Assembly (NCBI GenBank): GCA_009711825.1
Contig: VEMY01000027.1
Coordinates: 1-36,189 of the forward strand
Reading direction: 5' to 3'
Source: Bacillota bacterium
GTDB lineage: Bacteria; Bacillota; Proteinivoracia; UBA4975; VEMY01
Length of the DNA: 36,189 bases
Shown in pieces: positions 1-36,189 of this stretch (positions are counted from its first letter, which is position 1; each line of letters begins with the position of its first letter). Under the pieces are notes generated by a model, which saw only the letters and a program-made list of their open reading frames with translations, was not told the origin of the DNA and did not search any database. The translations under genes were made by a program, and so were the position numbers.

Positions 1-49
1 TTTGTTCTTTAAACTCTTGTGAGAATGTCCTTCTTTCTCGCTTGGTCAT
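1..49 (-). CDS. IS3-family transposase OrfA, N-terminus only
   Basis: The minus strand shows GGAGAATCAAA followed by ATG (47-49). The reading frame starts MTKRERRTFSQEFK and runs off the window at base 1. This start resembles OrfA proteins of IS3/IS911 elements, which are small helix-turn-helix proteins (about 90-100 residues) that bind the element ends. Only 16 codons are visible, so intactness and the partner OrfB cannot be judged. Confidence 0.6.
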   Translation of the reverse strand, partial: MTKRERRTFSQEFKEQ

Positions 50-120
50 TTTGATTCTCCTATAGTTTTATTTGAATCAAGCTTATATGACCTTAACGAA
101 TCTGTCCAACTAAGTGTAAC
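1..120 (-). mobile_element. Right end of an IS3-family (IS150-like) insertion sequence, cut by the window edge
   Basis: The transposase start at 49 is followed outward by about 70 bases of untranslated sequence. On the minus strand this ends in a stretch read as TTACACTTAGTTGGACA (103-119). A terminal repeat with TTGGACA is usual in IS150-type IS3 elements. I infer the outer boundary at about 119-122. The other end and any target duplication are outside the window, so the boundary cannot be confirmed. Confidence 0.5.
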
Positions 121-164
121 CTATCCAGGACTCTGTTTTAGTGGGCAGATTGCTGAAGGGTGAA

Positions 165-929
165 TTATGACTGCTGGGTAGGGTCGTGCCATAGCTCAGC
201 TAAAGGGATGGCCAGGCCTGGAAACTCAGGGTGTTCTAATACGTCATCATCTGTTCCTATAGCTATCAGGGAATATAGTCCATCCTTTAGTAAAAAGCAT
301 TCAAATGTATTATCCCTGGGGTTAACTAACCAATAATGTTGGACCCCGGCCTTTTGGTAGATCTGCAGTTTTTCTACTCTGTCCCTGCGCAAACTAGAGT
401 CGGATATTATCTCTACTGTTAAATTAGGGGCACCATCTATCCGATTTTCCTGCATGATGCCAAGTTGGTTCCCGGCGATGTATAAGATGTCTGGCTGGAC
501 TACGGTTATATCATGGAAGGTAACATCCAGGGGTGCGTCGAAAATTTCACCTTTTGGGTCAACCTGTTTGAAGTAAGAAATTAAACGGTACTCCAGCTCT
601 CTGGATATTCTTTGATGCAGTAGATTAGGTGAAGGCTCTTTAACCAGTAGCCCTTCCAGGACTTCATAGCGGAATCCCGGAATCTCAGGTAATGCGAGAT
701 ACTCCTGATAGGTATAGGTCTTTGGCCCAGTTTGGAAATCAGGAGTTTTTTCTTTGACAACTCCGGAAAGTGCTTGCTTAACTTCACCAAGGTTATAGCG
801 GTATTGTCTGCCCTCCAGTTTCACATAAGGGATTCTGTCAGCCCTGGTGTATCGCCAAATTGTTTCAACTGAGAGGTTAAGGATATCAGCCAGAGCTTGC
901 GCTGTTAGAAGGTTTTTCGCCTTATCCAT
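165..929 (-). CDS. HTH-domain / Uma2-family (DUF820) putative nuclease fusion
   Basis: This is a 254-residue protein starting at ATG 929 behind GGAGGTGGGAGC. Residues 5-55 look like an excisionase/MerR-type helix-turn-helix (AQALADILNLSVETIWRYTR). Residues from about 72 onward match the Uma2/DUF820 fold, a PD-(D/E)xK nuclease relative common in cyanobacteria and some Firmicutes. Visible marks are VVQPDILYI, the acidic LTVEIISDSS, the lysine in RDRVEKLQIYQKAGV and the YWLVNP strand. Most Uma2 proteins lack a DNA-binding domain, so this fusion may be targeted to specific sites. Its biological role is unknown. It lies beside an IS end and may belong to mobile DNA. The family call is firm; nuclease activity is inferred. 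Confidence 0.8.
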   Translation of the reverse strand: MDKAKNLLTAQALADILNLSVETIWRYTRADRIPYVKLEGRQYRYNLGEVKQALSGVVKEKTPDFQTGPKTYTYQEYLALPEIPGFRYEVLEGLLVKEPSPNLLHQRISRELEYRLISYFKQVDPKGEIFDAPLDVTFHDITVVQPDILYIAGNQLGIMQENRIDGAPNLTVEIISDSSLRRDRVEKLQIYQKAGVQHYWLVNPRDNTFECFLLKDGLYSLIAIGTDDDVLEHPEFPGLAIPLAELWHDPTQQS

Positions 930-1467
930 GCTCCCACCTCCATCACAATTCTACAGCATGGACACAACCATAGTCAAGTATTGTATACCAAAATAAGTTC
1001 CAAGTGCTGTTTGCTTTATATATGTTTATGCTAAGCAAAGCAAGGCTTTATCCGTGAAAGCCGGTGAAACTGCCACGAAGATTAGTCCTTCAACAAGATA
1101 GTCGGGCTAATCTTGCTCACTTTATATACCAGCCAATGTGCAGGCGGTAATCGCAAGGAAAATGATTACAGGCAGCAATGAAAAGCAGGATTACGTAGCT
1201 TAACCGCGAATTAGAAGCAGTAGTTTGAAGATTTAAGAAAGTAAGCCTGCCGATAAGAGCGCCGCATTTGGGTTTGATTTTGTACTGCCGAGAGATTCCT
1301 GCTGTCAAAATGACAAGGGGGTTACCCAGTTGTATTATCGTGAGAACACCGTGAGAAGTGTAGCTGGATTAGGTTGAATTGATAGGTCTATTTATGTCTT
1401 TGTTCGAATCCATAACGCTTCTCTTTGGAAGAAGGATTATCTTTACAGACAGGAGGTGTTCATAATT
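930..1467. other. 538-bp region with no convincing gene
   Basis: I see no gene with a supported start here. One inverted repeat is visible: AAGATTAG (1078-1085) pairs with CTAATCTT (1107-1114). The hairpin GGCTTT/GAAAGCC lies just before it. A 63-codon minus-strand frame (1117-1308) has no ribosome site and no recognisable family. The last 15 bases hold the AGGAGG site of the next gene. Confidence 0.5.
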
Positions 1468-1827
1468 ATGCATAAAGCTAGAATAGTTGTTAATGGTATA
1501 TACGCCTTCGGTGTGATTTGTGTTTTAGCTTTGGTATCCTACTCTATTTACTGCAGTTACGCATTCTGGGAAGGACTTTGGCATGGTCCATATACTAATT
1601 TGCTTACACCTTTTATATTCAATAGATCTGTCGCTATTACATTAGGCGTAGGTTCAATTCCGATGGCCTTAGCATGTGCATCTTTCTATAGGTTCAATGG
1701 TATAGCTAAAAGCAAATATGCCTTTTTGAAGGGTTTAATTATATGGTTGCCCGCTTGTGTGTGTTTCCTTAGTCTTTTGGTTTTGTTTCATGAAATGGTG
1801 GTAGGCTGGGCATTCCGCAATTTTTAG
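1468..1827 (+). CDS. Small integral membrane protein, unknown family
   Basis: The protein has 119 residues. I chose ATG 1468 because AGGAGG at 1451-1456 lies 11 bases upstream; the GTG at 1456 overlaps that site. It has about three hydrophobic segments: residues 9-29 (IYAFGVICVLALVSYSIY), a middle one near 52-72, and a C-terminal one near 86-108. No motif or family is recognised. It is monocistronic and is closed by a palindromic repeat one base after the stop. Codon use is more AT-rich than in the central core genes, which may point to acquisition. Confidence 0.55.
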   Translation: MHKARIVVNGIYAFGVICVLALVSYSIYCSYAFWEGLWHGPYTNLLTPFIFNRSVAITLGVGSIPMALACASFYRFNGIAKSKYAFLKGLIIWLPACVCFLSLLVLFHEMVVGWAFRNF

Positions 1828-1828
1828 G

Positions 1829-1857
1829 CCGGACAAGGGACCTGTCCCCTTGTCCGG
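1829..1857. repeat. Family-1 palindromic repeat, copy A
   Basis: A 29-bp palindrome starts with CCGGACAAGG and ends with CCTTGTCCGG around a GACCTGTCC core. It begins one base after the stop of the membrane protein. It is identical to the copy at 32947-32975. It is probably transcribed as a hairpin and may act as a terminator. Confidence 0.85.
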
Positions 1858-1881
1858 ATGTAGCACAAAACGAAATAATTT

Positions 1882-1912
1882 ATGCCTCCTGAATACGTTC
1901 TTCAGGAGGCAT
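1882..1912 (-). terminator. Hairpin terminator of the GntR gene
   Basis: ATGCCTCCTGAA (1882-1893) and TTCAGGAGGCAT (1901-1912) form perfect 12-bp arms around a 7-base loop. The hairpin lies just beyond the GntR stop codon. On the minus strand it is followed by a T/A-rich tract. It could also stop plus-strand readthrough. Confidence 0.75.
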
Positions 1913-1918
1913 CTGAAT

Positions 1919-2641
1919 TTACGGCAGTTCTAGTTTGGTTTTGACTGAGTAGATATCGCCGCGATAGCGAAAGGTGAGCCAGAAAAAGGGTGTGTTATCG
2001 GTGTCATAGATCAGGCGGCTGAGCTGGAGCACCGGGTGGCCCGGCTCTACCTCCAGCAGTTTGGCGGTGTCTTCATCGGCGAGGATCGAACTGATCTCCT
2101 GCATCACCCGGCCGAGGCGCAATTTTTTGTCATAGACCAGGTAATTGTAGAAGGAGCCCCCTAGTTTTTCTTCATCCACATCGCCGAGGATTGCTCGATT
2201 CAGGTATGACTCTTCCACGGCCACCGGTAGGTCGTTGGCTGTCCGCAGACGCTTGATATACGTGATTTCTTCACCCTCGGGCAGGTTGAGAATCGATTTA
2301 ACCTCCTGGTCCGGCAGGCGCTGGTCGTGGTTGAGCACTAACGTCCCCGGCTTATACCCCCGGGCCAGCATCTCAGAGGTAAAAGAAACCAACTGCTCCA
2401 TGCCATCCTCAGGCCGGGGGCGGCAGACAAAGGTGCCCTTACCCCGTCTCCGGTAGAGGTAGCCCTCGCTGACCAGTTTTAATACCGCCCGGCGCACAGT
2501 TTCCCGGCCGACACTGAAAGTTTCCATCAGTTCCGATTCAGTAGGGACCATTGCGTTTTGCTCCCATTCGCCATCGGTAATTTTCTTTTTTAATATCTCA
2601 TATAACTGTAAATACAGAGGCATGCCATTATTTTCGAGCAT
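1919..2641 (-). CDS. GntR-family (HutC/UTRA) transcriptional regulator
   Basis: This is a DNA-binding repressor of the HutC subfamily. The N-terminal winged helix covers about residues 5-72 (MPLYLQLYEILKKKI, then SVGRETVRRAVLKLVSEGYLYRRRGKGTFV). It is followed by a UTRA ligand-binding domain with the typical end GHPVLQLSRLIYDTDNTPFFW. I chose ATG 2641, giving 240 residues, because GGTGG lies 8 bases upstream. A start further upstream at 2716 would place a candidate operator inside the coding sequence. The gene is divergent from the NSS transporter, and three GTATAC-centred sites lie between them. It probably represses the transporter in response to an amino acid or related effector, and itself as well. 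The effector cannot be read from sequence. Confidence 0.88.
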   Translation of the reverse strand: MLENNGMPLYLQLYEILKKKITDGEWEQNAMVPTESELMETFSVGRETVRRAVLKLVSEGYLYRRRGKGTFVCRPRPEDGMEQLVSFTSEMLARGYKPGTLVLNHDQRLPDQEVKSILNLPEGEEITYIKRLRTANDLPVAVEESYLNRAILGDVDEEKLGGSFYNYLVYDKKLRLGRVMQEISSILADEDTAKLLEVEPGHPVLQLSRLIYDTDNTPFFWLTFRYRGDIYSVKTKLELP

Positions 2642-2663
2642 AAATATCGCCACCATTTTTTCT

Positions 2664-2713
2664 AAAGTATACCACTTATTCCGGGTTGAGAAAAGGTTCA
2701 GTGGTATACACTG
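2664..2713. promoter_or_regulatory. Two GntR-type operator candidates
   Basis: AAGTATACCACTT (2665-2677) and CAGTGGTATACACTG (2699-2713) share AGTGGTATAC in opposite orientation, and each contains GTATAC. HutC-subfamily regulators commonly bind palindromes with a GT(A/C)TA(T/G)AC core. The second site ends 12 bases before the transporter -35 box. The first lies just upstream of the chosen GntR start. Confidence 0.6.
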
Positions 2714-2725
2714 CACTTTAAAGCG

Positions 2726-2755
2726 TTGACAACTGCAGGTGAAAAAGGATATAAT
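2726..2755 (+). promoter_or_regulatory. Sigma-A promoter of the NSS transporter
   Basis: TTGACA (2726-2731) and TATAAT (2750-2755) are both perfect consensus hexamers, with an 18-bp spacer. They are followed by a leader of about 160 nt before the transporter start. Confidence 0.8.
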
Positions 2756-2891
2756 ACTGACATATAATTGTTACGTACATGTAATAGTTGGTGATAATAT
2801 AACAGAAGATTTAACCTGCTACTAAGAACTACCTATCTAATGTTCTTTGACAGCGGTATCAAGAGCTCTCTTGCCACCACAAGGGAGTTCT

Positions 2892-2901
2892 ATGTATACA
2901 T
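2892..2901. promoter_or_regulatory. Third GTATAC operator candidate
   Basis: ATGTATACAT is a perfect 10-bp palindrome in the transporter leader, about 25 bp before the start codon. It shares the GTATAC core with the sites at 2665 and 2699. Binding here could act as a roadblock to transcription. Confidence 0.4.
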
Positions 2902-2925
2902 GAATACTTTAAAGGAGTGATCTTA

Positions 2926-4434
2926 TTGAGAGAACGATGGAGTTCGCGGACAATCTTCATCATGGCAGCCATCGGTTCGGCTGTCGGTCTCGGAAACGCC
3001 TGGCGTTTCCCGGGTATGGCCTTCAATAACGGTGGAGGCGCATTCTTAATTCCTTACTTTGTTGCACTTATAACTGCCGGTATTCCCCTGTTGCTGTTGG
3101 AAATTTCCATTGGTAAAAAGTATCAGGCGGGCGCTCCCTCGGCCTTCGCCAAAATTCACAAGTGGTTTGAAAGCCTGGGTTGGTGGGCTCTGGCAACCAG
3201 TTTTGTAATTGTTTCGTACTATGCAGTTGTTTTGGCCTGGAGCTTGAACTATATCATTTCTTCCCTCAGTGTCGCCTGGGGTGATGACGCTGGAGGGTAC
3301 TTCATCGGCGAGATTCTGCAGAGAACCGATAGCCCCGGCGTTTTGGGTGGCTTTAGTATGCCGGTCTTGATTGCTCTGGTGGTTGCCTGGATTGGTGTCT
3401 GGCTCTGTATCCGCAAAGGTGTCAAGACCGTTGGCAAAGTTGTCCAGTGGACAGTGCCGATACCTCTGGTTCTCATGGTAGTCCTCGGCATCCGCGCTAT
3501 CACTCTGCCGGGCGCCATCGACGGTCTGAATTACTACCTGAAGCCCGACTTCTCCGCGCTCTTGGATGTGCGGGTTTGGGCGGCGGCCTATGGCCAGATT
3601 TTCTTCAGCCTCAGTGTGCTGTTCGGAATTATGATTGCCTACGCTAGCTTCCTGCCCAAGGACAGCGACACCACCACAGATACCATAATCATCGGCTTTG
3701 CTGATGCTGCTATCAGCTTCCTGGCTGGTTTTGCAGTATTTGGCGCCTTGGGCTACATGGCTCATACCACTGGTATGACCTTGGAACCCGGAATGGGGGG
3801 TATCACTGGCGTTGGCCTTGCCTTTATTACCTATCCTGAGGTTATCGCCCAATTGCCCTGGGGCGCAGCCGCTTTTGGGTTTATGTTCTTCCTGATGCTC
3901 TTCACGTTGGGGATCGATTCCGCTTTCTCCATTGTTGAGGGTATTGTGACTGGTCTGGTCGACAAGTTTAAGTGGAACAGGTCCAAGACTTTGGCCTGGA
4001 CCTGTATCTTTGGCTTTGCCGGCAGCTTGCTCTTTGCCACCAAGGCAGGGCTCTACTGGTTGGATATTGTCGACTACTTCACCAATAACTTCAACCTGAT
4101 TGTCATTGGGATTATTGAATGTCTGCTTGTTGGTTGGATTTTTGGCGCTGACAAGATTCGCGCTTTCTTCAACGAGACAGGTACCATCAAGTTTGGCAAG
4201 TGGTGGGAACTGATGATTCGTTTTGTCACCCCAATAGCCCTGTTGGGAGTCAGCGTTCTCTGGATTATTGACAATATCCAGACAAATTATGAGGGGTATG
4301 AAACTGCCCACCTGGTGATGGGCGGCTGGGCCGTTGTCGCCGCAACCATCATCATTGGTTTCGTATTGATGTTCTTCAAAGGCGGAGACAAGACTGCTTC
4401 TGCCGACGACAAATCGATTGGAGTTGATGGTTAA
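2926..4434 (+). CDS. Sodium-dependent amino-acid transporter, NSS (SNF) family
   Basis: This is a 502-residue membrane transporter of the neurotransmitter:sodium symporter family. The N-terminus has the family mark AAIGSAVGLGNAWRFP, the unwound TM1 that binds Na+ and substrate. It is followed by NGGGAFLIPYF and about 11-12 hydrophobic segments. I chose TTG 2926 because AGGAG ends 8 bases before it; the GTG at 2917 overlaps that site. It overlaps the next gene (TAATG), which encodes a MetS-like small subunit, so the pair most resembles MetPS-type importers of methionine or alanine. Substrate is inferred, not shown. Expression is probably controlled by the divergent GntR protein. Confidence 0.93.
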   Translation: MRERWSSRTIFIMAAIGSAVGLGNAWRFPGMAFNNGGGAFLIPYFVALITAGIPLLLLEISIGKKYQAGAPSAFAKIHKWFESLGWWALATSFVIVSYYAVVLAWSLNYIISSLSVAWGDDAGGYFIGEILQRTDSPGVLGGFSMPVLIALVVAWIGVWLCIRKGVKTVGKVVQWTVPIPLVLMVVLGIRAITLPGAIDGLNYYLKPDFSALLDVRVWAAAYGQIFFSLSVLFGIMIAYASFLPKDSDTTTDTIIIGFADAAISFLAGFAVFGALGYMAHTTGMTLEPGMGGITGVGLAFITYPEVIAQLPWGAAAFGFMFFLMLFTLGIDSAFSIVEGIVTGLVDKFKWNRSKTLAWTCIFGFAGSLLFATKAGLYWLDIVDYFTNNFNLIVIGIIECLLVGWIFGADKIRAFFNETGTIKFGKWWELMIRFVTPIALLGVSVLWIIDNIQTNYEGYETAHLVMGGWAVVAATIIIGFVLMFFKGGDKTASADDKSIGVDG

Positions 4435-4535
4435 TGGAAGCCTCTGCATGGATTATGCTTGGTGTTGCAGTCGTGCTGCTCTATGGTGGCCTGGCCTGGG
4501 GCATCACGGTGGCCGTCAAATCCAGCAAGAAGTAA
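4434..4535 (+). CDS. MetS-like small subunit of the NSS transporter
   Basis: A 33-residue peptide beginning MEASAWIMLGVAVV and ending KSSKK, with one transmembrane segment (about 5-28) and a basic cytoplasmic tail. The ATG overlaps the transporter stop (TAATG), so the two are translationally coupled. Position, size and sequence style match the MetS/NSS small-subunit family, which in Corynebacterium is needed for MetP transport activity. A terminator follows 6 bases downstream. It is short enough to be missed by automatic annotation. Confidence 0.85.
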   Translation: MEASAWIMLGVAVVLLYGGLAWGITVAVKSSKK

Positions 4536-4541
4536 TTGAGC

Positions 4542-4569
4542 GGACCGCACTTTTGTGCGGTCCATTTTT
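4542..4569 (+). terminator. Rho-independent terminator of the NSS operon
   Basis: GGACCGCAC (4542-4550), loop TTTT, GTGCGGTCC (4555-4563), then ATTTTTG. The 9-bp stem is perfect. Confidence 0.9.
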
Positions 4570-4706
4570 GTGTAAGGCTTGTGCATATTTTTACAATACA
4601 AAGTTTTAAAATTTTACTGACAAAAGCGCGGGGCAATATTAAAATCAGCCTATAGTAGCATATATTAGAATCAGCTACTAATTTCTATTTTGAGAGGAGC
4701 GAACTG

Positions 4707-5510
4707 ATGAAGAAGCTACTAAGTTTAGGTCTGGTCATGATTTTGGTTTTTGCAGTAGCAGCCTGCGGATAGGGCACAGATGTCGATGATGAAGACATGG
4801 GTGAATTGGTACCGGAGCTAACCATTTACTCCTCTCTGCCCGAGGCAAACTTGGTCAACTATGAGATGGCCAAGGAATTGTCTGAGGAGTTGGCAAATTG
4901 GGGGTTACCCTCAATGCCCAACCCACCGACTTCAACGTTTTGCTGGACATAATTTATGGTGAGGATATGGATTATGATGTCTACACCATCGGTTGGTCGG
5001 GTCGGGTAGAGCGATTGGATCCCGACATGTTTATTCACTCCATCAACCACTCAAGTAACGCAGTCCCCGGCGCCAACAACACATCGCGCTACAGAAACCC
5101 TGAATTTGATGCACTGGCAGATGCCCAGCGTTCAGAGATGGATATGGACGAAAGGCAGCGTCTTGTCTGGGAAGCTCAGCGCATTCTGGCCGAAGACGTG
5201 CCCCGGATTACCACCTACTCCCGGGCCAATCTGCAAACTTATAACAAAGAAAAATACACTAATGTCCTGAACATGTCTGGTGAAGGCCTGTTCAACGAGT
5301 GGACACCAATGGTAGTTGAGCCATTGACAGATGATAAGACTTTGATTGTCGGAAGCAATATCAATATTACCAACCTCAACCCCTTCGCCGCTCGTTCTGT
5401 ATATGACTGGCGGAACCTGCGTCTAATTTATGACAAGCTGGTGTGTCTGACTGTGGATGTTGAGCCCGAGCCCTGGGCCGCAACCGGTTGGGATATAATT
5501 GACGACACCC
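4707..5510 (+). pseudogene. Broken peptide ABC transporter substrate-binding lipoprotein (SBP family 5)
   Basis: The frame starts at ATG 4707 behind GAGAGGAG with a lipoprotein signal peptide (lipobox AVAAC). It hits TAG at 4770 right after Cys-Gly. The same frame continues in SBP-like sequence until about 4900, where loss of one base (AAATTGGGGG) moves the protein into the next frame, giving VTLNAQPTDFNVLLDIIYGE. The text then reads as the C-terminal lobe of an SBP_bac_5 protein (YDVYTIGW, then QRILAEDVPRITTYSRA). That is followed by the start of a second SBP module (NLNPFAARSVYDWRNLRLIYD), cut after WAATGWDIIDD. The source was therefore a tandem or duplicated SBP, now with a nonsense codon, a frameshift and large deletions. 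Confidence 0.8.
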
Positions 5511-5518
5511 TTTTGGGT

Positions 5519-5566
5519 TGGCCTCATGGTGATAATGATTTTCGCCGTCAATCTGGGCTGGTTCCC
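5519..5566 (+). pseudogene. Remnant of a DppB-type permease
   Basis: One frame away from the flanking text, this 48-bp stretch reads LMVIMIFAVNLGWFP. That resembles the conserved membrane segment before the cytoplasmic loop of DppB/OppB permeases. It lies between the SBP and ATPase remnants, where dppB stands in an intact operon. The match is short, so this call is tentative. Confidence 0.4.
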
Positions 5567-6358
5567 GGCCCAGGCGAATTAACCCTAGACGGCCATACCC
5601 TGGATATGCGGGGGCGTAACCGGCTTAACTTTCGCCGGGAAGTGCAGATGATATTCCAGGATCCGTATGAGACCCTCAATCCTCGGTTCAATGTTTTGGA
5701 AACTATCGCCGAGCCCCTGCGGATTCACGGTGTCAAGGAAAAGGATGAAATCCACCGTCGGGTGCTTGAAGTGCTGGAGTTGGCGGAACTAAAACCTCCG
5801 GAACAGTATCTATATAGTTTTCCCCATGAGCTCAGCGGCGGGCAGCGGCAGCGGGTTGCCATCGCCCGGGGCATTGTTTTGGAGCCTAAGTTTCTCGTGG
5901 CGGATGAGCCGGTCTCAATGTTAGATGTTTCAATCCGTGCAGATATCCTCAACCTCTTGAAGAAACTGCGGCAACAAATGGGGTTGACGATGCTCTATGT
6001 GTCCCACGATTTGTCGACGATTAAATACCTTTGCGACCGGATTGCCGTGATGTATCTGGGCAAGATTGTGGAAATTGGTCCGGTGAATGAAGTGGTGGCC
6101 GCACCGCAGCATCCGTATACCAAGGCATTGCTTTCCGCTGTGCCCGTAGCCGATCCCGATTATGTCAAGGAACGGCTGGTAATTGATGATGAGGTGCCGG
6201 ATCAGATTAATCTGCCCGAGGGCTGCCGGTTCCGTCCCCGGTGCCCATATGCTACCGCTGCCTGTGTCGGTTTCAGCCACGAGCTTGTCGAGCGTGCAGA
6301 GGGTCAGTTCAGCGCCTGCATTTATACGCCCGAAGAGTGGAAGAGCCCGGTCAGCTGA
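5563..6358 (+). pseudogene. 5'-truncated DppF/OppF peptide ABC transporter ATPase
   Basis: The frame has the ATPase from GELTLDG onward. Visible are the Q-loop region (VQMIFQDPYETLNPR), signature ELSGGQRQRVAIARG, Walker B FLVADEPVSMLD, the H-loop YVSHDLSTI, and the oligopeptide-family C-terminus with CRFRPRCPYA. The Walker A P-loop and everything before it are absent, so it cannot bind nucleotide normally. Intact DppF proteins are about 320 residues. It is joined in frame to the SBP remnant, giving an open frame from 4898 to 6358 that could be mistaken for a real 486-residue gene. The genes for DppC and DppD are missing. Confidence 0.85.
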
Positions 6359-6368
6359 CCGGGCTCTT
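6341..6368. terminator. Bidirectional terminator between dppF remnant and amidohydrolase
   Basis: AAGAGCCCGGTCA and TGACCGGGCTCTT form a near-perfect self-complementary hairpin, flanked by A's on one side and T's on the other. It overlaps the stop of the dppF remnant and lies beyond the stop of the converging amidohydrolase. Confidence 0.8.
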
Positions 6369-6393
6369 TATAATTTGCAGCGGGTTTCTTTGC

Positions 6394-7809
6394 CTAAAGC
6401 TGTCCCGCCCGCATCATTGTCATGCCGACATTGGCAGCGTCGGGCTTTGCTTTTCGTGCAACCAGTTGTGCCTGGCGATGGGCTTCTGCAATTGCCAGTT
6501 TTTCGTCAAGCGTGAGGATTTTGCGTGCTTCCATGACAATCTTGCCGTCGATGATTACCGTATCCACTTCGCTGCCGTTGGCGGAGTAGACCAGATTGGG
6601 GACAATGTTGCGGACCGGGTCGGTGATAATCGGGGCGAGGGCTGGATTGTCCAGGTCAATCATAATCATGTCGGCCTTTTTGCCTGGACGCAGAGAGCCG
6701 ACTTCCTCGCCGAGGCCGATTGCCCGGGCCCCGTCAATGGTGGCCAGGCGCAGCATCTGCCAGGCGGGAAAGCGTCGGGGATCCCGGAAGCGGCATTTGT
6801 TGAGGATCGCTGTAAATTTCATTTCATTGAACATGTTGTTGCAGTTGTTGCCCGGCGCTTGATCTGAACCGAGGGCGAGGTTGCCGCGGGCTTCCAGGAA
6901 TTCAGCGGCTGGGGGCACAATCCCGTCGATAATGCCAATGCTGCCAGAGCACAAAAGCATAGCTGCACCTCGGCGGGCCACCAACTGTGTCTCTTCTTTG
7001 GTTGCCTCAGTAAGGTGCACAGCCAGCAGGCGCCAGTCCAAATACCCCAGTTCATCCAAAAACTGAATGCTGCGCATGCCATAGCGTTTGAGCATCTGAT
7101 TGATTTCCCGATCACCCTGGGCCACATGCATATGAATCATCGTCTCGTGCTTTTCGGCCAGCGCCTTGACCTCCTGAAGCAGCTCCCGGGATAGCATATC
7201 CGGGCCCTGGGGTCCCCAGAGGCAGGTGATGCGGTTATCGTCATAACCATGCCAGCGCTCAAACACCGATTTGGCACGAGTCAGTTTGTGGTTTCCGATT
7301 GCCGGGTCCAACGGGTAGAGGTCTCCCACCAGGAGTCCGCTCAAGTCCTCGGGCATTTCATTTATAGTTTCGGCAACCCTGGCCCGGGTGCCGACCCGGG
7401 CGTGGTTGGCGGCAATTTGCAGCATCGGCACGTCATAATCGCAGAAGGTGGTGGTCCCTGCCTTAACGCCTTCAATGATGTTCATTAACGAGCCAGCGAC
7501 CCGTGCCTCATCGGTCAGGGTTTTGGTGAAGGGCCACAGTCCCTGTTGCATCCAATTATCAGTGTCCTGGGCCAGGCCGCGAAGGATGCCGATTCCCGTG
7601 TGTATGTGGGCATCAACCAGGCCGGGCATGACCACCTTGTTTTTGGCGTCGATGCGGCGGCGGGCCTGGAAGTTCTGTTCTAGCTCCCGACTAGGCCCGA
7701 CGGCGACGATTTTATTGTCGCGGATAGCAACTGCTCCGTCCGGCAGCATGCCGACCCCCGGGCCCTCCATGGTTAGGACATATCCGTTGGTGATCAGGAT
7801 GTCGAGCAT
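6394..7809 (-). CDS. Amidohydrolase, MtaD/SAH-deaminase/chlorohydrolase-like
   Basis: This is a 471-residue metal-dependent hydrolase of the cytosine-deaminase-like branch of the amidohydrolase superfamily. The first metal motif is VDAHIHTG (His68, His70). MIHMHVAQGDRE carries the next histidine, HLTEATKEE a further one, and GSDQAPGNN the catalytic Asp. The small N- and C-terminal beta-sandwich parts are present (ILITNGYVLTM; GKIVMEARKILTLDE). ATG 7809 follows GAGGGGGATTGAT. Relatives deaminate S-adenosylhomocysteine, methylthioadenosine or guanine, or dechlorinate triazines. Several motifs deviate (VDAHIHTG for the usual VNAHTH), so the substrate is open. The gene is monocistronic. Confidence 0.85.
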   Translation of the reverse strand: MLDILITNGYVLTMEGPGVGMLPDGAVAIRDNKIVAVGPSRELEQNFQARRRIDAKNKVVMPGLVDAHIHTGIGILRGLAQDTDNWMQQGLWPFTKTLTDEARVAGSLMNIIEGVKAGTTTFCDYDVPMLQIAANHARVGTRARVAETINEMPEDLSGLLVGDLYPLDPAIGNHKLTRAKSVFERWHGYDDNRITCLWGPQGPDMLSRELLQEVKALAEKHETMIHMHVAQGDREINQMLKRYGMRSIQFLDELGYLDWRLLAVHLTEATKEETQLVARRGAAMLLCSGSIGIIDGIVPPAAEFLEARGNLALGSDQAPGNNCNNMFNEMKFTAILNKCRFRDPRRFPAWQMLRLATIDGARAIGLGEEVGSLRPGKKADMIMIDLDNPALAPIITDPVRNIVPNLVYSANGSEVDTVIIDGKIVMEARKILTLDEKLAIAEAHRQAQLVARKAKPDAANVGMTMMRAGQL

Positions 7810-7988
7810 ATCAATCCCCCTCGTTTTTGTTTATTTTAACACAGACACCGGTATGCTTCCGAATCGACCAGAATTTGGCGGCAATAATTCTGGAATTTAA
7901 CCTTAGTAAGGCAGGATTTTTCGGAAAAAAAGGGAAATAAATCTCATGCCAATAATGGCAGTTGATTGGCAAGGAGGTAAGGTTAATT

Positions 7989-8498
7989 ATGGCTACAATT
8001 ACGGCACAGATTCTTGTGGGTAGCGGTCACCCGAATCATGATGGAATCTGGCCCGGGCACTGTTTATATCTCAGCGAGAACAGCCGCCCCACATGGATAT
8101 TGGTGCCCGATGCCCTGAGCAGTGAGGAGCGGGCCAAAGTTACATGGATTCCCACGGTGGAAAGCATGTTGGAAGATGCGTTGCTGATGATTGCGATTCA
8201 TGTAATAAAGGCGCCACCGATTGTTGAGCTGGCCCAAGAATATATTCAAAGCCAGGAACAGAACTGGGTTGTGATGTATGAGGACGTGGAACCGGAAAAC
8301 CGCCGACGTCTCTACCAACGGTGCCGGGAGTTGGAGAATAATTTCAAACTGGTAATCACTGTTCTCAGGGGGAGCGCCATTGAGGAACAATTGCCGGTAT
8401 TGACAGAATATCAAATGGATGTGGAAGTGTGTACGCCTAGCTTCGTTCGCCTCTATTCTCGCTGGTTGGAGCAAACCCGGGTTGAGGGAGAATTATGA
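7989..8498 (+). CDS. Hypothetical protein, 169 residues, paired with an alpha/beta-hydrolase
   Basis: Start ATG 7989 follows AAGGAGGT (7971-7978). The product is soluble, without signal peptide or membrane segment. I recognise no family. It contains an alternating helix/strand pattern (ALLMIAIHVIKAPPIVELAQEYI, FKLVITVLRG) and one conserved-looking GSGHPNHDGIWPGH stretch near the start. Its stop overlaps the next start (ATGA), so the two proteins are probably made together and may form one complex. Upstream, TGCCAAT (7948-7954) and ATTGGCA (7965-7971) form an inverted repeat touching the ribosome site, which may affect translation. Confidence 0.6.
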   Translation: MATITAQILVGSGHPNHDGIWPGHCLYLSENSRPTWILVPDALSSEERAKVTWIPTVESMLEDALLMIAIHVIKAPPIVELAQEYIQSQEQNWVVMYEDVEPENRRRLYQRCRELENNFKLVITVLRGSAIEEQLPVLTEYQMDVEVCTPSFVRLYSRWLEQTRVEGEL

Positions 8499-9289
8499 AG
8501 TTAGACAGACAATCGCTAATTGACCGGACACTGGTCAAAGGCAGTGGCCCGCCGGTTCTGTTTTTGCACGATGCCTTCGGACCGGGGACCTGGGAGTACG
8601 TGATTCCTGAACTGGTAGACCGGTATCAGGTATTTTGTCCCGTGCTGCCAGGCTTTTTTGTTAACGATGGAAAAGTTGAGTATGATGACTTCTTCTGTGT
8701 TGAGTTTGTCCTACAGGTGTTGGCTGCTTTGGACTTGCCCCGGGTTATAATCGCCGGTTGCGGTGCAGGGGCCAGGATTGCCCTGAATTTTGTGCTTGAT
8801 CATCCCAACCGGGTCTCTCGGTTGATTATCTGCCAGGCAACGGGTCTGCGGCGGAATTTAACCGGCTTGTTTCCTGGGGCCAGCATGCTGACCAAAAGAA
8901 TGCTTTCAGTTCTGTTGGCCGACAGTAAGTTGGTGGCGGCTTTGGTGCGCAAGGGATTTGTCGACAAGGAGCATCCGCTTCTGCCGGCAACCGGTACACA
9001 GTTCGCCAAGTACTTGGAAGAACCTGCGCTTAGAGAGAATATCGCCCGCCTGCTGGCACATTCGTTGAGCAGGGCCTCGTTTTGGCCGGTATTGCTCCCA
9101 TCCGTAGCCGTCAGGACCCTTATCTTGTGGCCTACCGAGGACGAGTTTTGTCCTGTCAGTGGTGGACGGGAATTACATCAGTTACTTAGATATAGTGACT
9201 TAAAGCTTTTGGAAGGTTACGGCCACTTTGCCACCGTGGAGGCGCCCGGAGTTTTCGCCGAGGAGATAGTATCTTTTGCCACTCAGTAG
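8495..9289 (+). CDS. Alpha/beta-hydrolase-fold protein lacking the serine nucleophile
   Basis: This 264-residue protein aligns with alpha/beta-hydrolases of the BioH/esterase type. PPVLFLHDAFGPGTWEYVIPEL is the oxyanion loop, although the usual HG is HD here. The nucleophile elbow reads IIAGCGAGARIAL where active enzymes have G-x-S-x-G, so Ser is replaced by Gly. The late Asp (PTEDEFCP) and His (GYGHFATVEAP) are kept. It may be a pseudoenzyme with a binding or regulatory role, or the neighbouring Cys may act instead. It overlaps the upstream hypothetical gene by 4 bases. The fold is confident; lack of classical activity is inferred from the motif. Confidence 0.8.
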   Translation: MKLDRQSLIDRTLVKGSGPPVLFLHDAFGPGTWEYVIPELVDRYQVFCPVLPGFFVNDGKVEYDDFFCVEFVLQVLAALDLPRVIIAGCGAGARIALNFVLDHPNRVSRLIICQATGLRRNLTGLFPGASMLTKRMLSVLLADSKLVAALVRKGFVDKEHPLLPATGTQFAKYLEEPALRENIARLLAHSLSRASFWPVLLPSVAVRTLILWPTEDEFCPVSGGRELHQLLRYSDLKLLEGYGHFATVEAPGVFAEEIVSFATQ

Positions 9290-9361
9290 TAATGCCCCCA
9301 GCTTTTAACGCTACGGGCAGAATGATATAACGAGCTGTCTGTGGGCCGGTATATCCGGGAT

Positions 9362-9389
9362 GTTTTTGAGCAGGATATTGCTCAAAAAC
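9362..9389 (+). other. RNA hairpin in the sigI leader
   Basis: GTTTTTGAGCA (9362-9372) and TGCTCAAAAAC (9379-9389) are perfect 11-bp arms with a 6-base loop. No T-run follows on the plus strand, so it is not a standard terminator of the upstream operon. It falls about 60 bases before the likely sigI start and could be a leader control element. Confidence 0.5.
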
Positions 9390-9451
9390 CCCAAAAAATT
9401 CACCTAGGCAGCGAAAATTACTGTAAAGGGGGACTGGAGCTGAATATTGAT

Positions 9452-10138
9452 GTGTTTCAGGCCCGGCAGGATCCGGTAAAACGCAATATTTTCCTGGCCC
9501 AGCAGCGGGAATTTGTACGCAAGACAGCTTCAGTCCATTGTCGGCGCCCGCTGGAATGGGGCCGGGACGAGGAATTGAGTATTGCATTAATTGCCCTAGA
9601 TACTGCCGTGGACGCCTACCTCCCTGATAAAAACGCCAAATTTACCACTTTTGCTTCGTTGGTTATCCGGCGCAGGCTTACCGATTATCTGCGTAATCGC
9701 AGTCGTCGCGCCCAGCGGGAACTCCCGGTGGATGAATTGCCCGAGTGGAAATCACCGGAACCAAGCGAAGATATGCTGCGGATGGAGCGGGCTTGGGAAC
9801 TGGAGGAGTTTCAACGGCAGATTAGCCGCTATAATATATCCTTTAAGGAATTGGCAAAAGAGTCCCCCCGTCATCAGCAAGTGCGTTCCCGTCTGTTGCG
9901 GGCCATCGCCACTATCTGTCGCGATCAGAAATTGCTGCAGACAATTCTTGACCGGGGCCGGCTGCCTTTGGAGCAGATGTCGGAACTCACCGGTGAGACC
10001 AAGAAAGCGTTATCCAAGCGGCGCCGTTATTTACTGGCGGCTTTGCTGGTCCATGCCCGCAGGGCAGACTTCCCGTTCATTGCTACTTATTTAGGGTTAG
10101 GAGGTGAAGAAGATGCCCAAGACAGGAGTGATTTGTAA
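9452..10138 (+). CDS. sigI: RNA polymerase sigma factor SigI
   Basis: This is an alternative sigma factor of the SigI group, which controls heat or cell-envelope and polysaccharide responses in Bacillus and Clostridium. Region 2 is clear: DELSIALIALDTAVDAYLP, then FTTFASLVIRRRLTDYLRNRSRR. The C-terminal SigI domain follows (FKELAKESPRHQQVRSRLL, then TGETKKALSKRRRYLLAALLV). The frame is open from 9341, but that start has no ribosome site and would span a hairpin. I chose GTG 9452, 12 bases after a GGAG. The exact start is uncertain. It overlaps rsgI by 26 bases, the normal sigI-rsgI arrangement. Confidence 0.88.
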   Translation: MFQARQDPVKRNIFLAQQREFVRKTASVHCRRPLEWGRDEELSIALIALDTAVDAYLPDKNAKFTTFASLVIRRRLTDYLRNRSRRAQRELPVDELPEWKSPEPSEDMLRMERAWELEEFQRQISRYNISFKELAKESPRHQQVRSRLLRAIATICRDQKLLQTILDRGRLPLEQMSELTGETKKALSKRRRYLLAALLVHARRADFPFIATYLGLGGEEDAQDRSDL

Positions 10139-11639
10139 AATTGAACAGGATTGTTATTACATCCTCACCCCCCAGGGTGATTTTGAGCGTATTCCAGGCG
10201 CTCCCGCCCGGGGCGCCAAACTGGGTGACCGTGTGCGGGTATCTTCCCACTCCTGGCGGCGACTGGTGGCAGTCGCTGCGGCCCTAGCTCTGATTGTTAC
10301 CGGTGTTTTGAGCCTGCATCCCGGCAGGTTTCCGTCGGGCAGCGATGAATACTGGCTTGCCCTGGACGTAAACCCGAGCATTGGGTTCAAAGTTTCCGAG
10401 ACCAAACATGTAACCGAAATCCGGGCTTACAATGAAAGCGGCGAGACCCTTTTGGCTTCCCTGGAGCTGGCGGGCGAGGAGCTATACACAGCCCTGGGCC
10501 TCATCCTGGCAGAAACGGTAAGCCGGGGTTTTGTAGCCGGGGATGTGGTTCTATCTAAAGACATTAATTTTGACCTGGACATCGACCTCTTGGCAGGCGC
10601 TTTGGAAAGCAGGGAATTGGCCCTCAGTCTCCGGATTGTCGAACTGGAGCATGCCGGCAGTGGTGAAAGTTCACCGTTGCGGGAAGTTTTATCGGCAGTC
10701 GCTGCCGGGTATGGCCGGGAGCTGAGCCTGGACGAACCGGGAGCGGTGGCCGCTGCTGCCGCAGAGCTGCTTCCAGCTGCCCAAGTGGTGAAGACAGAGG
10801 CATGGCAACAAGATGTGGTTGCCCAGTACTTGGTGGAAAAATACCAAGTGGGCGGGGAACTGGTCGCCGAAATGCTGGAGTCCTTCAAATCTGAGGATGT
10901 GGCATTGATTCTGGACTATGCCCGCGGGCAGCACTTGTCTCCCAGGGAGGTTTGGGAGGAAATAAAGGGCTCAGGTAAAGCGCCTGCGGCCTGGCTGGAA
11001 ACTGAGGACGTCGCCAACGGCGATTTGGCAGTGGTTGAGGACCAGCGTCAAAGCCTTGACCAACTGGCAAGCGCCTATCAAATTCCTGCCGGACGCCTGA
11101 GTAGTTTGATGCGTAAGGGGTATAGCCTGGAGGAGTTGACAAAGCTTTTGGCTATGGCCGGCAGAGGTCAGGATAATCTGACCCAGACAATCAAGGCCTA
11201 TGAGGAGGCCGACAGGGACCCGCTTTTCTTTGAATATGGTCAAGTCCCCGAAGACGAAAGTTCGGAGAATGGATCTAACGATAACTCAGGAGATGAATTT
11301 GATTCTGACAATAGTTCCGGTCGCGATGGCGACACTCCTTCACCAGACCCTATCAGTGTTGACGACCTGATGGGCCGGTTTGGCGTCAACCGTGGCGAAA
11401 TAACCCGGTTAACTGCCAAAGGGTATCAGCTGGCGGAGGTCTGGGAGGTATTCTTGCTGGCCGAACGCAGCGGCCAGGCGGTTAGATTTGTCACCGATCA
11501 GCTGGAGTCCTCCGTGGACTGGCGCCAGTTCATTGCGCAGCTGGAACTTCAACCCGCCGCAGTCCGGGATATTGAACTGCTTCCCGGGCGCATCGGCGCC
11601 AACAAAAATAGCAACCCCGGCCGTAACAGGCGGCCGTGA
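10113..11639 (+). CDS. rsgI: RsgI-type membrane anti-sigma-I factor with triplicated C-terminal repeat
   Basis: The start ATG 10113 lies 8 bases after AGGAGG (508 residues). Residues 1-45 form the cytoplasmic RsgI_N domain that binds SigI (GVICKIEQDCYYILTPQGDFERI). Residues 48-66 are the single membrane span (LVAVAAALALIVTGVLSL). The outside part has the RsgI core (YWLALDVNPSIGFKVSE), then three related units near residues 237, 315 and 416. The shared pattern is a Y/F-x-V/I turn, then L-x-x-x-G-Y-x-L-x-E and a second helix pair. An acidic, Ser/Asn/Asp-rich linker separates units 2 and 3. Clostridial RsgI proteins often end in carbohydrate-binding sensor domains; this one does not resemble those. 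The ligand is unknown. Confidence 0.88.
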   Translation: MPKTGVICKIEQDCYYILTPQGDFERIPGAPARGAKLGDRVRVSSHSWRRLVAVAAALALIVTGVLSLHPGRFPSGSDEYWLALDVNPSIGFKVSETKHVTEIRAYNESGETLLASLELAGEELYTALGLILAETVSRGFVAGDVVLSKDINFDLDIDLLAGALESRELALSLRIVELEHAGSGESSPLREVLSAVAAGYGRELSLDEPGAVAAAAAELLPAAQVVKTEAWQQDVVAQYLVEKYQVGGELVAEMLESFKSEDVALILDYARGQHLSPREVWEEIKGSGKAPAAWLETEDVANGDLAVVEDQRQSLDQLASAYQIPAGRLSSLMRKGYSLEELTKLLAMAGRGQDNLTQTIKAYEEADRDPLFFEYGQVPEDESSENGSNDNSGDEFDSDNSSGRDGDTPSPDPISVDDLMGRFGVNRGEITRLTAKGYQLAEVWEVFLLAERSGQAVRFVTDQLESSVDWRQFIAQLELQPAAVRDIELLPGRIGANKNSNPGRNRRP

Positions 11640-11655
11640 TTTGCCCAACTCCCCA

Positions 11656-11692
11656 GAACAAGCCCGCTGCCCCGCGGGTTTGTTCGCTTTTT
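11656..11692 (+). terminator. Terminator of sigI-rsgI
   Basis: GAACAAGCCCGC pairs with GCGGGTTTGTTC around a short loop, followed by GCTTTTTAG. It starts 17 bases after the rsgI stop. Confidence 0.85.
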
Positions 11693-11821
11693 AGGGTAAT
11701 ATAAAAAGTAGCCAATTCTAATGCCGCAGCGGAAAACTTCGTGTGTAATATGCTTCTATATGAAGGAAAATCGTTGTTTATCACAGAATTGATTAATAAC
11801 ATTAATTGGGGGAGTGGTACG

Positions 11822-12199
11822 ATGATAATCGGGGTGGGGGTTGATTCAATTGAAATTGACCGGGTAAGGCAGGCTGCAGAGCGCATTGAGTTTCGGCAGC
11901 GGATCTATACACCTCTGGAACTCAGCCAGCTCTCGGCAACCAGAGAGTCCCCGCGGCTAGCGACGCTGTTTGCCGCCAAAGAGGCCGTTTTCAAGGCCCT
12001 GGGCACCGGTCTACGTGGCCACTCCTGGCAACAAGTGGAGGTGGTGCATCAGGCCAACGGACGCCCATTGGTGCAGCTCCACGGCCAGGCTCGCATCACC
12101 GCCCGGCGTCTGGGCGCCAGGCATGTTCATCTGTCACTGACCCACGACCACACGCGGGCAATTGCCTTTTGTATTCTTGAAGGGGGTATACCTGTATGA
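11822..12199 (+). CDS. acpS: Holo-[acyl-carrier-protein] synthase
   Basis: This enzyme transfers 4'-phosphopantetheine from CoA to acyl carrier protein in fatty-acid synthesis. It has 125 residues, the normal size. Diagnostic motifs are IIGVGVDSIEIDRV at the N-terminus (metal-binding Asp) and FAAKEAVFKALGTG in the middle, followed by HVHLSLTHDHTRAIAFC. ATG 11822 follows GGGGGAG. The stop overlaps the next start (ATGA), coupling it to the NAD(P)HX-repair gene, a very common pairing in Firmicutes. Confidence 0.96.
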   Translation: MIIGVGVDSIEIDRVRQAAERIEFRQRIYTPLELSQLSATRESPRLATLFAAKEAVFKALGTGLRGHSWQQVEVVHQANGRPLVQLHGQARITARRLGARHVHLSLTHDHTRAIAFCILEGGIPV

Positions 12200-13704
12200 C
12201 CTGGCTGACGACCGGAAAGCAGATGCGGCAAATTGACCGCCGGGCAATTGAAGAGTTGCAGGTTCCCGGCGCCCTGCTGATGGAGGCGGCGGCTGTTTTT
12301 ACGGCCAATGTTGCCAGTGAGCACTGCCGACGCGGGGGCAACGTTGCGGTGATCTGCGGCTCCGGTAACAACGGGGGCGATGGCTGGGGGGCGGCACGCC
12401 ATCTGGCGGCCCGGGGCTATTCTGTGATGGTCTATACGGCATGCGACCCTGAAACACTGGAGGGAGATGCCCGCCTGCAGCACCAGCTCTATGTCGCCTA
12501 CGACTTGCCCTGGTCCCGCTACCGGGGTCCGGCAGACCTGACACAGGCAGACTTAATTGTCGATGCTCTATTGGGCACCGGCGTACGGGGCGCGCCCCGG
12601 GATGACGCGGCTGCAATCATCCGGGACATAAACGATTCGGATGTGCCGGTGCTGGCAGTGGATATTCCCTCCGGGCTGCCAGCCGAGGCAGTACCGGCGC
12701 CAGGTGTTGTGGTCAGGGCATCAGCCACTGCCAGCTTTGGCCTTGCCAAACTTGGTCTTTACGCCAACGGATGTCAGTATGCCGGCAAAGTCTATGTCGA
12801 CCCAATCGGTTTACCCGCACATTTTTTGCGCGATACCGGCATTATATTAAATGACAAGGAAAATGCCCGTCGGGGCTTTCCGGAGCGGCGGATAGACAGC
12901 CATAAAGGCACATACGGCCATGCTCTGTTAGTTGCCGGCAGCCGGGGGATGAGCGGGGCGGCAATGCTTGCAGGCACAGCTGCCCTGAAGAGCGGCATCG
13001 GTTTGCTGACGGTGGCCTGTCCGCGTTCTCTTAATGAAGTTCTCGAGTCGAACTTGTGGGAGGCGCTGACGTTGCCCCTGCCGGAAACTGAGGCCGGCAC
13101 ATTTGCCCCTGAGGCCGCTGCCGCAATCCAGGGAGGAATGTCCCGCTATCGGGCCGCTGCAGTCGGCCCCGGTCTCGGGCAGCGACCCGAGGCAAAAGCA
13201 CTGGTGACAACGCTTTTAGACTCAGGCTTGCCTTTGGTTGTGGATGCAGACGGCTTAAATCTGCTGGCTGGTGAATTGCCGGAACGCAAAGCTACATTGG
13301 TTATTTCGCCCCATCCCGGTGAGATGGCCCGTCTCTTGGGTAATACTATAGAACAGGTGCTGGCAGAACCGCTGGCCATTGCCCGGGCAGCAGCCCGGCG
13401 CTGGCGATGCGTGGTGATTCTCAAGGGCGCCACATCCTATATAGCGGAGCCGGCCGGCTCTGTGGCTGTGAATATAAGCGGTACCGACGGTCTTGCCACC
13501 GGCGGCGCTGGCGATGTGCTTACCGGTCTTATTCTCGGCCTGTTATGTCAGGGCAGCGACCCCTTCGCCGCTGCCTGTACCGCAGCCTGGCTGCTGGGTC
13601 GCAGTTCGGAATTGGCAGCGGACCAATTGGGTACCGCATCCCAATTGCCCCGGGATGTGCTGGCCCACTTGCCTCGGGCAGTCTGCCAATTGACGGGGCA
13701 GTAA
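12196..13704 (+). CDS. nnr: Bifunctional NAD(P)H-hydrate epimerase / ADP-dependent NAD(P)H-hydrate dehydratase
   Basis: This metabolite-repair enzyme of 502 residues restores damaged hydrated NADH and NADPH. The N-terminal YjeF_N epimerase domain (about 1-215) shows CGSGNNGGDGWGAARHLA and the VDALLGTG and VDIPSGL motifs. The C-terminal ribokinase-like dehydratase domain (about 225-500) shows GTYGHALLVAGSRGMSGAA, AVGPGLGQ, VVDADGLNLL, SPHPGEMARLL, VILKGATS and the nucleotide site ATGGAGDVLTGL. Length and domain order match the usual fused protein. It is translationally coupled to acpS and followed 26 bases later by the CBS gene. Confidence 0.95.
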   Translation: MTWLTTGKQMRQIDRRAIEELQVPGALLMEAAAVFTANVASEHCRRGGNVAVICGSGNNGGDGWGAARHLAARGYSVMVYTACDPETLEGDARLQHQLYVAYDLPWSRYRGPADLTQADLIVDALLGTGVRGAPRDDAAAIIRDINDSDVPVLAVDIPSGLPAEAVPAPGVVVRASATASFGLAKLGLYANGCQYAGKVYVDPIGLPAHFLRDTGIILNDKENARRGFPERRIDSHKGTYGHALLVAGSRGMSGAAMLAGTAALKSGIGLLTVACPRSLNEVLESNLWEALTLPLPETEAGTFAPEAAAAIQGGMSRYRAAAVGPGLGQRPEAKALVTTLLDSGLPLVVDADGLNLLAGELPERKATLVISPHPGEMARLLGNTIEQVLAEPLAIARAAARRWRCVVILKGATSYIAEPAGSVAVNISGTDGLATGGAGDVLTGLILGLLCQGSDPFAAACTAAWLLGRSSELAADQLGTASQLPRDVLAHLPRAVCQLTGQ

Positions 13705-13730
13705 CAAAACATATTCAGGGAGGCGTTATT

Positions 13731-14183
13731 GTGAAAGTTGCTGATGTTATGACCAGGGAAGTAATCACAATCAGTCCGGAGCAAACCTTGGAGGAGGCGG
13801 CCCGGATGCTGGTGGAGACCGGTGTCAGCGGCATTCCAGTGGTGGAAGACGAAAAAGTGGTCGGTATGTTGAGCGAAAGGGACTTGCTGGAGGCCCGCAG
13901 CGAACCGCGGCCACCCCGCTACCTGGAGTTGCTGGGGGGGATAATTTACCTGGACAGCACCCGGGAGTTCAGCCGGCAGTTGGAGAAAATGACCGCCACC
14001 AGTGTCGCTCAGTTGATGAGCAGAGATGTAGTTAGTCTCTCCCCCGACAACTCCCTCGATGAGGCAGCGAAAATTATCATCGACAGAGGGATAAACCGTG
14101 TGCCGGTTGTGGACGGGGAGAAAAAATTGGTGGGGATTATAACCCGTACCGATGTACTGCGGGGCATAATGAAGGCAGACTAA
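13731..14183 (+). CDS. CBS-domain-pair protein
   Basis: The protein has 150 residues. GTG 13731 follows AGGGAGGCG; a much longer open frame upstream overlaps nnr and has no ribosome site. It consists of two CBS motifs only: KVADVMTREVITISPEQTLEEAARMLVETGVSGIPVVE (broken here only by quotation, residues 2-39 with the next strand VVGMLSERDLL) and VAQLMSRDVVSLSP at about 97-110 with GIITRTDVLRG. Such stand-alone pairs bind adenine nucleotides and act as energy or redox-state sensors. The partner is unknown. Its stop overlaps the lipoprotein start (TAATG), so it belongs to the acpS operon. Confidence 0.88.
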   Translation: MKVADVMTREVITISPEQTLEEAARMLVETGVSGIPVVEDEKVVGMLSERDLLEARSEPRPPRYLELLGGIIYLDSTREFSRQLEKMTATSVAQLMSRDVVSLSPDNSLDEAAKIIIDRGINRVPVVDGEKKLVGIITRTDVLRGIMKAD

Positions 14184-14659
14184 TGCGGTTGAAAGCGCTT
14201 TTGCTGGTGGTACTCTTGTTACTTACAGGTTGCACTCCGGTGTCCAGGGCAGTCGCTTGGTCCGAAGACGCACTGGGAGGTGCCTGGGAGGCCGGATATC
14301 GATTGGAATTTCACCAGCCAGATGCCGCGCTTGTATATTCAGTTCAAGAAACTTATAACCAAGACACCTTAACAATTATTGTTGAGAATGCTGACGGCTA
14401 TACCCAGGTTATGGAGTTTGGCGATGGCTTTGCTGTTGAATTAGGGCCGGGGGAGATTGAGTGGCAGCAGCAACACCAAGGCCCGCCCTGGTATTCGCTT
14501 CTTGTCCTGGCAACCCAGATCCAGGCTGAAAAGCCGGTACGGGATGAGAAGTGGTTGCGAAGCGGCGACTATCGCCTGTCTCTCAACGCGGGCCTGCCGG
14601 CAGCGGTGACTGTCCCGGAGCAATGGTCCGTGACAATCGAAAGTTTTCAATGGAAATAA
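14183..14659 (+). CDS. Lipoprotein at the acpS-alr (YdcC) position
   Basis: A 158-residue secreted lipoprotein: signal peptide with a leucine-rich core and lipobox LLTGC (Cys17 becomes lipidated). The mature part is mostly beta strands (DAALVYSVQETYNQDTLTIIVENADGY). In Bacillus subtilis the gene at this position, ydcC, encodes a larger LolA-like lipoprotein. This one is much shorter and I cannot confirm homology, so the link rests on position. It is coupled to the CBS gene and ends the acpS operon at a terminator. Confidence 0.75.
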   Translation: MRLKALLLVVLLLLTGCTPVSRAVAWSEDALGGAWEAGYRLEFHQPDAALVYSVQETYNQDTLTIIVENADGYTQVMEFGDGFAVELGPGEIEWQQQHQGPPWYSLLVLATQIQAEKPVRDEKWLRSGDYRLSLNAGLPAAVTVPEQWSVTIESFQWK

Positions 14660-14662
14660 GCT

Positions 14663-14692
14663 GGTCGGCCTTGGGTCGACCCTTTTTTTTTT
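14663..14692 (+). terminator. Terminator of the acpS operon
   Basis: A hairpin (GGTCG with CGACC, including GGGTCGACCC) is followed by ten T's. A second inverted repeat (TTTGTCG/CGACAAA, about 14689-14711) lies next to it. Confidence 0.75.
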
Positions 14693-14778
14693 GTCGTCAA
14701 CATTCGACAAAAAAATGCCTGTTCAGGCAGGGAAAGTTCGGTTATCTCCAGAAGTTATATAGGTGTCGAAGGAGTGTG

Positions 14779-15903
14779 ATGGCAATGCATCGCTACCGGC
14801 CAACGTGGGCGGAAATAAATCTCGCAAATATTGCGCATAACGTTCGGGAATTTAGACGCCATGTGGGCGATGGCACGCGCTTGATGGCAGTTGTCAAAGC
14901 TGACGGCTATGGCCACGGCGCTGTGGAAGTGGGTCGGGCAGCTCTCGCTGCCGGCGCCGACTGGTTGGCGGTGGCACTGGTGGAAGAAGGGATTGAATTG
15001 CGCCAGGCCGGGATTGCTTCTCCGATTCTTGTATTGGGTTTTTTACCGCCGGAGGGAGTCAATGCAGCTCTGCAGTATCATCTGACTCCGGCCGTGGTCG
15101 ATATGAACAGTCTGCGGTTGCTGGAGGAAGAAGCGATGCGCCAGCGACGCCGGGTTGCTGTGCACCTTAAGGTGGATACCGGCATGGGTAGACTGGGGCT
15201 GCGGGATGAGGCGGCAGTTGCCCTGGCAGAACGGGCGTTGAAGTCGCCCAATCTCGAATTACAAGCTATATTTACTCATTTTGCCGCCGCGGATGATGCC
15301 GACAAAACATTTACGATGCAGCAGTTGGATAAATTTAAAAGGACAGTGGAAACACTAAAAGGAGCCCCGGTGCTGACCCATTGCAGCAACAGCGCTGCCA
15401 CAATCGATGTGCCGGAAGCTCGGGGGGATTTGGTTCGGATTGGCATCAGCCTTTACGGACTATATCCTTCATCGGAAGTTAAGCCGTTGGTTGATCTGCG
15501 ACCGGCCTTATCTTTGCACACCCAGGTGGCAACGGTCAAAGAGGTTCCGGCGGGGACGCCGATAAGTTATGGTTGCACCTTTGTCACCGAAAGACCGAGT
15601 CGGATTGCCACCTTACCGATTGGTTATGCCGATGGTTATAACCGGCGGCTGTCGGGGCGCGCAAATGTTTTGCTGCGGGGCAAACGAGTGCCGTTGGTCG
15701 GCCGAGTCTGTATGGACTATTGTATGGCTGATGTTACCGACTTGGATGGAGTGGAGCCGGGCGAGCAAGTAACACTCTATGGATCCCAGGGTGCGGCAAC
15801 CATCTCGGTTGATGAAACGGCGCGGCTTTTGGATACAATTAATTATGAGATTACCTGTGCTGTATCGGCTCGAGTGCCGAGAATTTACCGCCGTCAAGGT
15901 TGA
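14779..15903 (+). CDS. alr: Alanine racemase
   Basis: This PLP enzyme interconverts L- and D-alanine for peptidoglycan. The PLP lysine is Lys40 in AVVKADGYGHG. Other marks are HLKVDTGMGRLG, THFAAADDAD, HCSNSAA, RIGISLYGLYPS, the catalytic-tyrosine region ISYGCTFV, and GYADGYNR. Its 374 residues are the usual size. ATG 14779 is close to its AAGGAG; ATG 14785, 10 bases away, is an equally good start. It stands directly upstream of the mazE/mazF pair, a conserved Firmicute order. Confidence 0.96.
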   Translation: MAMHRYRPTWAEINLANIAHNVREFRRHVGDGTRLMAVVKADGYGHGAVEVGRAALAAGADWLAVALVEEGIELRQAGIASPILVLGFLPPEGVNAALQYHLTPAVVDMNSLRLLEEEAMRQRRRVAVHLKVDTGMGRLGLRDEAAVALAERALKSPNLELQAIFTHFAAADDADKTFTMQQLDKFKRTVETLKGAPVLTHCSNSAATIDVPEARGDLVRIGISLYGLYPSSEVKPLVDLRPALSLHTQVATVKEVPAGTPISYGCTFVTERPSRIATLPIGYADGYNRRLSGRANVLLRGKRVPLVGRVCMDYCMADVTDLDGVEPGEQVTLYGSQGAATISVDETARLLDTINYEITCAVSARVPRIYRRQG

Positions 15904-15914
15904 CAGTGGCTGAT

Positions 15915-15948
15915 TTGGAAAATATAATGTATATATTATAGTATATAC
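15915..15948 (+). promoter_or_regulatory. Promoter and dyad upstream of the toxin-antitoxin pair
   Basis: TTGGAA (15915-15920) and TATAGT (15937-15942) are spaced by 16 bp. The second box lies inside the inverted repeat GTATATA...TATATAC (15929-15948). Toxin-antitoxin operons are usually repressed by the antitoxin at such a site. Assignment as its operator is inferred. Confidence 0.5.
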
Positions 15949-15993
15949 TCGGCTCAATACGCTTCGTATATCGTAAATTCAGGGGGTGCTTAC

Positions 15994-16266
15994 GTGGCGC
16001 AGACCAAGCGAATCATGATATCCATTCCCAGCGCACTGCTGCAAGAGGTTGACGGCATTGTCCAAAAGGAAAATATGAATCGCAGCCATTTAATCCGGGA
16101 AGCAATGTATTTATATATCCAAGAAATGAAAAAACGACAAATTAGGGAAAAATTGCAAATGGGCTATGTTGAGATGAGTAAAATCAACCTGACTCTTGCC
16201 AACGAAGCAGTTGCGGCCGAAAACGAGGCTGTCGAGGCGATTGAACAATTGGTAAGTGGGGCGTGA
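15994..16266 (+). CDS. mazE: MazE/NdoAI-type ribbon-helix-helix antitoxin
   Basis: A 90-residue antitoxin. The N-terminal ribbon-helix-helix DNA-binding part is [19 protein letters not shown], then [14 protein letters not shown]. The acidic C-terminal tail ([19 protein letters not shown]) is the type that wraps and blocks the toxin. GTG 15994 follows AGGGGGTG. It lies 4 bases before the toxin start. The nearest known relatives are EndoAI/NdoAI of Bacillus, also called PemI-like. Confidence 0.92.
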
Positions 16267-16270
16267 TAAA

Positions 16271-16621
16271 ATGGGGGTAAAGAGAGGCGATGTTTACTAC
16301 GCTGACCTGAGCCCAGTTGTGGGTTCTGAGCAGGGCGGTGTGCGCCCGGTTCTAATCATTCAAAATGACGTGGGCAACAAATACAGCCCAACGGTCATTG
16401 TTGCCGCGATAACATCCCAAATCCAAAAGGCCAAGCTCCCCACCCATGTGGAGATAACCGCTAAAGAACATGGACTGGATCGGGATTCGGTGGTGCTTCT
16501 AGAACAGATTCGCACTATAGACAAGCAACGCCTCAATGAACGCATTACCCATTTGGCGCCGGATTTAATGCAACGAGTGAACGACGCTGTGCAAATCAGT
16601 CTTGGCTTGATAGATTTCTGA
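16271..16621 (+). CDS. mazF: MazF/EndoA (PemK-like) endoribonuclease toxin
   Basis: A 116-residue sequence-specific mRNA interferase. It contains the family start [30 protein letters not shown], here quoted only for its motif [10 protein letters not shown] and the [10 protein letters not shown] arginine loop, then PTVIVAAIT and the conserved [10 protein letters not shown]. The length equals Bacillus EndoA. I chose ATG 16271, since the longer frame overlaps the antitoxin end. In Bacillus the enzyme cuts at UACAU; the target here is not known. Confidence 0.95.
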
Positions 16622-16648
16622 AAAAGACAGTGAGCGCTGTCTTTTTTT
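16622..16648 (+). terminator. Terminator after mazF
   Basis: AAAAGACAG and the matching CTGTCTTTTTTT form a stem around TGAGCG directly after the stop codon. Confidence 0.85.
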
Positions 16649-16688
16649 GTGTACGGCAGGAAAAGTAAAACGATAATGGAATACTTAA

Positions 16689-16703
16689 TTTAGATTATCT
16701 AAA
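16689..16703. promoter_or_regulatory. Palindrome before the peptide/amino-acid operon
   Basis: TTTAGATTATCTAAA is a perfect 6-bp dyad around TTA. It ends 3 bases before the AAAGGAG of the first gene. It could be an operator for the seven-gene unit, or occlude the ribosome site in the RNA. No protein can be assigned. Confidence 0.4.
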
Positions 16704-16718
16704 CAAAGGAGAATGTGC

Positions 16719-17711
16719 ATGTTTGAAAGCATCGAACGCATCGTCGTCGGGCATCTACCGACACCTTTGGAAGCCGCGCCTGGCCTCAGCAAAGAGCTGG
16801 GTGTTGATTTATGGATTAAGCGTGATGACGCCACCGGACTGGCCGGGGGTGGCAATAAAGTACGTAAGCTTGAATACCTGGTAGCCGATGCCAGGGCCCG
16901 GGGCGCCAACTGCCTGGTTACAGTGGGCGGCCCCCAATCCAACCATGCCCGGATGACCGCGGCTTTGGCAGCCCGCCTGGGCATGAGCTGCCGCCTGTAT
17001 TTAAAGGGTGAGGCGCCCCGGACTTTGCGGGGCAATTTATTGTTGGATAAGTTATTAGGCGCAGAGGTGACCTTTTGCGGCGATGCTGATTACCCGGAAA
17101 TATATCAGCGCATCGAGGCAGACATCGCCTCCCTGCGGGAACAGGGTCTGGAAGGGTACATGATTCCCGTGGGCGGCTCCTCGCCGGTGGGCCTTATGGG
17201 CTATGTGCGCATGATCACTGAGGAGTTGGTTCCCCAATGTGCAGAGCAGGGCGTAAAACCCGATGCGCTGGTGGTAACCGCCGGCAGTGGTGGCACCTTG
17301 GCGGGGATTTTGCTTGGTCTGGAAGCCAGCGGTTGGGATTTGCCGGTGCAGAGCTATAGTGTCAGCTATCCGGCCGCTGAGCTGGCGGAGAAGACAGCCC
17401 AGCTCTTCAATGCAGGCGCAAAGCTATTGGGGATGTCAGCCCAGAGGCAGGGAGCGGATATCGCCATTGATGAGGGCCATATTGGTCCCGGCTACGGTAT
17501 TGCTACACCGGGCGCCTTGGAGGCTCTGCAATTGTTTGCCCGTCGGGAAGGGTTGCTTTTGGACTCGGTCTACACCGCCAAAACCGCAGCGGGGATGATC
17601 CATGACATTCGTGGCGGCCGCTGGGCTGGTAAGACTGTGATTTTTGTCCATACCGGTGGTTGGCCCGCCCTGTTTGCAAAAGATGATGTCGAAAACTTTA
17701 TAAGGGGTTGA
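16719..17711 (+). CDS. D-cysteine desulfhydrase / ACC deaminase-like PLP enzyme
   Basis: A fold-type II PLP enzyme of 330 residues. Members degrade D-cysteine to pyruvate, sulfide and ammonia, or deaminate 1-aminocyclopropane-1-carboxylate. The PLP lysine is Lys47 in AGGGNKVRKLEYL. The substrate-binding GGPQSNHARMTAA and the phosphate loop TAGSGGTLAG are present, as is the C-terminal VFVHTGG-like segment (VIFVHTGGWPALF). ATG 16719 is chosen because AAAGGAG lies 7 bases before it. It opens an operon with tight spacing (4 bases to the next gene) that is rich in D-amino-acid and unusual-peptide enzymes, which favours the D-cysteine reading. Confidence 0.88.
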   Translation: MFESIERIVVGHLPTPLEAAPGLSKELGVDLWIKRDDATGLAGGGNKVRKLEYLVADARARGANCLVTVGGPQSNHARMTAALAARLGMSCRLYLKGEAPRTLRGNLLLDKLLGAEVTFCGDADYPEIYQRIEADIASLREQGLEGYMIPVGGSSPVGLMGYVRMITEELVPQCAEQGVKPDALVVTAGSGGTLAGILLGLEASGWDLPVQSYSVSYPAAELAEKTAQLFNAGAKLLGMSAQRQGADIAIDEGHIGPGYGIATPGALEALQLFARREGLLLDSVYTAKTAAGMIHDIRGGRWAGKTVIFVHTGGWPALFAKDDVENFIRG

Positions 17712-17715
17712 TGAG

Positions 17716-18417
17716 ATGGGAAGACCATTGGTGGCGGTTACTTGCCAGCATATAGATGCGCAAAAAAGTGCCATTGGCGACGGTTATATTGAAGCGCTGG
17801 AGCAGGCGGGACTGTTACCCGTTGTGCTGCCGCCTTCATTGTCGCCAGAAGTAAGCTGCGAAATTATCTCCACTGTCTCCGGGCTTGTGCTCTCCGGTGG
17901 CGATGACCTGTCGCCCTTGAGCTTTGGCGAGCAGCCGAAGCCGGGGTTGGGCACAATTGAACCGCGGCGGGATGAGCAGGAGCTCCCCTTATTTAAGGCG
18001 GCGTGGGAAAGGGAGTTGCCCGTGCTTGGCATTTGTCGGGGGATGCAGGTGATTAACGTCGCACTGGGTGGTACTATTATCCAGGACCTGCCTGCGGACA
18101 AGCCCGGCGCAATCCAACACCGCCAGGATGCGCCCAAGTGGCATAAGCACCACCAGGTGGAGATAAAGCAGGGGACGAATCTTGCCACCATAATGAACAC
18201 CGACTCACTGGCGGTAAACAGTTTTCATCATCAGGCCCTAGACCGAATTGCCGACGGGCTAGAGGTTAGTGCCCGGGCGCCTGATGGGGTGGTGGAGGCG
18301 GTGGAAAGCGCAAGTCCCTGGCTGCTGGCAGTGCAATGGCATCCGGAAATAATGTGGCAGCGCCACCCGGAATTCCTCAAACTGTTCCAGGCCTTTGCCG
18401 CTGCGTGTGGAGCATGA
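17716..18417 (+). CDS. Gamma-glutamyl hydrolase-like class I glutamine amidotransferase (PuuD family)
   Basis: A 233-residue peptidase C26 family protein. PuuD relatives split gamma-glutamyl-GABA or other gamma-glutamyl amides. The catalytic triad is visible: Cys107 in LGICRGMQVINVALGGT, and His209 and Glu211 in QWHPE. LSGGDDLSP forms the oxyanion region. Start ATG 17716 follows AAGGGGTTGATGAG and is 4 bases after the previous gene. The stop overlaps the next start (ATGA). The actual substrate is unknown; neighbours suggest an isopeptide or gamma-glutamyl compound. Confidence 0.9.
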   Translation: MGRPLVAVTCQHIDAQKSAIGDGYIEALEQAGLLPVVLPPSLSPEVSCEIISTVSGLVLSGGDDLSPLSFGEQPKPGLGTIEPRRDEQELPLFKAAWERELPVLGICRGMQVINVALGGTIIQDLPADKPGAIQHRQDAPKWHKHHQVEIKQGTNLATIMNTDSLAVNSFHHQALDRIADGLEVSARAPDGVVEAVESASPWLLAVQWHPEIMWQRHPEFLKLFQAFAAACGA

Positions 18418-19466
18418 GTGTGGTGAAACGCCTGCGGGACTACGGGATAAAGCCCGGCTATTTGCAGCCCGGCCCCGATAACGCAATCACCGATGTGCCT
18501 GGTGTCGGCGTCGGCCACTGTACGCTGATGGCGGGAAAGGAAATTCGCACCGGCGTTACGGCAATTCTGCCACATTATGGTAACCTGTTTGTCGAAAAAG
18601 TGCCGGCGGCGGTGGAGATTATCAATGGGTTTGGCAAGGCAGCAGGGCTCAGCCAGATTATGGAGCTGGGCGAACTGGAGACGCCGGTGCTGCTGACCAA
18701 CACCTTGAGCGTCGGGTCAGTTTTGGATGCCCTGGTGAGTTACAAACTGGAGCGCAACCCCGAGATTGGCCGCAAACAACCTACGGTTAACGGTGTGGTT
18801 TTGGAATGCAATGATGGTTATCTTAACGATATTCGCGCCCGGAAAGTGAGTGCGGAGCATGTGCGTGCGGCATTAGCTGCCGCCTCCCGGGAACGGCCTG
18901 CCGAGGGCAGCGTTGGCGCCGGCACGGGTATGACTAGTTTTGGCTGTAAGGGCGGGATTGGCAATAGCTCCCGAATTGCCGGCGATTATATCTGCGGCGT
19001 GCTGGTCCTGAGCAATTTTGGCCGCTGGCATCAGTTGAAGATCGACGGCTTGCCTGTCGGGCAGCTGCTGGCCAACCCGGGGCCGGAGGAGCAGGAAAAG
19101 GGGTCGATTGTAATGGTTGTCGCGACCAATGCTCCCCTGGATGCCCGGCAGCTCAGGAGAGTGGCCCGGCGGGCCGGTTTTGGACTCGCCCGTACCGGTT
19201 CGGTGGCCGGCAATGGCAGCGGCGATTTTGCCCTGGCCTTCAGCATTGGTGTAAAATATACTGAGGGCGGTAAAACACGGGATGTTACGGTGTTCAGGGA
19301 CAGCGAGCTGGATTTGTTGTTTGAAGCGGTGGTGGAAGCCACCGAAGAGGCAATTCTCAATGCCTTGTTCACGGCCGGTTCGATGGAAGGCCGGGATGGT
19401 CATTTTCGCCCGGCGCTGCCGATTAAAGAAGTGCTCACGTTACTGAGCAAATGCGGAAACGCTTGA
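18414..19466 (+). CDS. P1-family peptidase (DmpA/BapA-like beta- or D-aminopeptidase)
   Basis: A 350-residue N-terminal-nucleophile hydrolase of peptidase family S58. The family opening TDVPGVGVGHCTL is followed by NTLSVGSVLDAL, GSVGAGTGMTSFGCKGG, and the self-cleavage region GGIGNSSR, where a Ser becomes the new N-terminus. DmpA releases D- and L-residues from peptide N-termini; BapA releases beta-amino acids. ATG 18414 overlaps the previous stop. Longer frames upstream would lie within the preceding gene. It fits a pathway for peptides resistant to ordinary proteases. Confidence 0.9.
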   Translation: MSVVKRLRDYGIKPGYLQPGPDNAITDVPGVGVGHCTLMAGKEIRTGVTAILPHYGNLFVEKVPAAVEIINGFGKAAGLSQIMELGELETPVLLTNTLSVGSVLDALVSYKLERNPEIGRKQPTVNGVVLECNDGYLNDIRARKVSAEHVRAALAAASRERPAEGSVGAGTGMTSFGCKGGIGNSSRIAGDYICGVLVLSNFGRWHQLKIDGLPVGQLLANPGPEEQEKGSIVMVVATNAPLDARQLRRVARRAGFGLARTGSVAGNGSGDFALAFSIGVKYTEGGKTRDVTVFRDSELDLLFEAVVEATEEAILNALFTAGSMEGRDGHFRPALPIKEVLTLLSKCGNA

Positions 19467-19528
19467 TTTAACAGGAGATCAACTTCTGGTTTAGGATTAG
19501 ACTTCTAAAACATGAGGAGGAATGTTTT

Positions 19529-20545
19529 TTGAATGAACCGCAAGTATTGGTGGAAGTGACCCGGGGGCCATTGGTGGAAAACCTGCACCGGGGGCATGCA
19601 GCTGTAGTAGACAACTCTGGCAAGCTTCTGTATAGTTTTGGCGATCCGCGCTTTTTGACATATTGGCGCAGCAGCGCCAAACCGGTGCAGGCCCTACCGG
19701 TAGTGGAATCTGGCGCCGTTGAACACTATTCGATTACAGACCGGGAGTTATCTTTGTTTTGCGCCTCCCATAACGGCGAGGCAATCCATACAGATTCTGT
19801 CCTTTCGGTGCTTGGAAAAATAGGCCTTGATTTGACGGCGCTGCAATGTGGAATGCATATGCCGCTTCATAACCAAACTACAAAGGAAATGATTGCCGTC
19901 AAGCAGGAGGCCAATTCCCTGCATTCCAATTGCTCCGGAAAACATTCCGGCATGTTGGCCCTGGCCTGCCACAAGCAGTTTGATCTCAGCACTTATACCG
20001 AGCTGGAGAATCCGCTCCAGCAATTAATTCTTGATTATATTGCGGACCTCACCGGCTATCCACGGGAGGAAATCCTCATTGGCATTGATGGTTGCGGTGT
20101 GCCGGTCCACGGCATGCCCCTGTATAATATGGCCCTGGCATATGCCAGGATGGTAAAGCCTGCAGGCATGTCCGACACCCGGGCTGCTGCCTGTCGGCGG
20201 GTGAGCAAGGCTATGCATACCTACCCGGAAATGGTGGGCGGCACAGACCGGTTCTGCACCGATTTGATGCGGGCCACTGGAGGTAAATTGATTGCCAAAG
20301 GCGGCGCCGGCGGCGTTTACTGCGTCGGTGTCTATGGGAGCGGTCTTGGTATTGCCGTGAAATGCGAAGACGGCTTTGGTAAGGCCCGGGACGCAGCGGT
20401 GGTGGAAATTCTTCGCCAGTTGAGGGTTTTAGACGCCGCTGAACTGGAGGCTCTGGCCACATACCACAAACCTGTAAACAAAAACCACCGTGGCGATATC
20501 TGCGGTGAATATCGGCCGGTGGTTAAACTGACAAAGGAGGATTAA
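19529..20545 (+). CDS. Asparaginase (L-asparaginase II / PF06089 family)
   Basis: A 338-residue protein of the Rhizobium etli-type asparaginase II group, unrelated to the AnsA/AnsB fold. Typical motifs are VEVTRGPLVENLHRGHAAVVD, cited here for TRGPLVE and HRG, then WRSSAKPVQALPVV, SHNGEAIH, the NCSGKHSGMLA core and GIDGCGVPVH. It converts asparagine to aspartate and ammonia; some members may use other amides. TTG 19529 is the only start in frame near GAGGAGG (8 bases); an ATG at 19533 is out of frame. It is 4 bases from the M55 gene. A 62-base gap before it is the largest in the operon. Confidence 0.9.
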   Translation: MNEPQVLVEVTRGPLVENLHRGHAAVVDNSGKLLYSFGDPRFLTYWRSSAKPVQALPVVESGAVEHYSITDRELSLFCASHNGEAIHTDSVLSVLGKIGLDLTALQCGMHMPLHNQTTKEMIAVKQEANSLHSNCSGKHSGMLALACHKQFDLSTYTELENPLQQLILDYIADLTGYPREEILIGIDGCGVPVHGMPLYNMALAYARMVKPAGMSDTRAAACRRVSKAMHTYPEMVGGTDRFCTDLMRATGGKLIAKGGAGGVYCVGVYGSGLGIAVKCEDGFGKARDAAVVEILRQLRVLDAAELEALATYHKPVNKNHRGDICGEYRPVVKLTKED

Positions 20546-20549
20546 GACA

Positions 20550-21359
20550 ATGACCAGAGTTTATATTTCTGCGGATTTGGAGGGTGTTTCAGGAGTCGTT
20601 CACGGCAGTCAGCTCAACGAGGGCACCGAGTATGAAGCGGCCCGGCGCCTGATGACCGAAGAAGTTAATGCCGCCATCGCCGGTGCCCTAGATGCCGGCG
20701 CCAGCGAAATTGTGGTCAACGACTCCCATGGCAGCATGCGTAATCTGCTGCCGGACCGTTTAAATCCCGCGGCCCTGCTAATTACCGGCACTCCCAAGCC
20801 CCTGTCCATGGTGGAGGGCGTGCAGGACGGCGAATACCGGTGTGCGATGTTTGTCGGCTATCATGCGGGGATGGGGTGCCTGGGCGTGCTCAGTCACACG
20901 TACTCGGGATCCCGTGTGCGCAATGTTAAGGTCAATGGCATTAACATGGGGGAAACGGGAATCAATGCCGCTGTGGCTGGCGCCTTCAATATTCCCGTGG
21001 CCCTGATAACCGGTGATGACCGGGTATGCGCCGAGGCCAGTGAATTATTGCCCGGAATCATCACCGCAGATGTCAAGCAGGCTCGGGGTCGTTATGTTGC
21101 CCGGGGGCTGCATCCTGAGAAAGCACGGGAGTTGATCCGCAAGCAGGCGAAGCTGGCAGTGGAAAGGGCCGGTGAGATGGAGCCGCTACGTCTCAGTGAG
21201 CCGGTGGCCCTGGAGCTGGAATTCCTGAACAGCGGCCAGGCAGAAGGTGGCGCTTTGCTGCCGGGAGTACGCATGCTCAATCCAACCACCCTGGAATTCC
21301 GGGGCGACAGCCTGCTCCAGGCCTTTGCCATGCTGCGGGCGCTGATCAATCTTGGATGA
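20550..21359 (+). CDS. M55-family D-aminopeptidase (DppA-like)
   Basis: A 269-residue zinc peptidase of family M55. Bacillus DppA removes D-alanine from D-Ala-D-Ala and related peptides. The metal ligands are visible in YISADLEGVSG (Asp, Glu) and VVNDSHGSMRNLLPD (His), with further histidines in MFVGYHAGMG and SHTYSG. ATG 20550 follows AAAGGAGGATTAAGACA. The stop overlaps the DUF362 gene (ATGA). Together with the P1 peptidase and the D-cysteine enzyme it suggests salvage of D-residues, perhaps from cell wall. Confidence 0.93.
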   Translation: MTRVYISADLEGVSGVVHGSQLNEGTEYEAARRLMTEEVNAAIAGALDAGASEIVVNDSHGSMRNLLPDRLNPAALLITGTPKPLSMVEGVQDGEYRCAMFVGYHAGMGCLGVLSHTYSGSRVRNVKVNGINMGETGINAAVAGAFNIPVALITGDDRVCAEASELLPGIITADVKQARGRYVARGLHPEKARELIRKQAKLAVERAGEMEPLRLSEPVALELEFLNSGQAEGGALLPGVRMLNPTTLEFRGDSLLQAFAMLRALINLG

Positions 21360-22513
21360 CTGTATCCGTTCGCGCCTGCCCCGATTATAGTCCCGAAGTT
21401 GTCGCGGCTACCTGCGACAGGGCCCTGATGGATGTCAAGGCAGAAGCACTGTTTACTCCCGGCCAGACCGTGCTGCTCAAAGTCAACCTGCTCAGCGCCA
21501 AGTCGCCGGAGCAGGCGGTGACAACCCATCCGGCGCTTGTATTTGCCCTGGCGCGTTGGTTTATTGAACGGGGCGCACGGGTGCAGGTGGGGGATAGCTC
21601 CGGTGGTGTGCCAACGAAAGAAGGGGGCAATAAAACCGCCGCCGCCCTCAAGGTCAGCGGCATTGCCGCGGCGGCGGAGGCCGCTGGAGCCGAGGTAATC
21701 AATTTTGACACTGCCGGCGCCGTCGTTGTCCATGGCGGCGAGCGATTGAATCCGGTGCTGATTGCCCGGCCGGTGTTGGACGCAGATTTGGTGGTCTCGG
21801 TGGCCAAGCTCAAGACCCACGGCCTCACTCTATTCACCGGCGCGGTGAAGAATATGTTTGGCGCCGTGCCGGGAGCGACTAAGGCCGAATACCATCGGCA
21901 GTTGCCCAAGCTGCCGGATTTCTGCACCGGACTTGTCGATGTCTTTGCTGCCGCCCGGCCGCAACTGGCTGTAATGGATGCGGTCTGGGGAATGGAGGGC
22001 AACGGTCCCAGCGCTGGCGATGTTCGACACCGGGGCCTGGTTCTCGCAAGCCGGGATGCGGTGGCCCTGGATACTGTGGCCGCTAATTTGATTGGCTGCC
22101 CGCCCCGGCGGGTGTTGACCACGGTCTTTGCCGCCAAGCGGGGGTTGGGCAGGATGGAAGATGTTAAGATTATGGGAGATGAGGTCTCACCGGTGCAGTT
22201 TAAATTGCCGGCCAGCGCCCGCCTGGGCCCGGTGGCTGCCAGTGTCTCCGGAAGGTTTTTTGGCCTTATGACCCATTTGCCCGGCTTTATGGCGGAGAAA
22301 TGTATCAATTGCAATATCTGCGTCCAGAGTTGTCCGGTGACGGCGCTTACCGCTCAAAAGCCGCACCCGGAATTAGACGCAGCCAAATGTATCCACTGCT
22401 TTTGTTGCCACGAACTCTGTCCCGAACATGCCATCGACTTGGAGCCCCGGTATCCCCGGGTGCACAGGCTGATGGATATGCTGTCACGAAGAAGGAGGAG
22501 GAAGAATAGATGA
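21356..22513 (+). CDS. DUF362 protein with C-terminal 2[4Fe-4S] ferredoxin domain
   Basis: A 385-residue protein. Residues 1-300 form the DUF362 domain (KVNLLSAKSPEQAVTTHP cited for KVNLL, then GDSSGG, KLKTHGLTLFTGAVKNMFG). Residues about 315-350 hold two clusters: CINCNICVQSCP and CIHCFCCHELCP. The tail is strongly basic (SRRRRRKNR). DUF362 proteins are common in anaerobes, and their reaction is not established; a role in iron-sulfur electron transfer is inferred from the clusters. It is coupled at both ends by ATGA overlaps. Confidence 0.88.
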   Translation: MTVSVRACPDYSPEVVAATCDRALMDVKAEALFTPGQTVLLKVNLLSAKSPEQAVTTHPALVFALARWFIERGARVQVGDSSGGVPTKEGGNKTAAALKVSGIAAAAEAAGAEVINFDTAGAVVVHGGERLNPVLIARPVLDADLVVSVAKLKTHGLTLFTGAVKNMFGAVPGATKAEYHRQLPKLPDFCTGLVDVFAAARPQLAVMDAVWGMEGNGPSAGDVRHRGLVLASRDAVALDTVAANLIGCPPRRVLTTVFAAKRGLGRMEDVKIMGDEVSPVQFKLPASARLGPVAASVSGRFFGLMTHLPGFMAEKCINCNICVQSCPVTALTAQKPHPELDAAKCIHCFCCHELCPEHAIDLEPRYPRVHRLMDMLSRRRRRKNR

Positions 22514-24663
22514 CCGATGCCGAGAAGATGATTTTGGAACATGTTGCTGGCGAACTGAAAATCCGTTACAAACAGGTGGCGGATACGATTAAACTGTTGG
22601 ACGACGGGAACACCGTGCCCTTCATTGCCCGCTACCGGAAGGAAGTAACCGGCGGTCTCGATGAGGAGCAGATTTTTGCGCTTCAGCAGCAGGTGACGTA
22701 TCAGCGCAATCTTGTCCAGCGCAAAGAAGAAGTCCTGCGCAGCATTGAGGAGCAGGGCAAACTTACCCCCGAGCTGGAGCAGCAGATCCGCGCCAGCACC
22801 AAACTTCAGCAGGTGGAGGACCTCTACCGCCCCTACAAGCCCAAGCGCAATACCCGGGGTAGCAAAGCCCGGGACGCAGGCTTAGAGCCCCTGGCCCAGA
22901 CCCTGGTGCAGGGAGAATTGGAACCGCTGGTGGAGGCCGAGAAATACATAAACGAGCAGGTGCCCGATGTGGAGGCGGCCCTCCAGGGCGCAAGGGACAT
23001 CATTGCCGAAGAGTTTGCCGACGCTGCCCATAACCGGGTGCTGGCCCGGCGCCGCACCTGGGACAAAGGAGTGTTGGTGGTAAAGGCCAGCGATGCCAAG
23101 GCCGAATCCCCTTACGAAATGTACTATGACTTCAGTGAGCCGGTAGCCAAACTGCCGCCTCACCGGGTGCTGGCCATCAACCGGGGCGAAAAGGAAGAAT
23201 TCCTCAAGGTATCTTTGGATTTCGAGTCCCAGTATTTGCTGCAGGAATTGTGGCGCAAGAACTACTCGCCCCAGCGGGAGGACGCCACGGACCAGGTGCG
23301 TCAGGCCATGGAGGACGGCTACCAGCGCCTGCTGGCACCAGCGGTGGAACGGGATATTCGCCGGGAGCTCACTGATAACGCCCATCAGTCGGCGTATAAA
23401 CTTTTCTCCACCAACCTCACCTCACTCTTGCTCCAGCCCCCTACCCGGGGCAAAACCGTGCTGGGCGTCGACCCTGCCTACCGGACCGGCTGCAAACTGG
23501 CGGTGGTTGACGCCACCGGCAAGTTGCTGGAGGTGGCGGTTATTTACCCAACGCCGCCTAAAAACCAGGTGGAGCAGTCCAAGAGGAAGATCAAGGAGTT
23601 TATTGATAAGTACGGCATCGAAGTAATTGCCATCGGTAACGGCACCGCCAGCCGCGAAACCACCGAGTTGATTGGCGAGCTGACCCAGGAAGTAGAGGGT
23701 GTCGGCTACACTGTTGTTGACGAATCCGGGGCTTCGGTGTATTCAGCTGCCCCCCTGGCCAAGGAAGAGTTTCCCGAACTGGATGTTTCTGAGCGGAGTG
23801 CCGTTTCCATTGCCCGCCGTCTCCAAGACCCCCTGGCGGAACTGGTTAAGGTTCCGCCTCAGGCGATTGGTGTCGGTCAGTATCAGCATGATGTTGACCA
23901 AAAGCAATTGGGGCAGCTGCTGGGCGAGGTGGTGGAGACCTGTGTTAACCGGGTTGGCGCGGACCTAAATACCGCCTCGGCGCCGCTTCTCTCATATATC
24001 GCCGGCATCAAGCCAGCGGTTGCCAAGGCGATTGTCGCCTGGCGCCAGGAAGAGGGAAGCTTCACCAGCCGCAATCAGCTTAAGAAGGTGCCGCGGCTGG
24101 GGGATGCGACCTTCCAGCAGTGCGCCGGTTTCCTGCGCATCCGGGAAGGTGAAAACCCCTTGGATGCCACATCAGTTCACCCTGAATCCTATGATGTGGC
24201 CGAGAAGCTTCTGGGCCTCTGTGGATATAGCACCGACGAGCTTGCCCAGCGGGGTGGAATTCCCGAGCTCAGTAGCAAGCTGCCGGCCGGGGTTCAGGAA
24301 CTGGCCCAGAAGTTGGGCGTCGGCGAGCCGACGCTCAAAGATATCATTCAGGCCCTGGAAAAGCCGGCCTTAGACCCCCGGGACAAACTGCCGGCGCCCC
24401 TCTTCCGGGAAGGCGTACTCACTTTGGAAGACCTCAAAGAAGGGATGATTCTCCAGGGCACAGTGCGCAATGTTGTGGACTTCGGCGCCTTTGTCGACAT
24501 CGGCGTCAAAGAAGCAGGACTGGTGCATGTCTCCGAACTGGCTGACAAATTTGTCAAACATCCCTTGGAAGTAGTGAAAGTAGGCGAAAACATCAGTGTG
24601 CGGGTCATCGGCGTCGACACCCGCCGCCGTCGCATCGCCCTCTCCTGCAAAGCCGTCCACTAA
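22510..24663 (+). CDS. tex: Tex-family RNA-binding protein (S1 domain)
   Basis: A 717-residue cytoplasmic nucleic-acid-binding protein of the Tex/YdcI family. Order: N-terminal helical Tex_N region (TVPFIARYRKEVTGGLDEEQI), the YqgF-like RNase-H fold (GVDPAYRTGCKLAVVD, IAIGNGTASRETTELI), helix-hairpin-helix motifs (YIAGIKPAVAKAIVAWRQEEG, KKVPRLGDATFQQCAGFLRI), and the C-terminal S1 domain (GTVRNVVDFGAFVDIGVKEAGLVHVSEL). Length is normal and the frame is uninterrupted. It is the last gene of the operon, overlapping DUF362 by 4 bases. Tex affects transcription and stress survival; a link to the peptidase genes is not evident. Confidence 0.95.
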   Translation: MTDAEKMILEHVAGELKIRYKQVADTIKLLDDGNTVPFIARYRKEVTGGLDEEQIFALQQQVTYQRNLVQRKEEVLRSIEEQGKLTPELEQQIRASTKLQQVEDLYRPYKPKRNTRGSKARDAGLEPLAQTLVQGELEPLVEAEKYINEQVPDVEAALQGARDIIAEEFADAAHNRVLARRRTWDKGVLVVKASDAKAESPYEMYYDFSEPVAKLPPHRVLAINRGEKEEFLKVSLDFESQYLLQELWRKNYSPQREDATDQVRQAMEDGYQRLLAPAVERDIRRELTDNAHQSAYKLFSTNLTSLLLQPPTRGKTVLGVDPAYRTGCKLAVVDATGKLLEVAVIYPTPPKNQVEQSKRKIKEFIDKYGIEVIAIGNGTASRETTELIGELTQEVEGVGYTVVDESGASVYSAAPLAKEEFPELDVSERSAVSIARRLQDPLAELVKVPPQAIGVGQYQHDVDQKQLGQLLGEVVETCVNRVGADLNTASAPLLSYIAGIKPAVAKAIVAWRQEEGSFTSRNQLKKVPRLGDATFQQCAGFLRIREGENPLDATSVHPESYDVAEKLLGLCGYSTDELAQRGGIPELSSKLPAGVQELAQKLGVGEPTLKDIIQALEKPALDPRDKLPAPLFREGVLTLEDLKEGMILQGTVRNVVDFGAFVDIGVKEAGLVHVSELADKFVKHPLEVVKVGENISVRVIGVDTRRRRIALSCKAVH

Positions 24664-24664
24664 C

Positions 24665-24691
24665 ACAAATTCAGGACGGTTCTCAATTGGC
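24665..24691. repeat. Family-2 palindromic repeat, diverged copy
   Basis: The minus strand reads CCAATTGAGAACCGTCCTGA, matching the better copy at 25668 with weaker arms. It starts one base after the tex stop. A second module with CAACCGTCTCGAG follows at about 24710-24724, so the element may be composite. Confidence 0.6.
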
Positions 24692-24768
24692 GGACGTTTA
24701 CCATCGCCGACAACCGTCTCGAGCCGATTATGACCTGAGAACTGTCTCCCATGCACAGGGAGGAATCT

Positions 24769-25661
24769 ATGATAACTCTACGTGAAGTAACGGCTGAAAC
24801 CATGTGGGAGATTTGCGACCTACAGGTTTCTGAAGACCAGAAGCAGTTTGTCGCCCCTAATGACATTTCCCTGGCCCAGGCCCGTTCAATGATTGTGCCT
24901 GGTACCGGGCAATCTATGCCGATGATACCCCGGTGGGCTTTATGATGCTCTATGACGACCCCCACGCCCAGGAATATTACCTCTGGCGCCTGATGATTGA
25001 CCGGCGTTACCAGGGCAAGGCTATGCCCGGGACGCGATATGGCAGTTGATTGAGTATGTAAAATCCCGTCCCGGTGCCACTGCCCTGGGTACCAGCTGCG
25101 TGCCCAAGCCGGGCGGTCCGGAGCCCGTTTTATCTGGGCCTTGGCTTTGTGGCCACCGGTGAGATGGACGGCGATGAAAAGGTGCTTGAATTGCGCTGGG
25201 CGGAGGCGAAACCCGCGTCCAGCCCAAGAGTGAGGCTTAAGCCTGTGGATGAAGATAACATCCGGGCCATCTGTCGTTTGCAGGCTTCCGATACCCAGCG
25301 TAAAGACGTGCTTGATAATGCTACCTCCCTGGCGGAGAGCTTGTTCTACAGTCATCTGCGGAGCAGGGGAATCTATGTCGGCGAGGAGCCGGTAGGGTTT
25401 TTGATGTGGGAAGACAAGCCCGAAGATGGGAGCTATTTTCTCTGGCGATTGATGGTAGACAAGAATCATCAGAACAAAGGCTATGGCCGGGAGGCGTTAC
25501 TGCAGCTGATTGAGCTGGTAAGAAAGCGTCCCGGCGCCCGGGAACTGAAGACCAGCTTCGTTCCTGGTCCTGAGGGGCCGGAAGGCTTTTACCGCCGGCT
25601 GGGCTTTGTGCCCAGCGAGCAGTGGATTGACGACGAAAGAGTGTACAGCCTGAAGTACTAG
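24769..25661 (+). pseudogene. Tandem GNAT acetyltransferase with three apparent frameshifts
   Basis: Joining frames gives a protein of about 297 residues with two GNAT domains. Domain 1 starts at ATG 24769 (MITLREVTAETMWEI). It loses frame near 24890-24900 (before WYRAIYADDTPVGFMML), again near 25019 (YQGKG expected, one G missing) and near 25127 (before FYLGLGFVATGE). Domain 2 is intact: RLKPVDEDNIRAI, EEPVGFLMW, LMVDKNHQNKGYGREAL (acetyl-CoA loop) and GFYRRLGF. Both halves share YFLWRLM/YYLWRLM, so the gene arose by duplication. Either the gene is decaying or the assembly has indels. Domain 2 might still be made from an internal start. Confidence 0.8.
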
Positions 25662-25667
25662 CTTCGA

Positions 25668-25696
25668 TGCCAATCGAGAACCGTCCTCGATTGGCA
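25668..25696. repeat. Family-2 palindromic repeat, best copy
   Basis: A perfect-armed 29-bp palindrome: TGCCAATCGA at one end, TCGATTGGCA at the other, and GAACCGTCC in the middle. It begins 6 bases after the GNAT stop. It has the same length and a related core to the family-1 repeats. Confidence 0.8.
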
Positions 25697-25729
25697 CGGC
25701 ATCTTAACAAACTGAAAGGAAGTGTGTTT

Positions 25730-26557
25730 ATGAACACTAAGCAAATCATGGATATCGCTCTGGAACTGGCCGGATTGACCGAAGTACCCGAGGATTCCGG
25801 GATCATCTTTGAAGGCGAGAACATCAAGAAGGTTATGATCGGCGTCGACATGGAAGCGGCTGAGATGCTGATTGCCAAGGAACTGGGCGTAGACCTGGTA
25901 ATCACCCACCATCCCGTGGGCGGTTCCCCCCGGGTCAATCTTCACCAGGTAATGAAGGCACAGATCGACCGGATGGTTGCCGCTGGTGTTCCCATCAACA
26001 AGGCCCAGAAGGTTTTGGCCGAGCAAATCGGTAAGATTGAAAGGGCACTGCATGTCAGCAATTACGACCGGGCGGTTTCTGCTGCCAAAGCTTTGGGCAT
26101 GCCGTTTATGGGTATCCACACCCCGACTGATATACTGGCCGAGAATAAAGTTCAGAGCCATCTTGATGAGGCCCTGGCCGACAAGCCCAAGGCGACTGTG
26201 GGCGATGTAATTGAGGCCCTGAATCAGCTGCCTGAGTACCAGCGCACCCAGGCCAAGCCGGTGGCCAGGGTTGGTTCCGACAAAGACTATGCCGGCAAGG
26301 CATTCGTCACCATGGCCGGCGGTACCGGTGGCGGCGCCAAGGTAGCCCAGGCCTACTATGAAGCCGGTGTTGGCACTCTGGTCTGCATGCACATGCCCGA
26401 AGATGTCATCAAAGCCGTCAAAGAACAGAATGTAGGCAACGTGGTCGTGGCCGGACATATGGCCAGTGATTCGGTGGGTATCAACATATTGGTAGACGCC
26501 CTGGAAGCCAAAGGGCTGGAAGTAGTCCGCATGAGCGGCGTCATCGACCCCAAATAG
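25730..26557 (+). CDS. NIF3-like dinuclear-metal protein, paralogue 1
   Basis: A 275-residue protein resembling NIF3/DUF34 proteins (often labelled GTP cyclohydrolase I type 2-like). The metal-site strand is VDLVITHHPVGGSPRVNLHQV, quoted for its core DLVITHHP, and the C-terminal ligand region is VVAGHMASDSVGINIL. The usual NIF3 opening (IMDIALELAGLTEVPEDSGI) differs from YqfO-type proteins, so this is a distinct branch. The start ATG 25730 follows GAAAGGAAG. The biochemical role of NIF3 proteins is unsettled. A close paralogue lies 311 bases downstream. Confidence 0.8.
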   Translation: MNTKQIMDIALELAGLTEVPEDSGIIFEGENIKKVMIGVDMEAAEMLIAKELGVDLVITHHPVGGSPRVNLHQVMKAQIDRMVAAGVPINKAQKVLAEQIGKIERALHVSNYDRAVSAAKALGMPFMGIHTPTDILAENKVQSHLDEALADKPKATVGDVIEALNQLPEYQRTQAKPVARVGSDKDYAGKAFVTMAGGTGGGAKVAQAYYEAGVGTLVCMHMPEDVIKAVKEQNVGNVVVAGHMASDSVGINILVDALEAKGLEVVRMSGVIDPK

Positions 26558-26558
26558 C

Positions 26559-26632
26559 ACCAATGGAGGACGGTTCTCGATTGGCGTCAGTCGCCCGTTC
26601 CCGGGATCGATGCCATCGGGAACCGTTCCTTA
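26559..26632. repeat. Composite palindromic repeat between NIF3 paralogue 1 and the small membrane protein
   Basis: CCAATGGAGGACGGTTCTCGATTGG (26560-26584, here a 25-bp span) is a diverged family-2 copy, two bases after the NIF3 stop. A second hairpin follows: GTTCCCG and CGGGAAC (about 26597-26625), ending in GAACCGTTCCTT. Together they probably terminate the upstream gene. Confidence 0.6.
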
Positions 26633-26656
26633 TTACTTAGGAAAGGAAGACAGCCT

Positions 26657-26827
26657 GTGGAGCAAAAACAAGCACGGGGAAGAGCGTTTCTCAACATGGT
26701 TGGTGGCCTGGTTTTGGCCCTCATTGGGATATTATGGATTTCCGGCCATTGGTCTTTAATGCTGCTTTGGGCGCTGTTTGCCCTGGGAATTGTAGTCTAT
26801 TACGGTTATAGAATTATCACTGCGTAA
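26657..26827 (+). CDS. Small membrane protein, 56 residues, between NIF3 paralogues
   Basis: GTG 26657 follows AGGAAAGGAAG. The peptide starts MEQKQARGRAFLNMVGG and has two hydrophobic segments (about 14-29 LVLALIGILWI and 33-52 LMLLWALFALGIVVYY), giving a hairpin in the membrane. No family is recognised. It ends 41 bases before NIF3 paralogue 2 and may be co-transcribed with it. Confidence 0.6.
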   Translation: MEQKQARGRAFLNMVGGLVLALIGILWISGHWSLMLLWALFALGIVVYYGYRIITA

Positions 26828-26868
26828 AACGGGCAGTTTGAACCCAAATATGCTGTAGGAGTGAGTGG

Positions 26869-27687
26869 ATGAATACCTCAGAAATAATGGATCTGGCCCT
26901 GGAGCTGGCTGGCTTATCGGAGATTCCCGCTGACTCAGGTATCCTCGTGCCGGGCGAGAACATCCGCCGGGTGTTGGCTGGAATTGATATGGAGGCGGCA
27001 GAAATCCTCATGGCCAAAAAACTGGGCTATGATTTGGTGTTGGGCCACCACCCTGCCGCCGGCAGTCCCCGGGTTAATTTGCATCAGGTGATGATCCGGC
27101 AGATCGACCGCATGGTCCAGGCCGGCGTTCCCATCAACAAGGCCCAGAAAGCACTGAAAAAGCAGATGGAAATCGTCGAACGCGGGCTGCATGTGACTAA
27201 TTACGACCGGGCCACATCGGCGGCCAAGGCCCTGAAAATGCCCTACATGAACATCCACACCCCAGCCGACGCCCTTTCTGAGCAGAAGGTTGCAACCCAC
27301 TTGGAGCAGGCGCTGGCCGACAAACCCAAGGCGAAGGTGGGCGATGTTGTAGATGTACTTATGGAGCTGCCTGAGTTCCAGAGTGCCGACACCAAACCAT
27401 CAATCCGCAACGGCGCCAAGGACGACTTCGCTGGCAAGGTGATGGTGGCCATGGCCCGGGGCACCGGCGGGGGCCCTGATGTGGAAAAAGCCTATTTCGA
27501 AGCCGGTATCGGCACAATGGTCGTCATGCATATGAAGGACGACGTCCGGGAAGCCGTGAAAAAGCAAAACATCGGTAATGTAATCGTTGCCGGCCACATG
27601 GCCAGCGACTCGGTTGGCATGAACATCATCCTCGATGCTCTGGAGGCAAGGGGTTTGGAAGTGACCCGCATCAGCGGCATCCGCTAA
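26869..27687 (+). CDS. NIF3-like dinuclear-metal protein, paralogue 2
   Basis: A 272-residue protein closely related along its whole length to the product at 25730. The shared spine includes SGIL/SGII, GENI, GSPRVNLHQV, GVPINKAQK, NYDRA-SAAKAL, HTPAD/HTPTD, GGTGGG/GTGGGP and VAGHMASDSVG. The metal motif reads DLVLGHHP in place of DLVITHHP. ATG 26869 follows GTAGGAGTGAGTGG. Whether the two make a mixed hexamer or serve different substrates is unknown. The frame is intact in a region where neighbours are broken, which argues for selection. Confidence 0.8.
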   Translation: MNTSEIMDLALELAGLSEIPADSGILVPGENIRRVLAGIDMEAAEILMAKKLGYDLVLGHHPAAGSPRVNLHQVMIRQIDRMVQAGVPINKAQKALKKQMEIVERGLHVTNYDRATSAAKALKMPYMNIHTPADALSEQKVATHLEQALADKPKAKVGDVVDVLMELPEFQSADTKPSIRNGAKDDFAGKVMVAMARGTGGGPDVEKAYFEAGIGTMVVMHMKDDVREAVKKQNIGNVIVAGHMASDSVGMNIILDALEARGLEVTRISGIR

Positions 27688-27688
27688 C

Positions 27689-27717
27689 CCGGACACGGGG
27701 ACAGGTCCCTTGTCCGG
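27689..27717. repeat. Family-1 palindromic repeat, copy B (inverted)
   Basis: This is the reverse orientation of copy A with one base difference (CCGGACACGG arm). It begins one base after the stop of NIF3 paralogue 2. Confidence 0.85.
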
Positions 27718-27734
27718 GACAGCCTGGATTTTTA

Positions 27735-27784
27735 TTGACTCGCTTAGTCAACAGTAGTATGATTTAGTTGACTGAGCGAGTCAA
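27735..27784 (+). promoter_or_regulatory. TetR promoter with double dyad operator
   Basis: TTGACTCGCTTAGTCAAC (27735-27752) and GTTGACTGAGCGAGTCAA (27767-27784) are inverted copies with one mismatch. Each is itself a TTGACT-N5-AGTCAA dyad. The first covers a -35 box (TTGACT), 17 bp before TATGAT (27758-27763); the second covers the start-site region. This is a classic arrangement for self-repression by the TetR protein encoded 20 bases downstream. Confidence 0.8.
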
Positions 27785-27804
27785 TTTTCGTATGGAGTGA
27801 GCTT

Positions 27805-28458
27805 ATGACAGACAAATTTTTGCGCCTCGAGGAAGATAAGCGTCAGCGTATAATCACAGCTGCATTGTGGGAATTTGCGCGTCAGGGCTATAAAGATGCC
27901 AAGACCGATAATATAGTTGAAGAAGCAAGTATCTCCAAAGGACTGCTTTTCCATTATTTCGGTACAAAGAAAAAGCTGTTTCTGTTCCTGTTCGATTATG
28001 CTCTGGAAATTTTCGAGGAGCTTGCCGGACAGATAAGCATGCATGAAGATATTTTTGAGCGACTGCGGCAGAACAATGCCCTCAAGCTGGATTATTACCG
28101 TCGGTATCCGGACCTGATGAATTTCGGCGCCAGTGTTTGGATTAAAGGGGCAGCAGAATTACAAGAAGAACTCTTTCCCCGCATGGAGCCAATGAACCGG
28201 AAAATCTATGCGTCGTTATATGAAGGCCTGGATTTATCTAGGTTCCGGGATGATGTGGACCCTAAAGTCGCCATTAATATCATTCTCATGACCATGGAAG
28301 GTCTATCTAACAAAATCATTGCTGACTACCAGAAACAATATCGGGACGTACCAATCGAGGGACTGGAAAGTTCTTTTGCTAAATATATTACAGAATTCGA
28401 GAAACATCTTGAGGTGCTGAAAAAAACCTTGTACAAGGAGGGGAGACAGGGAAACTAG
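27805..28458 (+). CDS. TetR/AcrR-family transcriptional regulator
   Basis: A 217-residue repressor. The N-terminal helix-turn-helix (about 12-58) is clear: KRQRIITAALWEFARQGY, then TDNIVEEASISKGLLFHYFGTKKKLFLFL. The C-terminal ligand-binding part is unspecific. ATG 27805 follows GGAGTGAG. It stands 53 bases before an ABC-type exporter (now broken), the usual arrangement for a drug- or lipid-responsive repressor of an efflux system. The regulator is intact although its likely targets are not. Confidence 0.92.
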   Translation: MTDKFLRLEEDKRQRIITAALWEFARQGYKDAKTDNIVEEASISKGLLFHYFGTKKKLFLFLFDYALEIFEELAGQISMHEDIFERLRQNNALKLDYYRRYPDLMNFGASVWIKGAAELQEELFPRMEPMNRKIYASLYEGLDLSRFRDDVDPKVAINIILMTMEGLSNKIIADYQKQYRDVPIEGLESSFAKYITEFEKHLEVLKKTLYKEGRQGN

Positions 28459-28511
28459 ATTCAACTGGCATTGGGTGCTAGCACATTAAGTGAGAGGGAG
28501 AGGTGAACAGC

Positions 28512-29377
28512 ATGATTTCGGTAGAAAACCTGTCCAAGGTGTATGGCAATGGCAAAGGTGTATTCGACGTCAACTTTACGGTCTCTGAGGGCGAGGTCTT
28601 CGGTTTTTTGGGGCCAAATGGCGCCGGCAAGACTACGACAATCCGTGTTCTGCTGGGGTTTACCACGCCACGAAGGGAAAATGTACAATCAATGGCTTGG
28701 ATTGCCGCACCGAGACGGCCAAGATTCAAAGGACACTTGGTTATGTGCCAGGGGAGATAGCCTTTTTTGACAATATGACTGGCACCCGGTTTCTCAAATT
28801 CATGACATGCGGGGCAGCAAAGACAGAAAGCTTCGGGAGAAGCTAATTGAACAGTTTGAGTTGGAAACCGAGCACAGGATTCGCAAAATGTCCAAAGGCA
28901 TGAAGCAGAAATTGGGTCTGGTGGCTGCCTTTATGCATGACCCGGCTGTTCTAATTCTCGATGAGCCTACAAGCGGCCTCGACCCCTTGATGCGAGTTAA
29001 TTATGGAAGAAAAGGGCCGAGGCAAGACGATCCTCATGTCTTCCCACCTGTTCGACGAGGTTGATCGCACATGTGAGCGGGCGGCGATAATACGAGAAGG
29101 CAGGATTGTTGCCCAAGAGGAAATTGCAGCGCTGAAATCGACCCTGCGCAAATCTTATCTTGTCACTGTGGCTGAGAAGGGCGATATTGATAGAATCAAA
29201 GCCAGCGGCCTCGATTACAAACTTCTCGATGAGCGCCGGGTTGAAATTTTCATCAGTGATGATTACAAGCAGATGCTTTCTACCCTGGCCGCGTGCGACG
29301 TGACTAGTCTAGACGCTTCCGCCCAGTCCCTGGAGCAGATTTTCATCCGCTATTATGGCCAAGAGGAGGCGGTATAA
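28512..29377 (+). pseudogene. ABC-2 type exporter ATPase with three apparent frameshifts
   Basis: Joined frames give a DrrA-like ATPase of about 290 residues. Walker A GPNGAGKTTTIR, a degenerate signature [11 protein letters not shown], Walker [14 protein letters not shown] and H-loop [10 protein letters not shown] are all present. Frame changes occur near 28675 (G-run in AAGGGAAAA), near 28805 (before [10 protein letters not shown]-like text) and near 28997 (before [11 protein letters not shown]). ATG 28512 follows GAGAGGTG. The stop overlaps the permease start (TAATG). Motifs are kept, so the damage is recent or is an assembly error. Confidence 0.85.
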
Positions 29378-30176
29378 TGTCCTGGGCTCTGTTTAAAGCC
29401 AATATCAAAGCCAACCGCACAATCTGGATTATCATGACAGTCATTTTTTTTTTCTACTTTGCAATCATGGTCTCAATGTTTGATCCCGAAGGACTCGAAG
29501 CTTGGGATGATATGCTGGCCATGATGCCGGAAGGGTTCCTGAAAGCTGTTGGCTGGGAGATGATTGGGACCACATTGCTTGCCGTGCTTGGCACCACTAT
29601 GTATGGATTTTTAATCTATTTGTTTCCGATGGTTATTTCAGTGGTGGTTAACCATCGCTTGATGGCTAGCCACATTGATAAAGGCAGTATGACATTTTTG
29701 CTGTCCACACCCAATTCACGGAAAAAATCGCCATTACCCAGGCCTTCTACAGCATGGCGTCGATGACGGTATTTTTCATTCTTGTAGCCATTTTAGGAAC
29801 CTTGATTTCTGAGGCTATGTTCCCGGGCGAGTTAGAAATCGGTAAATTCATCTTGCTAAACTTTTACGCCCTCCTGACTTACTATGCAATCGGCGGCATC
29901 GGTTTCCTGGCCTCCTGCATTGCGACTGAAAGCAAGCATAGCTTGAGTCTTGGCCTCGGCCTACCGGTGGCATTCCTTGTGTTGCAGATGTTGGGCAACA
30001 GTGCCGAACAGGTCAGTTGGCTGGGAAATTTGTCGCTGTTTGCGCTCTTCAATCCAGACAAATTGGTGGAAGGCAGTAATTTCATCTGGTATGCCATGAT
30101 TGCCTTAGTATTGATAGCCACAGTTCTCTACACCAGTGCAATCGCTATCTTCAACAAACGGGATTTGCATGTATAG
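29377..30176 (+). pseudogene. ABC-2 type permease with one apparent frameshift
   Basis: A membrane protein of about 266 residues when joined, with some six hydrophobic segments (for example IWIIMTVIFFFYFAIMV, GFLIYLFPMVISVVV). Frame is lost at about 29720, in CACGGAAAAAATCG. One more G would give SREKIAITQAFYSMASMTV. It is the partner of the upstream ATPase and was probably exported-substrate specific, under the TetR protein. The substrate is unknown. Confidence 0.82.
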
Positions 30177-30215
30177 AATAAAGGGTCAAAAGTGCGGCTC
30201 TTTAGACCGTGTCAG

Positions 30216-30245
30216 AAAAGCCCAGCTGTCAGCTGGGCTTTCTGG
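30216..30245 (+). terminator. Terminator after the ABC exporter genes
   Basis: AAAGCCCAGCT (30217-30227) and AGCTGGGCTTT (30231-30241) form a perfect 11-bp stem with a 3-base loop. The T-run is short. Confidence 0.75.
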
Positions 30246-30315
30246 TGGACTGTGTTACCACAGCAAGAAGTTGAACAGATAGCCCAAGATTTTGGGCCAG
30301 GCAGGAAGGGTCGAT

Positions 30316-30819
30316 ATGGAGCAGGTCCTAGATAAGTTAAGCGGCGGGGATTTGCGCTCGATTGGTCGGGCGAATGAGGTGGTACAGGAAATTATAGACG
30401 CGCCGGAAATGTTCGGAACAGTTTTTGAAGCAATATTTGCTGAAGACCCCGTTTTAAGAATGCGCTGCTCTGATGTAATCGAAAAAGTTTCAGCCGCTCA
30501 CCCCGAGTTGTTACAAGGCTATAAAGATAAGCTTCTCAAAGAGATGCCAGCGGTTCGGCAGAAAGAAGTTCGCTGGCATCTGGCGCAGATGGTTACTTAT
30601 TTGAAACTAGGTAAACAGGAGAAGCTGGCTGTAATGGATACTTTGCTGTCCTGGATTGAAAATGAAGGCAGCAAGATTGTGATTGTGAATTCGCTGCAGA
30701 CGCTGGCGGAATTCGCGAAACAAGATTACCAGTTACGTCCTAGGGTGGTTGAGATTATTAAGCTAGCTGCTGAAACAAGCAGCCCGGCAATTGTGTCCAG
30801 GGGGGAACAAGCTGCTTAA
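30316..30819 (+). CDS. HEAT-repeat-like protein, C-terminus probably frameshifted
   Basis: A 167-residue all-helical protein with HEAT/ARM-like repeats: VFEAIFAEDPVLRMRCSDVIEKV, WHLAQMVTYLKL, SKIVIVNSLQTLAEFA, RPRVVEIIKLAAETSSPAI. Such proteins act as scaffolds; the partner is unknown. ATG 30316 follows AGGAAGGG. The last codons read SRGEQAA, but without one G of the six-G run at 30800-30805 the end would be SRGNKLLKELKV, a more typical HEAT ending, with a stop at 30833-30835. Confidence 0.65.
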   Translation: MEQVLDKLSGGDLRSIGRANEVVQEIIDAPEMFGTVFEAIFAEDPVLRMRCSDVIEKVSAAHPELLQGYKDKLLKEMPAVRQKEVRWHLAQMVTYLKLGKQEKLAVMDTLLSWIENEGSKIVIVNSLQTLAEFAKQDYQLRPRVVEIIKLAAETSSPAIVSRGEQAA

Positions 30820-30861
30820 GGAGTTGAAGGTATAGAGGCAATTTCCTTAGAGAATACCGCA

Positions 30862-30906
30862 AAACAGAAAGGGGCAGGGGACGAATCCCCTGCTCCTTTT
30901 CTGTTG
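30862..30906. terminator. Strong hairpin terminator
   Basis: ACAGAAAGGGGCAGGGG pairs with CCCCTGCTCCTTTTCTGT around ACGAAT, giving a long, nearly perfect stem that could work in both directions. Confidence 0.75.
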
Positions 30907-30909
30907 TGC

Positions 30910-31080
30910 TTAAGAAGCTTGAGCTTGGTCTTTTTTGTGAACTCTGAACCCCAGAATGGCTGGGAGCAGCGTTAAGTTTAGCACTAAACTGACTGCTCGG
31001 CCCAACACCACCTGCAAAGCGCCCCAATAACTTATCGCAATAAGTGGGTGTAAAGTTCGAGATGCTGTAGACCTGGGGTT
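30910..31080 (-). pseudogene. Possible C-terminal remnant of a membrane protein
   Basis: The minus strand is open for 56 codons with no start codon. It reads HPLIAISYWGALQVV, then LVLNLTLLPAILGFRVHKKD, and ends at TAA 30910-30912 just before the terminator hairpin. The hydrophobic stretch followed by a charged tail looks like a real protein end. No family is recognised, and chance cannot be excluded. Confidence 0.3.
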
Positions 31081-31167
31081 TTAAGTTAGATGCAATCGTG
31101 CTAAAGTATGTCTAGGTCACCACATGATGTACACACATTGATTTAGTCGGGCTGCTGAGGTGGAGAA

Positions 31168-31599
31168 ATGTTTTCAAAGCTTTTTCGCTATGAGGTAAAA
31201 TTGAATCTGGTTATCATCGTTGTTGTGTTTATGGTTTATCTCTTCAACCAGCTGGTTCTCAAGCAGCTTACCTGGCATTTCTTTGTGCACTGGTATATAA
31301 ACGACATTTTGGCTGCACCATTGCTGCTGGGCTATTCAAATATTTTACTGGCCCTCAGTCCATACAAGCTACGTATTGCCGGCTTGGGGCCCGTTCTGCT
31401 GTTTATGCTGGTTGTAGGCCTATTCTGGGAAGTGGTCACCCCTCTGTACAAACCCACAAGCGTTGGCGATCCCTGGGATTTAGTGGCGTATCTGACCGGT
31501 GGGGGTATTTATCTTATCGCTTTTCGGGCTCTAAGCAGGACTCAACTGTTTTTGGAGCGAGTTATTTATAGACATTCTGGTGTGAAAGAGGGTGTATAA
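31168..31599 (+). CDS. Integral membrane protein, 143 residues, unknown family
   Basis: ATG 31168 follows GAGGTGGAG. There are four hydrophobic segments: about 13-32 (LNLVIIVVVFMVYLF), 45-62, 70-90 (IAGLGPVLLFMLVVGLFWEVV) and 110-122. The stretch FWEVVTPLYKPTSVGDPWDLVAYLTGG recalls VanZ-like or related small membrane families (WE and GDxxD motifs), but I cannot assign it firmly. It is followed 2 bases later by a tiny membrane ORF. Confidence 0.6.
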   Translation: MFSKLFRYEVKLNLVIIVVVFMVYLFNQLVLKQLTWHFFVHWYINDILAAPLLLGYSNILLALSPYKLRIAGLGPVLLFMLVVGLFWEVVTPLYKPTSVGDPWDLVAYLTGGGIYLIAFRALSRTQLFLERVIYRHSGVKEGV

Positions 31600-31601
31600 T
31601 C

Positions 31602-31691
31602 TTGGCAGAGCAGCAGATTAGCGGTTGTCAGTGGGTTTTTATCATCGCAGGCGGCATTATCGTGGCAGTATTGTTCTTATCGCTATTTTAA
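31602..31691 (+). CDS. 29-residue single-span membrane peptide
   Basis: TTG 31602 follows AGAGGGTG at a normal distance. The peptide starts MAEQQISGCQW and ends VAVLFLSLF; residues 11-29 are a transmembrane segment. Its position directly after the 143-residue membrane protein, and a terminator 10 bases after its stop, suggest a real two-gene unit. It may be a small accessory subunit, but this is inferred. Confidence 0.5.
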   Translation: MAEQQISGCQWVFIIAGGIIVAVLFLSLF

Positions 31692-31701
31692 AGAACGATT
31701 G

Positions 31702-31728
31702 AAAAGCCCTTTGCGAGGGCTTTTTTTG
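31702..31728 (+). terminator. Rho-independent terminator
   Basis: AAAGCCCT, loop TTGCG, AGGGCTTTTTTT: a typical stem and T-run after the small membrane peptide. Confidence 0.9.
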
Positions 31729-31814
31729 TTGCCCCCGGACATACGTTCAAACCTCCCCTTGTCTTGTTCTAATGTCTATGCCCGGACTGCTTTTTTGGCA
31801 CTACCATTAAAGCA

Positions 31815-31846
31815 TATACTCCATTTTCGGCATAAAATGGAGTATA
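31815..31846. promoter_or_regulatory. Perfect inverted repeat upstream of the cysteine-rich gene
   Basis: TATACTCCATTTT (31815-31827) and AAAATGGAGTATA (31834-31846) are perfect 13-bp arms separated by CGGCAT. The dyad ends 8 bases before the AGGAG of the next gene. It contains a -10-like TATACT and may be an operator or an RNA switch controlling translation. Confidence 0.6.
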
Positions 31847-31866
31847 ACAAAACAGGAGTTGGTTAT

Positions 31867-32946
31867 GTGCGAACGCTTACGGGCTGCACTGCCGGACCAG
31901 TAAGTTTGGATCTGATGTTTATGGAACCGCTCGCTGATGGTTTTGTCAAAGCTACAGCCGTCATTCAGATATTATTTATGCTGGAAATAACGGAAAATGA
32001 CCAAGTAATGCTGGTGGGCTGCTCCAAGTTTTTCACTAAAGAATTGAAGCTGTATGCGCCAGATTTAGGTCTGCTTGATGGCAGCTTAGAGGGTAAGGCG
32101 GAGTGCTTGGCAGCAAGCTTAATTAATGATTTTGAGGCCAGCGTTATCATAGCTGCTCATGCTGTCATTGGCGTTCAAGGGCCTGTGCAGCTGTTGGTTC
32201 CCGCACTTGGATACTGTCTACAAGATAATAAAGAAATGAAGTTTAAAACGGAATGTATACAGGTGGAGAAGTTCTACGACCGTTGCCGTCTATCTCTGTG
32301 TCAGCAAACAAATTGCCCACTGCCTCATGATGTGCCGTTACATGGGCTCCATTTTCCCTGCCCCATGCCCCTGGCACGAACCAGGGGGTTCTGGGGAACA
32401 GGGAGAGGAGGAATACGCCGCCTGATTCAACAAGGCGTAGTCGATCTGCGCCAATATGTAGAAAATGTGTTATTACCGATTGTTGGTCCCGGAGGATTTT
32501 CACCCTTTATCAACAGTTGGTATGACCCTAATCTTTTTTTGCCTGAACCCAATATACAGGGGATCTACGACAGGACAATAGAACTTTACGAATCACCAAT
32601 AATAGGCATGACCCGGATTCAATTGGCTATCCAGCTACTAACCACCTGGCAAAACGTTGTGACCACCGCCAATCAGTTTCTTAATCCCGGAATCGTTTGC
32701 CTGAGCGGAGACTCTAGTTTTGCCATGGCGGAAATCGTAGATTTTAATCCTCTGAACTGCACATTCACTATTGATGAAACCAGTTTTGCACCAATCCAGG
32801 ATATATTGTCTGACACCGAGCAGATTCTTGCCCAGTGCTGCCCTGCCTTAGCCGGCCCCTGTCAGCTTAATATGGCGCATATCTCCGCGCTTATTGGCTT
32901 GCTTGACATGATCAACAACAACCATGTTTTTGCTATGTTGCCTTAG
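31867..32946 (+). CDS. Cysteine-rich protein of unknown family, 359 residues
   Basis: GTG 31867 is chosen because AGGAG (31854-31858) is 8 bases upstream; an ATG two bases earlier is out of frame and stops after 12 codons. The product has 14 cysteines and no signal peptide. The N-terminal half (FVKATAVIQILFMLEI, then VMLVGCSKFFTKELKLYAP and ASVIIAAHAVIGVQGP) has a strand pattern faintly like DUF3794 spore-coat-type domains, which I cannot confirm. The centre (HFPCPMPLARTRGFWGTGRG) is encoded by a large hairpin that looks like an inserted repeat. The second half is rich in Asn, Pro and hydrophobics (IVGPGGFSPFINSWYDPNLF). Confidence 0.55.
   Translation: MRTLTGCTAGPVSLDLMFMEPLADGFVKATAVIQILFMLEITENDQVMLVGCSKFFTKELKLYAPDLGLLDGSLEGKAECLAASLINDFEASVIIAAHAVIGVQGPVQLLVPALGYCLQDNKEMKFKTECIQVEKFYDRCRLSLCQQTNCPLPHDVPLHGLHFPCPMPLARTRGFWGTGRGGIRRLIQQGVVDLRQYVENVLLPIVGPGGFSPFINSWYDPNLFLPEPNIQGIYDRTIELYESPIIGMTRIQLAIQLLTTWQNVVTTANQFLNPGIVCLSGDSSFAMAEIVDFNPLNCTFTIDETSFAPIQDILSDTEQILAQCCPALAGPCQLNMAHISALIGLLDMINNNHVFAMLP
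32354..32404. repeat. Large imperfect hairpin inside the coding sequence
   Basis: TTCCCTG, CCCCA and CCCCTGG pair in turn with CCAGGGG, TGGGG and CAGGGA around loop CACGAA. The element is GC-rich compared with its surroundings and lies in frame inside the cysteine-rich gene. It may be an inserted REP-type palindrome. Confidence 0.6.
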
Positions 32947-33890
32947 CCGGACAAGGGACCTGTCCCCTTGTCCGGTTTTTATTGCCCTTGGCCAGGGGGC
33001 AGTGATCTTCATACCAGGTTGGGATTATTGTCTCAAAGTCGCGGTAATAGGTTAGCATTTCCCTGGCGTTGCTAAGCATGGTTTCAATCTCTTGTTGACC
33101 GTAATTTTTAGGCCAGAGAATTCGTGGCAATGTACAGAGCCATCAGGCGGAAAAACTCTTTTGGTGGGGAATCCTGAAAGTAGCCCTTAATTTTCCCGGC
33201 GGCGAATGCCGGGCTTACACTTATTGAGAATACAATCCGGTTAAACTCCTCCCAGGGATCGCCGAAATCACTGCGGTTGAAGTCGATGACACCAACCCTC
33301 TGCTCGGGCGTGATAACCATATTACCGGTATGAAAATCTCCGTGTTGGAACGTTTGGGGACGGTTATGTAGCAAGTGCCTGTTCCCGCTCACAAAGGCAA
33401 GGATTATTTCTTCATTGGAGAGTTTGATGCCGCAGTTATTATAGTTTTCCAGGTTTTTGTCTAGCTTGCGGTTAAATCTCGGTCCCCAGGGTTCTGCTGT
33501 TTCGGGTGCCGGTATGCGGTGGATTTGGCTTAGCAAATGACCCGCTTCATAGCCAAGGGCAAATTGCCTCTCTTCCGGCAATAGCGGTAGACTGCTCCCC
33601 GCATCCTGGCCCTCCACCCAGGTGAGAATGGTGAAAACCTCGCTGCCCTCGTTGCAATAGCCAAAGTCCAGGGGGCGGGGAATGTTGAGCCCCAAGTTCG
33701 TTAGCTGACTAAGGATTTTGTACTGCATCCTTTTGCGTTCATATGATGCTGCCGGGCTGAGGCGCAGCAGCAGTTTTTCACCACTTTTGGTTTCAATGTA
33801 ATACTTTTTGTCCTCAGACCAACCCTTATTAATTGGCTGCATCTTGGTAAAGGTATTGTACTGGATAATAGTCTGCAATTTTATCACCAC
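32933..33890 (-). pseudogene. Aminoglycoside phosphotransferase-fold kinase with C-terminal frameshift
   Basis: The main frame (33108-33890, 260 residues) is an APH/choline-kinase-fold protein. It has FQHGDFHTGNMVI (catalytic HGD loop) and GVIDFNRSDFGDPWEEF (metal-binding DF), and the start NKGWSEDKKYYIET. It stops after LYIATNSLA. The next frame continues in homologous style, WPKNYGQQEIETML, then YYRDFETIIPTWYEDH, so a few bases are missing near 33117. The C-terminal helix pair is therefore lost. The restored end runs into repeat copy C. Relatives phosphorylate antibiotics, sugars or small amines; the substrate is unknown. The start (GTG 33890 or an inner TTG) is uncertain. Confidence 0.8.
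32947..32975. repeat. Family-1 palindromic repeat, copy C
   Basis: Identical to copy A (1829-1857). It begins at the first base after the stop of the cysteine-rich gene and lies at the 3' end of the converging kinase gene, so it may serve both as terminator. Confidence 0.85.
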
Positions 33891-33901
33891 TTTCGCAGAT
33901 A

Positions 33902-33927
33902 GTGGACAAGGCTACCCCCTTGGCCGG
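33902..33927. repeat. Family-1 palindromic repeat, degenerate copy D
   Basis: GTGGACAAGG, then CTACCC, then CCTTGGCCGG keep the arm pattern of family 1 with a shortened centre. It touches the stop codon of the SDR gene (33928-33930). Confidence 0.6.
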
Positions 33928-34704
33928 TTACTTCATCATCGAGCGGGCCATTTTCGTCACCAGGCGCCGGGGAGCGAGGTTGACAGCGGCGGCCAGCAGT
34001 TTTTCTTTGGTGCCTGGCACGACTACCCGTTGGCCCCGGAGCAGGCCTCGGTAGCCGATTCGCGCCACGGTGCTGGCGCTCATCAATCGGCCCTGGACAG
34101 ATTTTGCGTGTTCCATGCTGGCCCGCTTTTGAAAGCAGGTTTCGGTAATACCCGGGCAGAGGGTAGTTACAGTGACGCCGCTGCTTTGCAGCTCATCGGC
34201 TAGCGCTTCTGAGAAAGAGAGTACGTAGGCCTTGGTGGCGGCATATACTGCAAACAGCGGCACCGGCTGCATTGCGGCCAGCGAGGCGACATTGAGGATT
34301 TTACCCTTGCGGCTGATGAGTTCAGGCAGCAGAAACTGGGTGAGCCGGGTGAGGGCAACGACATTGGTGAGAATCATGTCCAGATTGGTGCCGCTATTGC
34401 TTTCGGAGAATAAGCCGTAGCTGCCAAATCCGGCATTGTTGACCAGGATGTCCACCGGTTGCTTGAGCTCGCCGATGCGCTCGGCCAGCTGGTCGGCGGC
34501 CATGGCCATCGAGAGATCCTGGACGATGATGAAGGTGCTAGTGCCATATTCATTCTTGAGCTCATGCGCAACAGCCTCGAGGTTTTGCTCGTTCCTGGCG
34601 ACAAGGATTACATTATAACCGTCCCGGGCAAGTAATTTACATAGCTCATAGCCGATGCCGCCAGAAGCGCCGGTGACGACAGCCGTTTTTGGCGTGGTTT
34701 CCAT
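33928..34704 (-). CDS. Short-chain dehydrogenase/reductase (SDR)
   Basis: A 258-residue NAD(P)-dependent oxidoreductase of the classical SDR type. It has the Rossmann glycine motif VTGASGGIGYEL, the NNAGFG strand, an active-site Ser in NVASLAAMQ, and YAATKAYV with the catalytic Tyr and Lys. I chose ATG 34704 because GGGGGG lies 7 bases upstream; the ATG at 34719 overlaps that site. It resembles the DltE/YqjQ-like group, whose substrates are mostly unknown. It is followed 37 bases later by the kinase gene on the same strand, so the two may be co-transcribed. Confidence 0.9.
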   Translation of the reverse strand: METTPKTAVVTGASGGIGYELCKLLARDGYNVILVARNEQNLEAVAHELKNEYGTSTFIIVQDLSMAMAADQLAERIGELKQPVDILVNNAGFGSYGLFSESNSGTNLDMILTNVVALTRLTQFLLPELISRKGKILNVASLAAMQPVPLFAVYAATKAYVLSFSEALADELQSSGVTVTTLCPGITETCFQKRASMEHAKSVQGRLMSASTVARIGYRGLLRGQRVVVPGTKEKLLAAAVNLAPRRLVTKMARSMMK

Positions 34705-34821
34705 TATGTAGCCCCCCATGTTTTTTCTGTATTATATCATGGATTTGCCTGCTCCTTGACAGTGTCATCAGTTGGGCAGATAATCAAATAAATGGATTCA
34801 TGCACCGGAAGGGGATGCATT

Positions 34822-35268
34822 ATGGAGTTTACCCTGTCTGAAGCAATCGAGTTCAGTCGCCAGGGTTCAATAGAAGCCTGGGTGCACCTGTTTCTCTGTT
34901 CGGAGGCTGGCCATAATCGTGCCTTTGCTGATGGATTGAAACAGCAGAAGCGCCATTGGGTGGGGCCCGTTCAGATTGAATTCCAACATCTTCGGCCCTG
35001 CTGTGGCCCGTCTGAGGGGATGGAGTATCAAGTCTCCCAATCCAGTTGGGAGTGGGATATGGAGATCTTCAGGCAACACCTGAACCGGGGTTGGGCGCCG
35101 CCGCCTCTGATCGCAGAAAACCGTGGAGATCACCTAAGCGTACGGGATGGCAATCATCGTCTGGAGGCGTTGAAAAGAGCAGGTTTTTCCCTGTACTGGG
35201 TGATAATCTGGGATAATGAGAGCCCTGAAAACCTCGAAAAGTGGAGGAGGGGCGCCAATGACCTATAA
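34822..35268 (+). CDS. ParB-like N-terminal domain protein paired with the methyltransferase
   Basis: A 148-residue soluble protein. ATG 34822 follows GGAAGGGG. The C-terminal part has APPPLIAENRGDHLSVRDGNHRLEALKRAGFSLYWVI; the core DGNHRLEALKRAG is the ParB/Srx-type box that binds nucleotides (CTP or ATP) in ParB and sulfiredoxin-like folds. No helix-turn-helix is present, so it is not a partitioning protein. The stop overlaps the methyltransferase start by 11 bases, implying a joint function. Its role is unknown. Confidence 0.7.
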   Translation: MEFTLSEAIEFSRQGSIEAWVHLFLCSEAGHNRAFADGLKQQKRHWVGPVQIEFQHLRPCCGPSEGMEYQVSQSSWEWDMEIFRQHLNRGWAPPPLIAENRGDHLSVRDGNHRLEALKRAGFSLYWVIIWDNESPENLEKWRRGANDL

Positions 35269-35968
35269 ATTTGCCACATGTAGAAGTAATTATCAGGATC
35301 TGTCCAGCGGCAGGGTGTTGTATAATCAGCGGGGTACAACCGCTTTTCCTGTCCGTCTGGCCAGCGAGCTGTTCCAACGCTGCGCGGCGTTGCTCCCCAA
35401 ATCCGGACCATACACCGTTTACGACCCCTGCTGTGGCGGCGCGTATCTTTTGACCGCCTTGGGCTTTCTGCATCGGCAGGACATTGCCGCAATCTACGGC
35501 TCTGACATAGATAGCGAAGTTGTTCAGTTGGCGGGGAAAAACCTGGCGCTCCTAAATCATGCCGGGATGGAGCGACGTACGGATGAGCTCCAGGCACTGC
35601 TGGAGCAATATAAAAAGGAGTCCCACCGCGAAGCAGTTATCAGCGCGCAAAGGCTTCGGCAGATGATTAAGGAGCCCCTGGCTAGTAAGACGTTTATTGC
35701 TGACATAACTAATTCAGGTCTCGGACTGAAAGATATTGACATGGTGATCACCGATCTGCCTTATGGTGAGCTGGTGCAGTGGAGCGGAGCCGATGAGGAA
35801 GAGGCCATCCGGGCCATGTTCACCAACCTCCAGCCAACGCTTGCGCCACAGGGTGTGGTTGCAGTTGTCATCAGAAAAAAGATTGTTATCAATCCGATGG
35901 GCTACAAAAGGCTGGCCAGATTTAAGGTCGGGCGGCGGCAGGCCTTTATCTTCACCCGGGTAAGGTGA
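35258..35968 (+). CDS. AviRa-like 23S rRNA methyltransferase
   Basis: A 236-residue SAM-dependent methyltransferase. The SAM motif is YDPCCGGAYLLTALGFLH and the catalytic-type motif VITDLPYGE. The opening (GTTAFPVRLASELFQRC) and KNLALLNHAGM closely recall AviRa of Streptomyces, which methylates a guanine of 23S rRNA and gives resistance to the orthosomycin avilamycin. AviRa is also about 250 residues. ATG 35258 follows GGAGGAGGGG. The family resemblance is from memory and strong. Actual resistance activity is inferred, and a housekeeping rRNA role is possible. Confidence 0.82.
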   Translation: MTYKFATCRSNYQDLSSGRVLYNQRGTTAFPVRLASELFQRCAALLPKSGPYTVYDPCCGGAYLLTALGFLHRQDIAAIYGSDIDSEVVQLAGKNLALLNHAGMERRTDELQALLEQYKKESHREAVISAQRLRQMIKEPLASKTFIADITNSGLGLKDIDMVITDLPYGELVQWSGADEEEAIRAMFTNLQPTLAPQGVVAVVIRKKIVINPMGYKRLARFKVGRRQAFIFTRVR

Positions 35969-35978
35969 TGGTTGGTGG

Positions 35979-36007
35979 TTTACAATTCCAATGCTTTCCG
36001 CTATACT
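35979..36007 (+). promoter_or_regulatory. Promoter of the fluoride riboswitch transcript
   Basis: TTTACA (35979-35984) and TATACT (36002-36007) with a 17-bp spacer. Transcription would start about at the first riboswitch base (36014). Confidence 0.65.
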
Positions 36008-36009
36008 TG

Positions 36010-36076
36010 TAATGGCGATGGAGTTCGCCGGGGCAAAAGCCCAAACCGCTTGCGAGCTGATGGGGGCTGTCGCAAA
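36010..36076 (+). promoter_or_regulatory. Fluoride (crcB motif) riboswitch
   Basis: The sequence has GGCGATGGAGTTCGCC (36014-36029), then an extra hairpin (GGGGCAAAAGCCC), then AAACCGCTTGCGAGCTGATGG. The GGCGATGGnnTTCGCC start and the later AGCTGATGG match the conserved pseudoknot parts of the crcB motif. Such switches bind fluoride and turn on CrcB/Fluc fluoride exporters or other fluoride-resistance genes. The controlled gene lies beyond the right edge. Confidence 0.75.
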
Positions 36077-36189
36077 ACGTTTAATTATTAACGTAGGGCG
36101 ATAGCTCTTTTCTCTTGTTTTTTGCCACGATTAAGGCTTATCTCCCCAGTTGTGCTCTGTTTTTGGGCATAACAAAACAGGGGAAGGGG
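36077..36189 (+). other. Leader downstream of the riboswitch, no gene visible
   Basis: The stretch is T-rich and includes CTGTTTT (36157-36163) pairing with AAAACAG (36174-36180). The expression platform of the switch probably lies here. No start codon with a clear ribosome site and long frame is seen before the window ends. Confidence 0.4.

Follow-up and report, generated by a model that had tools for sequence, protein, structure and literature searches.

The window analysed here, a single contig of 36,189 nucleotides belonging to a 3.09-Mb genome, carries an island of hydrolase and lyase genes which, on balance and with modest confidence, we read as a transition-phase operon under sigma-H control, serving nitrogen and carbon salvage from substrates with D-residues, gamma-glutamyl groups, beta linkages or amide bonds. 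Seven genes follow one another on the forward strand between positions 16719 and 24663 in the order DCyD-PuuD-DmpA-Asn2-DppA-DUF362-Tex (Table 1). Their ORF positions and profile matches (PALP/D-cysteine desulfhydrase family, Peptidase_C26, Peptidase_S58, Asparaginase_II, Peptidase_M55, DUF362 with two 4Fe-4S motifs, and Tex, respectively) bear out the order and the families of the original prediction. The tight joining by 4-base gaps or ATGA overlaps that it described holds for five of the six junctions, with 4-bp gaps at DCyD-PuuD and Asn2-DppA and ATGA overlaps at PuuD-DmpA, DppA-DUF362 and DUF362-Tex, but fails at DmpA-Asn2, where the gap is 62 bp. Given this gap and the TTG start of Asn2 (at 19529, with its own good ribosome site, AGGAGG, in front), a second transcript could begin here. 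For the first gene, the ATG at 16719 was preferred over a second ATG because its Shine-Dalgarno spacing is better.

Table 1. Features of the island and its upstream region (positions in the window).
Feature	Position	Strand	Evidence or sequence
alr-mazE-mazF, flanking anchor 5' of the island	14764..16621	+	conserved in most island loci
Terminator-like hairpin and T run, directly 3' of mazF, separating mazF from the island	16620..16649	+	AAAAAGACAG-TGAGCG-CTGTCTTTTTTT
Predicted sigma-H promoter, GCAGGAAAA-N11-ATGGAAT	16656..16682	+	exact match to RNAGGAWWW-N11-RNNGAAT
Perfect 15-bp palindrome TTTAGAT-T-ATCTAAA just 5' of the ribosome site, operator candidate	16689..16703	.	0.09 expected in window with <=2 mismatches
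PLP enzyme, D-cysteine desulfhydrase / D-cysteate lyase family (DCyD)	16719..17711	+	PF00291
Peptidase C26, PuuD-like gamma-glutamyl amide hydrolase	17716..18417	+	PF07722, 217.6 bits
Peptidase S58, DmpA/beta-aminopeptidase type	18414..19466	+	PF03576, 386.6 bits
Class 3 (ReAV/ReAIV-like) L-asparaginase (Asn2), TTG start	19529..20545	+	PF06089, 409 bits
Peptidase M55, DppA-like D-aminopeptidase	20550..21359	+	PF04951, 324 bits
DUF362 protein, two 4Fe-4S cluster motifs (CINCNICVQSCP, CIHCFCCHELCP)	21356..22513	+	PF04015, 192 bits, and Fer4
Tex (YqgF-HHH-S1 RNA-binding protein)	22510..24663	+	PF16921, PF09371, PF00575

All five enzymes have solved relatives with which they align well and, judging from their intact catalytic residues, they look active. 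The PLP lysine of the first enzyme is Lys47, and Thr286 and Thr312 occupy the sites of ACC deaminase Glu295 and Leu322, as in D-cysteine desulfhydrases. Ser/Thr versus Glu/Leu at these positions distinguishes the two enzymes (PMC4048297), and ACC deaminase is thus out as its identity. The protein misses the cut-offs of TIGR01275 (281.2 vs. 289.4 bits) and CuyA (317.9 vs. 450 bits), and the XcbE NCBIfam model also matches it below cut-off. The C26 protein (PDB relatives 3fij and 6vtv) keeps Cys107, His209 and Glu211 and so shares both its family and its Cys-His-Glu residues with PuuD of the gamma-glutamyl-putrescine pathway, but differs from it in scoring 110.5 bits against the equivalog cut-off of 266 in NCBIfam and in having no puu partner gene adjoining; by sequence it is classed as a peptidase C26 only, not as the PuuD gamma-Glu-GABA hydrolase. 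The number of glutamine synthetases, of which three paralogues lie elsewhere in the genome, does not decide on a polyamine (Puu) route.

DmpA (PDB relatives 2drh, 1b65 and 3n2w) retains the Gly-Ser autocleavage motif KGSIVMVVATNAPL with the nucleophile Ser231; in a relative from the same class (G011:C1:2233595-2234534), the S58 gene is broken into two parts that overlap, and a TGA lies in frame. Aligned to PDB 1hi9, the DppA-like protein keeps D9, E11, H60, H105, H116 and E135; in 1hi9 we take the metal ligands to be Asp8, Glu10, His60, His104 and Glu133 and the catalytic residue to be His115. At 255.9 bits it falls short of the 430 that NCBIfam sets for the DppA equivalog, and on its sequence it is classed as an M55 family member only. 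Because these NCBIfam cut-offs are not reached, the substrates named below for the PLP, PuuD-like and DppA-like enzymes are candidates at the family level. Asn2 (PDB relatives 8cly and 7os3) keeps R47, S48, K51, S80, C135, K138, C189 and K257 (ReAV 263), that is, every checked residue of the ReAV zinc site Cys135/Lys138/Cys189, of the tandems Ser48-Lys51 and Ser80-Lys263, and Arg47, among them those whose alanine mutants are dead (PMC12292245). Asn2 has its family and all checked catalytic and zinc residues in common with Rhizobium etli ReAIV/ReAV, but lies in an operon with D-, gamma- and beta-bond hydrolases, and its activity is a predicted one.

The clustering of these families is not peculiar to the window. 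In 149 relatives, pairs of the five families lying within 5 kb of each other were compared with the expectation under uniform placement, and every pair was co-localised far above it. Asn2 and PuuD were paired in at least 26 of the 52 genomes with both (0.31 expected), Asn2 and M55 in 10 of 29 (0.18 expected), PuuD and DmpA in at least seven of 27 (0.17 expected) and DCyD and PuuD in at least six of 30 (0.20 expected), the three counts involving PuuD holding among the PuuD matches listed and all of them coming from kindred genomes rather than independent samples. The five enzyme genes thus form a recurrent, non-random set for unusual bonds, as had been proposed. A fixed seven-gene unit or pathway had to be given up, as subsets and substitutions dominate among the relatives: the neighbourhood analysis that had been suggested finds the pairs clustered far above chance and the full set of five rare. 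In gene maps drawn with a simple ORF picker, where contig ends hide some cases, all five occur among the mapped loci in the window genome, in G004 (same order) and in a distant MAG (L078).

Within the order and class the arrangement is alr-mazEF-(DCyD)-PuuD-(DmpA)-Asn2-(DppA)-(DUF362)-Tex-Nif3, with single genes missing here and there. The island usually lies 3' of alr-mazEF, in many families including Symbiobacterium, and often 5' of Tex-Nif3 or tsaE-tsaB-rimI-tsaD. Most lineages have two to four members, with substitutions. Symbiobacterium thermophilum has four without DppA (alr-DCyD-PuuD-DmpA-Asn2) and one Eubacteriales MAG has alr-DCyD-PuuD-DmpA-Asn2-DppA. Elsewhere the last gene of the island encodes an M20 peptidase, an amidohydrolase, a CN-hydrolase (nitrilase) or an M42 peptidase, and tsaE-tsaB-rimI-tsaD replaces Tex. 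In Bacilli, Asn2 is found within operons for dipeptide ABC transporters, in one case together with PuuD and in another with DppA. Given how much the set varies, a single compound need not be the target of all its members. A hydrolase pathway has no obvious place for Tex and DUF362. The Tex-Nif3 order is kept in order and class, and Tex, previously counted as a member of the unit, belongs to this separate conserved block bordering the island and is probably a co-transcribed neighbour; DUF362 recurs near Asn2 or the island in several other lineages. DUF4438 and BON-domain proteins lie beside the island in two distant lineages (L084:11048-11929 and L041:11108-11902).

New here is the finding that a hairpin resembling a terminator and, behind it, a perfect sigma-H promoter consensus stand at the start of the island. 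The hairpin folds as a stable stem, and a similar stem with a T run stands at the same place in most relatives of the order. The sigma-H consensus is RNAGGAWWW, 11–12 bp, RNNGAAT, and spoVS is sigma-H-dependent (PMC8510167); with the 11-bp spacer, the site before the island is the single perfect one in the window, and 100 shuffles of the window gave none. Genome-wide the consensus has 41 sites, against two for the reversed control, with further perfect sites 5' of spoVS, divIVA, mraZ and an HU gene and one with a 12-bp spacer before spo0A. The genome encodes Spo0A and has a sigH gene (369 bits, curated cut-off 294.8). All seven members of the order that were checked have the site 5' of the island at the same place, and it persists in L039, which has lost mazF, and in L031, where about 5 kb separate mazF from the island. 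Exact sites precede 14 of 45 island loci, compared with none of 45 for the reversed control pattern and nine of 468 other genes; after removal of the seven order loci, where the motif had first been spotted, they still precede seven of 38, against the same nine of 468 (p = 5e-5, the loci coming from kindred genomes and not being independent samples). The exact site is absent from 31 of the 45 island loci, so that sigma-H control would be lineage-dependent or degenerate elsewhere.

A connection of the set with stationary phase or sporulation thus has a promoter consensus behind it. This consensus is common to the sigma-H (Spo0H) regulons of Bacillus subtilis and Clostridioides difficile, and spo0A and spoVS, which with an M20D peptidase are among the C. 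difficile SigH genes (PMC7438776), carry it in the window genome too. In the literature searched, we found no description of the hydrolase set as sigma-H-dependent, though the C. difficile list does include that M20D peptidase. Several relatives have a sigma-H site also before alr. In the window, a second perfect consensus with a 12-bp spacer (11762-11789) stands where the acpS region begins, 5' of acpS-nnr-alr, and in class relatives such a site lies directly before alr. A 12-of-12 sigma-A consensus (TTGACA-17-TATAAT, 15900-15928) precedes mazE and overlaps the end of alr. The palindrome listed in Table 1 is absent in relatives and was rejected as a conserved operator, and Rfam gave no known RNA element in the window.

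If the gene at 16719 opens an operon for which this promoter is the main one, the operon would be switched on when growth stops and sporulation starts. The products would probably be cytoplasmic hydrolases acting on short substrates that ordinary peptidases leave. Going by their families, the PuuD-like enzyme may release glutamate from gamma-glutamyl amides, DmpA may cut off N-terminal D-, beta- or small L-residues and DppA the N-terminal D-residues of D-Ala-D-Ala-like peptides, the class 3 asparaginase may act on asparagine and set ammonia free, and the PLP enzyme may turn D-Cys/D-Ser-type residues into keto acid and ammonia. The end products would be glutamate, aspartate, D-/L-alanine, keto acids and ammonia, and the adjoining Alr could feed released D-Ala into the L-Ala pool, the net result being nitrogen and carbon salvage in a starving, sporulating cell. 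The salvage reading is supported by the extra island members seen in other families (M20, amidohydrolase, CN-hydrolase and M42), since these are also peptide or amide enzymes.

A narrower source of substrates, which we consider unlikely, would be the recycling of peptidoglycan or spore cortex, the island dealing with stem-peptide fragments (D-Ala-D-Ala, gamma-D-Glu bonds) from wall remodelling in the sporulating cell. Enzymes of the DppA and DmpA type act on D-Ala peptides and PuuD acts on gamma-glutamyl bonds, specificities that would suit such a role, as would the alr gene next door, the sigma-H promoter and a cell-wall-hydrolase gene (PF07486) found between Asn2 and DUF362 in one locus (L043), another member of its gene cluster occurring in L050. 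However, the known substrates of PuuD relatives are L-gamma-glutamyl compounds, the asparaginase and the PLP lyase would have no role there, and the annotated neighbours include no LD-carboxypeptidase, NlpC/P60 endopeptidase, Ala-Glu epimerase or MurNAc gene; of the known genes for peptidoglycan recycling, none was seen adjoining the island apart from the cell-wall-hydrolase gene of class relatives. The literature searched yielded nothing usable on M55 action on peptidoglycan.

Somewhat less credible still is that independent housekeeping hydrolases have been parked at a permissive, well-expressed site by alr-mazEF, sharing their timing and no pathway. Membership does vary strongly between lineages, and the neighbours include Tex, Nif3 and tsa genes, functionally unrelated as well, but nearly all members hydrolyse small peptides or amides, and the same families pair in other orders and at sites other than alr-mazEF, as Asn2 does with the dipeptide transporters of Bacilli. 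Least probable of all is a breakdown of gamma-glutamyl-cysteine or glutathione-like thiols, with PuuD removing gamma-Glu, DmpA splitting the dipeptide and the PLP enzyme freeing sulfide from cysteine, which the fit of the PLP enzyme residues to a cysteine desulfhydrase and the occurrence of DCyD-PuuD(-DmpA) as a module of its own directly 3' of mazF with no Asn2 nearby (G073, G111, G029 and G144) would favour, but which leaves Asn2 and DppA unexplained and sits badly with a PLP enzyme family that is D-specific as a rule.

The salvage operon that we prefer has its closest known counterpart in dppABCDE (dciA) of B. subtilis, an operon of early stationary phase and sporulation that is linked to dipeptide uptake and has an M55 D-aminopeptidase. 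Both contain this enzyme, the DppA homology being confirmed against 1hi9, and the island can be likened to it as a starvation-time, D-peptide-directed unit; the window operon, in contrast, lacks transporter genes, has PuuD, DmpA, asparaginase and PLP lyase in addition, and shows a sigma-H consensus. No description of this gene combination was found in the open-access literature searched. More tentatively, and with the chances rather against it, spore-formers may possess a hitherto undescribed sigma-H catabolic module at alr-mazEF, a varying assortment of hydrolases for D-residue, gamma-glutamyl, beta and amide bonds directed at one endogenous compound class (e.g., cell-wall-derived or isomerised peptides) at sporulation entry, with DUF362 as iron-sulfur partner. 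The island would bring oddly annotated enzymes together into one testable regulon, and it offers a physiological context for class 3 asparaginases, C26 amidases and M55 and S58 peptidases, for which, to our knowledge, few natural substrates are established. It also leads to the prediction that spore-formers clear unusual peptides on entering sporulation.

Other features of the window lie further from the island. An ORF at 4898-6358 starts like a solute-binding protein and ends as a dipeptide-transporter ATPase (ABC_tran, oligo_HPY); it may represent a gene fusion, the decayed remains of a transporter or a join made during assembly. Between 9341 and 11639, 5' of acpS-nnr-alr, a sigma-70 region 2 protein is followed by an RsgI-like anti-sigma protein, a pair of the SigI/RsgI type. 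Finally, two related Nif3/DUF34-like proteins with a weak Pfam model match are encoded in tandem at 25667-27687.
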